From: Candidatus Eiseniibacteriota bacterium
GTDB taxonomy: Bacteria > Eisenbacteria > RBG-16-71-46
Length of the DNA: 64,000 bases
Direction of reading: 5' to 3'
Assembly (NCBI GenBank): GCA_016178725.1
Contig: JACOSV010000007.1
Span: 1 to 64,000, forward strand
Notes under the pieces: model-generated
The model's database searches: none
What the model was told of the DNA's origin: nothing
What the model saw: only the letters and a program-made list of their open reading frames with translations
Translations under genes and position numbers: made by a program
Shown: positions 1 to 64,000 of the stretch, in pieces
How positions within the stretch are numbered: position 1 is the stretch's first letter
Layout: each line of letters starts with the position of its first letter

Positions 1-480
1 GCGCGCGCGCTGCCGGCGGGCGAGCTCCTCGCCGCGGCCGGCGACTGGGCGGCGCTCGAGCCGCTCGCGCGCGACGAGGTCGCGGCGTGCGCGGCGCTCG
101 GCATGCTGCACGAGGAGGCATGGGCGCGCCTGCTGCTCGCGCGTGCGGCGTTCGGCCTCGGGCGCCGCGACGAGGCGGCGCGCGAGGCGGCGGTCGCGGC
201 CGAGGCGTGCGCGCACGCCGATCTCCGCGGCATGCGCTGGCGCGGCACCCTGTGGCTGGCCGAGACGCTGCGCGAGGGCGACGCCGCCGCGTGGTCCGCC
301 GCCGCCGAGGCGCTCGAGCGCTTCCTCGAGGGCCTCGCCGGCGACGAGCGCACGGCGTGGATCGCGCGCGCCGGCGATCACCTCGCCCGCTGGCGCGACC
401 GGGCGCGCGCGGCCGGCGCCGAGGCGGCCGCCGGGCGGTTCGTGGCACTGGCCTCGCCACCGGCCGGGCGCGGATCGTGA
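1..480 (+). CDS. Partial (5' truncated) helical-repeat/TPR-like protein C-terminus
   Basis: Frame 1 is open from base 1 to TGA at 478-480; Ala/Leu/Arg-rich helical repeat-like sequence (LLARAAFGLGRRDEAAREAAVAAEA). Confidence 0.5.
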   Translation, partial: ARALPAGELLAAAGDWAALEPLARDEVAACAALGMLHEEAWARLLLARAAFGLGRRDEAAREAAVAAEACAHADLRGMRWRGTLWLAETLREGDAAAWSAAAEALERFLEGLAGDERTAWIARAGDHLARWRDRARAAGAEAAAGRFVALASPPAGRGS

Positions 481-1103
481 GCCGCCGCGGCCGGCGATCC
501 GGCGCGGGCGCGCGGTCCGCGGTGAACGCGCGATCCGCGGCGAACGCGCGATCCGCCGCGAGCGCGCGCGCGGCCGCGCCCGGCGACGATCGCGGCCACG
601 TCATCGGCTTCGTCGTCCGGCTGGGCGCCGGCTGGGCGATCGCGACGGTCGTGCTCGCGCTCGTGCCGCAGATCGAGGGCTCGATGGTCGCGGGCACCGT
701 CGCGAGCGTCGCGGCGGCGATCCGGCTCGCCGGCATGCGCCCCGAGATCGCGGGCAACATGATCCACGTCGGCGCGACCGGACTGCGCATCATCCCCGAG
801 TGCACGCCGATGATGCCGTTCCTGATGTTCGCGATCGCGCTCGCCGCCCATCCCGGCGATCCGCGCTGGAAGCTGATCGGGATCGCCGCGGGCGCCGTCC
901 TGCTCTGGGCGTTCAACGTGCTGCGCACGCTGGCGCTGATGGCGACGCTGGCGCGCTGGCCGAACGCGTTCCGGTTCGTCCACGTCTACCTGTGGCAGAC
1001 GGTGACGCTGCTCGCGGTCGCGGGGTTGTTCCTCGCGTGGCTGCGCTTCGCGCCGCGCGTGCCCCGCGCGCCGGCGCCGCGCACCGACGCTCCCGCGGCA
1101 TGA
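477..1103 (+). CDS. Exosortase/archaeosortase family protein
   Basis: GTG start overlapping the upstream stop; multi-TM; catalytic Cys/Arg/His signature present as PECTPMMPF ... NVLRTLALM ... FVHVYLWQT. Confidence 0.8.
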   Translation: MSRRGRRSGAGARSAVNARSAANARSAASARAAAPGDDRGHVIGFVVRLGAGWAIATVVLALVPQIEGSMVAGTVASVAAAIRLAGMRPEIAGNMIHVGATGLRIIPECTPMMPFLMFAIALAAHPGDPRWKLIGIAAGAVLLWAFNVLRTLALMATLARWPNAFRFVHVYLWQTVTLLAVAGLFLAWLRFAPRVPRAPAPRTDAPAA

Positions 1104-1597
1104 GGTGGCTGCTCCGCTTCATCGCGTGGGCCACGCTCCTCGCGCTGCCGTGCTTCTGGCTCGACGCGGCGTACGTGCGGATGCTGGCGGGCGTGTCGCT
1201 CAGGCTCCTCGGCCTCGGCGGCGATCTCGGCCGCATCCCACCGCCCGACATCCCGCCGTCGCACGTGCTCGGCGTGTACGCGGCGATGTGCCTCGCGAGC
1301 ACGCGGGCGCCGCTCGCGCGCCGGATCGTCGCGGTCGCGGCCGGCCTCGCCGCAATGGTGGCGCTCGAGATCGCGACCGGGACGCTCGCAATGCACTGGG
1401 CGATCGAGTCGGCGCGCGCGCCGGCTTCGCCCGCGCTCCATCGCCTGCGCGACTACGCCACGTCGCTCCCGGCGTGGCTCGGCGCGCCCGCGGTCTGGCT
1501 GCTGATGCTCGGACGCTGGGAGCTGCCGCGCGCCGCGCGCGGCGTCAGGACTTCGCGCGGTGGCCCTGGCGGCCCGGCTTCCCCCACATCGCGGTGA
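1100..1597 (+). CDS. Small membrane protein associated with exosortase
   Basis: ATGA overlap with exosortase stop; hydrophobic segments; translationally coupled. Confidence 0.6.
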   Translation: MRWLLRFIAWATLLALPCFWLDAAYVRMLAGVSLRLLGLGGDLGRIPPPDIPPSHVLGVYAAMCLASTRAPLARRIVAVAAGLAAMVALEIATGTLAMHWAIESARAPASPALHRLRDYATSLPAWLGAPAVWLLMLGRWELPRAARGVRTSRGGPGGPASPTSR

Positions 1598-2204
1598 GCC
1601 GCGCGTCGCGCCCGCAGCCGATGCGGTACGGCATGTAGTGGCCGGGGTTCTTGTCGGCGAAGTCCTGGTGATAGTCCTCGGCCGGCCAGAACGCGGACGC
1701 GGGACGGATCTGCGTCGCGATCGGCGCCGTGAACCGCTGCGGCGTGGTCTCGATCTTCCGCTTCGACGCTTCGGCCTCGCGCAACTGCGTCGAGTCGCGA
1801 TAGAAGATCGCCGTGTGGTACTCGGCGCCGCGGTCGCAGAACTGCCCGTCGGTCTGCGTCGGATCGATGTTGTGCCAGTAGATGTCGAGGAGCTGGGCGT
1901 ACGTGATGATGCTCGGATCGAACGTGACCTCGACCGACTCGAGATGCCCGGTCGTGCCGGTCGAGACGTCCTCGTACGACGGATGCTTCATCGTTCCGCC
2001 CGTGTAGCCCGAGACTGCCGAGAGCACGCCGGGCAGGCCCTCGAAGGCGCTCTCCTCGCTCCAGAAGCAACCGCCGGCGAAGTCGGCCTTGCTCATGGCG
2101 TGGGCGGCGGGTGCGGCGGGCGTGGGCGTGGCGGCGTGAACGGCGACGGCGAGCATGACGCCCGTCGTCAGCATGAGGGCGATCGAGGCGATGCGATGGC
2201 GCAT
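1545..2204 (-). CDS. msrA: Peptide-methionine (S)-S-oxide reductase MsrA, with signal peptide
   Basis: GGCFWSEE, GYTGGTMKHPSYEDVSTGTTGHLESVEVTFDP, HNIDPTQTDGQFCDRGAEYHTAIFY, AEDYHQDF motifs; N-terminal hydrophobic leader. Confidence 0.93.
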   Translation of the reverse strand: MRHRIASIALMLTTGVMLAVAVHAATPTPAAPAAHAMSKADFAGGCFWSEESAFEGLPGVLSAVSGYTGGTMKHPSYEDVSTGTTGHLESVEVTFDPSIITYAQLLDIYWHNIDPTQTDGQFCDRGAEYHTAIFYRDSTQLREAEASKRKIETTPQRFTAPIATQIRPASAFWPAEDYHQDFADKNPGHYMPYRIGCGRDARLTAMWGKPGRQGHRAKS

Positions 2205-2297
2205 GGATGGCTCCGGTGTTCGAGTGGGTCCGGCGTGCGTCAGCGTACCTCATACGCGCCGCGCCGCGCGGCGTGACCGCCCTGCTACCGTAACGCC

Positions 2298-3188
2298 GTG
2301 CCCGAGCTTCCGGACGTGACCGTCTACGTCGAGCATCTCGCACGCCGGCTCACCGGCGCGACGCTCGAGCGCGCGCGGATCGTCAGCGTCAACCTGCTGC
2401 GCACCGTCGAGCCGCCGGTCGCGGCCGCCGAGGGCCGGCGCGTCACCGGCACGCGGCGGCTCGGCAAGCGGATCGTCGTCGCCTTCGCGGATGATCTCTT
2501 CTTCGTCTTCCACCTCATGATCGCGGGCCGGTTCCGCTGGCGCACGGACGACGCCAGGTTGCCGGGACGGATCGGCCTCGCGACGTTCACGTTCTCGACC
2601 GGCACGCTGCTCCTGACCGAAGCCGGAACGCAGCAGCGCGCCTCGCTCCACGTCGTGCGCGGCGAGGCGGCGCTCGCGGCGTTCGACCCCGGCGGGATCG
2701 AGGTGATCGGCGCGCCGCTCGCGGCGTTCCGCGCCGCGCTCACGCGCGAGGATCACACCGTGAAGCGCGCGCTCACCGATCCCCGCTTCGTGAGCGGGAT
2801 CGGGAATTCGTATTCGGACGAGATCCTGCACCGCGCGCGGCTCTCGCCGCTCAAGCGCACGAGCCGGTTGAGCGACGACGAGTGGGCGCGGCTCCACGCC
2901 GCGGCCGGCGCGACGCTGACGCGGTGGACCGATCGCCTGCGCGAGGAGACGGGCGACGCGTTCCCCGAGAAGGTCACTGCGTTTCGCGACGGCATGGCCG
3001 TGCACGGGCGTTATCGCCAGCCGTGCCCCGACTGCGGCGCTCCGGTGCAGCGCATCGTCTACGCCAAGCACGAGACGAACTACTGCGCGCGCTGTCAGAC
3101 CGGCGGGCGCCTGCTCGCCGATCGCGCGCGGTCGCGGCTGCTCAAGGGCGACTGGCCGCGGACGCTCGAGGAGATGGAGGGCGGTTGA
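2298..3188 (+). CDS. Formamidopyrimidine-DNA glycosylase/Nei family (Fpg-like) with zinc finger
   Basis: N-terminus (GTG start) PELPDVTVYVEHL, C-terminal CPDCGAPVQRIVYAKHETNYCARCQ zinc finger. Confidence 0.88.
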   Translation: MPELPDVTVYVEHLARRLTGATLERARIVSVNLLRTVEPPVAAAEGRRVTGTRRLGKRIVVAFADDLFFVFHLMIAGRFRWRTDDARLPGRIGLATFTFSTGTLLLTEAGTQQRASLHVVRGEAALAAFDPGGIEVIGAPLAAFRAALTREDHTVKRALTDPRFVSGIGNSYSDEILHRARLSPLKRTSRLSDDEWARLHAAAGATLTRWTDRLREETGDAFPEKVTAFRDGMAVHGRYRQPCPDCGAPVQRIVYAKHETNYCARCQTGGRLLADRARSRLLKGDWPRTLEEMEGG

Positions 3189-3222
3189 GCGGGCGCACCT
3201 CGGCCGGCGCCGCGGAATTGTG

Positions 3223-3250
3223 TTGAAAGCGCGCGACCGGGGCGTAGCAT
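3223..3250 (+). promoter_or_regulatory. Possible sigma70-type promoter TTGAAA-16-TAGCAT
   Basis: TTGAAA 3223-3228, TAGCAT 3245-3250, 48 nt upstream of the ATG at 3298. Confidence 0.4.
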
Positions 3251-3297
3251 CTTCGGTCTCGGAACTCCCCGGCACCGCTCCCCCGAGGAGACTTGCG

Positions 3298-4773
3298 ATG
3301 AAGCGCTTCGCCGCGTCGCTCGCCCTTCTGATGACGCTCGCCGCGTCGGTCGTTCACGCCGCGGCCCCGCCCGAAACGGTGGCGGTCCTGCCCTCCGCAT
3401 CGCGCCCGGTGCTCGCGCTCGCGCCGGCGACCGGCATCCCGCACGTCGTCTATGTCAGCGGCGGCTCGTTGTTACATGCGTGGCAGACCGGCGGCGTGTG
3501 GAACAAGGAGGACGTGGCGGACAACGTCAGCTTCAGCAACTCGAGCGCGAGCTACGGCGGCTACGACATCGCCGTAACGACCGACGGCCGGCCGGTCGCG
3601 CTCTACGTGAGCCTCGGATCGCTGATCTGCTCGGTGTGGGAATCCGGAGCATGGAGCACCCACACGCTCGACGCGTTGCCCGGACCCGCGTACCCCGTCT
3701 CGGTGGCGGTGAGTCCCGTGACCAACGAACCGGTCGCGGCATGGATCCGGAAGGGCACGCCGTCGGTGGTCGAGTACGCGCGGCGCGTGGCCGGCGTGTG
3801 GAGCGTGGCGGATGTGGACACGACGTCGGCTTCGGTTCTCGCCGTGGCGTTCGCGCTTGACGGATCCGGTAACCCGCGGCTCGCGTGGACACGGCCGCGG
3901 ACGGACGGCAGCACCCGCCCGACGCTGGTTTGCGCCATCGGCACGAATGCCGACGGTCCGTTCGTGCCGGAGACGATCGAGACCACCTTCTACGCCTACG
4001 TCGCCATCGCCCTCGACCCGTCCACCGGCGAGCCGCGGCTCGCGTACGACGCCTACGACGCCGGGTTGAATCGGGTGATCCGATACGGGTTCCATGACGG
4101 CACGTGGCAGTCCATGCTGGCGTGGCAATCGCCCGAGTTTCCGCAAGGCGCGCCGTCGCTGGCGATGGACGCGGCAGGGAATCCGTTCATCGCCCAGACC
4201 GAATACACGCCGGTCGAGCCCCCGCCCACACCCCAGGGCGTGACGTCGTGCGGCGGCTTGCAAACGGGTGACGTCGCCGTGCATACGCGGACGGGCGGCA
4301 CCGGATTCGGCGCGTTCAACATCGCCGTCCGGCTCGCGAGCCCCTACCAGTTCGACTCGGGAGCCGGGCCTCGCGCCATCGCCTGCTCGAGCGCCGGCAT
4401 CGCCGACGTGGCCTGGCGGTCCCCATCGGGCAACTGCGCGCCGCTCGAAATCGATTACGAACGCACGGCGCAGCCGGTTGGCATCGATCCCATCCCCTAT
4501 GTCCGGATCGGGCCGGAACGTGTCGCGCCGAACCCCGCGCGCCTCGACGAGGTGCTGCATGTGGCGTTCGACCTCGACCGAACCTCCGAGGTCGTTCTCG
4601 AGCTGCACGACGTGAGCGGTCGCGTCATCGCGGCGCGCGGCGCCGAGGAACGGCCGGACGGACCGACCGCGCTCGAATGGGCGCCCGCGCCGCCACGCGC
4701 CGGGCTCTACTGGCTGACCGTGCGCGCCGCCGGCCGTCGCATCGGCAGCCGGGCGGTCGTGTTCGTCCGCTAG
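3298..4773 (+). CDS. Secreted protein with C-terminal FlgD-Ig/T9SS-type domain
   Basis: Signal peptide MKRFAASLALLMTLAASVVHAA; C-terminus RVAPNPARLDEVLHVAFDLDRTSEVVLELHDVSGRVI...GLYWLTVRAAG. Confidence 0.75.
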   Translation: MKRFAASLALLMTLAASVVHAAAPPETVAVLPSASRPVLALAPATGIPHVVYVSGGSLLHAWQTGGVWNKEDVADNVSFSNSSASYGGYDIAVTTDGRPVALYVSLGSLICSVWESGAWSTHTLDALPGPAYPVSVAVSPVTNEPVAAWIRKGTPSVVEYARRVAGVWSVADVDTTSASVLAVAFALDGSGNPRLAWTRPRTDGSTRPTLVCAIGTNADGPFVPETIETTFYAYVAIALDPSTGEPRLAYDAYDAGLNRVIRYGFHDGTWQSMLAWQSPEFPQGAPSLAMDAAGNPFIAQTEYTPVEPPPTPQGVTSCGGLQTGDVAVHTRTGGTGFGAFNIAVRLASPYQFDSGAGPRAIACSSAGIADVAWRSPSGNCAPLEIDYERTAQPVGIDPIPYVRIGPERVAPNPARLDEVLHVAFDLDRTSEVVLELHDVSGRVIAARGAEERPDGPTALEWAPAPPRAGLYWLTVRAAGRRIGSRAVVFVR

Positions 4774-4789
4774 CCGCGATCGGCCGAAG

Positions 4790-6706
4790 CTAGATCACGT
4801 CCTCGAGCTTGAGCGTGATCGTGCTGGTCCTGCCCTCGCGCGCGATGGTCAGCGTGTGGGTCGTCCCGGGCTCGCCGTTCACGAACAGGCGGTCCATCTC
4901 CTCGGGCGTGAAGCGCGCCGCCGGCCTGCCGTCGATCGAGAGCACCTCGTCGTCGGTCTTGAGCCCGGCGTCGTCGGCCGGCGAGCCGTGCACTATCGCA
5001 CACGCGGTGACGCGCGACTGGCTGCGGATGAACAGCGCGCCGACGCGCGAGTAGCGGTCGCGCTGCGCGAAGCGCGCGGCGGGCTCGAGCCACAGCTTGC
5101 GGTTCGCGTAGTCGAACGTGCAGGTGAAGCGTTCGAGCACCGCGTTGCCGAGGTTGCCGGCGTAGTCCTCGCTGCCGACCATGCCGTGCGTCGAGAGCGA
5201 GAGGCCGGCGATCGGCTCGGGGATGCGGAACGGCCCGAGGCCCAGCGTGTCGAGCCGGCACAGCCAGCTCGCGAACCCGCTGCCGATCCCGCCGCCCATG
5301 ATCTTCACCTGCTTCCTGCCCTCGACCTTGCTGAACACGCGGCACTGCTTGACGAGCGACCCGTGGACGAGCAGGCCGAAGCCGCTGCCGACGTCGACGA
5401 GGAAGCGGCCGCCGCATCCGCTCTCGACGTCGGCGTGCACGATCGGAATGCCGGAGAGGAACTCGAGGTCGAGCGCCGAGCCGTGGCCCTGGTAGGCGAA
5501 CGTCTTCGCGTCGTGGAAGGTCACGATCTGCCGGTCGTAGTCGATCTCGACGGCGAAGCGGCTCAACACGTCGGCGCCGAGCAGCCCGTCCATGTGGCGC
5601 CACGTCACCTGGTCCGCGCCCTCGCCCAGGTTCACGATGCTCGCCTTGAGGTCCGCGACCGCGATGCCGCCCTTGAGGCCGCCGACGCGCAGCGTCGCGA
5701 CGCGCGTGAACGCGCCCTCGTCGCCCCCGCCCATGCCCTGGATGCCGAAGCGGCCCTCGTGCTTCAGGCCGATGCGGTTGGCGTAGTCGCGGTCGATCGC
5801 GGTGCCGCTCGCGCCCGTGTCGAGGATGAAGTCGGCGGGCGGCAGGCCGTTGATCGAAACTTTGATCCACACGTGGCGCGTGCCGTAGCGGAACGGCACG
5901 TGCGCGAGGCCCGGCGTGCCGAGCCACGCGACCCCGTCATCCTGCGACGCGGGTGGGGCGAACGTCGCCGAGTCCACGGGACCGTTCGCGATGAGCGAGT
6001 CGATCCGCACGCGATTCGCGGGCACGTCGTCATAGAAGAACGCGAACTCCTGATCGAGCCCGTCCTGGAGCGTCGCGCGCTTGCGGCGGCCGAGCGTCCG
6101 GTACTCCGAGAGCCAGATGTCGGTCTCGTGCTGGTCGGCCCGCATCGACTCGCGCACGATCAGGCCGGTCTTGTCGCTGAACACGAGGCGGCGCGGCGAT
6201 CCGACCGGCGGCGTGATCTCGAGCGACGAGAACACCTCGCCGTTGCGGAAGCTCGCGGTGCCGAACTGGACCTTGCCGCCGCCCTGTCCGTCGCGCGCCC
6301 ACATCTCGTTCGCGAACCATGCTTCGCTCTCGATCTGCTCCAGCTCCTTGCCTTCGAGGATGCGCACGCGCTTCGAGGCGAGATCGGTCTCCCACCCGGT
6401 ACGGCCGTCGTAGCCGGTGCGAATGCGCAGCGAGCCGAGGTGGATGCGCGAGGCGAGGCGATTGGGCGCCTCGGTCCACTGCTCGTAGGAACCCTTGAGA
6501 TCCATCGTCTCCATGCGACCCCTGGCGTACGTGCGGGTCTCGCCATCGAGCGCCGCGCGACCGCCGGTCGCCTCGACGTAACGATCGACGACCGCCTGCG
6601 CCTGCGGCGAGATCGCGGCGCGCGCGGGCGAGGAGGACCGGAGGATGGCGGTCAACAGGACGAGCGCGCCCGCGATGGATCGGGCGCGCCGGGACGAGAC
6701 GGGCAT
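4790..6706 (-). CDS. Retropepsin-like aspartyl protease with C-terminal PDZ domain, secreted
   Basis: FILDTGASGTAID active-site motif; second DVGSGFGLLVHGSLV motif; PDZ-like GSPADDAGLKTDDEVLSIDGRPA; signal peptide. Confidence 0.82.
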   Translation of the reverse strand: MPVSSRRARSIAGALVLLTAILRSSSPARAAISPQAQAVVDRYVEATGGRAALDGETRTYARGRMETMDLKGSYEQWTEAPNRLASRIHLGSLRIRTGYDGRTGWETDLASKRVRILEGKELEQIESEAWFANEMWARDGQGGGKVQFGTASFRNGEVFSSLEITPPVGSPRRLVFSDKTGLIVRESMRADQHETDIWLSEYRTLGRRKRATLQDGLDQEFAFFYDDVPANRVRIDSLIANGPVDSATFAPPASQDDGVAWLGTPGLAHVPFRYGTRHVWIKVSINGLPPADFILDTGASGTAIDRDYANRIGLKHEGRFGIQGMGGGDEGAFTRVATLRVGGLKGGIAVADLKASIVNLGEGADQVTWRHMDGLLGADVLSRFAVEIDYDRQIVTFHDAKTFAYQGHGSALDLEFLSGIPIVHADVESGCGGRFLVDVGSGFGLLVHGSLVKQCRVFSKVEGRKQVKIMGGGIGSGFASWLCRLDTLGLGPFRIPEPIAGLSLSTHGMVGSEDYAGNLGNAVLERFTCTFDYANRKLWLEPAARFAQRDRYSRVGALFIRSQSRVTACAIVHGSPADDAGLKTDDEVLSIDGRPAARFTPEEMDRLFVNGEPGTTHTLTIAREGRTSTITLKLEDVI

Positions 6707-6733
6707 GGACCGGTTATCGGCCGGTCGCTCGGC

Positions 6734-7381
6734 CTACAGCAGCCCCGCCTCTTTCAGCCCCGGCACGACGCCGTCGGCGATGTCCCTGCGCAGCGCGTCG
6801 CGCGATGACGGGTTGTCCACCTCGACCGTGCCCGCCCAGACCATGCGCGCGCCGTCGTCGCCGGCCCACAACGTCACCTGCTCGCGCAGCGTGCGGTCGA
6901 AGACGCGATAGCCGGGATGCCAGCGCCGGTCGTAGATGACGAGGCCGCGGCCGGTCCACGGGTTGTAGTACTCGCGCGGCTCGATGCTGCCCCATCCCGG
7001 CACCCAGCGCGTCTCGTTCGTGGCGAAGAGCGGCTTCATCATCAGCGCGGCGGAGAGGTTGTGATCGTGCAGGGCATCGGCGAGCTTCTCCTTGCCCGGC
7101 GCGTCGTCGGGGAACAGCGTGTACGAGGCGACCGCGTCCACGCCCGACTGCGCGAGGCGCGCGGTCACCGCGTCCTCCCACAGCCGCCGCTCGGCGGGGT
7201 CCTTGCGCTGTGAGACGACGAGGACGGAGCGGAGCGGCCGGCTCTCGAACTGCGGGTCGCGCCACACACCCACCAGCCGCGAGTTCGTGCAGCTCGAGGC
7301 GAGCGCCGCCACGGCGGTGAGCGCGATGAGCGCACCGCCGCGAAGAACCCGCTTCGATCCGATGGTGATGGTGGCCTGCAT
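6734..7381 (-). CDS. DUF4136-like lipoprotein
   Basis: Lipobox ALASSC; RSVLVVSQRKDPAERRLWEDAVTARLAQSGVDAVASYTLFP typical of this family. Confidence 0.65.
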   Translation of the reverse strand: MQATITIGSKRVLRGGALIALTAVAALASSCTNSRLVGVWRDPQFESRPLRSVLVVSQRKDPAERRLWEDAVTARLAQSGVDAVASYTLFPDDAPGKEKLADALHDHNLSAALMMKPLFATNETRWVPGWGSIEPREYYNPWTGRGLVIYDRRWHPGYRVFDRTLREQVTLWAGDDGARMVWAGTVEVDNPSSRDALRRDIADGVVPGLKEAGLL

Positions 7382-7621
7382 GGCGCGTACTCCTTCTCGG
7401 TGCGGACGGGGCGCCCGCGCGATGCGTTCGCCGGGGTGGCCCCGCGATCGCCGCGGAGGAATTGCACGCACGGTGCCGGAGGCGACTCCGTGGCGCAAGT
7501 GCGCGCGGGCACGGCCCTTGTCGCGGCCTGAACATCGCGACCGCCGTCGAGAGTGCACCGGACGGGGCAACGCGCCGGCGTCGCTGGCTGCTTCAGGGCG
7601 CCGTGCACGGCCCCCGCCGGT

Positions 7622-7888
7622 TCAGCCTCCGGTCGCGACCGAATCCGCCAGCACGGTGGCCTTGTTCCCGCCGACCTCGAAGAACCCGCCGCTCACCGAC
7701 ATCCTCTCCTCGCGGCCGTCCGCGTAGCGCACGGTGAGCACGCCGTCCGCGAGCGTCGTGACCAGCGCCGCGTGATGGGCGAGCACCCCGAGGTAGCCCT
7801 GGCTCCCCGGCACCTCGAGGTACTCGACGTCGCCCTCGAACACGGTGCGCTCGGGCGTGAGGATGCTCAACTGGAAGGGTGTCGCCAC
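7622..7888 (-). CDS. atpC: F1Fo ATP synthase subunit epsilon
   Basis: PFQLSILTPERTVFEGDVEYLEVPGSQGYLGVLAHHAALVTTL; position in atp operon. Confidence 0.95.
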   Translation of the reverse strand: MATPFQLSILTPERTVFEGDVEYLEVPGSQGYLGVLAHHAALVTTLADGVLTVRYADGREERMSVSGGFFEVGGNKATVLADSVATGG

Positions 7889-7897
7889 GTCGCGCTC

Positions 7898-11673
<3,776 letters not shown>

Positions 11674-11715
11674 GGGATCAGGACCCCGATGGGTGGAGTG
11701 TCGGAACGATGCGTT

Positions 11716-12261
11716 TCAGACGGTCACCTCGCGCAGCTGTGCGCCGATCGCGTCGAGCAGCGTGCGCACGGTGCGATCCACGACGCGATCGCCGATGCGC
11801 ACCAGCGCGCCTCCCATCACGGCCGGCTCGACCTCGGCCGTGAGCTTCACCTTCGAGCCCGTGTAGCGCTCGAGCGCCGCGAGCAGTCGCGTGCGCTCGC
11901 CGGCGGCGAGCGGCGTCGCGCTGACGACGTGGGCGCGGCGAATGCCCTCGGCGCGCTCGACCAGCGCCTCGTAGTCCGAGACGATCGGATCGAGCAGATC
12001 GAGGCGCTTCTTGCGCAGGAGGAGATCCACGAACACCGCGACCGAGCGCGCGGCACGGCCGTCGAGCGCCGAGGCCAGCACCTTGCGCTTGTCGGGCAAC
12101 CGCACCTGCGGCGAGGCGAGGAACGACGCGGCCGGAGTGCCCGGCGCCAGCAGGTCGCGAACGCTCTTCAGATCGCCGAGCGCCGCGACGGTCTCGCGCC
12201 GCCGCTCGGTGATGATGAACAGCGCCTGGGCGTAGCGCCCGGCGACCGTCAGGTCCTTCAC
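11716..12261 (-). CDS. atpH: F1Fo ATP synthase subunit delta
   Basis: VAGRYAQALF N-terminus; VMGGALVRIGDRVVDRTVRTLLDAIGAQL C-terminus; operon position. Confidence 0.93.
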   Translation of the reverse strand: MKDLTVAGRYAQALFIITERRRETVAALGDLKSVRDLLAPGTPAASFLASPQVRLPDKRKVLASALDGRAARSVAVFVDLLLRKKRLDLLDPIVSDYEALVERAEGIRRAHVVSATPLAAGERTRLLAALERYTGSKVKLTAEVEPAVMGGALVRIGDRVVDRTVRTLLDAIGAQLREVTV

Positions 12262-12746
12262 CGCGCGGCCTCCACCTCGTCGATGAACTCGCCGACCATC
12301 TTGCGTTGCGCCGCGTCGTCGAGTTTCGTGCGCAGGATCTTCTCTGCGGCGCGGATCGAGAGCGTGATGACCTGGCCCTTGACGATCTCCTTCGCCCTCT
12401 CGCCCTCGCGAGCGATCTCGTCGGCGGCGCGTTCCAGCCGTGCCGCCGCCTCCGTCTGCGCCTGCGCCTTGATCTCGGCGGCGACCTTCTGCCCCTCGAC
12501 CACCGCGTCGCCGATCTTCTGCCGCGCCTGCGCTTCGATGCCGCGCAGCTCGGCGTCGTACTTCGCCTTGAGCTCGAGCGCCTCGGCCTTGCGGCGGTCG
12601 GCCTCCTTGAACTCGCCGGCGATCTTCTCGCGCCGCGCCTCGAGCATGCCGAGCATCGGCCCCCAGGCGTAGCGGCGCAGCGCCCAGAACAGGAGCAGGA
12701 AGCCCAGGATCTGGGTGAGCACCAGCCGGATGTCGATCAGATTCAT
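12258..12746 (-). CDS. atpF: F1Fo ATP synthase subunit b
   Basis: N-terminal TM followed by long charged helix; overlaps atpH by 4 nt. Confidence 0.93.
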   Translation of the reverse strand: MNLIDIRLVLTQILGFLLLFWALRRYAWGPMLGMLEARREKIAGEFKEADRRKAEALELKAKYDAELRGIEAQARQKIGDAVVEGQKVAAEIKAQAQTEAAARLERAADEIAREGERAKEIVKGQVITLSIRAAEKILRTKLDDAAQRKMVGEFIDEVEAAR

Positions 12747-12791
12747 GAATCCCTCACGGTGCGTGCGCCGCGGCGCGGCGCGTGCGCGCGC

Positions 12792-13031
12792 TTAGCCGAT
12801 CTGGCCACGGAGCAGGATCATCGTGACGAACGCGTAGATCGTGAGCGCTTCGGCGAGCGCCGCGATGATGATCATCGCGAGCTGGATCTTCGCGGTCGCT
12901 TCCGGCTGACGCCCGATCGCCTGCATGGCGCCGTTGCCGATGCCGCCGAGACCGATGCCCGAGCCGATCGCCGCGAGTCCGATGCCGACCGGGAGGCCCC
13001 ATCCGAGTGCTGCGTGGAAATCCATTGTCAT
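12792..13031 (-). CDS. atpE: F1Fo ATP synthase subunit c
   Basis: 79 aa, GSGIGLGGIGNGAMQAIGRQPEA loop and IIAALAEALTIYAFV second helix. Confidence 0.95.
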   Translation of the reverse strand: MTMDFHAALGWGLPVGIGLAAIGSGIGLGGIGNGAMQAIGRQPEATAKIQLAMIIIAALAEALTIYAFVTMILLRGQIG

Positions 13032-13044
13032 CCTCCTTGCCTGT

Positions 13045-14394
13045 TCAGTGAGCGTGCTGCGCGTGCGCCTCCCCCTCGTGCCCGTGATCGTCGTGCGGCA
13101 GCATGAGGAGGAGGTAGATCGAAGTCAGAATCGAGAACACGCCCGCCTGGAGCACACTGCTCAAGAGGGCGAGGGCGAAGAACGGGAAGTGCAGCGGAAT
13201 GCCGATCGAGAACCGGGTGAACGGGACGCCGACCACGACCATCGACGCGAACGCGACCAGCAGCATGTCCTCGCCGAACACGTTGCCGAAGAGTCGGCAC
13301 GAGAGCGAGATCGGCTTGGCGAGCTCGCCCATGATGTGGATCGGGAGCATGAGCGGCACCAGGAACCAGCCGATCGCGGTGCGCGGCGAGCCCGCCATGT
13401 GGTCGAGCCAGCCGAGGAGCCCGAGCTCGCGGAAGCCGACGTACTGCGCGTAGACGAACACGATCAGCGCGAGCGCCACCGTGACGTTGAGGCTCGAGGT
13501 CGGCGAGTCCATCAAGGGGATCAGGCCGAACAGGTTCATCGCCAGGATGTAGATGAACAGCGTGCCGAGGAACGGCACGAAGCGCGGGCCGTGCCTGGGG
13601 CCGAGGATACCGGTGAAGAAGTCGCTCAACGCCTCGACCGCCATCTCGGCGCCGTTCTGGAGCGGGCCCGGAATCATCTGCGGATTGCGCGACGCGAACC
13701 ACGCGACGAGGCAGAGCAGGAGCGCGATCCCGAGCGAGAAGACCAGCACTTCGTAGTGGTGGAGGAAGCCGACGAGCGGCGCGTGGGGCGCGAGGCGGTG
13801 GAGCACGGTGATGACGTTGGGGAACTTCTGCGGCCCGGATTCCTCGGCCTCGCCGGACCTGGCGGCTTCGTGCGCGCCGGCGCCACCGCGCACGGCGCCC
13901 GCGAGCGATTCGGTGTGCGCCGCGCCGTGGCGCTCGCCGGCGGCGCGACCCGCGACGACCCACAGACCGGCGATCAGCACGACCACCGCCGCGGCCGCGA
14001 TCCACGGGCTCTTCGTCAACCTCCGCCACGCGGCGGAGGGGAGCAGCAGGAGCGCCGTCGCCTTGAGCACCATCACCACGAACGGAATGCCGAAGCCGAT
14101 CGCGAGCAGCGCGGGCGAGAGACGCGTGAGCATGAGCCAGCCGGCGGCGAACAGCGCGAGCAGGCCGCCGATCGCGGCGATCGCGCGCCACGTGGCGGGC
14201 ATCGTGCGCCGGTCGGCGCCGGTCAGCGCGACGATCAGGCCCTGGAGCAGAGCGAGGTTGATCAGCGACCACGCCGCGCCCGCGGCGAGCGCCAGGCCGG
14301 CGAGCGGCGCGGCATAGGTGGCCATGACCAGCGCGGCGACCGTCGCGACCCACAGTGACGACGAGCGAACCCGGGCGAGGAACTCGAGACCCAT
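13045..14394 (-). CDS. atpB: F1Fo ATP synthase subunit a with N-terminal AtpI-like domain (apparent fusion)
   Basis: C-terminal part has ELAKPISLSCRLFGNVFGEDMLL and other AtpB motifs; N-terminal ~125 aa is a 4-TM AtpI-like segment (GAAWSLINLALLQGLIVALTG ... LSPALLAIGFGIPFVVMVLKATALLLL). Confidence 0.9.
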   Translation of the reverse strand: MGLEFLARVRSSSLWVATVAALVMATYAAPLAGLALAAGAAWSLINLALLQGLIVALTGADRRTMPATWRAIAAIGGLLALFAAGWLMLTRLSPALLAIGFGIPFVVMVLKATALLLLPSAAWRRLTKSPWIAAAAVVVLIAGLWVVAGRAAGERHGAAHTESLAGAVRGGAGAHEAARSGEAEESGPQKFPNVITVLHRLAPHAPLVGFLHHYEVLVFSLGIALLLCLVAWFASRNPQMIPGPLQNGAEMAVEALSDFFTGILGPRHGPRFVPFLGTLFIYILAMNLFGLIPLMDSPTSSLNVTVALALIVFVYAQYVGFRELGLLGWLDHMAGSPRTAIGWFLVPLMLPIHIMGELAKPISLSCRLFGNVFGEDMLLVAFASMVVVGVPFTRFSIGIPLHFPFFALALLSSVLQAGVFSILTSIYLLLMLPHDDHGHEGEAHAQHAH

Positions 14395-14410
14395 GCGTGC
14401 GAGGGCCGCG

Positions 14411-14686
14411 TCAGCGGCGCTTGCTCTCCTCTCGGTCGTCCGCCTGATAGCGGCGGTAGATCAGCCAGGTCTCGCGGCCGGCGGCGGCGAACCCGAGGAC
14501 GAGTCCGACGATGCCCAGCCATGGGGAGGTGCGCAGCCGGCCGTCGAGCCAGCTTCCGGCGAAGAAACCGACCAGCGGCGAGACGATCAGCAGGGTCGGG
14601 ATCGCGAGCAGCAATCCCGCGGTCCGGATCGTTTCTCCGGGCGATTTGTCCTGCGGCGGAGGCGCCAGAAACCCTCCGTGAAACAT
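14411..14686 (-). CDS. atpZ: AtpZ/AtpI-type F0F1-ATPase accessory protein
   Basis: 91 aa, 2 TM; GLLLAIPTLLIVSPLVGFFAGSWLDGRLRTSPWLGIVGLVLGFAAAGRETW; first gene of atp operon. Confidence 0.78.
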   Translation of the reverse strand: MFHGGFLAPPPQDKSPGETIRTAGLLLAIPTLLIVSPLVGFFAGSWLDGRLRTSPWLGIVGLVLGFAAAGRETWLIYRRYQADDREESKRR

Positions 14687-14740
14687 TTCACAAGCAATCG
14701 CCAACCGACGATGCCTCAACGGGTGACATGAAGCCGGGGG

Positions 14741-14769
14741 AAGATACGGAAAGGTCCGCGAACGGTCAA
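14741..14769 (-). promoter_or_regulatory. atp operon promoter TTGACC-17-TATCTT
   Basis: Minus strand TTGACC (14769-14764), 17-nt spacer, TATCTT (14746-14741); 54 nt upstream of the atpZ ATG. Confidence 0.7.
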
Positions 14770-14872
14770 CCCGAAAGTCCTGTGCTTCGGACGGCCCGGG
14801 GCGCAGGAGCGGCAGGCTCATACGGGCGGACCAGTTGCCCGACCCCAAGGCCCGACCCTATTCTGCCGCCCC

Positions 14873-15343
14873 GTGCCGGCCCTCCGCAGCGACCACGTCG
14901 AGGTCTATGTCTTCCGTCGCCGTGGACGCCGCGTGGAATTCCTGGTGCTGCGGCGCGCGCGGGGCCGCCTCGCCGGCGTGTGGCAACCGGTGACCGGCAC
15001 GCGCGAGCGCCGCGAAGCCGCGTTCGCCGCGGCGCGACGCGAGGTGCGCGAAGAATCGGGGCTCGCACCGAAGCGGTGGTGGCGGCTGGAGGACGTGCTC
15101 GTGTTCTTCGATCCGGAGTCCGATGCGTTGCAGTGCGTGCCGCGGTTCGCGGCCGAGATCGCGGCCTCCGATCGGGTGCGCCTCTCGCGCGAGCACGACG
15201 CGCATGCGTTCCTCGCCGCCGCCGCCGCGGGCCGGCGCTTCCTGTGGCGATCGCAGCGCCGCGCGCTCGTCGCGGTGCGCGAGCAGATCCTCGCCGGCGG
15301 CGCGACCGCGCGCGCGCTCGCGATCGCAACCCGGAGGACATGA
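14873..15343 (+). CDS. NUDIX hydrolase
   Basis: Nudix box GTRERREAAFAAARREVREESGL. Confidence 0.9.
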   Translation: MPALRSDHVEVYVFRRRGRRVEFLVLRRARGRLAGVWQPVTGTRERREAAFAAARREVREESGLAPKRWWRLEDVLVFFDPESDALQCVPRFAAEIAASDRVRLSREHDAHAFLAAAAAGRRFLWRSQRRALVAVREQILAGGATARALAIATRRT

Positions 15344-15344
15344 C

Positions 15345-15851
15345 GTGGCCGGCACCAGCTCGTTCGACGTCACGACCGGCGTGGACTACATGGAGGTGAC
15401 GAACGCCGTCACGCAGGCCACGAAGGAGATCACGCAGCGCTATGACTTCAAGGGCCTGAAAGTGAGCATCGACCTTGACGCCAAGGCGCACACGCTGACG
15501 CTTGGCGCGCCCGACGAGTTCAAGCTCAAGGCGATGTGGGACGTGCTGCAGAGCAAGCTCGTGCGCCGACAGGTGCCGCTCAAGAACATGAAGCCGGGCG
15601 AGGTCGCCACCGCGGCGAGCGCGTCGGTGCGGCAGGTGATCGCGATCCAGAACGGGCTCACCGCCGATCACGCGCGCGAGGTGGCGAAGACGATCAAGGA
15701 CGCGAAGATGAAGAAGGTGCAGGCCGCGATCCAGGGCGACACCGTGCGCATCTCGTCGCCGAGCAAGGACGAGCTGCAGGCGGCGATCGCGCTGCTCAAG
15801 CAGCAGGATCTCGGCGTCGAGCTCAAGTTCGGCAACTTCCGCAGCAACTGA
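15345..15851 (+). CDS. YajQ family nucleotide-binding protein
   Basis: SSFDVTTGVDYMEVTNAVTQATKEITQRYDFKG ... DLGVELKFGNFR. Confidence 0.93.
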   Translation: MAGTSSFDVTTGVDYMEVTNAVTQATKEITQRYDFKGLKVSIDLDAKAHTLTLGAPDEFKLKAMWDVLQSKLVRRQVPLKNMKPGEVATAASASVRQVIAIQNGLTADHAREVAKTIKDAKMKKVQAAIQGDTVRISSPSKDELQAAIALLKQQDLGVELKFGNFRSN

Positions 15852-15906
15852 CGCGGGCGGCGCCGGCGGCGACCGCCGCGGCGCCGACGCGCACGACGAG
15901 GTTCGC

Positions 15907-16770
15907 ATGCCCGACATCGGCATTTTTCACCCGCAGATCGTCCACTTCGTCGTCGCCCTGCTGATCATCGGCGTCGCGGCCCGCGTCGTCTCGCTGCTGC
16001 CGCTCGGGCCGCGCTTCGCGTTCGTCGGCCCGATGGCGGCGACGCTCATCGTGCTCGGCACGCTCGCCGCGCTGGCGGCCGTGCACTCGGGCCTCCAGGC
16101 CCACGGCGTCGCCGAGCGCATTCCCGGCGCGCGCAACGCGGTGCAGGAGCACGAAGAGGCGGGCGAGTGGGTGCGCAACGTCTTCATCGGGATCGCGCTG
16201 CTCGAGCTCATCGGCCTTGCGCTCGCCTCGCGCAAGAGCGTCGCGACCGCGCTGCGCTGGACGACGGCCGTGCTCGGGCTCGCCGGCATCGCCACCGTGT
16301 ATCGCGCCGCCGACCTCGGCGGCGACGTGGTGTACGAGTTCGCGGGCGGCGTCGGCACGCGCTCGGGCGATTCGACCGACGTGAAGCACCTGCTGGTCGC
16401 CGGCCTCTATCACGACGCGCAGCTCGCCCGGAAGGAGGGGCACAAGGCGGACGCGGCGCGGCTCACCGACGAGCTCGCGCGGCAGATGCCCGACGACGCG
16501 GACGTGCGCTTCCTCGAGATCGAATCGCGGCTCAAGGATCGCGACGACGCGCGCGGGGCGCTCGCGGATCTCGCTGCGATCGTGGTCAAGGACGACGACC
16601 GCCGCATGCAGATCCGTCGCGCGACGCTGCGCGTCCAGGCCTACCGATCGCTGGGCGCGATGGACTCGGCGAAGACCGTGCTCGCCGATCTCAAGCAGCG
16701 GTTCCCGAACGACCCGCGCGTCGCGCAGACGATCGAGCGGCTGACGGGCGGGCAGACGACGCCGCGGTAG
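15907..16770 (+). CDS. DUF2231-like membrane protein with C-terminal TPR-like region
   Basis: IFHPQIVHFVVALLIIGVAARV start typical of DUF2231; 4 TM; helical C-terminal half. Confidence 0.65.
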   Translation: MPDIGIFHPQIVHFVVALLIIGVAARVVSLLPLGPRFAFVGPMAATLIVLGTLAALAAVHSGLQAHGVAERIPGARNAVQEHEEAGEWVRNVFIGIALLELIGLALASRKSVATALRWTTAVLGLAGIATVYRAADLGGDVVYEFAGGVGTRSGDSTDVKHLLVAGLYHDAQLARKEGHKADAARLTDELARQMPDDADVRFLEIESRLKDRDDARGALADLAAIVVKDDDRRMQIRRATLRVQAYRSLGAMDSAKTVLADLKQRFPNDPRVAQTIERLTGGQTTPR

Positions 16771-16850
16771 ACCGACTCACGGACGCAGGGCCGGGAGCGC
16801 GCTCACCGATAGCGAACCTTCACATCCCCCCAGCCCAGCGACGCGGCCGA

Positions 16851-18890
16851 TCACACTCCGTACTCGGGCGCGGGCGTCCCGAGCAGCCAGCGGTCGAACC
16901 AGGCGCGGATGTGGCGCTGATTCTGGACGCGCCGCGACGGCACGCCGCTGCGCGACAGCTCGTGGTTCTCGCCCGGGAAGCGGACCATCACCGCCGCCTT
17001 CCGCTGCTGCTTGAGCGCGCGGAACATCGCCTCGCCCTGTGCGATCGGCGTGCGCCAGTCCTCCTCGCTGTGAATCACCATCAGCGGCGTCGTGATCCTG
17101 GACGCCAGCGCCACCGGCGATCGCTCGCGATACTCGCCCGGATCCTCGAACGGCGGCTTGCGGAACCAGAATGGCGCGAACATCGAGAAGTCGGTGCTGT
17201 AGTAGAACGATTCCCATTCCGCGACGCAGCGCTGCGTGACCGCGGCGGCGAAGCGATCGGTCTGCGTGATGATCCAGTTGGTGAGCAGCCCGCCGCCGCT
17301 CCCGCCGGTGACGCCGAGGCGCGCCGTGTCCACGCAGCCGCGCGCGACGACCGCATCCACCGCGGCGAGCAGATCACGGGCGTCGTCGCCCGGGAACGCG
17401 TACTGGATCACGTCGGCGAACGATTCGCCGTAGCTCGTGCTGCCGCGCGGGTTCGTGTAGAGCACGAGGTACCCGGCGCCGGCCAGGGCGTGGAACTCGT
17501 GGAAGAACCCGCGGCCGTACGCCGTGTGCGGGCCCCCGTGGATCTCGAGCAGCAACGGGTATCGCTTCGCCGGATCGAAGTCGGGGGGCTTGACCAGCCA
17601 GCCGTGGATCTTTCGACCGTCGAAGGTCGGCGCCCACAGCTCCTCGACCTCGCCGAACGCCAGATCCGCGAGCATCGCCTCGTTCGGCGACCAGAGCCTG
17701 GTCAGCGCGCCGGTCGCGGCGTCGAGGCGATAGAGGTCGCCCGGCGACTGCGGCGTGCCGACCGTCAGCGCCCAGACGCGGGCGTCGTCGCTCGCCGTGC
17801 CGGCGATCAGGTCGAAGCCGGCCGGCATCGCGTCGCGCACGCCGCCGGCCGCGGCGTCGAAGCGCGCGAGCAGCGACGATCCCTGCCGCGCGACCACGAC
17901 GTCCACCGTGCGCCCCTCGGTCGAGAACGCCAGCGGCGACTCGCCGCCGCCGCGCGGCGGATGCTGGTCGGAGTTGATCGCGCCGCCGATCTCGTCGTCG
18001 CACCCGGTCGAGAGATCCTGCGCGATCCGCCGCGGCCACGGGCCCTCGGTCATCAGCATCCGCGGAATCTGATACGTGCGCGGCGGGTCCGTGCTGATGA
18101 ATCCGACGACCGCGATCCGGCCGTCCGGGTGCTCGACGAACGACGCGATCAGCCCGCCGAGCTCGACGACCGTCTCGAGCGCCGCGCCGTCGGTCGGCTT
18201 CCCGAGCGCGGCGCTGACCGCGTAGATCGCCGATGCCCACGGGCCGAACCACGGCTCGGCGCGCCGGTCCGAGGCGAAGAGGATGCGCGTGCCGTCACGC
18301 GACCAGCGCGGCGCCTCGACGGCGAACGGCCCGGTGGTCAGCGCGCGTGGCGTCGAGCCCGGCGCCGCGTCCACGACCCAGACCTGATCGAGATGGTCGA
18401 CCTCGATCCAGCCCTTCTCGTTCTCGCGGAACACCGGCCGCGTGACGACGCGCGCCGGCTCGTGCTTCGGCTTCTCGCGCCTGGGATCGTCGAGTGCCAT
18501 GTTCGTCGCGCTCGCGAACGCGATGCGCGCGCCGTCCGGCGACCACGAGGGCTGCGACACGCCCTTCGCCAGCTCGCACACGCGCTGCGCTTCGCCGCCC
18601 GTCATCGGCAGGACGAAGAGCTGGCCCGGCTGCTTCGGGCCGGCCGAGCGCACGAACGCGAGCCGCGTGCCGTCGGGCGACCAGCGCGGCTCCGCGTCCG
18701 CCTCGCCCGAGGTGAGCGGGCGCGGCGCGCCGCCCGTCATGTCGGCGATCCAGATCTGCGTGCGGTAGGCGTCGGCCTCGACGTCGACCCACACCTTCGT
18801 GAACGCGACGCGCGCGCCGTCGGGCGAGATGCGCGGATCGGCGATCCAGACGAAGCGCAGCAGATCGTCGCCGCGCACCGGCCGGCTCAT
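16851..18890 (-). CDS. S9 family prolyl oligopeptidase (acylaminoacyl-peptidase-like)
   Basis: WD40-like PD40 repeats, [20 protein letters not shown] nucleophile elbow, [17 protein letters not shown]. Confidence 0.9.
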
Positions 18891-20988
18891 TCGTCGTAGT
18901 CCTTGATCGGCTTCCCCATCAGCCACTTGTCGAACCACTTGTGATAGTGCTCGAGCCGCTGCACGCGCCGCGACGGCGTGCCGCTGCGCGACAGCTCGTG
19001 ATTCTCGCCCGGGAACCGCACCATCACCGCGGTCTTGTGGAGCTGCTTCAAGGCGCGGAACATCGCCTCGCCCTGCCCGATCGGCGCGCGCCAGTCCTCC
19101 TCGCTGTGGATGACCATCAGCGGCGTCGTCACGCTGGCGATGTAGGTGACCGGCGAGCGCTCGATGGATTCCTGCGGATCTTCGAACGGCGGCTTCTTGA
19201 ACCACGTCGGCCGGAACAGTGTGAAGTCGGTGCTGTAGTAGAACGACGCCCATTCCGAGACGCACCGGTCGGTGATCGCCGCGGCGAAACGGTGCGTCTG
19301 CGTGATCGCCCAGTTGGTGAGCAGCCCCCCGCCGCTGCCGCCGCACACCGCCATGCGCTTCGGGTCCACGTAGCCGCGGCGGATCACCTCGTCCACGCCG
19401 GCCATGAGGTCCTTGTAGTCGTCGCCGGGATAGTGGTACTGGATGATGTTTCCGAATTCCTGGCCGTAGGTCGTGCTGCCGCGCGGATTGGTATAGACGA
19501 CCACATAGCCCGCGCCCGCCAGCACCTGGAACTCGTGCATGAACGCGGCGCCGAACGCGGTGTGCGGCCCGCCGTGGATGTTGAGCACCAGCGGATACTT
19601 CTTCGCCGGGCTGAAGTCCGGCGGCTTCATGATCCAGCCCTGGATGCGGCGGCCGTCGAACGACGGGTACCCGAACTCTCGACCTTGCCGAGCGCGAGGC
19701 CCGCGAGCAGCGCGTCGTTCGGGCCGTAGAGCTTCTTCGTCTCGCGCGTCTCGGCGTCGAACAGGACGAGATCGCCCGGCGTCGTCGGATCGCCCATCGT
19801 CAGCGCCCAGCGGCGGCCGTCGCGCGTGCCGGTGCCGGCGATGATCTCGCGGCTCGTCGTCGTCAGCTCCTCGACCTTGCCGCTCGCCGCGTCCACGCGC
19901 GCGAGGCGCGCCGCGCCCTCGCGTCCGACCTGCACCAGAATGCTCCGGCCGTCGGCGCTGAACGCGAACGGCCGCTGGCCGCCGCAGCGCGGAGCGTGCT
20001 GATCCGAACCGACGCCGCCGGCGATGTCGAAGTCGTAATCGGCGGTCAGCGAGCGCACCGGACGCCCGGCGCCGTCGGTGATCATCAGGTCGTTCTGGTC
20101 GTACGAATGATCCTGGTGGGGATTGAGTCCTCCGACGAACGCGATCCGGCCGTCGGCCGCTTCGATCCAGTCGCCGATCGCGCCGTCGTAGTCCACGATC
20201 GTGCGCGCGCCGACACCGTCCACCGGCTTCGCCACGTCCGGCGCCACGGCGTAGAGGTTGTCGTCGGCCTTCTCGAACCACGGCTCCTTGCGGCGGTCGG
20301 ATGTGAAGTACACCGACCGGCCGTCGCGCGACCACTCGGGCGCGAGCTCGTTGAACCGGCCGGCCGTGAGCTGGCGCGGCTTGCCGCCGGCGGCGTCGAT
20401 CACCCAGACGTGCGTCGTGTGCTCGCGATCGAAGTAGCCGGCGTTGTTGAGCCGGAACACCGGCTCGGTGATGACGCGTCCCGGCTCCTTCTTCGGCTTC
20501 GCCTTCGTCGTATCGTCGTCGACGGCCGGATTGGTGCTGCTCGAGAACGCGATGCGCCTGCCGTCGGGCGACCAGTGCGGCGACGCCGCGCCGCCCTTCA
20601 AGCGTGTGAGCGGCGTCGCCTCGCCGCCGGTCATCGGCAGCAGGTAGATCTGGGCCGGCTTCCCCTCCGCCGCGCGCACGAACGCGAGCGTCCGGCCGTC
20701 CGGCGACCAGCGCGGCTGCGCGTCGCGCGTGCCGCTCGTCAGCGGGCGCGGCGCGCCGCCGGACGTCTCGCACACCCAGATCGCGGTGCGGTACTCGTCG
20801 GCGGACGAATCCACGGTCACGCGCGTGAACGCGACGCGCGCGCCGTCGGGCGAGATCTGCGGGTCGGCGACCCAGGTGAGCTTGAAGAGGTCCTGCTCGA
20901 CCATCGGCCGCGGCGCGGCGTGGACGATCGATGCGGTGAGGATGGCCGCGACGCAGGCGGCCGGCAGGAACGCGAGGCGACGTCGCAT
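18887..20988 (-). pseudogene. Second S9 family peptidase, frameshifted near 19680 (1-nt deletion or sequencing error)
   Basis: N-terminal half in the frame of ORF 19627-20988 (signal peptide and PD40 repeats), catalytic half in the frame of ORF 18887-20773 ([37 protein letters not shown]). Confidence 0.85.
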
Positions 20989-21027
20989 GGGAATCTCCAG
21001 GGCCGAGCGTGGGCAGCGAAGGCGGGG

Positions 21028-21056
21028 ACGCTAGGCGAGCGACGAGGGAGGGTCAA
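21028..21056 (-). promoter_or_regulatory. Promoter TTGACC-17-TAGCGT for S9 peptidase pair
   Basis: TTGACC (21056-21051), 17 nt, TAGCGT (21033-21028) on minus strand; 39 nt before the start codon. Confidence 0.65.
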
Positions 21057-21139
21057 CCGGCGCGCCGACCGGCGCGGGTGGGGCGCCGCTCAACGCGGCG
21101 GGTGTTCGGTGCGACGACGCGCGGCGGGCGGCGCGGCGC

Positions 21140-22666
21140 TCAACGCTGGGCGAGAACGAGGCGCAGCTGATGCCGCGCGCCCGTCTCGCACTTGAACCCG
21201 GCCATCGCCTCGCGCGAGACGATGTCGAAGCTCTGCGATCCGAGGCTCGTGATCTTGAGCCGCTGCGGTCCGCACGGCGCGGGCGGCAGGTGGAACGCGC
21301 GCGGCGAACCCATGAAGAGCTCGACCGTGTCGGCGATGGCGGGATACCAGATGAGCGACACGGCGACGCGCTGGCGCGAGGCGAGCGGACGCTCGCCGCG
21401 CACCTCGATCGTGCCCTCGATGCGGCAACCGCAGGTATCGGCGGCCGGTGTCTCGGTCGCGGCGGCGACCGGCGGCGATGCCGCGGCCGACGACGGATTG
21501 CGGATCAGGAGCGGCGCCGCCCGCGCGCGCGCCTCGCCTTCGGGCGAGGGGAAGATGCGCGGGCCGCCGGTGCGCGCGACCGGCCCGGACGGCACGGCGG
21601 CGTGCGACGACGGCGGCGGATCGGCCGGCTCGGGGAGCGTGCGCGGCGGATCCACGCGCACCGTGTCGCGGCTCGCGACCACGGCGCGGCGCGGCGTCGC
21701 GCGACCGCGATGCTCGGCGCGCGACGGATTGCCGGCGAGATGTTCGAGCACGCGCACGGGCGGGGCGGGCGTCGTGTCGGCGGCGCCGGCCATGAGATGC
21801 ACCTCGTTCTGGATCGCGTCCCAGCGCGACTTGTGCGCCTCGCGCTCGGCCGCGAGCAGACGCTCGGCCTCGCGTTCGGCTTCCTTGCGCTCCTTCGCTT
21901 CGCGACGCAGCCGATCCGCTTCCTCGCGGTCGCGCTGGTGCGACTCGGCGAGCGCGCGTGCGGCATCGCCGCCCGATGGCGCGGGCGTGGGTGCCGGCGT
22001 GGGCGCGGGCGGTTTGGGCTCCGGCGCGGACGGCGCGGGCGCGGACTTCTCCGGCGCGGGCGCGGGCGCCTGCGCGGGCGACTCGGCCGGCCTGACCGCC
22101 GTCGGCGCGATCCCCGCGAGCGCCACGCGATCGATCGCGTTGAGATCGGGCGCGGGCGGCGGATCGTCGGGCCGGCCGTGCTCGGCGAAGAAGTTCAGCG
22201 GCCCGAGGCCCGAGGCGTCGCCGTCGGACATCAGGGCGCGCGCGAGCGCCGACGTGACGCGCGGCTGGTTCGTCCGGATCTCGCAGCGCACCACGCCGTC
22301 GTCGCCGCTGGCGAGCCGCATCTCGATGCCCGCTTCGGCGTCGCCGCCCGGCACCGTGATCTTCCAGCCATGGAGCGCCGCCCGCACGTGGAGCGAGAGC
22401 GGATGCTTCGCGAGATCCGCCGGCGTCCCGAGCGCGACGCGCAGCTCGTACTGGCCCGAGGGATCCGACTGCGCGTTCGCCTTGCGATCGCCGCTCACCG
22501 CGACGCGCACGTCCGGGATCGGCCAGTTCTCGCCGTCGGTGATGCGGCCGCGCAGGATCAGTGTCTTCTTGTCGCCCGGCGCGGCGTGCGCATCGCCCGC
22601 AGCCGCCACGCCGAGCGCGAGCAGGGCGAGGCATGAGGCCGAGAATGCGATGACGCGCGGGATCAT
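21140..22666 (-). CDS. Secreted protein with N-terminal carboxypeptidase-regulatory-like region, Pro-rich and charged coiled-coil linker
   Basis: Signal peptide; LILRGRITDGENWPIPDVRVAVSGDRKANAQSDPSGQYEL; ESHQRDREEADRLRREAKERKEAEREAERLLAAERE. Confidence 0.6.
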   Translation of the reverse strand: MIPRVIAFSASCLALLALGVAAAGDAHAAPGDKKTLILRGRITDGENWPIPDVRVAVSGDRKANAQSDPSGQYELRVALGTPADLAKHPLSLHVRAALHGWKITVPGGDAEAGIEMRLASGDDGVVRCEIRTNQPRVTSALARALMSDGDASGLGPLNFFAEHGRPDDPPPAPDLNAIDRVALAGIAPTAVRPAESPAQAPAPAPEKSAPAPSAPEPKPPAPTPAPTPAPSGGDAARALAESHQRDREEADRLRREAKERKEAEREAERLLAAEREAHKSRWDAIQNEVHLMAGAADTTPAPPVRVLEHLAGNPSRAEHRGRATPRRAVVASRDTVRVDPPRTLPEPADPPPSSHAAVPSGPVARTGGPRIFPSPEGEARARAAPLLIRNPSSAAASPPVAAATETPAADTCGCRIEGTIEVRGERPLASRQRVAVSLIWYPAIADTVELFMGSPRAFHLPPAPCGPQRLKITSLGSQSFDIVSREAMAGFKCETGARHQLRLVLAQR

Positions 22667-22711
22667 GGAGAGACGCCGGATCGTGGGGGTCGTGCGGCTC
22701 GAACGACCCCC

Positions 22712-22720
22712 ATTATAGCA
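22712..22720 (-). promoter_or_regulatory. Extended -10 element TGCTATAAT
   Basis: Minus strand TGC-TATAAT upstream of gene 21140-22666; consensus -10 in a GC-rich background. Confidence 0.65.
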
Positions 22721-22745
22721 GCGCCGGCAGCGGCCCGGCGTGCGA

Positions 22746-24116
22746 TCACGTCGTCCGCGCCAACTCCTCGTAGAGGTACGCCACGCTCTTCGTGCCGCCG
22801 TGATACGAGGTGAGCGAGATCTTCTCGTTCGGCGAATGGACCTGATCGTCGTCGAGGCCGAACCCGATGAGGATCGACGGCAGGTCGTGCGTCTCCTGGA
22901 ACGTCGCCATGACCGGGATCGAGCCGCCCTCGCGGATGTAGACCGGCGGCTTGGTCCACGCACGCTTGAGCGCGCGGCGCGCCGCCTCGAGCATGGGATG
23001 GTCCGGCGAGGTGAGGAACGGCGGCGCCGAGTGCAAGTCCTTCACCTTGACCGTGACGCCCGAGGGCGCGATGCGCTTCACGTGCGCCTCGAACGCCTTG
23101 AAGATCGCCGCCGGATCCTGATCGGGCACGAGTCGCATGCTCACCTTCGCCGCGGCGAACGACGGCAGCACGGTCTTGCTGCCCTCGCCGGTGTAGCCGC
23201 TCCACATGCCGTTCACGTCGAGCGTCGGGCGCACGGTCGTGCGCTCGAGGGTGTTGAATCCCTTTTCGCCCCACGCGATCGGCGCGCCGCTCTCGGCGAT
23301 GAAGCCTTTCTCGTCGAACGGGAGCGCGTTGAGCGCGCGTTGCTCGTCGGCGGTCAGCGCGCGCACCTGGTCGTAGAAGCCGGGCACCGTCGCGCGGCCT
23401 TCGGCGTCCTGAAGTCCGGCGATGATCGCGGCGAGCGCGTTGGCGGGATTGCGCACCGCGCCGCCGAAGTGGCCCGAGTGGAGATCTTTCACCGGTCCGA
23501 CCACTTCGATCTGCGTGTAGCAGATGCCGCGCAGGCCGATCGTGAGCGCCGGCTGGTCGGGGCCGAGCATCGCCGTGTCGCTGACGACGATCACGTCGGC
23601 GTCGAGCTGCTTCCGGCGATCGCGCAGGAACTTCGCGAGGTTCTCGCTGCCGACCTCCTCCTCGCCCTCGATCACGACCTTGAGGTTCACGGGCAGCTTC
23701 CCGTTCACCTTCATGTGCGCCTCGATCGCCTTGAGGTGCATGTAGACCTGGCCCTTGTCATCCACCGCGCCGCGCGCATAGAGCTTGCCGTCGCGCAGCG
23801 TCGGCTCGAACGGCGGCGTCTGCCACAGCTCGAGCGGATCGGGCGGCTGGACGTCGTAGTGCCCGTAGAGCAGCGCCGTCGGCTTGCCCGACGCGCCGAG
23901 CCACTCCGCGTACACGACCGGATGCCCAGCCGTCGGCACCACCTCGACGCGCGTCATGCCGAGCGACTTCAGATGATCGGCGATGAACGCGGCGCAGCGC
24001 GCGCAGTCCTGCTTGTGCTCGGCCTTGGCGCTCACGCTCGGAATACGGAGCGCGGCCTTCAGGTCTTCGACGAAGCGGTCGCGATGCTGCTCGAGATACG
24101 TGGTGAGGGCGTCCAT
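22746..24116 (-). CDS. M20/M28-family dipeptidase
   Basis: LLYGHYDVQPPDPLELW, ARGAVDDKGQVYMHLKAIEA, IEGEEEVGSENL motifs. Confidence 0.92.
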   Translation of the reverse strand: MDALTTYLEQHRDRFVEDLKAALRIPSVSAKAEHKQDCARCAAFIADHLKSLGMTRVEVVPTAGHPVVYAEWLGASGKPTALLYGHYDVQPPDPLELWQTPPFEPTLRDGKLYARGAVDDKGQVYMHLKAIEAHMKVNGKLPVNLKVVIEGEEEVGSENLAKFLRDRRKQLDADVIVVSDTAMLGPDQPALTIGLRGICYTQIEVVGPVKDLHSGHFGGAVRNPANALAAIIAGLQDAEGRATVPGFYDQVRALTADEQRALNALPFDEKGFIAESGAPIAWGEKGFNTLERTTVRPTLDVNGMWSGYTGEGSKTVLPSFAAAKVSMRLVPDQDPAAIFKAFEAHVKRIAPSGVTVKVKDLHSAPPFLTSPDHPMLEAARRALKRAWTKPPVYIREGGSIPVMATFQETHDLPSILIGFGLDDDQVHSPNEKISLTSYHGGTKSVAYLYEELARTT

Positions 24117-24225
24117 CGGGACTCCGAGGTGGGCGTGGATCGCGTGGATCGAATGGGGCGCGGGAATGTAGCACCCGCGGCGGCCCGCCCGCGAGCGCAT
24201 CGGCCCGGCGAGGTGAACGGGATCA

Positions 24226-24636
24226 TCAGCCCGGCGGCGCGATCTCGTCGCGGTACGCGATGCGCCCGGTCGCGATCAGCAGGCCGAGGCAACCGGTCAG
24301 ACCGCACGCGGCGGCGTAGAGCAGCATCAGCGGGATCCGCTGGGCGCGCACGCGGTCGACGTTGTTGAAGCGCAACGTCACGTCGCCGATCGCCAGCGTG
24401 CTCGTGTCGGCGTCACCGGCGATCCGCACCTGCCCGGCCTGCAGGAGCGCGGCGAGCGGCTTGCCGCGCGCATAGATCACGACGCGGTCGGCGCCCTGGG
24501 CGAGCGGCACGCGCATGGCGAACGGCGTCCACCAGATGTCGCTCCTGCGATGGAACTCGGTGTAGATCGCGACCGCGGCGATCAGGAACCAGGTGAAGCT
24601 CATCAGCGTGAACATCATGCGCATGCGTGCGGGCAT
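24226..24636 (-). CDS. Small membrane protein of unknown function
   Basis: 136 aa; ATG preceded by GGAGG; two TM segments. Confidence 0.6.
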   Translation of the reverse strand: MPARMRMMFTLMSFTWFLIAAVAIYTEFHRRSDIWWTPFAMRVPLAQGADRVVIYARGKPLAALLQAGQVRIAGDADTSTLAIGDVTLRFNNVDRVRAQRIPLMLLYAAACGLTGCLGLLIATGRIAYRDEIAPPG

Positions 24637-24735
24637 CAGGCCTCCGTCGTGAGCGGTGACGGAACATCGCGTTCGCACCCGCGAGCATGCCACCGGAGCG
24701 CGACGCCGACAACGATCTGCTACGGTCCGCCCGCC

Positions 24736-25158
24736 ATGCGCGCCGCGCGTCGAACCCTGCGGGTGATGCCGGAACGCCTCGCGATCTGCCGGCTCGATCC
24801 CGCCGCGCCGTTTCCGGCGTGGGTGCTGCACGAAGGCGCGGCGCTGTTCTCGGTCACGCGCACGCCGGACGAGACCTCGATCGTCTGCGCCGAGGACGAC
24901 GTGCCGCCCGCGGTCGTGCGGGTCGAGCGCGGCTGGCGCGCGCTCGCGGTCGCCGGACCGATTCCGTTCGACGCGGTCGGCGTCATCGCGTCGATCACCG
25001 AGCCGCTCGCCGCGCACGGCGTGCCGGTGTTCGTGATCTCGACCTACGACACCGACCTCGTGCTCGTGCGCGCCGTCGATCTGCCGCGCGCGATCGAAGC
25101 GCTGCGGCCCGGGTTCACGATCGAGGATCCGGCGGCCCCGCCGTCCGCCTTCGCCTAG
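24736..25158 (+). CDS. ACT domain-containing (CASTOR-like) protein
   Basis: LAVAGPIPFDAVGVIASITEPLAAHGVPVFVISTYDTDLVLVRAVDLPRAIEAL. Confidence 0.8.
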   Translation: MRAARRTLRVMPERLAICRLDPAAPFPAWVLHEGAALFSVTRTPDETSIVCAEDDVPPAVVRVERGWRALAVAGPIPFDAVGVIASITEPLAAHGVPVFVISTYDTDLVLVRAVDLPRAIEALRPGFTIEDPAAPPSAFA

Positions 25159-25943
25159 CTCGTCCGCGTCGCGGTGATCACGACGCGCGGCAGCTCGAAG
25201 CGCACGTCGTCGCCGTCCGGCCGCACGCGCAGGTAGTCGCGCGTCTTCGCCGGAGCGTCGAGCAGCATCCGACGGCACTGCTCCGCGACGGCGCTCGATG
25301 CGCCGCTCCGCGCCAGCCAGTCGAGCAGCGAGCGCCCTTCGGGGATCTCGACGACGTAGTCGTCCACCGCGTCCACGCGCAGGCCCGCGTCGGCGAAGAA
25401 CCCGCGCCACTCGCGCGCGCTGTAGTTCCGCACGGTGGTCGGATCGTGCAGCGTGTCGAGCCGGTTGAGGAACACGTCGATCTCGGGATCGTCGGGCACC
25501 GTGCCGTCGGCGATGCCGATGCGGCCGCCACGCGCGAGCACGCGTGCCATCTCTGCGACCGCGCGACCGATGTCGGCGAAGTGGTGCGGGCAGGCGCGCG
25601 ACGTGACGAGCGCGAAGCGGCGATCGCCGAACGGCAGCCGGTGGACGTCGCCGCACACGCCGGCGACGTTCGTCACCTCGGCGCGCCGCGCCGCGAGCCG
25701 TGCGGCGTGGAGCATCTCGGGCGCGAGGTCGAATGCGACCGCGTGCGCGACGTATGGCGCGAACGCGACCGCGACCGGCCCGGGGCCGCTCCCCACGTCG
25801 AGCAGCCACTCGTCCGCGACCGGCTGCATGCGCTCGATCAGGATGTGGCGCGTGGCGCCTTCGGCGTGCGCCTTGCTCACCGCGTACAGGCGGGCGTGCT
25901 CGCCGAACTGGCGCGCGATCTCGCCGGGGCGCGGAGCGCCCAT
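25155..25943 (-). CDS. Class I SAM-dependent methyltransferase
   Basis: LLDVGSGPGPVAVAFAPYV motif I; HRLPFGDRRFALVTSRACPHHFADI; MARVLARGGRIGIAD. Confidence 0.9.
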   Translation of the reverse strand: MGAPRPGEIARQFGEHARLYAVSKAHAEGATRHILIERMQPVADEWLLDVGSGPGPVAVAFAPYVAHAVAFDLAPEMLHAARLAARRAEVTNVAGVCGDVHRLPFGDRRFALVTSRACPHHFADIGRAVAEMARVLARGGRIGIADGTVPDDPEIDVFLNRLDTLHDPTTVRNYSAREWRGFFADAGLRVDAVDDYVVEIPEGRSLLDWLARSGASSAVAEQCRRMLLDAPAKTRDYLRVRPDGDDVRFELPRVVITATRTS

Positions 25944-25945
25944 GG

Positions 25946-27328
25946 TCACGCGCCGACGGGCGCGGCGACGATGCCGGGCAGCCCGGCGCGGCGATACGCG
26001 TCCATGCCGCCGTTGACGCTGGCGACGCGCGCGAAGCCGAGACGCTCGAGCACGCTCGCGGCGATGGCGCTGCGATAGCCGCTCGCGCACGTCACCGCCC
26101 ACGCCGCGCCACGGTCGAGCTCGCCCGCGCGTTCGATGAGCTGGGCGAGCGGCACGTGCGTCGCGCCGTCGAGGTGCGCCTCCTCCCACTCGCGCGCGCG
26201 GCGCACGTCGAGCACGCGGTGGCCGCCGGCGGCGAGCGCGCCGACCTCGAGCGACGGGGTCGCGCGCACCGCGAGCCCCACCGCGCGCCATGCGTCCATC
26301 CCGCCCGCGAGCGTCCCGATCACGCGCTCGTAGCCGACGCGCGCGAGCCGCACCACCGCCTCTTCGCTCCGCGCCGGATTGGCGATCAGGAGGATCGGCT
26401 GCTCGGGGCCGAGCAGCGTGCCGACCCACGACGCGTACTGGCCGTCGAGGCTCACGTGCAGCGCGTCGCGCACGTGGCCCGCCGCCCATGCGTCGGACGG
26501 ACGCGCGTCGAGGATCACCGCACCGCCCTCGCGCGTCGCGGCGGCGAACGCGGCCGGCGCCAGCGCCGGCGGCATCGGCCGCTCGGCGTCGAGCGCGGGG
26601 CCGGCGCGGTTCAGGTCGCGCGAGTAGAGGTAGTAGCGCGGCGTCTCGGGCACGTCGCGCGTCACGTCGGCGACGAACGCCTCGCGCGTCATCGGCTTGA
26701 GCGCGGCGTTCATCGCCCGCTCGCGCCCGATCGTGCTCCACGTGTCCTTGCTGATGTTGCGCCCGCACAGCGAGCCCGCGCCGTGCGCCGGATAGACGCG
26801 CGTCTCGTCCGGGAGCCGCAGCAGCTTGCCGTGGAGACTGTCGTACATCAGGCCGGCGAGATCGGCGACCGGCAGGCGCGAGGAGAGGATGTCCACGCGG
26901 CCGACGTCGCCGACGAACAGCGTGTCGCCGGTCAGGACCGCCCACGGCTTCGCGTCGTCATCGTGCTCGAAGACGAGGAACGAGAGGCTCTCGGGCGTGT
27001 GCCCGGGCGTCTCGATCGCGCGGATGCGCACGCCGCCGATCCGGATCTCGTCGCCGTCGCGGAGCGCGCGGTGCGGATAGCCCGCCTCGGCCTGCGCGCC
27101 GACGCCGATCGTCGCGCCGGTGCGCGCCGCGAGCTCGCGGTGACCCGAGACGAAGTCGGCGTGGAGGTGCGTCTCGAGCACCCAGGTGACGCGCGAGCCG
27201 TGCGCCTCGGCCTCGTCCAGATACATCTGCACGTCGCGCGAGGGATCGACGACCACGGCCTCGCCGCCGTCGCCGATCAGGTACGACGCGTGCGCGAGGC
27301 AGCCGACGTAGAACTGGCGGAAATGCAT
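25946..27328 (-). CDS. MBL-fold (persulfide dioxygenase-like) hydrolase with two C-terminal rhodanese domains
   Basis: ETHLHADFVSGH, ETPGHTPESLSFLV, LTGDTLFVGDVGRVD, plus tandem rhodanese domains (VILDARPSDAW..., VLDVRRAREWEEAH...). Confidence 0.9.
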   Translation of the reverse strand: MHFRQFYVGCLAHASYLIGDGGEAVVVDPSRDVQMYLDEAEAHGSRVTWVLETHLHADFVSGHRELAARTGATIGVGAQAEAGYPHRALRDGDEIRIGGVRIRAIETPGHTPESLSFLVFEHDDDAKPWAVLTGDTLFVGDVGRVDILSSRLPVADLAGLMYDSLHGKLLRLPDETRVYPAHGAGSLCGRNISKDTWSTIGRERAMNAALKPMTREAFVADVTRDVPETPRYYLYSRDLNRAGPALDAERPMPPALAPAAFAAATREGGAVILDARPSDAWAAGHVRDALHVSLDGQYASWVGTLLGPEQPILLIANPARSEEAVVRLARVGYERVIGTLAGGMDAWRAVGLAVRATPSLEVGALAAGGHRVLDVRRAREWEEAHLDGATHVPLAQLIERAGELDRGAAWAVTCASGYRSAIAASVLERLGFARVASVNGGMDAYRRAGLPGIVAAPVGA

Positions 27329-27357
27329 GCGTGCCCCCGGGGGCCTGCCGCGGACTG

Positions 27358-28473
27358 CTATCCCCCGCCCGCGGGCGCGGTGCCGCGGCCGGTCTTCAGC
27401 TGCTCCATCACCTCGTCGAGCACCGCCTTCGGCGGGCGCACCTGCTCGAGCGGGAGCGTCGCGAGCGGCGCGTCGATGAGCTTGAGCTCGTCGTCGAACG
27501 CGATCAGCGCGGGCTCGGCGTAGAGCAGCCCGGTGACGAGCTTCTGCTCCCTGCGCGCCTCGTGGATCGCGGCGAGCGCACGCTCGCGGCTGGTCGGGTC
27601 GTAGTCCTCGGCCAGCTTCTTGAGATAGATGTGCGAGCCGTCGGGCATCTCGACCTCGCGCGTGGTGCCGGGCGCGTAGTCCACGGTGATGTCCTCGTAG
27701 TACGGCACGAACTCGATGTCGTGGAGCGGCGCGTCGTGCTCCTTCACGTGCGCGTACGACTTGGTCGAGCCTTCGTGGTCCGCGAACGTCACGCATGGGC
27801 TGATCACGTCGAGCACCGCCGTGCCCTTGTGCGCGAACGCGGCGCGCAGCAGCGGCCGCAGCTGCTTCTGATCGCCCGAGAACGAGCGCGCCACGAATCC
27901 GCAGCCGAGCTCGATCGCGAGCGCGCAGCAGTCGATCGGCATCAGGTCGTTGGCGGCGCCGCCCTTCATCGTGCTGCCGACGTCGGCGGTGGCCGAGAAC
28001 TGGCCCTTGGTCAGCCCGTACACGCCGTTGTTCTCGATGATGTACACGACCGGCACGTTGCGTCGCACCATGTGGCAGAACTGGCCGAGGCCGATGCTCG
28101 CCGTGTCGCCGTCGCCGGAGACGCCGATGAGCAGCAGCTCGTTGTTGGCGACGCGCACGCCGGTGGCGATGCTCGGCATCCGCCCGTGCACGGCGTTGAA
28201 TCCGTGCGAGCGGCTCATGAAGTACGCGGGCGTCTTGCTCGAGCAGCCGATGCCGGAGAGCTTGGCGACGCGGTGCGGCTCGAGGCCGGCGTCGTACGCC
28301 GCCTGGATGATCGCGGCGGTGATCGCGTTGTGCCCGCAGCCGGGGCAGAGCGTGCTCTTCGAACCGTCGTAGTCGGCGCGCGTGAGGCCGATCCGGTTGG
28401 TGTTGGCGGGCGGCGCTCCGGCTGCCGGCGCGCGCGTCTGGCCGCGCGTCACGTCGCTCGATGCCCCACTCAT
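27358..28473 (-). CDS. korB: 2-oxoacid:ferredoxin oxidoreductase subunit beta
   Basis: LCPGCGHNAI, SGIGCSSKTPAYF, HGRMPSIATGVRVAN, GDGDTASIGLGQF TPP-binding motifs. Confidence 0.92.
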   Translation of the reverse strand: MSGASSDVTRGQTRAPAAGAPPANTNRIGLTRADYDGSKSTLCPGCGHNAITAAIIQAAYDAGLEPHRVAKLSGIGCSSKTPAYFMSRSHGFNAVHGRMPSIATGVRVANNELLLIGVSGDGDTASIGLGQFCHMVRRNVPVVYIIENNGVYGLTKGQFSATADVGSTMKGGAANDLMPIDCCALAIELGCGFVARSFSGDQKQLRPLLRAAFAHKGTAVLDVISPCVTFADHEGSTKSYAHVKEHDAPLHDIEFVPYYEDITVDYAPGTTREVEMPDGSHIYLKKLAEDYDPTSRERALAAIHEARREQKLVTGLLYAEPALIAFDDELKLIDAPLATLPLEQVRPPKAVLDEVMEQLKTGRGTAPAGGG

Positions 28474-30292
28474 CGCGCCACCGCCTCGCGCACGGCGCGG
28501 GCGCCGGCCGGCGCGCCGCCGGGCTCGCCCGCGGCGATCCCGTCGCTCACCGAGCGCGCGTCGATCGGCAGGCCGTCGTAGTGCAGCACCGAGTGGATCC
28601 GCGCCGCGTGCTGCGGATACTCGATCTTGAGGAGCGACGCCATCTGGCCGTCGCGGTTCTGCTCGACGACGTGCACGCGCTCGTGGCGCGCGACGAACGC
28701 CTCGACCGCGGCGGCGAACGGCAGCGCCTTGAGCAGCAGGTAGTCGGTCTCGATCCCCGCCTCGGCGCGCAGCATGTCGCGCGCCTCGATCACCGCCCAG
28801 TGGCTCGAGCCGTACGCGATCAGGCCGGCGGCGTGCCCGTGCTCGTCCACGACCGGCGGCGGCACGAGCGCGCGCGCGGTCTCGTACTTGCGGTTCAGGC
28901 GGTCCATGTTGCGCCGGTAGTCGTCGGGCTTCTCGGTGTACTGCGCGGCCTCGTTGTGCCCCGAGCCGCGCGTGAAGTAGGTGCCCTTCGGATCGTGCGT
29001 GCCGGGCAGCGTGCGGAACGGAATCCCGTCGCCGTCCACGTCGCGATAGCGCTCGAACCTGGGCAGCGTCGCGAGCTGCTCGTCGGTGAGCACCTTGCCG
29101 CGGTCCCAGCCGCGCTCGGGATACGGGAACGGATCGCTCATCCAGTTGTTCATGCCGAGATCGAGGTCCGAGAGCACGAACACCGGCGTCTGCAGCCGCT
29201 CGGCGAGATCGAACGCGGCGATCGCGAACTCGTAGCAGTCGCGCACCGAGCTCGGCAGCAGCACCTGTCGCCGTGCGAGACGACGTGCGCGAACTGCACG
29301 TCGCCCTGCGCGGTGCGGGTCGGCAGGCCGGTGCTCGGGCCGACGCGCTGGATGTCCCAGATCACTGCCGGGATCTCGGCGTAGTAGCCGTAGCCCGCGA
29401 ACTCCGCCATGAGCGAGATGCCGGGCCCCGACGTCGAGGTCATCGCGCGCGCGCCCGCCCAGCCGGCGCCGAGCACCATGCCGATCGCGGCGATCTCGTC
29501 CTCGGCCTGCACGACCGCGTACGTGGCGCGTCCGGTCGCCGGGTCCTTGCGATAGCGCGCGAGATAGCCGGCCAGCGTCTCGACCAGGCTCGACGACGGC
29601 GTGATCGGATACCACGTGACGACCGTGACGCCGCCGAACATCGCGCCGAGCGCGGCGGCGGCGTTGCCGTCGATCAGGATCTTGCCCGCGTTCGCGTTCA
29701 TCCGCTCGGCCCGGAACGGATCGCGCTTCTCGAGGTGCTCGCGCGCGTACGTCCAGCCGGCCTTGACCGCGGCGTGGTTCAAGGCGAGCGCCTTGGGCTT
29801 GCGTCCGAGCTGCCCGTCCAGCGCGCGCTCGATCTCGTCCTCGGCGATGCCGAGCAGCTCGGCGAGCACGCCGACGTAGATCATGTTGATCACGAGCCGA
29901 CGGAGCTTCACGTCGGTGGTGATCGACTCCATCAGCTTCGCCATCGGCACGCTGTAGACGATGCGGTCGGGCGGAACGGGCGGGATCTTGATCGCGTCGT
30001 GGATGACGATCACGCCGCCCGGACCCATGGCCGCGACGTCCTCGGCGGCGGTCTCGGGGTTCATCACCACGAGCACGTCGTTGCCGGCACGACGCGCGAC
30101 GTAGCCGTCCTTGCTCGCCCGGATCGTGAACCAGGTCGGCAGCCCGGCGATGTTCGATGGGAACAGGTTCTTGCCGCTCACCGGGATGCCCATCTGGAAC
30201 AGCGCGCGCAGCAGCACGGTGTTGGCGGTCTGGCTGCCGGAGCCGTTGACCGTGGCGACGTGGATGGAGAAGTCGTTGATGGTGTTCGCCAT
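28470..30292 (-). pseudogene. korA: 2-oxoacid:ferredoxin oxidoreductase fused gamma-alpha subunit, frameshifted near 29268
   Basis: MANTINDFSIHVATVNGSGSQTANTVLLRALF ... TWYPITPSSSLVE ... HVVSHGD in one frame; VLLPSSVRDCYEFAIAAFDLAERLQTPVFVLSD in another; a single missing nucleotide restores the frame. Confidence 0.88.
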
Positions 30293-30301
30293 GGGGCACA
30301 G

Positions 30302-30330
30302 ACGGTAGGACGCGGCGCGAGAGGGGTCAA
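30302..30330 (-). promoter_or_regulatory. korA promoter TTGACC-17-TACCGT, probably leaderless transcript
   Basis: TTGACC (30330-30325), 17 nt, TACCGT (30307-30302), 9 nt, ATG at 30292. Confidence 0.7.
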
Positions 30331-30343
30331 ATTGCGCCGGCGA

Positions 30344-30382
30344 AAACGACGACGGCCGCTTCGGCGTGCGAAGCGGCCGTCG
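30344..30382 (-). terminator. Rho-independent terminator
   Basis: Perfect 13-bp stem GACGGCCGCTTCG/CGAAGCGGCCGTC with 5-nt loop (30351-30381), followed on the minus strand by GTTTTC; 21 nt after stop of gene at 30403. Confidence 0.85.
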
Positions 30383-30402
30383 GTCGCGAATCGGGAAGCG
30401 CG

Positions 30403-31200
30403 TCAGCGATACAGCATCTTGAGCTTGCCCCACGTGTTCTTGTTCGTGCCGACCACGCTCTGCTTGATCGTCGGCACGCAGATCCACTGCGCCGGACCCA
30501 TGAAGATGGGGGCATTCGGGACGAACTGATCCGAGAACGTGGCGCTGAACTGCCCGGGATCGTACGGCTGGAACTCGTAGCAGATGTAGTGCTGGTTGGG
30601 ATCCACGATCGGATACGTGCCGGTCGGGTCCTGCTTCATCGCCGGATTGCAGAAGAACCGCGGAATGAGCAGGTTCGTCTGCCAGGTGTCGAACTGATCG
30701 ACCAGCTGGAGCGGCACGCTGATCGTCGCCCCGTCGCACAGATAGCACTTGTAGTGATTCCTGGCCGGTGGTGGGCCCTGCTCGTTCTTGAGCGCGGGGT
30801 TCAGCAGGAACACGCCGTCGTGCACGTTGAGCGTCTGATCGCCGAACTGGTTGGTCGCGGTGACGGTCGCGGCGAACGGCTGGGGGCTGATCGGCCACCA
30901 CGAGTAGTGCGTGATCGGATCGCTGATCGGGAACGTCTGGTGCGTGGACAGGACGGTCTTCTCGACCGGATTCATCCACATCTGCAGGGGGTTGACGAAG
31001 TGCTGCACCGCCGTCGGGGTGAACTGATCGGTGATCAGCACCGGGAACGGCGGCGGCGGCGCGGGCGTCGAGGCGACGTAGACCTTGTAGTGGTCCCAGG
31101 TCGCGGGGACCTGCGCGCGCGCCGTGATCGGCGCGAGCGCGGCGACCGCAACGAGAATCGTCAGCATCGCGCGCATGCGGGACTTGGTAATCAACGTCAT
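30403..31200 (-). CDS. Secreted protein composed of four diverged HYxxY...(D/N)QF...NP repeats
   Basis: RBS GGAGGT; signal peptide; repeat starts DHYKVY, THYSWW, NHYKCY, QHYICY. Confidence 0.7.
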   Translation of the reverse strand: MTLITKSRMRAMLTILVAVAALAPITARAQVPATWDHYKVYVASTPAPPPPFPVLITDQFTPTAVQHFVNPLQMWMNPVEKTVLSTHQTFPISDPITHYSWWPISPQPFAATVTATNQFGDQTLNVHDGVFLLNPALKNEQGPPPARNHYKCYLCDGATISVPLQLVDQFDTWQTNLLIPRFFCNPAMKQDPTGTYPIVDPNQHYICYEFQPYDPGQFSATFSDQFVPNAPIFMGPAQWICVPTIKQSVVGTNKNTWGKLKMLYR

Positions 31201-31362
31201 GGGGGCACCTCCATCGGTGCCGACGACAAAGCGGCCTGCGCCCGCACGGGCACCGCGTGCAGGCGTCGTTCTCGATAGGGAGAACACGTCCCGAGCCGAG
31301 TCGGTGGCTCGGGAACGCCATTGAGCACACACCCGCGCGCCACCGCCGCCTAGTGAATTAGT

Positions 31363-31416
31363 GGCGTCGCCGGAAAACCGATGACGATTCGTTTAGTGAG
31401 GGTTTCCGCCGACGCC
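31363..31416. terminator. Imperfect inverted repeat, candidate terminator
   Basis: 17-nt arms GGCGTCGCCGGAAAACC (31363-31379) and GGGTTTCCGCCGACGCC (31400-31416), 2 mismatches, downstream of the fprA-like gene on minus strand. Confidence 0.45.
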
Positions 31417-31450
31417 GATCGGGTCTCCGGCGTTGCGTGAGACTCAACGC

Positions 31451-32887
31451 TCAAGGCGTTCGGGTCGGATCCAGCGCGGCGAGCATCTCGGCGACCGAGG
31501 TGAGCTTGTTGCGCGGCCGGCCGAGCGGCTTGCCGCGCTCGACCTCGATCGCGTCGAGCCGGCGCCAGTCGGCGAAGGTGACGCACTCGGGCCGGCGCGC
31601 GGCCATCAGCGCCGCGAACGCCGCGGCGGCGGGCTCGGCCGGCTCGGGGAGCCGGCCGGCCGCGGCGTCCTCGAGCAGCGCGTTCACCGTCTCGACCGAA
31701 TCCGCCCTGTTGTTCCCGATCACGCCGCTCGGGCCGCGCTTGATCCAGCCCGATGCGTACTGGCCCGCGATCGGCTCGCCGGCCGCGGGATCGAGCACGC
31801 GGCCCTTCGCGTTCGGGATCAGGCCGCGCTTCGCGTCGAACGGCACGCCGTCGAGCGGCACGCCGCGATAGCCGACGGAACGGAACACCATGCCGACCGG
31901 CAGCGTCTCGGTCTCGCCGGTGCCGCGATCCAAGTCGGTCGCGAGGCGCGGCTCGGCGACCAGCGCGCCCGCCGCGTCCTTCACGAGACGATTCTTCGCG
32001 ACGCGCAACGCAGCGACGCGCCCCTTCTCGTCGCCGACGATCTCGACCGGCGAGACGAGGAATCGGATGTGGAGCCGGCGCGGCTTCCCCGCGGGCGCGC
32101 GCTTCGCGAAACCCTCGAGGATCTCGACCTTCGCTTTGGTCGCCGCGCGCGCCGCGGCCAGCTCCTCGGCGCTCGCGGGATCGAGCGCGATCTCGTCCGC
32201 GCGCACGATCACGTCGGCGCCGGGCAGCTCGCCCAACTCCTTGACCTCCACGGTGGTGAAGGCGGCCTGCACCGGGCCACGGCGGCCGAGGATCGACACC
32301 TCCCTCACCCGCGAAACACTCAAGGCCTCGATCGCGTAATCGGCCATGTCAGTCGTCCGCAGCTCGTCGGGCAGGAGACAGAGGATGCGCGCCACGTCGA
32401 TCGCGACGTTCCCCACGCCGATCACCGCCACGCGCTCGACCGTGAGGTCGAAGCGGCGGTCGCGGAAGTCGGGATGGCCGTTGTACCAGGCCACGAACTC
32501 CGTCGCCGAATGACTCCCCACGAGATCCTCGCCCGGAATCCCGAGCGCGCGGTCGGTCTGCGCGCCGGTCGCGTAGATCACGGCGTGCACGTGGCGGGTG
32601 AGATCGGCGCGCGTGAGGTCGCGGCCGAACTCGACGTTGCCGAAGAAGCGGAAGCGCGGGTGCGCGGCGATCTTCTCGTAGATCGCGATCACCGACTTGA
32701 TCTTCTGATGGTCGGGGGCGACCCCGCCGCGCACGAGGCCGTACGGCGTCGGCAGGCGATCGATCATCTCGACCTCGACCGTGCGATCCGCGGCCTTGAG
32801 CAGGTGCTCGGCGGCATAGAAGGCGGCGGGGCCGGAGCCGATGATGGCCACTCGCAGCGGATGGTCGGGGGCGCCGGGCACGGTCAT
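31451..32887 (-). CDS. FAD-dependent ferredoxin-NADP reductase, FprA/adrenodoxin-reductase type
   Basis: VAIIGSGPAAFYAAEHLL, TPYGLVRGGVAPDHQKIKSV, VAVIGVGNVAIDVARIL, GWIKRGPSGVIGNNRADSVETV. Confidence 0.93.
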   Translation of the reverse strand: MTVPGAPDHPLRVAIIGSGPAAFYAAEHLLKAADRTVEVEMIDRLPTPYGLVRGGVAPDHQKIKSVIAIYEKIAAHPRFRFFGNVEFGRDLTRADLTRHVHAVIYATGAQTDRALGIPGEDLVGSHSATEFVAWYNGHPDFRDRRFDLTVERVAVIGVGNVAIDVARILCLLPDELRTTDMADYAIEALSVSRVREVSILGRRGPVQAAFTTVEVKELGELPGADVIVRADEIALDPASAEELAAARAATKAKVEILEGFAKRAPAGKPRRLHIRFLVSPVEIVGDEKGRVAALRVAKNRLVKDAAGALVAEPRLATDLDRGTGETETLPVGMVFRSVGYRGVPLDGVPFDAKRGLIPNAKGRVLDPAAGEPIAGQYASGWIKRGPSGVIGNNRADSVETVNALLEDAAAGRLPEPAEPAAAAFAALMAARRPECVTFADWRRLDAIEVERGKPLGRPRNKLTSVAEMLAALDPTRTP

Positions 32888-32954
32888 GAGGAGCGGCAGC
32901 ATAGGAATGCGTGCGCGCCGGCGTCAACGCGCGGCCACGCCACGGACGGGTTCC

Positions 32955-32983
32955 TTGACCGTCCCCGGCGCCCGCTCTAGCGT
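32955..32983 (+). promoter_or_regulatory. Promoter TTGACC-17-TAGCGT, leaderless
   Basis: TTGACC 32955-32960, TAGCGT 32978-32983, ATG 9 nt later at 32993. Confidence 0.7.
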
Positions 32984-32992
32984 CCCCGCGTC

Positions 32993-33748
32993 ATGTCCGA
33001 CCGTCCCGTGGTGCGCATCGATCCGTCCGACGCCATGATGGTCGCGGCGCGGCGCTGGCTCGAGCCGGTGCGCGCGGCGCTCGGGCCCGACTTCGTCGCC
33101 GCGTACCTCACCGGCAGCGTGCTCGCGCACGGATTCGACGCGCGGCACTCGAGCGTCAACGTCCTGATCGTCGCGCGCGAGCTCGGGCTCGAGCAGCTCG
33201 ACCGCCTCGGGCTGCGGATCCCCGAGGCGAAGAAGCCGCCGCACTTCGATCCGCTGTTCCTGACGCAGCGGCAGGTCGAGCGTTCGCTCGACGTGTTCCC
33301 GATCGAGTGGGTGGACATCCAGGAGCGGCATCTGCTGGTCGAGGGCCAGGACGTCCTCGGCGCGCTCGCGGTGCCGCGCGACAACCTGCGGCTCCAGATC
33401 GAGCACGATCTGCGCCGCACGACGATCGCGCTGCGGCACGCCTACCTCGCGCACGCGCGGCATCCCGACCGGCTCGAGGGCGCGCTGCGCCACGCGGCGA
33501 GCGGGCTCGCCACGATCTGCCGCACGCTGCTGCGGCTCGAGGGCGAAGCGCCGCCCGCGCACGCGTCGCGGGTGATCGAGCGCGTCGCCGAGGTCTTCGG
33601 ACTCGAGGCCGAGGGCCTGCTCGCGGCGCACGTCGTGCGCTACGCCGAGCATCGCCACCGCGGCGCTGACCTGCTCGCCCACTATCGCAAGTTCATGGTC
33701 GAGGTCGAGAGCCTCGTGACGGCGATCGACGAGATGCGCGTGCCATGA
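32993..33748 (+). CDS. Nucleotidyltransferase-like protein, degenerate active site
   Basis: AAYLTGSVLAHGFDARHSSVNVLIVA resembles GSxxxG...DxD NTase motif but lacks the acidic pair. Confidence 0.6.
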   Translation: MSDRPVVRIDPSDAMMVAARRWLEPVRAALGPDFVAAYLTGSVLAHGFDARHSSVNVLIVARELGLEQLDRLGLRIPEAKKPPHFDPLFLTQRQVERSLDVFPIEWVDIQERHLLVEGQDVLGALAVPRDNLRLQIEHDLRRTTIALRHAYLAHARHPDRLEGALRHAASGLATICRTLLRLEGEAPPAHASRVIERVAEVFGLEAEGLLAAHVVRYAEHRHRGADLLAHYRKFMVEVESLVTAIDEMRVP

Positions 33749-33822
33749 GAGACCGGCGCGCACACGCGCGCCGCGACGCGACACCCTTGAGCCCCTCCCT
33801 CGCGGCGCCGCACCGATGGCTC

Positions 33823-34662
33823 ATGCGCATCCGCGCGGCCCTGTGGCTCGCGGCAGCGCTCGCGTTCGCGCGTCCCGTTCTCGCGGACGCACCCCCTGCG
33901 GGCGCGGACGCCGCCCCCGCGCCCACGGCGAACGCAGCGCCCGCGATCCCCGAAGCGGCCGGCTTCGTCAACGATCACGCCGGCATGATCAGCGAGACGA
34001 CGCGCGCGAAGCTCGAGGCGTTCCTCGATCAGCTGAAGCGGAAGACCGGCGCCGAGTTCGCCGTGCTCACCGTGACGTCGACTGCGCCCGCGACGCCCGA
34101 CGAATACAAGGTGTCGGTGTTCCAGCGCTGGGGCCTCGGCCGGAAGGGCGAGGACAACGGGCTCCTCATGCTGGTCGCGCGCGACGAGCGTCAGGTGAAG
34201 TTCGAGACCGGCTACGGGCTCGAGGGCGTGCTCCCCGACGGCCTCGAGTCGCGCATCTACCGCGAGGAGATGATGCCGAGTTTCCGCGCCGGCGACTTCG
34301 AAGCCGGCATCGTCGCCGGCGTGCTCGCCGCCGCGCAGCGGATCGCCGCTGACAAGCACGTGACGCTCGAGTGGAACGGCGAGGAACTGCGTTACGGCGG
34401 CGGCCGTGGGCGCGACCGCCCGCCGCCGATCGCGATCATCGCGATCATCGTGTTCTTCATCCTGATCTCGGTCCTGCGCAGTCTCGGCGGCGGCGGCCGG
34501 CGGCGCGGCTGGGGCGGCGGGTTCATCGGCCCGGGCCTCGGCGGCTGGGGCGGCGGGTTCGGCGGCGGGCTCGGCGGCGGCGGCGGATTCGGGGGCGGCG
34601 GATCGTTCGGCGGATTCGGCGGCGGATCGAGCGGCGGCGGCGGCGGCGGCGGCAGCTGGTAG
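33823..34662 (+). CDS. TPM domain protein with glycine-rich C-terminus
   Basis: GFVNDHAGMISETTRAKLEAFLDQLKRKTGAEFAVLTV ... RQVKFETGYGLEGVLPDGL ... TM and GGGGGFGGGGSFGGFGGGSSGGGGGGGSW. Confidence 0.85.
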   Translation: MRIRAALWLAAALAFARPVLADAPPAGADAAPAPTANAAPAIPEAAGFVNDHAGMISETTRAKLEAFLDQLKRKTGAEFAVLTVTSTAPATPDEYKVSVFQRWGLGRKGEDNGLLMLVARDERQVKFETGYGLEGVLPDGLESRIYREEMMPSFRAGDFEAGIVAGVLAAAQRIAADKHVTLEWNGEELRYGGGRGRDRPPPIAIIAIIVFFILISVLRSLGGGGRRRGWGGGFIGPGLGGWGGGFGGGLGGGGGFGGGGSFGGFGGGSSGGGGGGGSW

Positions 34663-34743
34663 GCAACACATCGAGTGCACGCGCCGGGCCGCATGCGGGG
34701 CCGAAGCGGACCGCATGCGGAACGGCATGAAAGGAGCTGGACG

Positions 34744-35328
34744 ATGAAACGTGGTGGTCTGATCGCGCTGGCGGTGGTCGCGTTGCTGCTGATCTTCTCG
34801 GGCGGCTGTCTGGTCGGGAACTACAACCGGCTGGTCTCCGCCAATGAGGACGTGAAGCAGAAGTTCGCGCAGGTGGACAACCAGCTGCAGCGTCGGAACG
34901 ACCTCATCGGCAATCTGGTCGAGACGGTGAAGGGCACGGCGACGCAGGAGCAGGCGGTGTTCGGCGCGATCGCCGATGCGCGCGCGAAGATGGCGGGCGC
35001 GCAGTCGCCCGAGCAGCGCATCCAGGCGGGACAGGCGATGGACTCGGCGCTCGGCCGGCTGCTGGTCGTGGTCGAGAACTATCCGCAGCTCAAGAGCAAC
35101 GAGGCATTCGTCCAGCTGATGGACGAGCTCTCGGGAACCGAGAACCGTCTCGCCACGGAGCGCATGCGCTACAACCAGTCGGTGCAGAGCTTCAACGTGA
35201 TGGTGAAGCGTTTCCCGACCAACCTGTTCGCGACGATGTTCAATTTCAAGGAGGCGACGTACTACCAGATCCCCGAGAGCGCCCGTCAGGTGCCCAAGGT
35301 GGATTTCGGCGGCCTCAAGAAGCCTTGA
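34744..35328 (+). CDS. LemA family protein
   Basis: YNRLVSANEDVKQKFAQVDNQLQRRNDLIGNLVETVKG; downstream of TPM protein. Confidence 0.93.
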   Translation: MKRGGLIALAVVALLLIFSGGCLVGNYNRLVSANEDVKQKFAQVDNQLQRRNDLIGNLVETVKGTATQEQAVFGAIADARAKMAGAQSPEQRIQAGQAMDSALGRLLVVVENYPQLKSNEAFVQLMDELSGTENRLATERMRYNQSVQSFNVMVKRFPTNLFATMFNFKEATYYQIPESARQVPKVDFGGLKKP

Positions 35329-35471
35329 TCAGGCGTTCACGGGCGGGCGCGGCGCGTGCGGATTTCGCCGTCACGATCGCGCCCGGCCGTCGTAGAGTGT
35401 CGTCATGACAGCGGCGCGGCGCGCCGGGAACGTCCCGGGCGGGCCGCGCCGCCATTCGGTGAGGGTGGATC

Positions 35472-35771
35472 ATGCTGATCGTGCGTGATGTCTTCACGGC
35501 GAAGCCGGGACAGGCTTCGAAGCTCGCGAAGCTCTTCAAGGGGATGGCGAAGGACATGCCGGGGACGGGCCCGGCGCGGGTCCTCACCGACCTCGTCGGC
35601 GACTACAACACGGTCGTCATGGAGTTCGAGTTCAAGAACCTCGGCGAGTACGAGAAGGCGATGATGGAGTACTCGAACATGCAGAAGACGCCGGAGAACA
35701 CGCAGCGCATGGCCGAGTACCAGAACATGTACCAGACCGGAAAGCGCGAGATCCTGCGCTCGGTCGACTGA
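35472..35771 (+). CDS. Small protein, probable dimeric alpha/beta-barrel (NIPSNAP-like)
   Basis: MLIVRDVFTAKPGQASKLAKLFKGMAKDM...VVMEFEFKNLGEYEKAMMEY. Confidence 0.6.
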   Translation: MLIVRDVFTAKPGQASKLAKLFKGMAKDMPGTGPARVLTDLVGDYNTVVMEFEFKNLGEYEKAMMEYSNMQKTPENTQRMAEYQNMYQTGKREILRSVD

Positions 35772-35802
35772 CCGGCGCCGCGGCGGGAGCCGCGGCCGCC
35801 GT

Positions 35803-37290
35803 CTAGGCGGATCGCGGCTCCCCGGCGCGCTCTTCGCGCAACGCCGCACGTAGCGCCGCGCGGACCGCCTCCGCGCCCGGGTCCTCGGTCGCCGCACCGA
35901 GCGCGCCATCCAGGTCCGCGCCCCGCATCCGTGCCTCGGCGAAGCGTCCCGCGGCGCGCACCAGCGCCGCCGCCTCGCCCAGCGCGCGCGCGTCGTCGCC
36001 CTCGCCCGCTTCCGTCTCCGTCGCGCTCGCCGCGACCAGCCGCGCGAGATCGCGCAGCCGTCCGGTCGGATCGGCCTCGGCGGCCTCGGCCAGCGATCGC
36101 GCGCCCGGCTCGTGCCGCGCCCACGGTCCGATCGCGACCGCGTGCACCGCGAGCCGCGCAAGTGCCGCCGGCATCGCCAGCGCACGCGCAGCGCGCACCG
36201 CCAGCGCCGCCGCCTCGCCGCGCGCCGCGTCCTCGCCGGGCGCGCGCTCAGCGCGCGCGTGCGCGCTCGCCGCCTCGATCCAGCGGTCCGCGAGCGCGGC
36301 GCAGCGGCCGGCCGATTCGAGGCCGGCGGCCGCCGCGTCGCAGAGCAGGCCGAGCACGTCCATGTCGATGCGCAAGACGTCCCGACCGTCCGTGCGCTCG
36401 TCCGCGAGGAGGACGCCCGCGAGCCGGTCGCCGGCGCGCAACGGCGCGAGCAGCGTGAATCCCGCGGCCGTGAATCCCAGCAGCTCGCCGCGCAGCTCGG
36501 GGAAGCGCTCCAGCTCCGCGCAGCGCGCCGGGCGCCCCAGCGCCGTCAGCACCTGCGCCAGCTCGCCGGTGGCACTCACGTCGAGCGCGGTCACGCGCTC
36601 GAGGCCGTCGCCGCGGATCGCGATCGGCGCGAACGCCGCGCCGCCCTGATCGCGAGTGAGCAGCGCCGCGACGCCGACGCCCACGTGGATCTGCACGGCG
36701 AGCAGGAAGCGCGCGGCGAGATCGTCGGCGTCGAGCGTGCCGTGCAGCTCACGCGCGATCCCGGTGGTGAGCCCGCGCAGGCGCTGCTCCTTGCGCAGCT
36801 CGAGGTGCGCGCGCTTCACGTCCTCGCGCGCACGCGTCAGCTCGAGCTCGGCCTCGCGTCCGCGCCGCCGCGCCTCGCGCGCCTCGCCGGCGCGCGCCAG
36901 CAGGCGCCGGATGCGCGCGACCAGCTCCTTCGGCGAGAAGGGCTTCGCGAGGTAATCGTCGGCGCCGCGCGCGAAGCCCTGGAGGCGCGCCTCGGTCTCG
37001 GTCGCCGCCGAGACCATGATGATGGGCGTGAACGGATCCTCGGGATCCTGGCGCAGCAGCTCGCACACCTCGAGGCCGCTCTTGCGCGGCAGGCGCACGT
37101 CGAGCACGACGAGATCGGGCCGGCGCGCGAACGCGATCTTGACCGCCTCTTCGCCGTCGGCCGCGGTGACGATGCGGTAGCCGTGCGCGGCGAGCGCGAT
37201 CTGCAGCAGGTCCACGACGCGCTTGTCGTCGTCCACGACGAGGATGCACGGCGACGTGGCCGTGACCGCGCGCCCGGCGGCCATGCTCAT
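35803..37290 (-). CDS. Response regulator (REC) with coiled-coil, GAF-like and helical C-terminal domain
   Basis: ILVVDDDKRVVDLLQIAL, LVVLDVRLPRKSGLEV, GADDYLAKPFSPKELVARIRRLL; then GAF-like region. Confidence 0.8.
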   Translation of the reverse strand: MSMAAGRAVTATSPCILVVDDDKRVVDLLQIALAAHGYRIVTAADGEEAVKIAFARRPDLVVLDVRLPRKSGLEVCELLRQDPEDPFTPIIMVSAATETEARLQGFARGADDYLAKPFSPKELVARIRRLLARAGEAREARRRGREAELELTRAREDVKRAHLELRKEQRLRGLTTGIARELHGTLDADDLAARFLLAVQIHVGVGVAALLTRDQGGAAFAPIAIRGDGLERVTALDVSATGELAQVLTALGRPARCAELERFPELRGELLGFTAAGFTLLAPLRAGDRLAGVLLADERTDGRDVLRIDMDVLGLLCDAAAAGLESAGRCAALADRWIEAASAHARAERAPGEDAARGEAAALAVRAARALAMPAALARLAVHAVAIGPWARHEPGARSLAEAAEADPTGRLRDLARLVAASATETEAGEGDDARALGEAAALVRAAGRFAEARMRGADLDGALGAATEDPGAEAVRAALRAALREERAGEPRSA

Positions 37291-38909
37291 GGCGCCTCCG
37301 CCGCGCCGGGGACCGCCGCGCGCAGCGCGCGCTCGAGCGCGTCGCGTTCGAACGGCTTGCGCAGCGTCACGCGCACGCCGGCGGCGCGCGCCGTCGCCTC
37401 GTCGGCCGCGTCGCGCACCAGTGCCACCAGCGCCGCGCCGTCGAGATGGCGCCGCGCCTCGGCGAGGAGATCGGCGCCATGGCCGTCGGGAAGATCGACG
37501 TCGGCGAATACGAGCGTCCACGGTCCGTGCGGGAGCAGCTCGCGCAGCTCGCGCGCGGTCGCGACGCCGTGGACGACGAAGCCCTGCTGCTCGAGCAGGC
37601 GCGTGAGGAAGATCCGCGCCGTGATCGAGTCCTCGGCGATCAGCGCCTGACGGGGCGCGGGGACCGGCGCGGCGGGCGGCTCGATCGGCGCGACGTCCTC
37701 CTCCGTCAGCTCGCGCAGCGGCGCGCGCGGGAACGGAATCGGCGGCCTGGGGCCAGCCGGCGCGGGCGCGGCCTCCGCCGCGGGCGTCGGGCGTGCGGGC
37801 GCCGGACGCGCGGGCGCGCGACGCGCGGCGTCGGGCAGCGGCGCGGCGGCCACGTCGCGCAGCAGCCACGCGGGCTCGAGCACCCAGAAGACGTCGCCGT
37901 CGTCGCTCCGCACTGCGCGGTCGATCCCGGGCGCAGGCGGCGCTCCCGGCATCGGAGCCGGCTCGGCCGCCATGCGCCACACGAGACGATCGGCCGTGAG
38001 GCACGCGCGCTTCAGGCCGAGCGCCACGATCATCACCGGCTGCTCGGCGGCGCGGCGCGTATCGCGCGCAAGCGGCGCGAGCACCGGCAGGCCCTGGCGC
38101 TGCGCCATCGCCTCGATCGCGTCGGCCTGCATCAGGCGCACGCGCTCGACCCCGGGCCACGGCACGGCCAGCGCCAAGCCGTCCTGCTCGAACATGAGGA
38201 ACGTTTCGCGCGCGGCGGCGATCGCGACGTGCAGCGACCAGACGCCGGGACGATCGCCGCTCGGGCCGAGGCGTCCGTCCACGCCGCCGAGCACCTTCGC
38301 CGCCTGCTCGAGGCCGGAGAAGCTGATGCCCTCGCACTGCACTTCGAGCACCGCGCCGTCGCTTGCGAGCGTCAGCGGACGGCGCGCCGCTTCGCCGTCG
38401 TCGAGCAGCCAGTCGAGCGCCGCCCGTAGCGCGGCGGCGCGCAGCGGCTCGAGCTTCACCTGCGTCATGACCTCGGCGCCGCGCTGGATCTTGAGTCCGA
38501 CCAGCACCTCGGAGAGCGCGACCGGCGTCGAGCGCGGTCCGCCGGACGATGCGGCGGGCGCGGGCGCCGCCGGAGCGGAGCGGTGCGCCAGCGACTCGAT
38601 CGCGCGCGCGGTGAGCGCGAGCTCGTCGTCGGCGTGGCGGAACGCGTCGATGTTGCCGTCGCGCGCGCACTGGGTCGCGAGGCCGAGCACGCGCTCGATC
38701 GCCGGCCGCAGCAGCGCGGGCCACGGACGGCCGCCGTGCGCGGCGAACACGCCGAGCAGACGGCCGAGGCCGCGCAGCGACAGCACCTGCGTCAGATCGC
38801 TCGCGGCCTCGAGCGTGCGCGGCGAGCCGAGATCGTCGAGCGCCTGGCCGAGGATCTGGCACAGGCCGAGCGCGATCTCGCGTCCGGTGTCCTGCCCGCC
38901 CGCGCTCAC
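37287..38909 (-). CDS. CheA-like protein: degenerate HPt/HATPase remnant, CheW-like domain, C-terminal REC
   Basis: GLEQAAKVLGGVDGRLGPSGDRPGVWSLHVAIA (ATPase-end-like), ETFLMFEQDGLALAVPWPGVERVRL...VFWVLEPAWLL (CheW-like), REC with IAEDS, FADVDLPDG, LRKPF. GTG start inferred. Confidence 0.6.
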   Translation of the reverse strand: MSAGGQDTGREIALGLCQILGQALDDLGSPRTLEAASDLTQVLSLRGLGRLLGVFAAHGGRPWPALLRPAIERVLGLATQCARDGNIDAFRHADDELALTARAIESLAHRSAPAAPAPAASSGGPRSTPVALSEVLVGLKIQRGAEVMTQVKLEPLRAAALRAALDWLLDDGEAARRPLTLASDGAVLEVQCEGISFSGLEQAAKVLGGVDGRLGPSGDRPGVWSLHVAIAAARETFLMFEQDGLALAVPWPGVERVRLMQADAIEAMAQRQGLPVLAPLARDTRRAAEQPVMIVALGLKRACLTADRLVWRMAAEPAPMPGAPPAPGIDRAVRSDDGDVFWVLEPAWLLRDVAAAPLPDAARRAPARPAPARPTPAAEAAPAPAGPRPPIPFPRAPLRELTEEDVAPIEPPAAPVPAPRQALIAEDSITARIFLTRLLEQQGFVVHGVATARELRELLPHGPWTLVFADVDLPDGHGADLLAEARRHLDGAALVALVRDAADEATARAAGVRVTLRKPFERDALERALRAAVPGAAEAP

Positions 38910-38958
38910 GACGACGCTCCGCGCCGCAAGCGGCCCATGCTCACGACCGTGCGCGCGA

Positions 38959-40515
38959 TCACGATCGCTCCTCGCCCGCGCCGGGACGGCGAGCGATGCG
39001 GCGCGCGCCGGGAGGCGGATCGCCGGGCAGCAGATGTTCCTCGCCGAGGAGCCGCAGCCCCGCCGGGCGCGAACCGCTCTCCCGCGGCGCCGGCGCGATG
39101 TCCACGGGCAGCCCGGCCGCCGGCGCATCGGGCGCTTCAGGCGTTCCGGCCGGCGAGAGACGCACGACCAGTCCCTCGACCTCCTGCACTTCCTCCTCGA
39201 GCCGGCGCACCAGTCGCTCGGCCGCGCGCGAGACGCGCTCGCCCGCCGCCGAGAGACGCTCGCCCTTCTGCGTCGCGTCCTGGATCATCTCGCGCACGCG
39301 CTCGAGCAGCCGCGACGCCTCGCCCGAGGGCGCGGCCGCGGCCGCCGCCGGCACGGCCGCGAGCGGGCCGGCGAGTCGCGACGCGACGCGCTCGCGCACG
39401 CCGCGCATGCGCTCGGCGGCCGCCGCGATCTCGCCCTCGACCTCCTGCGACAGCCGCGTCGTGCGTTCGGTGGCGGACCGCACCTCGGCGGCGAGGCGCT
39501 TCACCTCGTCGGAGAGCGCGGTGTTCTCGGTCTCGGCGCCGCCGCGGCGGGTCGAGGCGAGCGCGGCGCTGAGCGCGATCAGCGTCGCGCGGTTCGCGAC
39601 GAGGTGCACCTGATCGGCGATCTCCTGCACGCGCGCGAGGCCGCGGCCCAGGTGCTCGACGCTGCCGGTGGACGACGCGATCAGCTCCTCGATCGCGCCG
39701 CGCGCGACGGCGCGGAATGCCTCGAACGATTCGCCGCCCAGCGCGGGCACGGGCGCGGCCGCGACGTTGGCGAGCGACTGGCCGAGCTCGCCGGTCAGCC
39801 GCTGCAGCTCGCGCACCGTGGTCAGCAGCGCGGTCGCCTCGACGAAGCCGCGCTCGGCCTCGGCGGACGCGTCGCGCGCCTCGCCGAGCGTGTGGCCCGC
39901 CGCGCCGCCCACCTGGCGCACGGCCTCGAGATTCTGATCGCGCACCTCGTCGAGCCGCCGCAGCCCGCGGTCGAGCGTCTCGACCACCGGCGCGAGCAGG
40001 CCCGGCTCGGCGCGCACGCCGAGCCAGCGTTCGGTGTCGGACCAGCGCTCGAGCGTCTCGCTGAGCATGCCGATCTGCTGGCGCACCACGCCGAGCTCGT
40101 GCGTGGCGCGCGTCGCGTGGCGATGATGCGTGAGCAACGCCTGCAGCGCCTGCGTCAGCTCGGAGAGCTCGCCCCATCCCGCGCCCGCCGGCAGGCCGCG
40201 GAGATCCGCGACGCGCCCGCTCGAGAGGCTCGTGATCAGGCCACGCAGATGGCCGATGATGCCGCGGTCGAGCCATAGCGCGAACAGGAGTCCGACGATC
40301 ACGCCGAGCACGGCGATCGCCGAGAGCCACCAGACGAGCAGCGCGACGTCGAGCTGGGCGCCGGGGCCGGTGTGCGCGCCGATCACCCACCACATGCCGG
40401 CGGCCGCGACCAGCGCGCCGCCGACGCAGCCGAGCCACAGGCGGAGGCGCAGGCCGACCCCGCCGGCGATGGAGGGCGGCGGCGATTCGGTGACGGGCGG
40501 GGGCTGGGGTGTCAT
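38959..40515 (-). CDS. Methyl-accepting chemotaxis-like membrane protein (divergent)
   Basis: Two N-terminal TM segments, long coiled coil, VQEIADQVHLVANRATLIALSAALASTRRGG...LSDEVKRLAAEVRSATERT resembling MCP signalling hairpin. Confidence 0.65.
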   Translation of the reverse strand: MTPQPPPVTESPPPSIAGGVGLRLRLWLGCVGGALVAAAGMWWVIGAHTGPGAQLDVALLVWWLSAIAVLGVIVGLLFALWLDRGIIGHLRGLITSLSSGRVADLRGLPAGAGWGELSELTQALQALLTHHRHATRATHELGVVRQQIGMLSETLERWSDTERWLGVRAEPGLLAPVVETLDRGLRRLDEVRDQNLEAVRQVGGAAGHTLGEARDASAEAERGFVEATALLTTVRELQRLTGELGQSLANVAAAPVPALGGESFEAFRAVARGAIEELIASSTGSVEHLGRGLARVQEIADQVHLVANRATLIALSAALASTRRGGAETENTALSDEVKRLAAEVRSATERTTRLSQEVEGEIAAAAERMRGVRERVASRLAGPLAAVPAAAAAAPSGEASRLLERVREMIQDATQKGERLSAAGERVSRAAERLVRRLEEEVQEVEGLVVRLSPAGTPEAPDAPAAGLPVDIAPAPRESGSRPAGLRLLGEEHLLPGDPPPGARRIARRPGAGEERS

Positions 40516-41076
40516 CGCGTAGGTGGAGCCCGGGTCAAAGTGTCAGCGTTGGGCAGACGGAGGCCGTCCGACCAGCGCCGCAAGACATATGCCCCGCGAA
40601 CCCAAGGAGGCGGACGGCCGTCCGGCGCTCCCACGGACGCGCTGCCGTGCCCCCGATGTCGGCCGCGGATGCATCACGCAGAGGGCCGGGCAAAATCGCA
40701 CTCCGCGGCCATCTCGGTGTCACACTTTGCGGTCGCGCGACACCGCGTATCAAATCTCTTTCGTCCGTGACAAATCCGTTGCGTATTCCGACCCTTCGTA
40801 GTGACCCCGCGGGGCCACGACGGCCTGTGGGGGGCACATGCCCCCACGGCCCACGATTCGGGCCAAGTCGCCCAACCCCTGTGCCCTTCGACGCGAAGTG
40901 GCCATCGCTGCGGACGTTCCCGACCACCCCTCACGCGACGTTCCACAGCGTGACACCGGCGTTCCGTGGATCGCGCAAGCGTCCGCGCAGCGTGGCACGG
41001 CCAATGCGACTTCCCCCTGCAGAGATGCCGTCGTGCCCCCCGCACGTCGCGAGGGGGGCCATGGAAGGGGCGAACG

Positions 41077-41841
41077 ATGAACCCGCGCCATTACGTGGAC
41101 CTCAAGGAGACCCATCGGAATCTCCAGCCCACGTATTACTTCATGATCAACTGTCTCCTCTACAGCCGGATGGAGACGGGGCTGGTGTCGAACCAGGACT
41201 TCTACGACGAGGACGTCAACGTCTACCTGGCGCACCTGCTGCACTCGTTCATCAACCCCGAGTACGTGGAGCAGTCGAAGAAATTCCTGTCGAAGTACGA
41301 CACAGACGTCTTCCGCCGCCTCGTGCACTCGAGCGACGCGCGGCTCAAGTACCTGATCTACAAGACCAACGCCGACTTCCTGCTGGTCTCGATCGGCATC
41401 TTCGACAATCCGATGGCCGAGGCGGCGCATCGCGCGCGGCTGCAGCCCAGCGAAGAGGCGTACGTCGGCCGCGGCAAGACCTACTACCACTTCGCGTACT
41501 CGTACGCGCAGCAGGTCCACCGCAAGAACCAGGGCGTCGCCGAGGTGCTCGAGAAGCTCTCGGTCGGCTTCGACAAGTACCTGCGCATCCTGTCGCACAT
41601 GCGCGGCGAGTACCTCGACCTGGTGAAGCGTCTGTCGCAGGGCGAGGTCTATCACCTCGAGCGCTCGGTCAACGAGGCGTCGCAGCAGGAGCTGCTGCGG
41701 GTCAAGCAGGACGAGCTGCTCGAGCTCTACAGCGCGTGGAAGCTGTCGCCGAGCCTCGAGACCGAAGAGAGCCTCGAGCGCGTGGTGGGCGAGATCCGGC
41801 AGATCAACCCGTCGTTCAAGTTCGAGCTGCCGCGCAGTTAG
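41077..41841 (+). CDS. Conserved hypothetical cytoplasmic protein
   Basis: 254-aa ORF with balanced composition (many Tyr/Phe/Lys/Asn despite high GC), well preceded by 560-nt noncoding leader. Confidence 0.7.
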   Translation: MNPRHYVDLKETHRNLQPTYYFMINCLLYSRMETGLVSNQDFYDEDVNVYLAHLLHSFINPEYVEQSKKFLSKYDTDVFRRLVHSSDARLKYLIYKTNADFLLVSIGIFDNPMAEAAHRARLQPSEEAYVGRGKTYYHFAYSYAQQVHRKNQGVAEVLEKLSVGFDKYLRILSHMRGEYLDLVKRLSQGEVYHLERSVNEASQQELLRVKQDELLELYSAWKLSPSLETEESLERVVGEIRQINPSFKFELPRS

Positions 41842-41910
41842 TTGCACCGGGGGTCGTCGAGCCAGCCGCCGACAATCCAAGTCGGTTGGAGGCGCCCCTT
41901 CTTCCGAGGC

Positions 41911-41943
41911 GAGTGGCCCGGTCCTCACTGACCGGGCCTCGCT
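41911..41943. terminator. Bidirectional terminator hairpin between convergent genes
   Basis: Perfect stem GGCCCGGTC (41915-41923)/GACCGGGCC (41930-41938), extendable with GCGAG/CTCGC; no strong U-tract. Confidence 0.6.
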
Positions 41944-42000
41944 GCTTCCGGCGCCGCGCTCCAAGATCCGTCACGCGGCGCATGGCGGCGCGCTGGCGGA

Positions 42001-43113
42001 TCAGACGACCGCGACCTTCACGTTGTGGATGGGCGGGAGCGAATCGAACAGGCAGTCCCACTCCTCGCCGCCGTCGCGGCCGATCCACAGCTGGCCGGTC
42101 GTGGTGCCGAAGTAGAGCGCCGGCGACTTGAGCTCGTCGATGTCCATCGCGTCGCGCTGAACGGTGAAGAAGCTCTCCTTCTTCGGCAGCCCCTTCGCGA
42201 GCTTGCGCCACGAGCCGCCGCCGTCCTCGCTGCGCCACACCGCCGGCGATCCGCCGGGGCAGGTGCGCGTCGCCGGCTCGAGCGGCAACACGTAGACCGT
42301 GTCGGCGTCGTGCGGGTGCACGGAGATCGGAAAGCCGAAGTCCGACGGCAGGCCCTTGGCGATCGAGTACCACGAGCGGCCGTGATCGTCGCTGCGCAGC
42401 ACGCCGATGTCCGGACGCCGGCCGCCCGGCCCGTCCCACTCGCTCCAGCCGCCGTGGTTCTGCATGTAGAGGCGGCCGGGCGCGTCCTTGTGGCCGACGA
42501 TCTTGTGCACGCACTGGCCGAACTCGGGATACGGATCGGGTGAGAATCCGGCGCCGATGCCCTTGTTCTCCGCCTTGAACGTGGCGCCGCCGTCCTCGCT
42601 CATGTAGTGCCCGCCGGTCGAGATGCCGAGGTGCACGCGGTTCCCGTCGCGGAGAATCGTGTGCATGCAGAGCCCGCCGTTTCCGGGGTGCCACTTGCGC
42701 GCGTGCTCGTGGTTGCTGATGCCTTCGACCATCGTCCAGGTGTCGCCGCCGTCCTCGCTACGGAAGAGCGATGCCGGCTCGACGCCGGCGAGCAGGTCTT
42801 TCTTGCCCGGGCCCGGCTCGAGCGACCAGATGTTGGCGAGCGCGCGGCCGTCCTCCTTCGAGAACGCCGGGGCCGATGCGGTCTCCTTGAAGCTCTTTCC
42901 CATGTCGGTGGACTTGAGCACCTTCATACCGAAGAACGCGTTGCAGCTCGAGGCGAAGATCTTCGGCGTGCCGCGCCTGTCGATCAGGCTCGAGTAGACC
43001 GCGACACCGGATCCGAACGGTCCGCGCAGCGCGAACGAGCGGCGGGTCTTCGATGCTTCAGCCACGAACAGGCCCTTCTTGGTGCCGATGGTCAGCAGCA
43101 GTCGGTCCGGCAT
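42001..43113 (-). CDS. BNR/sortilin-like beta-propeller (exo-alpha-sialidase-like) protein
   Basis: Repeated Asp-box motifs: SEDGGDTW, SEDGGATF, SDDHGRSW, SEDGGGSW. Confidence 0.85.
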   Translation of the reverse strand: MPDRLLLTIGTKKGLFVAEASKTRRSFALRGPFGSGVAVYSSLIDRRGTPKIFASSCNAFFGMKVLKSTDMGKSFKETASAPAFSKEDGRALANIWSLEPGPGKKDLLAGVEPASLFRSEDGGDTWTMVEGISNHEHARKWHPGNGGLCMHTILRDGNRVHLGISTGGHYMSEDGGATFKAENKGIGAGFSPDPYPEFGQCVHKIVGHKDAPGRLYMQNHGGWSEWDGPGGRRPDIGVLRSDDHGRSWYSIAKGLPSDFGFPISVHPHDADTVYVLPLEPATRTCPGGSPAVWRSEDGGGSWRKLAKGLPKKESFFTVQRDAMDIDELKSPALYFGTTTGQLWIGRDGGEEWDCLFDSLPPIHNVKVAVV

Positions 43114-43114
43114 G

Positions 43115-43402
43115 TCAGCCTCCTGAAACCGCGGGCAGGATCGTCACGACGTCGCCCGGCTCGAGTGTCGCGTCGAGCCCCGCGCCGTCGCGGATGTTGG
43201 AGGTGTTCACGAACACGTTGACGTGACGGCGCACCGCGCCGGTCTCGTCGCAGATGCATCCGTAGAGCATCGGATGACGGCGCTCGATCTCGCCGAGCAT
43301 CGCGCGCACGTCGTCGGCGGCGACCGGCAGTTCGCGCGCCCCGCCGCAATAGACGCGCAGGACGCCGGGCAGCTGAACCTTGATCGCCGCGGAGACGCTC
43401 AT
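43115..43402 (-). CDS. MoaD/ThiS family ubiquitin-like protein
   Basis: 95 aa; IKVQLPGVLRVYCGG...VNVFVNTSNIRDGAGLDATLEPGDVVTILPAVSGG with terminal Gly-Gly. Confidence 0.85.
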   Translation of the reverse strand: MSVSAAIKVQLPGVLRVYCGGARELPVAADDVRAMLGEIERRHPMLYGCICDETGAVRRHVNVFVNTSNIRDGAGLDATLEPGDVVTILPAVSGG

Positions 43403-43509
43403 GCCGCAAACCCTAGCACGCCGCGGGCGGGCGCCGAACGCCCGCGCGCCGGACGGCGCGAAACCGCGTGCCGGCGCGGGCGGGTCGGCCGCCGTGCTAG
43501 CGTGGGACG

Positions 43510-43671
43510 ATGGTGATTTCAAAGGCCGATCAGGCGCGCGAGGTCCTCGCCTGGCTCGAGCGGCCCGCGGCGCGCGGCACTACGGCGAAACGCACGCGGG
43601 CGGCCGTGACGGTCAGCGATCGAACGCGCGCTCGATCTCGGCGGACTTGGCGGCGCGGTCGAGCGCGGTGA
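43510..43671 (+). pseudogene. Short ORF resembling an N-terminal remnant of a DNA alkylation repair (AlkD-like) gene
   Basis: MVISKADQAREVLAWLER followed by loss of coherent coding; overlaps 3' end of downstream convergent gene. Confidence 0.25.
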
Positions 43672-44422
43672 ACGTGCCGCGCTCACCGATCTCGGCCACC
43701 GCGGCGATGAATCCCGTCCACGCGGCGCGCGCGAGCGCGCCGCCGACGCTGATCCGCCGCACGCCGATCTCGGCGAGCTCCGCGACGGAAGTGAAGCTGC
43801 CGCCGACCAGCACGTTGACCGGCCTCGGCGCGACCGCGGCCACGACCGCGGCGATGTCCGAGCGCGCGCGCAGGCCGGGCGCGTAGAGGCAGTCGGCGTC
43901 CGCCGCGGCGAACGCGGCGAGGCGGCGGATCGTCGCGTCGAGATCCGGCCGGCCGACGATGAATCCCTCGGAGCGCGCCGTGAGCAGCACCGGGCGCCCG
44001 CTCGCGTCGATCGCGCGCCGCGCGGCGCGCACGCGTTCGATCGCCAGCGCTTCGTCGAAGAGCGGACGATCGGGATCGCCGGTCGAATCCTCGATCGAGA
44101 GCCCGGCGACGCCGGTCGTCGCCGCGGCGGCGACGTGAACGCCGACCTGCTCGGGCTCGACGGCGAAGCCGCCTTCGAAGTCGCCGTTGACCGGCACCGG
44201 GACGCTCGCGGCGATCGTCGTGAAGTGCTCGAGCGCCTGGGCGAGCGTGATGTGGTTGTCGCGCACGCCCTGCGTCCATGCGAACCCCGAGCTCGTCGTG
44301 GCGAGTGCGGGGAAGCCTAGCGTGACCAGCATCCGGGCGCTGCCCGCGTCCCACGGGTTCGGGATGACGAAGCAGCCAGCGGCGTGCAGGCGATGGAATT
44401 CGCGATGGCGCTCGTCGCTCAC
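43613..44422 (-). CDS. Isocitrate lyase/PEP mutase family protein
   Basis: NPWDAGSARMLVTLGFPALATTSSGFAWTQG, VPVNGDFEGGFA, GLSIEDSTGDP, TARSEGFIVG. Confidence 0.9.
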   Translation of the reverse strand: MSDERHREFHRLHAAGCFVIPNPWDAGSARMLVTLGFPALATTSSGFAWTQGVRDNHITLAQALEHFTTIAASVPVPVNGDFEGGFAVEPEQVGVHVAAAATTGVAGLSIEDSTGDPDRPLFDEALAIERVRAARRAIDASGRPVLLTARSEGFIVGRPDLDATIRRLAAFAAADADCLYAPGLRARSDIAAVVAAVAPRPVNVLVGGSFTSVAELAEIGVRRISVGGALARAAWTGFIAAVAEIGERGTFTALDRAAKSAEIERAFDR

Positions 44423-44445
44423 GCGGCGATGCTAGAGTCCGGCGC

Positions 44446-45807
44446 ATGAGCGCGCAATCGGCGGACGATCCGCTGCGGGCCTTCATCGTCGCCGCGTGCG
44501 TTCCGCGCGACGCGTCGCACGCGAGCGGCGATCTCGCCGAGGCCGAGGTGATCCTCGCCGCGCATCCCGAAGCCGCGACCGCCGACATCCACGCCGCGGC
44601 GATCCTGGGCGACGAGGCGGCCGTGCGGCGCTGGATCGCACGCGACCCCGCGCATGCGACCGCGAAGGGCGGCCCGTACGGCTGGGATGCGCTCACCCAC
44701 CTCTGCTTTTCGCGCTATCTCCGGATCGACCGCGCCCGGTCCGACGGATTCGTGCGCGCGGCGGCCGCGCTGCTCGACGCCGGCGCGAGCGCGAACACCG
44801 GATGGTGGGAGCCGGACCATCGGCCCGAGCCCGAGTGGGAGCCGGCGCTCTACGGCGCGGCGGGGGTCGCGCATCACGCGCCGCTCACGCGGCTGCTGCT
44901 CGCGGGCGGCGCGAACCCGACCGACGTCGAGGTCGTCTACCACTCGCCCGAGACGCGCGACAACGCGGCGATGGAGGCGCTGGTCGAGAGCGGCAAGCTC
45001 CGCGAGGAGGATCTGACGCTGATGCTGATCCGCAAGCACGACTGGCACGACACGGCGGGCGCGCAGTACCTGCTCGAGCACGGCGCGAATCCCAACTACA
45101 CGTGGCGGCACGGGCTCACGGCGCTCCATCACGCGCTCGCGCGCGACAACGCGCTGCGCATGTTCGAGCTGCTGCTGGACCACGGCGCCGATCCGCGCAT
45201 CGTCGCGGGCGGGCTCACCGGTGTCGCGCGCTCCGCGCGCGAGGGACGCAGCGACGTGCTCGACCTGTTCGAGCGCCGCGGCGTTGCGGTCGATCTGGCC
45301 GGCGTGGACGCGCTGATCGCGGCCTGCGCCCGGGGCGACGCGGCGCGCGGGCGCGCGATCGCCGGGCGCGAGCCGCGGGTCGCCGACGCGCTGCTGGCAA
45401 TGGGCGGCGACCTGCTCGCGCGATTCGCGGGCACGTGCAACCCGGCGGGTGTGGGCGCTCTGCTCGATCTCGGCGTGAGCGCGAGCGCGCCGTTCGCCGA
45501 GGGCGACGCCTACTTCGGCGAGCCCGGCGGCAGCCTCGCGATCCACGTCGCCGCGTGGCGCGCGTGCCCGGACGTGGTGAAGCTTCTGATCGAGCGCGGC
45601 TCGCCCGTGGACGCACCCGACCCGCGCGGCCACACGCCGCTCGTGCTCGCGATCCGCGCGTGCGTGGATTCGTACTGGACCGAGATCGCCACGACCGATT
45701 CGATCCGACTGCTGCTCGCGGCGGGCGCGCCGGCGGACGGGATCACGCTGCCGACCGGGCGCGCGGACGTGGACGAGGTGTTGCGTGAGCACGGAGGACG
45801 GCGATGA
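44446..45807 (+). CDS. Ankyrin repeat protein
   Basis: Repeated ALLDAGASANT, YLLEHGANPNYTWRHGLTALHHALARDN, LLIERGSPVDAPDPRGHTPLVLAI. Confidence 0.85.
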   Translation: MSAQSADDPLRAFIVAACVPRDASHASGDLAEAEVILAAHPEAATADIHAAAILGDEAAVRRWIARDPAHATAKGGPYGWDALTHLCFSRYLRIDRARSDGFVRAAAALLDAGASANTGWWEPDHRPEPEWEPALYGAAGVAHHAPLTRLLLAGGANPTDVEVVYHSPETRDNAAMEALVESGKLREEDLTLMLIRKHDWHDTAGAQYLLEHGANPNYTWRHGLTALHHALARDNALRMFELLLDHGADPRIVAGGLTGVARSAREGRSDVLDLFERRGVAVDLAGVDALIAACARGDAARGRAIAGREPRVADALLAMGGDLLARFAGTCNPAGVGALLDLGVSASAPFAEGDAYFGEPGGSLAIHVAAWRACPDVVKLLIERGSPVDAPDPRGHTPLVLAIRACVDSYWTEIATTDSIRLLLAAGAPADGITLPTGRADVDEVLREHGGRR

Positions 45808-46244
45808 ACGACCATCACGGCTGGGGCGGCGCGACACCGATCTTCCGCGTGCGCGACGTGCGCGCGAGCATCCGCTACTTCATCGACATGCTCGGATTCA
45901 CGCTGGACTGGGACACGCCGAAATTCGTGTCCGTGTCGCGCGATCACTGCTGCATCTTCCTCTGCGAAGCGGATCAGAGCGCCGAGCGCGTATGGGTGTG
46001 GATCGGCTGCCCGGACGCGGGCGCGCTCCACGACGAGCTGCGCGCGAAGGGCGCGATCATCCGCCACCCCCCGACGGACCATCCCTGGGCGTACGAGTTC
46101 CAGGTCGCGGACCTGGACGGCAACGTCATGCGCATCGGCTCAGAGCCGCGGAAGGGCGAGCCGGAGCGGGAGTGGCTGGATGGCAGCGGCCGGCTGTGGG
46201 TGCGGCAGCCGAGCGGACGCTGGGAGGAATCCGCGGCGGAGTAG
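45804..46244 (+). CDS. Glyoxalase/bleomycin resistance (VOC) family protein
   Basis: ATPIFRVRDVRASIRYFIDMLGFTLDWD ... WAYEFQVADLDGNVMRIGSEP; 4-nt overlap with upstream gene. Confidence 0.88.
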   Translation: MNDHHGWGGATPIFRVRDVRASIRYFIDMLGFTLDWDTPKFVSVSRDHCCIFLCEADQSAERVWVWIGCPDAGALHDELRAKGAIIRHPPTDHPWAYEFQVADLDGNVMRIGSEPRKGEPEREWLDGSGRLWVRQPSGRWEESAAE

Positions 46245-46253
46245 CGGCCCGGC

Positions 46254-46574
46254 CTACTCGCCGTACATCTCCGTGATGACGCGCCGGAGTGCGGCGGCTT
46301 CGGACTTGTTCAGCACGCCGATCCTGTCGCCCAGCCGCGCCTTGCTCACCGACCGGATGTGATCCACCGCGATCTCCGCGGGCCGTCCGGCGCATCGCAC
46401 CTGCAACCGGGATCGCCACGTCGGATGCTGGCGGCTGGTCAGCGGGCAGATCGTGACCGTGGGCAGGGCTCGATTCAGCTCGTCGAGGCTCACGATGACG
46501 GCGGGGCGCGTCTTCGATATTTCGGCGCCCCGAGCCGGGTCGAGGGCGGTCCAGCGAATCTCGTAGCGCTTCAT
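46254..46574 (-). CDS. MazF/PemK-type endoribonuclease toxin
   Basis: GAEISKTRPAVIVSLDELNRALPTVTICPLTS ... EIAVDHIRSVSKARLGDRIGVL. Confidence 0.9.
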   Translation of the reverse strand: MKRYEIRWTALDPARGAEISKTRPAVIVSLDELNRALPTVTICPLTSRQHPTWRSRLQVRCAGRPAEIAVDHIRSVSKARLGDRIGVLNKSEAAALRRVITEMYGE

Positions 46575-46906
46575 CCTCGCTTCCGCCGGCGGCGGATCCC
46601 CGCGTATCGCGGCGCGGATTCAACGACCCGCATTCGCCTGCCGGGTTCCCACGGAAGGTCTTCCAGCCCGTCACCCGCCGCGGCATCCCAATCGCTCCAG
46701 TCTTCGCGACTCGCCACCATGGCGCGGGCGGTCTCCTTCCACGAGAGCTTCACGACCGGAGAGCCCGTGGGGCGCAGCAGGATTCCGTCGTCGCGTTCCT
46801 CCATCGTCACGGAATCGCCGATCCGGTACCGGCGCAAGGTCGCCGCGGGCAGACGGACGCCCCTCGAGTTCCCGATGCGCGCGACCTTCAGCTTCACGAT
46901 CGTCAT
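46571..46906 (-). CDS. MazE-type AbrB/SpoVT antitoxin
   Basis: VKLKVARIGNSRGVRLPAATLRRYRIGDSVTMEERDDGILLRP; overlaps toxin by 4 nt. Confidence 0.9.
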   Translation of the reverse strand: MTIVKLKVARIGNSRGVRLPAATLRRYRIGDSVTMEERDDGILLRPTGSPVVKLSWKETARAMVASREDWSDWDAAAGDGLEDLPWEPGRRMRVVESAPRYAGIRRRRKRG

Positions 46907-46925
46907 GTTATTACTGTAATAACAT
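46905..46925. promoter_or_regulatory. Perfect palindromic operator overlapping the mazE start codon
   Basis: ATGTTATTAC-T-GTAATAACAT, 10-bp arms with 1-nt centre. Confidence 0.8.
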
Positions 46926-46956
46926 CCCGCCGCGAAGGCAAGACGTGGCGGGCGGG

Positions 46957-47412
46957 TCAGCGCGTGAGCGCGGCGATCATCGCCGCGTGCGCGGGGAAGC
47001 GCCCGATCAGCACCGCACGATCGCCTAGCTCGAAATCGGCGAGGTCGAAACCCGGCGCCATCGTCGTGCCGAGGAGGGCGAAGGTCCCGCCGGAAACGAG
47101 CCGGCAGCCCTGCCATGTTCCGCCGGGGACGACCACCTGTGGCTGCATCCCGCGCGCGACGTCGGCACCGACGAGGACGGTCGCCGCCGTGCCGTCGGCG
47201 CGAAGCTGGAGCATCTCCACCGGATCGCCGACGTAGAAGTGGAAGATCTCGTCGCCGGGCAGCCGGTGCAGCGCGGAGAACGTGTCGGGTGTGAGGAGGT
47301 AGTAGATGGCGCTGGAGTGCGCCGACCGCAACGTCTCGCGAAAGAACCCGCCCTCGCCTGCCAGCGGAACCAGGCGGAGCCGTCGGATCAGGTCCTCGGC
47401 GGTCATGGCCAC
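46957..47412 (-). CDS. Cupin (DUF985-type) protein
   Basis: EGGFFRETLRSAHSSAIYYLLTPDTFSALHRLPGDEIFHFYVGDPVEMLQL. Start may be 47406. Confidence 0.88.
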   Translation of the reverse strand: MAMTAEDLIRRLRLVPLAGEGGFFRETLRSAHSSAIYYLLTPDTFSALHRLPGDEIFHFYVGDPVEMLQLRADGTAATVLVGADVARGMQPQVVVPGGTWQGCRLVSGGTFALLGTTMAPGFDLADFELGDRAVLIGRFPAHAAMIAALTR

Positions 47413-47425
47413 TGCGTCACGACAC

Positions 47426-48988
47426 CTACCGCCCCGGTACCCCGTAGTTGGGCGCTTCCTGCGTGATCGTCACGTCGTGCGGATGGCTCTCGCGCAGCCC
47501 GGCCGAGCTCACGCGCACGAAGCGCGTGCGCGTGCGCAGCGACTCGATGTCGGCGACGCCGGCGTAGCCCATCCCGGCGCGCAGGCCGCCGGTCATCTGG
47601 AACACGACCATCGCGATCGGTCCCTTGAACGGCACGCGCCCTTCGATCCCCTCGGGCACGAGCTTCGCCAGCTCGTCAGAGCCCTCCTGAAAGTAGCGCT
47701 CGCGGCTGCCGCGGCCGGCGGCCATCGCCGACAGCGATCCCATCCCGCGATACACCTTGTACGAGCGGCCCTCGAGCAGCACGACCTCGCCCGGGCTCTC
47801 CTCGGTGCCGGCGAACAGGCTGCCGATCATCACGCAGTGGGCCCCTGCGGCGAGCGCCTTCACCACGTCGCCGCTGTACTTGATCCCGCCGTCGGCGACG
47901 ATCGGCACGTCGCTCCCTTCGAGCGCGCGCGCGGCCTCGAGCACGGCGGTGATCTGCGCCATGCCGGCGCCGGTCACGACGCGCGTGGTGCAGATCGCGC
48001 CGGGGCCCATGCCGACCTTGACCGCGTCGGCGCCGGCCGCGGCGACGGCCTTCGCCCCCTCGAACGTGCCCACGTTCCCGACCACGAGGTCCACATCGGG
48101 GAACGCGGCGCGCATCGCCTCGGTGATGTCGAGCACGCCGCGCGAGTGGGCGTGCGCGCTGTCGATCACCAGCGCATCGGCGCCGGCGCGCACCAGCTCG
48201 GCGCCGCGTTCCGACGCGTCGCCGCCCCCGCCGACGGCGGCCGCGACGCGCAGGCGTCCGAGCGAATCCTTGCATGCGTGCGGATGGCGGATGCGCTTCT
48301 CGATGTCCTTGACGGTGATCAGGCCCTTGAGCCGGCCATCGGCGTCGACGACCGGGAGCTTCTCGATGCGGTGCCTGGCGAGGATCGCGCGCGCCTGCTC
48401 GAGCGTCGTGCCGACCGGCGCGGTGATGAGGCGCTCGCGCGTCATCACCTCGGAGACCCTGCGGTCGAGGTTGTCCTCGAAGCGCAGATCGCGGTTGGTG
48501 AGGATGCCGATCAGCTTGCCGTTCTCGGTGATCGGCACGCCCGAGATGTGATAGCGCGACATCACTTCGTGCGCCTGATGCAGCGAGGCGTGCGGAGGCA
48601 GCGTGAAGGGATCCACGATCATGCCGCTCTCGGAACGCTTGACCTTGTCCACCTCGGCGGCCTGGCGCTCGATCGAGAGGTTCTTGTGCACGACGCCGAT
48701 CCCGCCCTCGCGCGCGAGCGCGATCGCCATCTCGGACTCGGTGACGGTGTCCATCGCCGCGCTGACGATCGGGATCTCGAGCGTGATGTGGCGCGAGAAG
48801 CGCGTGCGCGTGACGACGTCGCGCGGATGGATCTCGGCGAGCTGCGGCACGAGCAGCACGTCGTCGAAGGTGAGCGCTTCGGGGCCGACCTTGTCGGTCC
48901 ACGCGACGTGCGCCGGCGCCGCGGCCGCGGCGCCGCCGGGCGACGGACGCTGTTCGATCTTCTCCGCCCACATCACGCGCTCCGTCAT
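47426..48988 (-). CDS. guaB: IMP dehydrogenase with CBS domains
   Basis: [14 protein letters not shown] region, [24 protein letters not shown] catalytic loop, [29 protein letters not shown]. Confidence 0.97.
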
Positions 48989-49069
48989 GGCCGGTTCACC
49001 TCCCCGATCGCGTGCCGCACGCCGCCGCAACCGACTTGGATGCGCGGCGCCGCCCGCCACCACCGGCGC

Positions 49070-49819
49070 CTACTTCTTTGAGTGCGAGGCCGGCAGCTCC
49101 TGCGCCTTGCTGCGCTTCAGGCGGCTCGTGTCGAAGTAGAAGTTACCGCCGATCCGGAACTCGGTGGCGCCGATGAAGCTGTTGTAGCCGGTCGGGAACG
49201 CGGCGTCGTCGCGGGCGAACACCCAGTGCGTCACGGTCGAGAGCTCGAGACTCGTGGACGGCAGCGACTTGAGGAAGCGCTCGATGCCGATCTCCCCGGA
49301 GATGCCGGGATACAGGCCCTGATGGCGGCGGAAGCTGGCGGGATCGACCAGCACTTGACGATGGTTCTCGACCCACACGCGGTAGACGCCCGGGCCGGCG
49401 CCGATGTGGGTGAACCACTTGCCGTGGTGGATCACGTACTGGACCTCGAACGTCATCGGCAGCAGGAGCGTCAGGTTGCTGCTCTTGGGCTCGATCGCCG
49501 GATGCCCCCCGGGATTGCCCGGCGGGTTACTGCCGTCCGGAACCGGCGTGAGGATCTGGCTCGTGTACGTCGTCCACGTGAACCCCGGGCTGACCTGCCA
49601 GCGCCAGTGGTTGGACATCATGTAGCGGAAGTGGCCGCCGAAGGCGAGGCGCTGGATCACACCGTTCGAGTAATCGCCGTCGGCCCAGAACGTCGAACCG
49701 CCGAGCTGCCCGCCGATTCCGGCGCGGCCCGTGCCCATGCCCTCCGCCGCGAGACAGGTCGAAGCGGCCGCGAGCGTCGCGAGGAGTGCGAGGCTCGCCG
49801 TGCGAAGGCGACGATGCAT
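49070..49819 (-). CDS. Outer-membrane beta-barrel-like protein
   Basis: Signal peptide MHRRLRTASLALLATLAAASTCLAA; alternating aromatic/hydrophilic strands (AFGGHFRYMMSNHWRWQVSPGFTWTTYTS). Confidence 0.65.
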   Translation of the reverse strand: MHRRLRTASLALLATLAAASTCLAAEGMGTGRAGIGGQLGGSTFWADGDYSNGVIQRLAFGGHFRYMMSNHWRWQVSPGFTWTTYTSQILTPVPDGSNPPGNPGGHPAIEPKSSNLTLLLPMTFEVQYVIHHGKWFTHIGAGPGVYRVWVENHRQVLVDPASFRRHQGLYPGISGEIGIERFLKSLPSTSLELSTVTHWVFARDDAAFPTGYNSFIGATEFRIGGNFYFDTSRLKRSKAQELPASHSKK

Positions 49820-49883
49820 GCGTTGGAGGCTCCTCTTCCGCGTGGGAAGAAATGGAAGGAAGGCCCGGTGCAATGAGCGCGGC

Positions 49884-49912
49884 AGTCTACGAGGGGCCCT
49901 GGGGGGTGTCAA
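49884..49912 (-). promoter_or_regulatory. Promoter TTGACA-17-TAGACT
   Basis: Minus strand TTGACA (49912-49907), 17 nt, TAGACT (49889-49884), upstream of the beta-barrel gene. Confidence 0.75.
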
Positions 49913-50293
49913 GGATCGGAGCCGTGTTTTCGCGCGCGCGCGCAAGCACTTCCGCGCCGGCGGACGGCCGTATCGTCGCCGAGATCGTCGGGATGTCGAC
50001 ACCGTGGGCGCGACGGTCGGCCGATCGCGGCGGCTAACCGCCGTCGCGGCGCGCATGGGACGCGCGCACCGGCGATGGAACGGTCCTTGAGAGGACACCC
50101 GGCATCACGGCCGCGTCGCGGCTCCCTCCGGAGCGGCGGCGCGGATCCGACCGGGATCCCACGAACAACCGCCGCAGTTCTCCTCACCCCGAACCCACCC
50201 AGCAGCGAAGCCATCACCACTCACGGGGCCGGCCGCCAACCGGCCCCCGTCCCGGTTTCCGGCGCGCCGCCGAGCCCGAGCCCGGCCAAGTCG

Positions 50294-50322
50294 TTGACAC
50301 TCGCCGGGGACGCCCGTAGACT
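50294..50322 (+). promoter_or_regulatory. secDF promoter TTGACA-17-TAGACT
   Basis: TTGACA 50294-50299, 17-nt spacer, TAGACT 50317-50322. Confidence 0.75.
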
Positions 50323-50379
50323 GCCGCCCTCATTTTGCGCCGTTGACGCCGGGACGGTCGGAGGAGAAACGCCGACCGC

Positions 50380-51981
50380 ATGCCCGGCGATTCACCGTAT
50401 GGGGACTTCGGGATGAGCCGCACGGATCAATGGAAGCTGGCGGGCGTCGTGCTCGCGACCCTGCTCTCCATCTACGTCCTCTACCCGTCCCTCCGCTACT
50501 ACTCGCTCAAGCCCGCGGAGCGCGACGCGCTGCCCGCGACCGAGATCGCCAAGCTGCGCAAGAAGGCGATCCACCTCGGCCTCGACCTCCAGGGCGGCAT
50601 GCACCTCGTGCTCGAGGTCGACCGTTCGCGCTTGAGCGTCGAAGAGGCGAAGGACGCGGTGGACCGCGTGAAGGAAGTCCTCGACCGCCGCGTGGACGCC
50701 TTCGGCGTCGCCGAACCGCTGATCCAGAAGCAGGGCGAGGATCGGATCGTCGTGCAGCTGCCGGGGCTCACCGACCGCGCCCGGGCGATGGAGCTGATCG
50801 GCAAGACGGCGCTGCTCGAGTTCAAGCTGGTGCGCACCGGCGACGAGGGCCGCAATGTCTGGAGCCGGATCGACGGCTATCTCGCCGTGCACGGCGGCGC
50901 CGCGACCGGCGGGCTCGACACGGCAATGCGCCGCGCGCCGCTCACCGCCCACTTCCTCGAGTTGGACAACCCGGCCTTCGTGCGCAACGAGGATCTGCCG
51001 ATGGTGCAGAAGCTGCTCGCCACGGCCGGCCTCGACTCGGTGATCCCGTTCGACTCGCAGCTCCTGTGGAGCTCGCCCGAGCAGGGCTCGCGCGGCGTCA
51101 CGGGACGCGCGCTCTACATCGTCAAGAAGGACGCCGAGATGACCGGCGGCTCGATCGCGAGCGCGCAGGCGCAGGTCGGGTTGAGCCAGGCGAACCCGGG
51201 CGCGTGGGGCGTGAGCATGACCATGACGCCGCGCGGGCGCGCCGACTTCGCTCGCATCACCGGCAACAGCGTCGGCCGCAACCTCGCGATCGTGCTCGAC
51301 AGCGAGGTCGCCTCGGCGCCGGTGATCCGCGAGCGCATCCCGAACGGCAACGCCTCGATCACCGGCAGCTTCGACGTCGACGCGGCGAGGGACCTCGCGA
51401 TCGTGCTGCGCGCCGGCGCGCTGCCGGCGCCGGTCCACGTCATCGACGAGCGCTCGGTGAGCGCTTCGCTCGGCTCGGACTCGATCCGCGAGGGACTCAC
51501 CGCCGGACTGATCGGCACGGTGCTGGTCGTCGTGTTCATGGCCGTCTACTACCAGCTCTCGGGCCTGATCGCGATCGGTGCGCTGCTGCTCAACCTCTTC
51601 TACATCGTCGCCTGCCTCGCCGGCTTCGGCGCGACGCTCACGCTGCCCGGCATCGCCGGGTTCGTGCTCTCGGTCGGCATGGCGGTCGACACGAACGTGC
51701 TGATCTTCGAGCGCATCCGCGAGGAGCTGCGCAACCAGCGCAGCATCCGGCAGGCGGTCGACCTCGGGTACACCCGCGCGTTTCGCACCATTCTCGACGC
51801 GCATCTGACGACGATCATCAGCTCGCTGTTCCTGTTCCAGTTTGGCACCGGCCCGATTAAGGGGTTCGCGGTGACGCTCATCATCGGACTGGTCGCCAAC
51901 ATGTTCACCGCGGTGCTCTTCACGCGGATGGTGTTCGACTTCGTGCTCGCTCGCCGCAAGCTCGAGCGGTTGAGCATCTGA
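50380..51981 (+). CDS. secD: Protein translocase subunit SecD
   Basis: LGLDLQGGMHLVLEVD, VQLPGLTDRARAMELIGKTALLEFKLV, RRVDAFGVAEPLIQKQGEDRIVVQLPG. Start could be the internal ATG at 50413. Confidence 0.96.
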   Translation: MPGDSPYGDFGMSRTDQWKLAGVVLATLLSIYVLYPSLRYYSLKPAERDALPATEIAKLRKKAIHLGLDLQGGMHLVLEVDRSRLSVEEAKDAVDRVKEVLDRRVDAFGVAEPLIQKQGEDRIVVQLPGLTDRARAMELIGKTALLEFKLVRTGDEGRNVWSRIDGYLAVHGGAATGGLDTAMRRAPLTAHFLELDNPAFVRNEDLPMVQKLLATAGLDSVIPFDSQLLWSSPEQGSRGVTGRALYIVKKDAEMTGGSIASAQAQVGLSQANPGAWGVSMTMTPRGRADFARITGNSVGRNLAIVLDSEVASAPVIRERIPNGNASITGSFDVDAARDLAIVLRAGALPAPVHVIDERSVSASLGSDSIREGLTAGLIGTVLVVVFMAVYYQLSGLIAIGALLLNLFYIVACLAGFGATLTLPGIAGFVLSVGMAVDTNVLIFERIREELRNQRSIRQAVDLGYTRAFRTILDAHLTTIISSLFLFQFGTGPIKGFAVTLIIGLVANMFTAVLFTRMVFDFVLARRKLERLSI

Positions 51982-51991
51982 GGCGCCACGC

Positions 51992-52909
51992 ATGATCCAG
52001 TTCCTGATCGGCACCGACGTTCCGTTCATGCGCTACCGACGCTTCGCGTACATGTTCTCGTCCGCGATCGCGCTCGCGACCGTCGTGTGGCTGTTCGTGC
52101 ACGGCGGCCCCAGGTACAACGTGGACTTCACCGGCGGCACGATGCTGCAGATCCGATTGAGCCAGGTGCTGCCGGCCGATCAGGTGCGCCAGACGCTCGA
52201 CCAGGCGGGCTTCCACGGCTTCGAGCTGCAGCAGATGGCGGGCGACAACCGCAACGAGTACCTGATCCGCATCCAGTCCGAGACGCAGCAGGATCTGTTC
52301 ACGACCGTGCAGCGCTCGGTGCAGGCGCACTACCCCAACGTCACGGTGTCGCTGCGCAGCAACCAGCACGTCGGGCCCAAGGTCGGCAGCGAGCTGCGCC
52401 AGAAGGCGCTGTGGGCGATCCTCGGCAGCCTGGGCGCAATTCTGATGTACGTCGGCCTGCGCTATCAGTTCAAGTACGCCTTCGGCGCGGTCGTGGCGCT
52501 GCTCCACGACGTCTTCGTGACGCTCGGGTTCATCTGCTTCACCGGGCGCGAGGTCTCGCTCACCGTGATCGCGGCGCTGCTCACGATCGCGGGCTACTCG
52601 ATCAACGACACCATCGTCGTCTTCGACCGCATCCGGGAGCGTTCGAAGGCGCTGCGCAAGGAGAAGCATTCGCGGGTCATGGACATCGCCGTGAACGAGA
52701 CGCTGTCCCGGACCGTCATCACCGCGTTCACCGTGTTCTTGAGCTCGCTGGCGCTGTTCGTGTGGGGCGGCGAGGTGCTGCGCGATTTCTCGTTCGCGAT
52801 GCTGGTGGGCGTCGTGTTCGGCACGTATTCGTCGGTGTACGTGGCGAGCGGACTGGCCCTCGACGTGTGGATCGGGCTCGACCGCCGGAAGGGCATTCAG
52901 GCGGAGTGA
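51992..52909 (+). CDS. secF: Protein translocase subunit SecF
   Basis: YNVDFTGGTMLQI, GYSINDTIVVFDRIRE, ETLSRTVITAFTVFLSSLALFVWGGEVLRDFSFAMLVGVVFGTYSSVYVA. Confidence 0.97.
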   Translation: MIQFLIGTDVPFMRYRRFAYMFSSAIALATVVWLFVHGGPRYNVDFTGGTMLQIRLSQVLPADQVRQTLDQAGFHGFELQQMAGDNRNEYLIRIQSETQQDLFTTVQRSVQAHYPNVTVSLRSNQHVGPKVGSELRQKALWAILGSLGAILMYVGLRYQFKYAFGAVVALLHDVFVTLGFICFTGREVSLTVIAALLTIAGYSINDTIVVFDRIRERSKALRKEKHSRVMDIAVNETLSRTVITAFTVFLSSLALFVWGGEVLRDFSFAMLVGVVFGTYSSVYVASGLALDVWIGLDRRKGIQAE

Positions 52910-52923
52910 TCGAAAGGCAGACG

Positions 52924-53973
52924 ATGAAGCGCGTGCAACGCCGGCTCACCTCCCCCCTCACACTGCTCCTGCTCGCGACCGCCGTGATCGGCGCTCCGGG
53001 CTGCGCGAAGAAGCTGACCACCCCCGACGCCGGTCTGATCGCGGGATCGTTCCCGCCGGGCGTGCGCGATTCGCTCGACCGCACGCCGTCCAATCTGACC
53101 GTGTGGCCGGACACGCCGCTGCCGGTCTACGACGCGAACTCGGGGCTGCTGCTCTACACCGCGTACCGCAGCCAGGCGGGCGCGTACGTGGGCGAGATCA
53201 CCGACTACACCGGGGCCACCGGCTACCAGATGTTCCGGCGCGAGGGGAACCAGGCGTTCAGCATGTTCCAGGACTTCGCCCTCACGCCGACGCGGCGCTG
53301 GGCGGATCACGACTACTACGGCACGGCGAACGGCACGCTGGTCCTGCCGCCGGCCCAGCTCTACGAGTTCGCCGATCCGGTGCCGCCCGCGGTCGCGGAT
53401 CCGGCCTACGTCGGCCGCGCGCTGATCGCCGGCCTGACCGGCGCCGCCTATCCGCTCACGAACCTCGGCGTGCTGACGCCGGGCGTTCCGATCGATTCGA
53501 TGGCCTACACCGGCAGCTCTTCGCCGCCCGATTCGCTGGTCGGCCTCACGTGGCAGGCGGTGCCGGGCGCGGTGGGCTACTGGGTCCACGTCTACCAGAA
53601 GCGTTCGGACATCCGCGACGGGTCCGAGGTGGTGGTGACGGCGCTGCCCGCGGCGATCGCGACCGGCAAGGTGCGCGACTTCTTCATCGGCTATTTCCCG
53701 GCGTCCGTGACCTCGTACAAGGTCGGCTCGCCGGTGCCGACCGGCGCGCGCGTGCTGGTCTACCGGATCCTGGCCGGGCAGTCGGCGGTGTTCATCCGTG
53801 TCTCGGCGGTGGACGCGACCGGCCGCATGATCGCGACGACCCTCGGTCCCGACAGCGACACGGACGCCACGCACCAGAACATCGGTGGCCAGGACGTCTC
53901 GATCCGCTATAGCATCAACGCGCGGCGTGTGACGCCGCAGCGTCCGCTGCCGCCGCCGATCGCAGCGCCCTAG
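52924..53973 (+). CDS. Lipoprotein of unknown function
   Basis: Lipobox VIGAPGC; fibronectin-like VGLTWQAVPGAVGYWVHVYQ segment. Confidence 0.65.
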   Translation: MKRVQRRLTSPLTLLLLATAVIGAPGCAKKLTTPDAGLIAGSFPPGVRDSLDRTPSNLTVWPDTPLPVYDANSGLLLYTAYRSQAGAYVGEITDYTGATGYQMFRREGNQAFSMFQDFALTPTRRWADHDYYGTANGTLVLPPAQLYEFADPVPPAVADPAYVGRALIAGLTGAAYPLTNLGVLTPGVPIDSMAYTGSSSPPDSLVGLTWQAVPGAVGYWVHVYQKRSDIRDGSEVVVTALPAAIATGKVRDFFIGYFPASVTSYKVGSPVPTGARVLVYRILAGQSAVFIRVSAVDATGRMIATTLGPDSDTDATHQNIGGQDVSIRYSINARRVTPQRPLPPPIAAP

Positions 53974-54036
53974 CGGGCTTCGCGGCGCCGGACCAGGCGC
54001 CGTTTCGGGCCCGGCGCGCATCCCAAGGGACGGCGC

Positions 54037-54771
54037 GTGCACCCACCCGGCCGCGGGAGATCCTGGTTGAGCTCCGCACGTCTGCTGCTCATCGCCCTGC
54101 TCGCGACACCCGCGGCCCACGCCACGCTCGCGGCCGCGCCGGCCGCCGCGCAGACCCCGGCGGCCCCGGGCGCGCACCAGTTCAGCCTCGCGCGGCTCAA
54201 GTACGGCGGCGGCGGCGACTGGTACGAGGACCGCACGTCGCTGGTCAATCTGCTGCGCGGGCTGGAGGAGCGCACGTCGGTGCCGATCGCGGCGCCGCAG
54301 GAGGCGGTCGTCGAGCCGGGCTCGGCGGCGCTGTTCCAGTACCCGTTCGTCTTCGCCTCGGGTCATGGAAACATGAAGTTCACCGCGACCGAGGCCGCGA
54401 ATCTGCGGCGTTATCTCACGTCGGGCGGATTCCTGTGGGTGGACGACGATTTCGGCATCGACCCCTCGTTCCGGCGCGAAATGGCGAAGGTCTTCCCCGA
54501 CGAGAAGCTGATCGAGCTGCCGTTCTCGCATCCGGTCTTCCACCAGATGTACGAGTTTGCCGGCGGTTTGCCCAAGATCCACGAGCACGACGGCGGCCCG
54601 GCCCGGGCCTTCGGGATTGTCCACGACGGAAGGCTGGTTGTATTCTATTCGTACGACTGCGACCTCGGGGACGGGCTCGAGGACGAAGAGGTCCATCACG
54701 ATCCCCCCGAGAAGCGTGAAGCGGCCATGCGCATGGGGTTGAATCTCGTGCTCTACGCCCTGACTCACTAG
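54037..54771 (+). CDS. DUF4159 domain protein
   Basis: FSLARLKYGGGGDWYEDRTSLVNLLRGLEERTSV...GGFLWVDDDFGIDPSFRREMAKVFPDEKLIELPFSHPVFHQMYEF. Confidence 0.82.
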   Translation: MHPPGRGRSWLSSARLLLIALLATPAAHATLAAAPAAAQTPAAPGAHQFSLARLKYGGGGDWYEDRTSLVNLLRGLEERTSVPIAAPQEAVVEPGSAALFQYPFVFASGHGNMKFTATEAANLRRYLTSGGFLWVDDDFGIDPSFRREMAKVFPDEKLIELPFSHPVFHQMYEFAGGLPKIHEHDGGPARAFGIVHDGRLVVFYSYDCDLGDGLEDEEVHHDPPEKREAAMRMGLNLVLYALTH

Positions 54772-54810
54772 CGACATTCGACCCTCCCCGGGCCGCCGCA
54801 GCAGCCAGCC

Positions 54811-57800
54811 ATGAACGACCGCGTGCCCGAGACTCCGCTCCGCCGCACCCTCGCCCGGCAGCATCGCGCCGTGCGCGCCGCCCTGATGCTGCGGCACGCC
54901 CTGCGCGGCGCGGCGTTCGTGAGCGGCGCCGTCGCGCTCGCGGTGGCGGCGGGCGCGCTCCTGCCGCTCGGCGTCGGCAGCGCGTGGACGCGCCTCGCGT
55001 TCACGATCGCGGCGGCCGCGGCGGGGATCGCCGGCGCGGCGCTCGCGTTCGCCCGCGTGGCGCCGAGCCTCGACGCCTGGCTCGAAGCGGTGGAGGGGCG
55101 CTTCCCCGAGCTCCGCTCGTGGCTGCGGAACGCGCTCGAGTTCGAGGAGGCGACACCGCGCCACACGTCACCCGTGCTCGCCCGCGCCGTCGCCGACGAG
55201 ACGGCGCGCCGCGTGCGGACGATCGCGGTGGCGTCCGGACGGCCCGCGATCGCGCCGCGCCGCCCGCTGCTCGTGCTCCTCGCGGCGGTCGCCGCGATCG
55301 TCACACTCGCGCTGCTGCTGCCGGCGCCGACGAGCCGCTCGTGGGCGACCCTGCTCGACCCGAACCGCGCCGCGCCGCCGGTCCGGATCGCCGTCGAGCC
55401 CGGCTCGGTCCGGCTCACGCCCGGCGCGGCGCTCGCGGTGCGCGCGCGCGTCTGGGGCACGGCGCGCGCGCCGCGGCTCCTGCGCGACGGATCGCACGCC
55501 GACGCCGCGACGCCCGAGGGTGCGGGCGTCCGCGGCGAGCGCGTGTGGCGCTTCGACCTCACGCAGCTCACGCGCGAGCAGGACTATCGCGTGCGCGTCG
55601 CGGGCGTCGAGAGCCCCCGCTACCGGATCTCGCTCGCGGGCGAGCCGTCGCCGGTGAGCTTCGAGATCGAGATCGCCGCACCCGCCTACGCCCGGCTCCC
55701 GCTCCAGCGCGGCACCGCGACGCGCGGCGACGTGAGCGCTCTGCGCGGCAGCCGCGCGAGTCTGCTCGTCACGTTCGATCGCGACCTGAAGAGCCTCGCG
55801 GCGACGCTGCCGGGCGGACGCAGCGCCGCGTGGACCGCGGTGACGCCGCGGCGCTGGCGCGGCGAGGTGCCGGTCGCCGACGACGGAGAGTACACGCTCA
55901 CCGCGGTCGCCGAGCGCGGCGAGGCGCACTTCCGCTACCGCATCACGCCGATGGCGGACGCGCCCCCGCTCCTCTCGGTGCGCGTGCCGGCGGGCGACGT
56001 CGATCTGCCGGTCGGCCAGCAGATCCCGGTCGAGGTGCTGGCGCAGGACGATCTCGGGCTCGCGAAGCTCACGCTCCAGTACCGCAAGGACGCTTCGGCG
56101 CCGTGGGCCGATCTGCCGATCGCGCGCTTCGACGGCGAGCCGCGCGAGGCGCACGTCGAAACGCGCTGGGACGCGACGCCGCTCGCGCTGCTCCCCGGCC
56201 AGAGCGCGACGTTCCGCTTCGAGCTGCTCGACGACAACCGCGTCTCGGGGCCGGGGCGCGCGGTGAGCCCGACGTTCGAGCTGCGCTTCCCGTCGCTCGC
56301 CGACCTCTACGAGCACGTGGACCAGAAGCAGCAGACCGCCGAGGCCGCGCTCCAGCAGATCGCCGAGAAGGCGAAGGAGCTGCAGAAGTCGCTCGACAAG
56401 CTCGCGCGGCTCCAGCCGCGGCCGGCGCCGCAGAGCTCGCAGGGCTTCGAGCGCAGCGAGGAGCTGAAGAGCGCGCTCGAGCGCCAGCAGGAGCTGGGCC
56501 GCAAGATCGACGATGCGGCGAAGGAGATGCGCGAGAGCCTGGATCAGGCGGCCGAGCGCCAGACGTTCGACCAGCAGCTGCAGAACAAGCTCAAGGAGCT
56601 GGCCGGCCTGATGGATCAGATCCAGTCGAAGGACTTCCGCGACGCGATGCAGAAGATGCGTGACGCGCTCGAGAAGATGGATCAGAAGCCGCTCGAGAGC
56701 GAGCTGCCGCAGTGGCGCGAGCGCAATCAGCAGATGTTGAGCAACCTCCAGCGCACGATCGAGCTGATGAAGAAGCTGCGCGAGGAAGAGAAGCTCCAAT
56801 CGCTGGCGCAGCGCGCCGACGAGCTCAAGGCCGAGCAGGATCAGATGAACCAGAAGATGGACGCCCCGCCGAAGGACGCGGGCGCCGACGCGAAGCCCGA
56901 TGCGAAGCCGGACGCGAAGTCGGGCGCGCAGAATCCGGCGGCCGCGAAGGACCCGCTCGCCGAGCAGCAGCAGGGTGCGGCCGAGAAGAGCGAGAAGCTC
57001 GCGATGGATGCCCAGAAGACCGGCGAGGACGCGAAGGAGGGCGACGAGAAGCAGGGACTCGACGAGGCGGCGAAGGAGCTCAAGTCCGAGGCGGCGCCGG
57101 CGCAGCGCGAGGCGTCGCAGCAGGCGCAGCAGAAGGACCGCTCGAGCGCGTCCAAGTCCGGCAAGCGTGCGAGCCAGAGTCTCTCCCGCGCCGCGCAGAG
57201 CCTGCGCAAGATGGTCTCGCAGATGTCGGAGGAGCAGAACCAGCTCGATCTCGCCGCGGTGCGCCGCGCCGCGCAGGATCTGCTCTCGCTGCAGCGCGCG
57301 ACCGAGCAGAACATGGACCCGACCGCGCCGCTCGCGCAGCGCGCCGACCGCCAGACCGATCTCTCCGAGGGCACGTCGCGGGTCGCCGATTCGCTGCGCA
57401 CGCTCGCCACCCAGACGCCGTTCATCAGCGGCCAGCTGGCGCTCGCGCTGCAGACCGCGGTGGATCAGCTCACCGTCTCGGGCCGCGAGCTCATGACCGG
57501 CAACCGCGGGCGCGGCGAAGAGGCCGGCCGCGACGGTGGCCGCGCGCTCAACCTCGCGGTGCTCGAGCTGCGGCGCACCGAGGAGTCCATGTGCCAGAAG
57601 CCGGGCGCCGGCGCGCCGAGCAGCAATCCCCGGCCCGGCAGCCAGCCGCAGAACGGGCAGAACATGCAGGATCTCGCCGGGCGCCAGGGCCAGCTCAACC
57701 AGCGGACGCGCGGCCTCTCGCAGCGCCTGAGCCAGCAGCTGCGGCTCCAGGCCGGCGATCGCGACGAGGTCCAGCGCCTCGCCGAGGAGCAGCAGCGCAT

Positions 57801-58194
57801 CCGCGAGCAGCTCGAACAGGTTCAGCGCGACGAGCAGTCGCATCACGAGCTGCTGGGCCGGCTCGATCAGACGCAGCAGGAGATGAAGGAGGTCGAGGAG
57901 GCGCTGCGCAACGGCGTGACCGATCCATCGATCGAGGAGAAGCAGACGCACATCCTCTCGCGCATGCTCGACGCGACGCGTTCGATCAACCGCCGCGACT
58001 TCGATCCCGAGCGCGAGTCGCGCCCCGGCGTCGACGTCGCGCGGCCCTCGCCGGCGGAGCTCCCGCGCGAGCTGATGCGCGAGAGCGACCGGCTGCGGCT
58101 CGATCTGCTCAAGGCCGAGGCGGACCGCTATCCGGCGCAGTACCGCGCGTTCATCGAGACCTATCTCAAGTCGCTGAACGGGAGTCCGCGGTGA
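54811..58194 (+). CDS. DUF4175-like large membrane-anchored protein with long Gln/Glu/Lys-rich coiled coil
   Basis: N-terminal TM helices, Ig-like middle region, ~600-aa coiled coil (QQELGRKIDDAAKEMRESLDQAAERQTFDQQLQNKLKEL). Confidence 0.7.
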   Translation: MNDRVPETPLRRTLARQHRAVRAALMLRHALRGAAFVSGAVALAVAAGALLPLGVGSAWTRLAFTIAAAAAGIAGAALAFARVAPSLDAWLEAVEGRFPELRSWLRNALEFEEATPRHTSPVLARAVADETARRVRTIAVASGRPAIAPRRPLLVLLAAVAAIVTLALLLPAPTSRSWATLLDPNRAAPPVRIAVEPGSVRLTPGAALAVRARVWGTARAPRLLRDGSHADAATPEGAGVRGERVWRFDLTQLTREQDYRVRVAGVESPRYRISLAGEPSPVSFEIEIAAPAYARLPLQRGTATRGDVSALRGSRASLLVTFDRDLKSLAATLPGGRSAAWTAVTPRRWRGEVPVADDGEYTLTAVAERGEAHFRYRITPMADAPPLLSVRVPAGDVDLPVGQQIPVEVLAQDDLGLAKLTLQYRKDASAPWADLPIARFDGEPREAHVETRWDATPLALLPGQSATFRFELLDDNRVSGPGRAVSPTFELRFPSLADLYEHVDQKQQTAEAALQQIAEKAKELQKSLDKLARLQPRPAPQSSQGFERSEELKSALERQQELGRKIDDAAKEMRESLDQAAERQTFDQQLQNKLKELAGLMDQIQSKDFRDAMQKMRDALEKMDQKPLESELPQWRERNQQMLSNLQRTIELMKKLREEEKLQSLAQRADELKAEQDQMNQKMDAPPKDAGADAKPDAKPDAKSGAQNPAAAKDPLAEQQQGAAEKSEKLAMDAQKTGEDAKEGDEKQGLDEAAKELKSEAAPAQREASQQAQQKDRSSASKSGKRASQSLSRAAQSLRKMVSQMSEEQNQLDLAAVRRAAQDLLSLQRATEQNMDPTAPLAQRADRQTDLSEGTSRVADSLRTLATQTPFISGQLALALQTAVDQLTVSGRELMTGNRGRGEEAGRDGGRALNLAVLELRRTEESMCQKPGAGAPSSNPRPGSQPQNGQNMQDLAGRQGQLNQRTRGLSQRLSQQLRLQAGDRDEVQRLAEEQQRIREQLEQVQRDEQSHHELLGRLDQTQQEMKEVEEALRNGVTDPSIEEKQTHILSRMLDATRSINRRDFDPERESRPGVDVARPSPAELPRELMRESDRLRLDLLKAEADRYPAQYRAFIETYLKSLNGSPR

Positions 58195-59852
58195 TCCCGC
58201 GGCTCGCGGCCGCGCTGCTGGGTGTCGCGCTGCTCGCGCCGGTTGCGCGGGCGCAGTCTCCGGGCGCCCAGGCCCGCCCCGGCCGGCCGTTCGAGTACAC
58301 GGTGCCCGAGGTGCAGAGCGCCGCACCCGCGCCCTCGCCGTCGCAACATCCGGCGGCGCCGCTGGTCGGCGCGCAGATCGAGCGGCTGCTCCGCGCGCAG
58401 GGCCTGCGCGAGGCCGGCCGGTTCGACGCCGCGCACGACATGCTCGCGGCGCTGCTCGCCGAGGCGCCGCATCACCCGCTGGTTCTCGCCGAGATGGCCC
58501 GCCTCGAGGCCGACCGCAAGCAGTGGGGCGCGATCGAGCGCCTCGCCCGCGGCGAGCGCGTCGCGACGCGCGATTCGCTGCTGCTCGGCCAGGAGCTGGT
58601 GACGGCGCTCGAGCGCCTCGGTCACGCGCGCGACGCCGCACAGATCGCGCTCGAGGTGTGGCTCGCCTCGCCCGCCGCCGGCGAATGGGTCGAGCCCGCG
58701 CTCATCCGTCTCGACGCCGCCGATCCGCGCGCCGTGCGCGAGGTGCTCGGGCGCGGCGCGCCCGCGCGACTCGGCCATGTGGCGCTCGTGCGCCTCGCGG
58801 CGCGCCTGCTGTGGAAGCACGGCGAGGGGCCCGAGGCGCTCCGCCTCCTCGCCGACGCCGACGCGCTCAAGCCGAGCACGCCGGCGCGCTGGGGATTCGC
58901 CGAGGAGCTGCTGTTCGCCGCGACGCCGCGCGACACGAGCGGCGCGGTCGACGCGCTGGTCGAGTTGGCCGCGGACCGGGCGCTCGACGCGGCCTATCGC
59001 CTGCCGGCGGCGCGCCGCGCGTGGGAGATTTCGGGCCGGCGCCGCGACGGGCACGAGGGCGCGCTGCGCGTCGCCCGCGCGCTCGCCGATCTGCCGCCGG
59101 CGGCGTGGGCGCCCGATCTGCTGGTCGGGATCGTGCACGCGCTGCGCGAGGCGGGCGACACCGGCGACGTGCGCGCGCTGCTCGACCGGCTCGGCGAGCG
59201 GCGCGACGCGGTGCCGGGGCTCAAGCTCGAAGCGGCGCTGAACGAGCTCCACGATGGCCCGACGCCGAAGGCGCTCGCGACGCTCGAGCAGGCCGCCCAC
59301 GGCTCGGTCGAGGGCGTGTTCCGCTACGCCGAGGCGCTGTTCTTCGCCGGCATGCCCGATTCGGCGGCGGCGCTCTACCGCCTCGTGTCGAACGACCCCG
59401 CCGGACCGTACACGGGCGCCGCGCTCGAGCGGCTGTTCCTGATCGAGGACGCCGAGCCGCGCGACGCGCTGCCGGCGTTCGGCCGGCTCGCGTTCGCATC
59501 GTGGCGCGGCGATCGCGCGCGCTCGCTGGCGCTCGCCGACTCGCTCTACCACGGACTCGCGCGCGGTGCGCTCTGGGCCCAAGCGGCGCTGACGCTCGCC
59601 GCCGAGCACGAGCGCGGCGGCGATCCGGCCGCGGCGCTTGGGCCCCTGATCGCGGTCGGCGATTCGCTGCCCGGCGACCGGCTCGCGCCGCTCGCGCTGC
59701 AGCGCGCCGGCGACCTCTACCATCTGCGCCTCCAGGACGACGCGAAGGCGCTCGAACGCTACGAGACGTGCCTGACGCGGTATCCCAGGGCATGGAACGC
59801 ATCGGAAGTGCGGCGCGTGGTCGAGACCATACGGCGCGAGCGGAGGTTCTGA
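58191..59852 (+). CDS. TPR-repeat secreted protein
   Basis: Signal peptide; GTG start overlapping upstream stop; helical repeats ending DLYHLRLQDDAKALERYETCLTRYPRAWNASEVRRVVETIRRER. Confidence 0.7.
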   Translation: MIPRLAAALLGVALLAPVARAQSPGAQARPGRPFEYTVPEVQSAAPAPSPSQHPAAPLVGAQIERLLRAQGLREAGRFDAAHDMLAALLAEAPHHPLVLAEMARLEADRKQWGAIERLARGERVATRDSLLLGQELVTALERLGHARDAAQIALEVWLASPAAGEWVEPALIRLDAADPRAVREVLGRGAPARLGHVALVRLAARLLWKHGEGPEALRLLADADALKPSTPARWGFAEELLFAATPRDTSGAVDALVELAADRALDAAYRLPAARRAWEISGRRRDGHEGALRVARALADLPPAAWAPDLLVGIVHALREAGDTGDVRALLDRLGERRDAVPGLKLEAALNELHDGPTPKALATLEQAAHGSVEGVFRYAEALFFAGMPDSAAALYRLVSNDPAGPYTGAALERLFLIEDAEPRDALPAFGRLAFASWRGDRARSLALADSLYHGLARGALWAQAALTLAAEHERGGDPAAALGPLIAVGDSLPGDRLAPLALQRAGDLYHLRLQDDAKALERYETCLTRYPRAWNASEVRRVVETIRRERRF

Positions 59853-61372
59853 TGCCGGCGCGGATCGGAGGCGGCGGGAACGTGGATCGCGGCGGCGCGC
59901 GACCGCCCGGCGGCGTGCGCGCGGTGCGTCTCGGCCCGATCGGCACGGTGGCCGCGATCGCCGGCGTCGTGATGGTCGCGATCGCCGCGATCGCGACGCT
60001 CGGGCTCGCGACGCGCCTGCTGCGCGGACGCGCGCGGCGCGAGCGCATCCGCGGCGACGGCCGTCCGGCGACGTCGCGGAACCGCGAGCGCTCCAAGGCC
60101 GTGGTGGTCGAAGCGCTGCCGCTCGTGCTCGGGCTCGCGCTGGCGCTCGTCGCCGCGACGGCGCCCGCGCCGGCGCGCGCCGGGCTGCTCGTGCCGATGG
60201 ACGACAAGCAGACGGATCATCTCAAGGCGTACGGCCTCGCCTACTGGACGCTCGCGCGCGGCGAGAAGATCGAGTGGCTGCTCAACTATCGCGGCGGCTC
60301 GTTCCTGATGCCCGAGAACGCCGAGACCCAGCGCGAGGCGAACCTGCGCGGCGTCGCGTTCGAATCGATGAACGCCGGGGCCGAGGCCGCGATGCGCGCC
60401 GAGATCGCCGACAACAACATGGAGTCGGTCGCGCTCGAGAAGGCGCCGCGCGTCGCCGTCTACATCCCACCCAACACGCCGCCATGGGACGACGCGGTCA
60501 CGCTGGCGCTCGAGTACGCCGACATTCCGTACTCCAAGCTGTGGGACGCCGAGGTCATGAGCGGCGATCTCGCCAAGTACGACTGGCTGCATCTCCATCA
60601 CGAGGACTTCACCGCCCAGCACGGCAAGTTCTTCGTCGCGTACCACAACTTCCCCTGGTATCAGGAAGAGGAGCGCGTGCAGAAGGCGATGGCGACGCAG
60701 CTCGGGTTCGCCAAGGTGACGCAGGAGAAGGCGGCGGTCGCGATCGCGATCCGCGACTTCATCGGCCGCGGCGGGTTCATGTTCGGCATGTGCTCGGCGA
60801 CCGACACGTACGACATCGCGCTCGCGGCGCAGGGCGTGGACATCGCCGAATCGGTCTACGACGGCGATCCGTGCGATCCGCTCGCCAACCGCAAGCTCGA
60901 CTTCGCGAAGGATCTCGCGTTCAAGAATTACCGGCTCGAGCTCGACCCGTTCATCTACAAGTTCTCGGACATCGACGTGACGCAGGAGGCCTCGCTGCGC
61001 GGGCCGAACGCGGTGTTCACGCTGTTCGACTTCTCGGCCAAGAACGATCCGGTGCCGACGATGCTGGTGCAGGACCACGTGAACGCGGTGCCCGAGTTCC
61101 TCGGCCAGACGACGGGATTCCACCGCGCGAAGCTCAAGAGCAACGTGCTGGTGCTGGGCGAGGTCGAGGGCACCGACGAGGTGAAATACCTGCACGGGCA
61201 GTACGGGCGCGGCACGTTCACGTACCTCGGCGGACACGATCCCGAGGACTTCCAGCACATGGTCGGCGACCCGGCGACCGATCTCTCCAAGTACCGCCAC
61301 TCGCCCGGCTACCGGCTGATCCTCAACAACGTCCTCTTCCCGGCGGCGGAGAAGAAGAAGCAACGGACGTAG
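59852..61372 (+). CDS. Conserved membrane/secreted protein (family sometimes labelled asparagine synthetase B)
   Basis: GLLVPMDDKQTDHLKAYGLAYW...NYRGGSFLMP...VAVYIPPNTPPWDDAVTLALEYADIPYSKLWDAEV...GRGGFMFGMCSATDTYDIALAAQGVDI. Confidence 0.65.
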   Translation: MPARIGGGGNVDRGGARPPGGVRAVRLGPIGTVAAIAGVVMVAIAAIATLGLATRLLRGRARRERIRGDGRPATSRNRERSKAVVVEALPLVLGLALALVAATAPAPARAGLLVPMDDKQTDHLKAYGLAYWTLARGEKIEWLLNYRGGSFLMPENAETQREANLRGVAFESMNAGAEAAMRAEIADNNMESVALEKAPRVAVYIPPNTPPWDDAVTLALEYADIPYSKLWDAEVMSGDLAKYDWLHLHHEDFTAQHGKFFVAYHNFPWYQEEERVQKAMATQLGFAKVTQEKAAVAIAIRDFIGRGGFMFGMCSATDTYDIALAAQGVDIAESVYDGDPCDPLANRKLDFAKDLAFKNYRLELDPFIYKFSDIDVTQEASLRGPNAVFTLFDFSAKNDPVPTMLVQDHVNAVPEFLGQTTGFHRAKLKSNVLVLGEVEGTDEVKYLHGQYGRGTFTYLGGHDPEDFQHMVGDPATDLSKYRHSPGYRLILNNVLFPAAEKKKQRT

Positions 61373-61569
61373 CGCCGGACAAGGCGCAAACAGCCATGCG
61401 TCGGCGTGCATCCCGCGCGCGCGATCGCACCCAGCCGCCGCCCGCACGCTGCACGCTGCACGCGAATCGGGCGTCTGCGCACGCCGGTTCGCCCGACGCG
61501 CGCCGTGGTCCCGCGGTTGCTCCGTGAAGTGGGGCTACCCTTCGTTACCCACCTCGAGGAGGTTCGACC

Positions 61570-63189
61570 ATGCGTCGACTCATCGCATGTCTCGCGCTCG
61601 GGGTGCTCATGGACGCAGCGCCCGTCGTCACGCTCGCCGCAGACTGGAACACGCTGCCGGCGCTACCCTCCGCACGCGAAGGCGCCGCCGCCGCGGCCCA
61701 GGGCGGCAACGTCTATCTGCTCGGCGGCCACGGGGCCGCGGACCTCGCGACCACCGCGGTGTGGAGCTCCCAGACCTCGACGTGGAGCGAGGCGGCGCCG
61801 ATGTCGCAGACCCGCGTCCTCGCCGGCGCCGCGGCGCTCGGCGGCTTCGTCTACGCACTCGGCGGCTTCGACGGCTCCGGCTTCGCCTCGATCAACGTCG
61901 AGCGCTTCGATCCCGTCGCCGGCACGTGGAGTCCGCGCTCCGGCATGCCGGGATCGCGCGCCGCGCTCGGCGCGGCCGCGGTCAACGGCGCGATCGTCGT
62001 CGCCGGCGGCCAGGACATGGAAGGGACCCTCGCGTCCGACTGCTGGCGCTACGATCCCGGGTCCGATCAGTGGGGGACGATCGGCACGCTCGCGATGCCG
62101 CGCGCCGGCGTCGCCATGGCGGCCCTCGGCGATCACGTCTGGGTGATCGGCGGCACCAACGGCTCGCCGACGGCGCACGTCGACGTCTACGACGCGACCG
62201 CGAACGCGTGGAGCGCGGGCGCCGATCTGCCCGAGCCGCTCGCCTACGCGTCCGCGGCGGCGATGGCCGGGCGCATCTGGGTGATGGGCGGCCTGAACGG
62301 CGCGCAGCAGCGCAGTGACCACGTCTACAGCGCCGGTCCGGACGGCGTGTGGCAGAACGAGAGCGCGCTCCCGGCCGCCGTGTCGCACGCCGGCGCCGCC
62401 GGCTATACGGACTCGTGTCTCGCGCTCATTGGTGGCTTCGACGGCTCGAATCTGCTCACGGCCTCGGCCGTGTCGCGCTGCGTCGTCGCGCCGCCGCCGC
62501 CTCCTCCTCCTCCGCCGCCGCCTCCGCCGCCGCCGCCGCCTCCTCCGCCTCCGCCGCCGCCGCCGCCGGCCGAGACGCTCGCCGTGGCCGTCGCGCTCAC
62601 GCCGAGCTCACTCAACGCGCAGAGCAACGGAACGTCGATCGCAGCGCACATCGACGCCGACGGCTGGTCGGCTTCCGACATCGTGGTGTCATCGCTGACG
62701 CTCGACGGCGTCGCGCCGCTCGCGTTCGCCGTCTCGAACGGCGACACGGCGGCCGCGAGCTCGAGCGGCATCACGGTCAAGTTCCCGCGCGCGCCGTTCG
62801 CGCAGCGGTCCGCCGGCACGTACGCGCTCACGCTGCTCGGCCTGCGCGCCGACGGCACGCCACTCCGCGGCACGGCGATGCTCGACGTGCACGGAAGCTG
62901 GAACGGCATCCTGCACCACACGGCGCGGCCTCACGATCTGCATATCGTGAGCACGACGGCCGCGGGCGCCGCGTTCAGCTTCACGATCGCCGAGCCGACG
63001 CCGGTCACGGTGGACGTGATCGACCTCCAGGGCCGCGTGGTCGCGCGGATCGAGCAGACGACGCTCGCGGCGGGCAACTACGAGCCCGCGTGGCCCGCGG
63101 GCGGCCGCATGCCGCCGTCGGGCATCTACCTCGTCCGGCTGCGCACGCCGGACACGCAGGAGATGGTGCGCGTGCCGATCATCCACTGA
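61570..63189 (+). CDS. Secreted kelch-repeat protein with polyproline linker and FlgD-Ig/T9SS-like C-terminus
   Basis: Repeated kelch units (VYLLGGHGA, VYALGGFDGSG, VVAGGQDMEG, VWVIGGTNGSP, IWVMGGLNGA); 26 consecutive Pro; C-terminal PTPVTVDVIDLQGRVVARI...SGIYLVRLRTPD. Confidence 0.85.
   Translation: MRRLIACLALGVLMDAAPVVTLAADWNTLPALPSAREGAAAAAQGGNVYLLGGHGAADLATTAVWSSQTSTWSEAAPMSQTRVLAGAAALGGFVYALGGFDGSGFASINVERFDPVAGTWSPRSGMPGSRAALGAAAVNGAIVVAGGQDMEGTLASDCWRYDPGSDQWGTIGTLAMPRAGVAMAALGDHVWVIGGTNGSPTAHVDVYDATANAWSAGADLPEPLAYASAAAMAGRIWVMGGLNGAQQRSDHVYSAGPDGVWQNESALPAAVSHAGAAGYTDSCLALIGGFDGSNLLTASAVSRCVVAPPPPPPPPPPPPPPPPPPPPPPPPPPAETLAVAVALTPSSLNAQSNGTSIAAHIDADGWSASDIVVSSLTLDGVAPLAFAVSNGDTAAASSSGITVKFPRAPFAQRSAGTYALTLLGLRADGTPLRGTAMLDVHGSWNGILHHTARPHDLHIVSTTAAGAAFSFTIAEPTPVTVDVIDLQGRVVARIEQTTLAAGNYEPAWPAGGRMPPSGIYLVRLRTPDTQEMVRVPIIH
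62491..62568 (+). repeat. CCG/CCT microsatellite encoding 26 consecutive prolines
   Basis: Direct count of CCG/CCT codons from 62491 to 62568. Confidence 0.95.
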
Positions 63190-63225
63190 CCGGCGCCGCG
63201 TCGCGCCCCCGGCGTCGGGACCCGA

Positions 63226-63690
63226 TCATCGGGCGCCCGCGCCGGGGGCGGCGCGTTTGTAGACGTCCTTGAACCACCGCTCCATGTAGCGGTCGGGCGC
63301 GGCGAGCGCGCTCCATCCCGCCTTGCGATAGAGCGCGTGCGCGTCGCGCGTCAGCAGCACCCAGCGGCGGAATCCCTGCAGCGCGGGATGCGCCTGCACC
63401 GTCTCGAGCATCCAGCCCGCGAGCCCGCGGCCGCGATACGCCTCGAGCACGTAGACGTCGCCGAGATAGGCGAACGTCGCGTAATCGGTGATCACGCGCG
63501 CGAACCCGATCTGCCGCGCGCCGTCGAGCAGCGCGAAGGGGAGCGAGTGCTCGATCGATCTCGCGACCATGTCGCGCGGGATCCCCTGGGCCCAGTAGGA
63601 CGCGGTGAGGAACGCGTGCACCGCGTCGAGATCGATGCGCGCGCGGTCGGTGGTGAGCGTGAACTCGCCGCGCCGCCACGTGTCCTGCAT
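63226..63690 (-). CDS. GNAT family N-acetyltransferase
   Basis: YLGDVYVLEAYRGRGLAGWMLETVQAHPALQGFRRWVLLTRDAHALYRKAGW. Confidence 0.92.
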   Translation of the reverse strand: MQDTWRRGEFTLTTDRARIDLDAVHAFLTASYWAQGIPRDMVARSIEHSLPFALLDGARQIGFARVITDYATFAYLGDVYVLEAYRGRGLAGWMLETVQAHPALQGFRRWVLLTRDAHALYRKAGWSALAAPDRYMERWFKDVYKRAAPGAGAR

Positions 63691-63720
63691 GTCCCCTCCT
63701 CGCGGGACCCGCCCGCCACG

Positions 63721-63755
63721 AAAGCGAAACGCGGGGCGCCGTGGCGGCGCCCCGC
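63721..63755 (-). terminator. Rho-independent terminator of the ompA-like gene
   Basis: Perfect 10-bp stem GCGGGGCGCC/GGCGCCCCGC (63731-63740/63746-63755), followed on minus strand by GTTTCGCTTT. Confidence 0.8.
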
Positions 63756-63775
63756 GTCCGCGTCGCCTCGCGACG

Positions 63776-64000
63776 CTAGTGCCGCGTCGTGTCCGCCGGC
63801 GCCTTCGCGGGCGCCGGAGCGTGCAGCGAATCCGGCTTCGCCGCGCCCTCGTCGCGGCGCAGGAAGCGCCGCTTGTCGCGTTCGATGCGCAGCGCGTCGG
63901 TATTCAGCACCTTGAACTCGACGCGGCGGTTGCGCGCGCGGCCGAGCGTGGTGCTGTTCGGGGCGATCGGCCGGTCCGGTCCGTAGCCCTTCGACGTGAA
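63776..64000 (-). CDS. OmpA-family protein, C-terminus (truncated by window end)
   Basis: FTSKGYGPDRPIAPNSTTLGRARNRRVEFKVLNTDALRI before stop; open to the window edge. Confidence 0.85.
   Translation of the reverse strand, partial: FTSKGYGPDRPIAPNSTTLGRARNRRVEFKVLNTDALRIERDKRRFLRRDEGAAKPDSLHAPAPAKAPADTTRH

Follow-up and report, generated by a model that had tools for sequence, protein, structure and literature searches.

The ATP synthase operon of the window, by which we mean the whole 64,000-nucleotide stretch of DNA analysed, carries one long reading frame at the place of atpI and atpB. This locus raises the question of whether AtpI and subunit a are made there as a single protein and, if so, how the two are joined and whether the product stays in one piece. 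The exact role and the stoichiometry of AtpI are poorly understood. Passages of PMC8904574 (citing Brandt 2013) and of PMC4154653 describe it as a c-ring assembly factor.

Two proteins in one reading frame

An earlier note, made from the DNA letters, had taken this frame for an AtpI-AtpB fusion behind atpZ. The 449-residue ORF was real, with exactly the coordinates given there, on the minus strand, and its frame was intact (Table 1). The position assigned to the AtpI part was also confirmed, as a PF09527 gene lies upstream of the fused ORF and atpE and the genes after it lie downstream. The real start of the AtpZ-type gene is probably downstream of the longest-ORF start. The genes after atpE and atpF are, from reading of their translations, presumably atpH, atpA, atpG, and atpD.

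Table 1. Coordinates of the fused ORF, its parts, and the neighbouring genes in the window
Feature	Position	Strand	Basis
Fused atpI-atpB ORF, 449 aa	13045..14394	(-)	ATG start, no internal stop; fused in 18/18 readable family genomes
AtpI moiety, residues 1-125, four TM helices	14020..14394	(-)	Separate-AtpI HMM, profile-profile comparison, AlphaFold2
TM5, residues 130-152, apparent counterpart of the subunit a signal peptide in unfused relatives	13939..14007	(-)	
Ala/His/Glu-rich linker, putatively extracytoplasmic, residues 153-200 (155-187 predicted disordered)	13795..13938	(-)	
Subunit a, residues 201-449, including invariant Arg367	13048..13794	(-)	PF00119 at residues 218-428, invariant columns, fold match
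AtpZ-type gene, upstream	14411..14848	(-)	PF09527 (ATPase_gene1), 44 bits; longest ORF
atpE, subunit c, 79 aa, immediately downstream of the fused ORF	12792..13031	(-)	PF00137
atpF, subunit b	12258..12746	(-)	PF00430

The C-terminal part was assigned by a Pfam search of the window protein, in which residues 218-428 matched ATP-synt_A (PF00119) with an E-value of 5.6e-51. In the alignment of subunit a sequences, Arg367 falls within the invariant R-L-x-x-N block, so that both the essential arginine of the proton path and the PF00119 domain are present. The C-terminal part of the AlphaFold2 model matched solved subunit a structures in a fold comparison. The protein thus shares the full fold and the invariant arginine with known subunit a (AtpB, PF00119; long forms such as NCBIfam NF009953), and its relatives include long forms whose extended N-terminus bears a signal-peptide-like segment. 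Unlike these, it has an extra four-helix AtpI domain ahead of that segment, which would now be an internal helix. A single AtpB was found in the window genome, and no second copy was seen there. Three other genomes of the class contain second, divergent copies of subunit a with 31-35% identity to the window protein (G009:C68, G038:C78, and G045:C817), which perhaps belong to an alternative ATPase.

The N-terminal part was compared with free-standing AtpI. When an HMM was built from free-standing AtpI ORFs adjoining atpB in relatives, and from no other sequences, it matched residues 1-124 at 56.5 bits along almost the entire model; this HMM matched 74 ORFs, none of them outside the AtpI set. 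When the profile of 17 N-terminal parts of the window family (f1) was aligned with that of 13 separate AtpI proteins, the match extended over 126 columns with a probability of 99.6% and an E-value of 8.8e-24, whereas reversed and column-shuffled controls reached at most 2.7%. In the AlphaFold2 model, this part forms four helices (residues 2-27, 30-58, 65-91, and 94-117), mostly with pLDDT above 85, as a domain and not as a free protein. Judged by these profile matches, which bear out the proposed AtpI-AtpB fusion, residues 1-125 are a homologue of AtpI.

The Pfam model of AtpI (ATP-synt_I, PF03899), which the earlier note had suggested as a check on residues 1-125, gave no match to the window protein even at an E-value of 10. 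In genome-wide searches, it exceeded the curated cut-off at the position of the fused frame in one member of the window family (G004, 25.1 bits) and in G027, G030, G033, and G035, with scores of up to 29.9 bits. Whole-protein scans of fused relatives gave 20.7-24.4 bits versus 25.1, just below the cut-off, and G004, G030, G033, and G035 rescanned as whole proteins with hmmscan (without G027) likewise gave 20.9-24.4 bits. The AtpI score of a fused chlamydial protein (L041) was also just under the cut-off in whole-protein hmmscan, and L042, L101, and L031 showed no AtpI match in the whole-protein Pfam scan. Because the free-standing AtpI proteins of the class also mostly score 17-24 bits, below the cut-off, PF03899 appears to be insensitive in this group, and with its negative result for the window protein, the AtpI assignment rests on relatives. 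The same model found no match elsewhere in the window genome (3.07 Mb, 89% complete), in keeping with the claim that no separate atpI exists. Comparison of the N-terminal part with the single E. coli AtpI by hhalign gave no signal, the two being too divergent, and no significant relatives of the AtpI part were found in the PDB.

Compared with AtpI/UncI (PF03899), the N-terminal part has the same four transmembrane helices, the same gene place just before atpB, and profile homology to free-standing AtpI of the same class. It differs in being fused to subunit a, in lacking the TM3 lysine throughout the window family, and in being missed by PF03899 in the window protein. As a separate observation, residues 6-57 of E. 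coli AtpI (L115:2561-2941) showed a weak sequence match (E 0.018) to VMA21, a V-ATPase assembly factor, in PDB entry 8eau, chain p; this match is possibly due to chance, though it is functionally suggestive.

The joint and the fate of the chain

The AlphaFold2 model of the whole protein (mean pLDDT 80) consists of four helices (residues 2-117), a long helix starting at residue 130, a region of disorder at residues 155-187, and the subunit a fold. The four-helix N-terminal part described in the earlier note was therefore retained, but the note had missed the fifth helix (about residues 130-152) ahead of subunit a. Read by eye, unfused subunit a proteins of f6, f7, f10, and f11 start with a signal-peptide-like segment, in a set in which contig ends truncate f7 and some others. 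These segments end in AWA/S, LMA/Q, AHA/A, AGA/E, and similar sequences, and the fused proteins have TM5 at the corresponding position. In a fused protein of another phylum (G087, L101), NF009953, the NCBIfam model of long-form subunit A, aligned from profile position 3 at residue 139, within the segment equivalent to TM5. Taken together, the signal-like segments at the position of TM5 and the NF009953 alignment suggest that the joint consists of AtpI, the former signal peptide, and subunit a; TM5 looks like the former signal peptide of subunit a.

We consider it probable that the locus encodes a one-chain preprotein in which AtpI, an internal former signal helix, and subunit a are inserted as a unit, and which may be cut in many members and perhaps remains joined in the window lineage. 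The single chain would comprise the four AtpI helices with both ends inside the cell, TM5, an extracytoplasmic disordered linker, and subunit a, an arrangement deduced from the established topology and from basic residues preceding TM5. Since AtpI ends inside the cell and a subunit a of this type starts outside, the fifth helix would make the topology work. Insertion as one unit would fix AtpI and subunit a at a ratio of 1:1 and would bring AtpI, as chaperone of the c-ring, to the point at which subunit a enters the membrane and Fo is assembled. Cutting by signal peptidase I after TM5 would, in many members, release AtpI and a normal mature subunit a, and in the window lineage, which has a degenerate site, the chain may stay joined.

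The motif AxA[QED] was present within 14 residues of the TM5 core in 12 of the 29 fused proteins, compared with 3.8-3.9 expected from shuffled linkers, in a count whose +1 residue was added after the data had been seen and whose sequences are related. The motif was rarer further along the linker (12/319, 6/370, and 3/304 positions). In G004 of the window family, the site reads ANA/QE. Plain AxA was not enriched (17/29 fused proteins versus 15.9 expected) because the linkers are rich in alanine. Signal peptidase I is present in the window genome. These results give about an even chance that signal peptidase I cuts the chain after TM5 in many members. The strict AxA[QED] motif was absent in the window protein and five close relatives (0/6), and the window joint, VVAGRAAGERHG, has weak cleavage candidates at best, such as AAG/E. 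Since the site is degenerate and the TM3 lysine of AtpI is lost in the window's nearest relatives, permanent tethering appears equally as possible as cutting in that lineage.

Alternatively, the chain may never be cut, so that AtpI remains next to subunit a and forms a constitutive component of the Fo stator. The degenerate site after TM5 in the window and its closest relatives (0/6, as above) is consistent with this, as is the purifying selection on the AtpI part, which resembles that on subunit a; on the other hand, the counterpart of TM5 is signal-peptide-like in unfused relatives, a cleavage-like site is kept in many fused members, and the cited passages of PMC8904574 and PMC4154653 describe AtpI as a c-ring assembly factor. 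We rate this explanation as possible, somewhat short of an even chance. It is doubtful, and we propose it only tentatively, that AtpI in the window family is now a fourth membrane component of Fo, permanent and stoichiometric, and covalently bound into the stator through subunit a after loss of the signal-peptidase site; if true, an assembly chaperone would have turned into a structural subunit. An uncut chain would mean that AtpI is able to sit in the finished enzyme, and a cut one would add to the bioenergetic preproteins of the cytochrome b/c1 kind.

The preferred reading, a one-chain preprotein, resembles FbcH of Bradyrhizobium, the cytochrome b/c1 preprotein, in which two membrane subunits are made as one chain joined by the signal sequence of the second. 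In both cases, two membrane subunits of one energy-converting complex form a single chain with a signal-sequence joint; cleavage is established for FbcH, whereas for AtpI-AtpB it is predicted. CGL160, a plastid AtpI relative with an added N-terminal domain (PMC9806626), similarly combines an AtpI-type membrane domain with another ATP synthase assembly module, but the partner in CGL160 is a soluble CF1-recruiting domain and not subunit a.

Constraint on the AtpI part and the start of subunit a

Compared with the same-genus genome G001, the AtpI part differed by 0.22/0.12/0.38 at codon positions 1, 2, and 3, and the subunit a part by 0.25/0.12/0.36. This pattern indicates purifying selection on both parts in the fused frame. 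The linker differed by 0.33/0.38/0.38, showing no codon-position constraint. By this codon pattern, the AtpI part is translated and constrained and the linker is free. The counts assigned to f1 together with this codon-position analysis also took in sequences of f10 and f11.

The lysine of TM3 was absent from all 17 f1 proteins in the alignment, which have glycine or alanine instead (glycine in the window). It was present in 27 of the 29 other sequences, the exceptions being G021 of f3, in which a misaligned stretch contains a lysine, and a distant outgroup. All but one of the aligned free-standing AtpI proteins have it, as do the other fused groups, with that of G021 in the misaligned stretch. 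The loss of this residue suggests that f1 changed AtpI itself. It might be supposed that in f1 the AtpI part survives as a relic or has taken on another role, chiefly anchoring subunit a in the membrane and leading its insertion. The absence of a lysine conserved elsewhere from every f1 protein speaks for such a decay, but the AtpI part keeps the purifying codon pattern and retains other AtpI positions, namely the glycine and asparagine of TM2 and the Gly-Phe and lysine of TM4, and we regard the decay as unlikely.

The earlier note had named internal initiation as an observation that would undo the fusion. The open frame would then be incidental, and subunit a would be made from a start just before TM5. 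In the window, a TTG lies six codons ahead of the TM5 core, and TM4 contains an ATG and a GTG with weak Shine-Dalgarno pairing. However, G002, G021, and G028 lack any ATG, GTG, or TTG over the roughly 40 codons that precede the TM5 core, and the frame across the joint is uninterrupted in all 18 family members. Comparison of the fused relatives revealed neither a conserved start nor a conserved Shine-Dalgarno sequence before TM5. From these sequences, an internal start for subunit a appears unlikely, and we give very little credence to the idea that the open frame is incidental.

Distribution and repeated origin of the fusion

AtpI and subunit a lie in one frame in every f1 genome with a readable junction (18/18). 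In the same class, they are also fused in f5 (7 genomes), f9 (3), and f3 (1), and in f2, f6, f8, f10, and f11, atpI and atpB are separate and overlap or adjoin each other. The comparison with related genomes that the earlier note had called for thus found the closest relatives fused, all in the same frame and with no indel at the junction, and separate genes in other families. That an assembly or sequencing error merged two genes is refuted: the window genome is fragmented (88 contigs), but many relatives share the fused frame at 50-67% identity, among them named Candidatus Eisenbacteria MAGs that come from several sampling projects, and it recurs in other phyla.

Among the Chlamydiae, L041 (1947-3131) and L042 (5593-6765) are fused through a short joint, in which 31-36 residues separate the two domain matches and an AxA[QED] site is absent; L040 and L044 have subunit a with no AtpI match nearby. 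In another phylum, G058, G087, and G088 are fused, and their relatives G089 and G091-G093 have the two parts in separate frames. On the subunit a tree, a quick single-gene tree in which some branches are long and several rows come from short contigs, the fused label required six changes, three of which were forced by strongly supported branches. This tree suggests that the fusion arose several times, with at least three changes of state. No previous report of an AtpI-AtpB fusion was found in the literature searched, whose coverage lay largely outside subscription journals. The recurrent fusion would mean that the cell can produce and insert AtpI and subunit a together in a 1:1 ratio, narrowing the place of AtpI in Fo assembly, and the repeated joining of the two would provide a natural test of the role of AtpI.

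In L028 (around 1893-1896) and L055 (around 2973-2976), atpI and atpB share a reading frame in which a single TGA stop separates them, a gene order that is one point mutation short of fusion.
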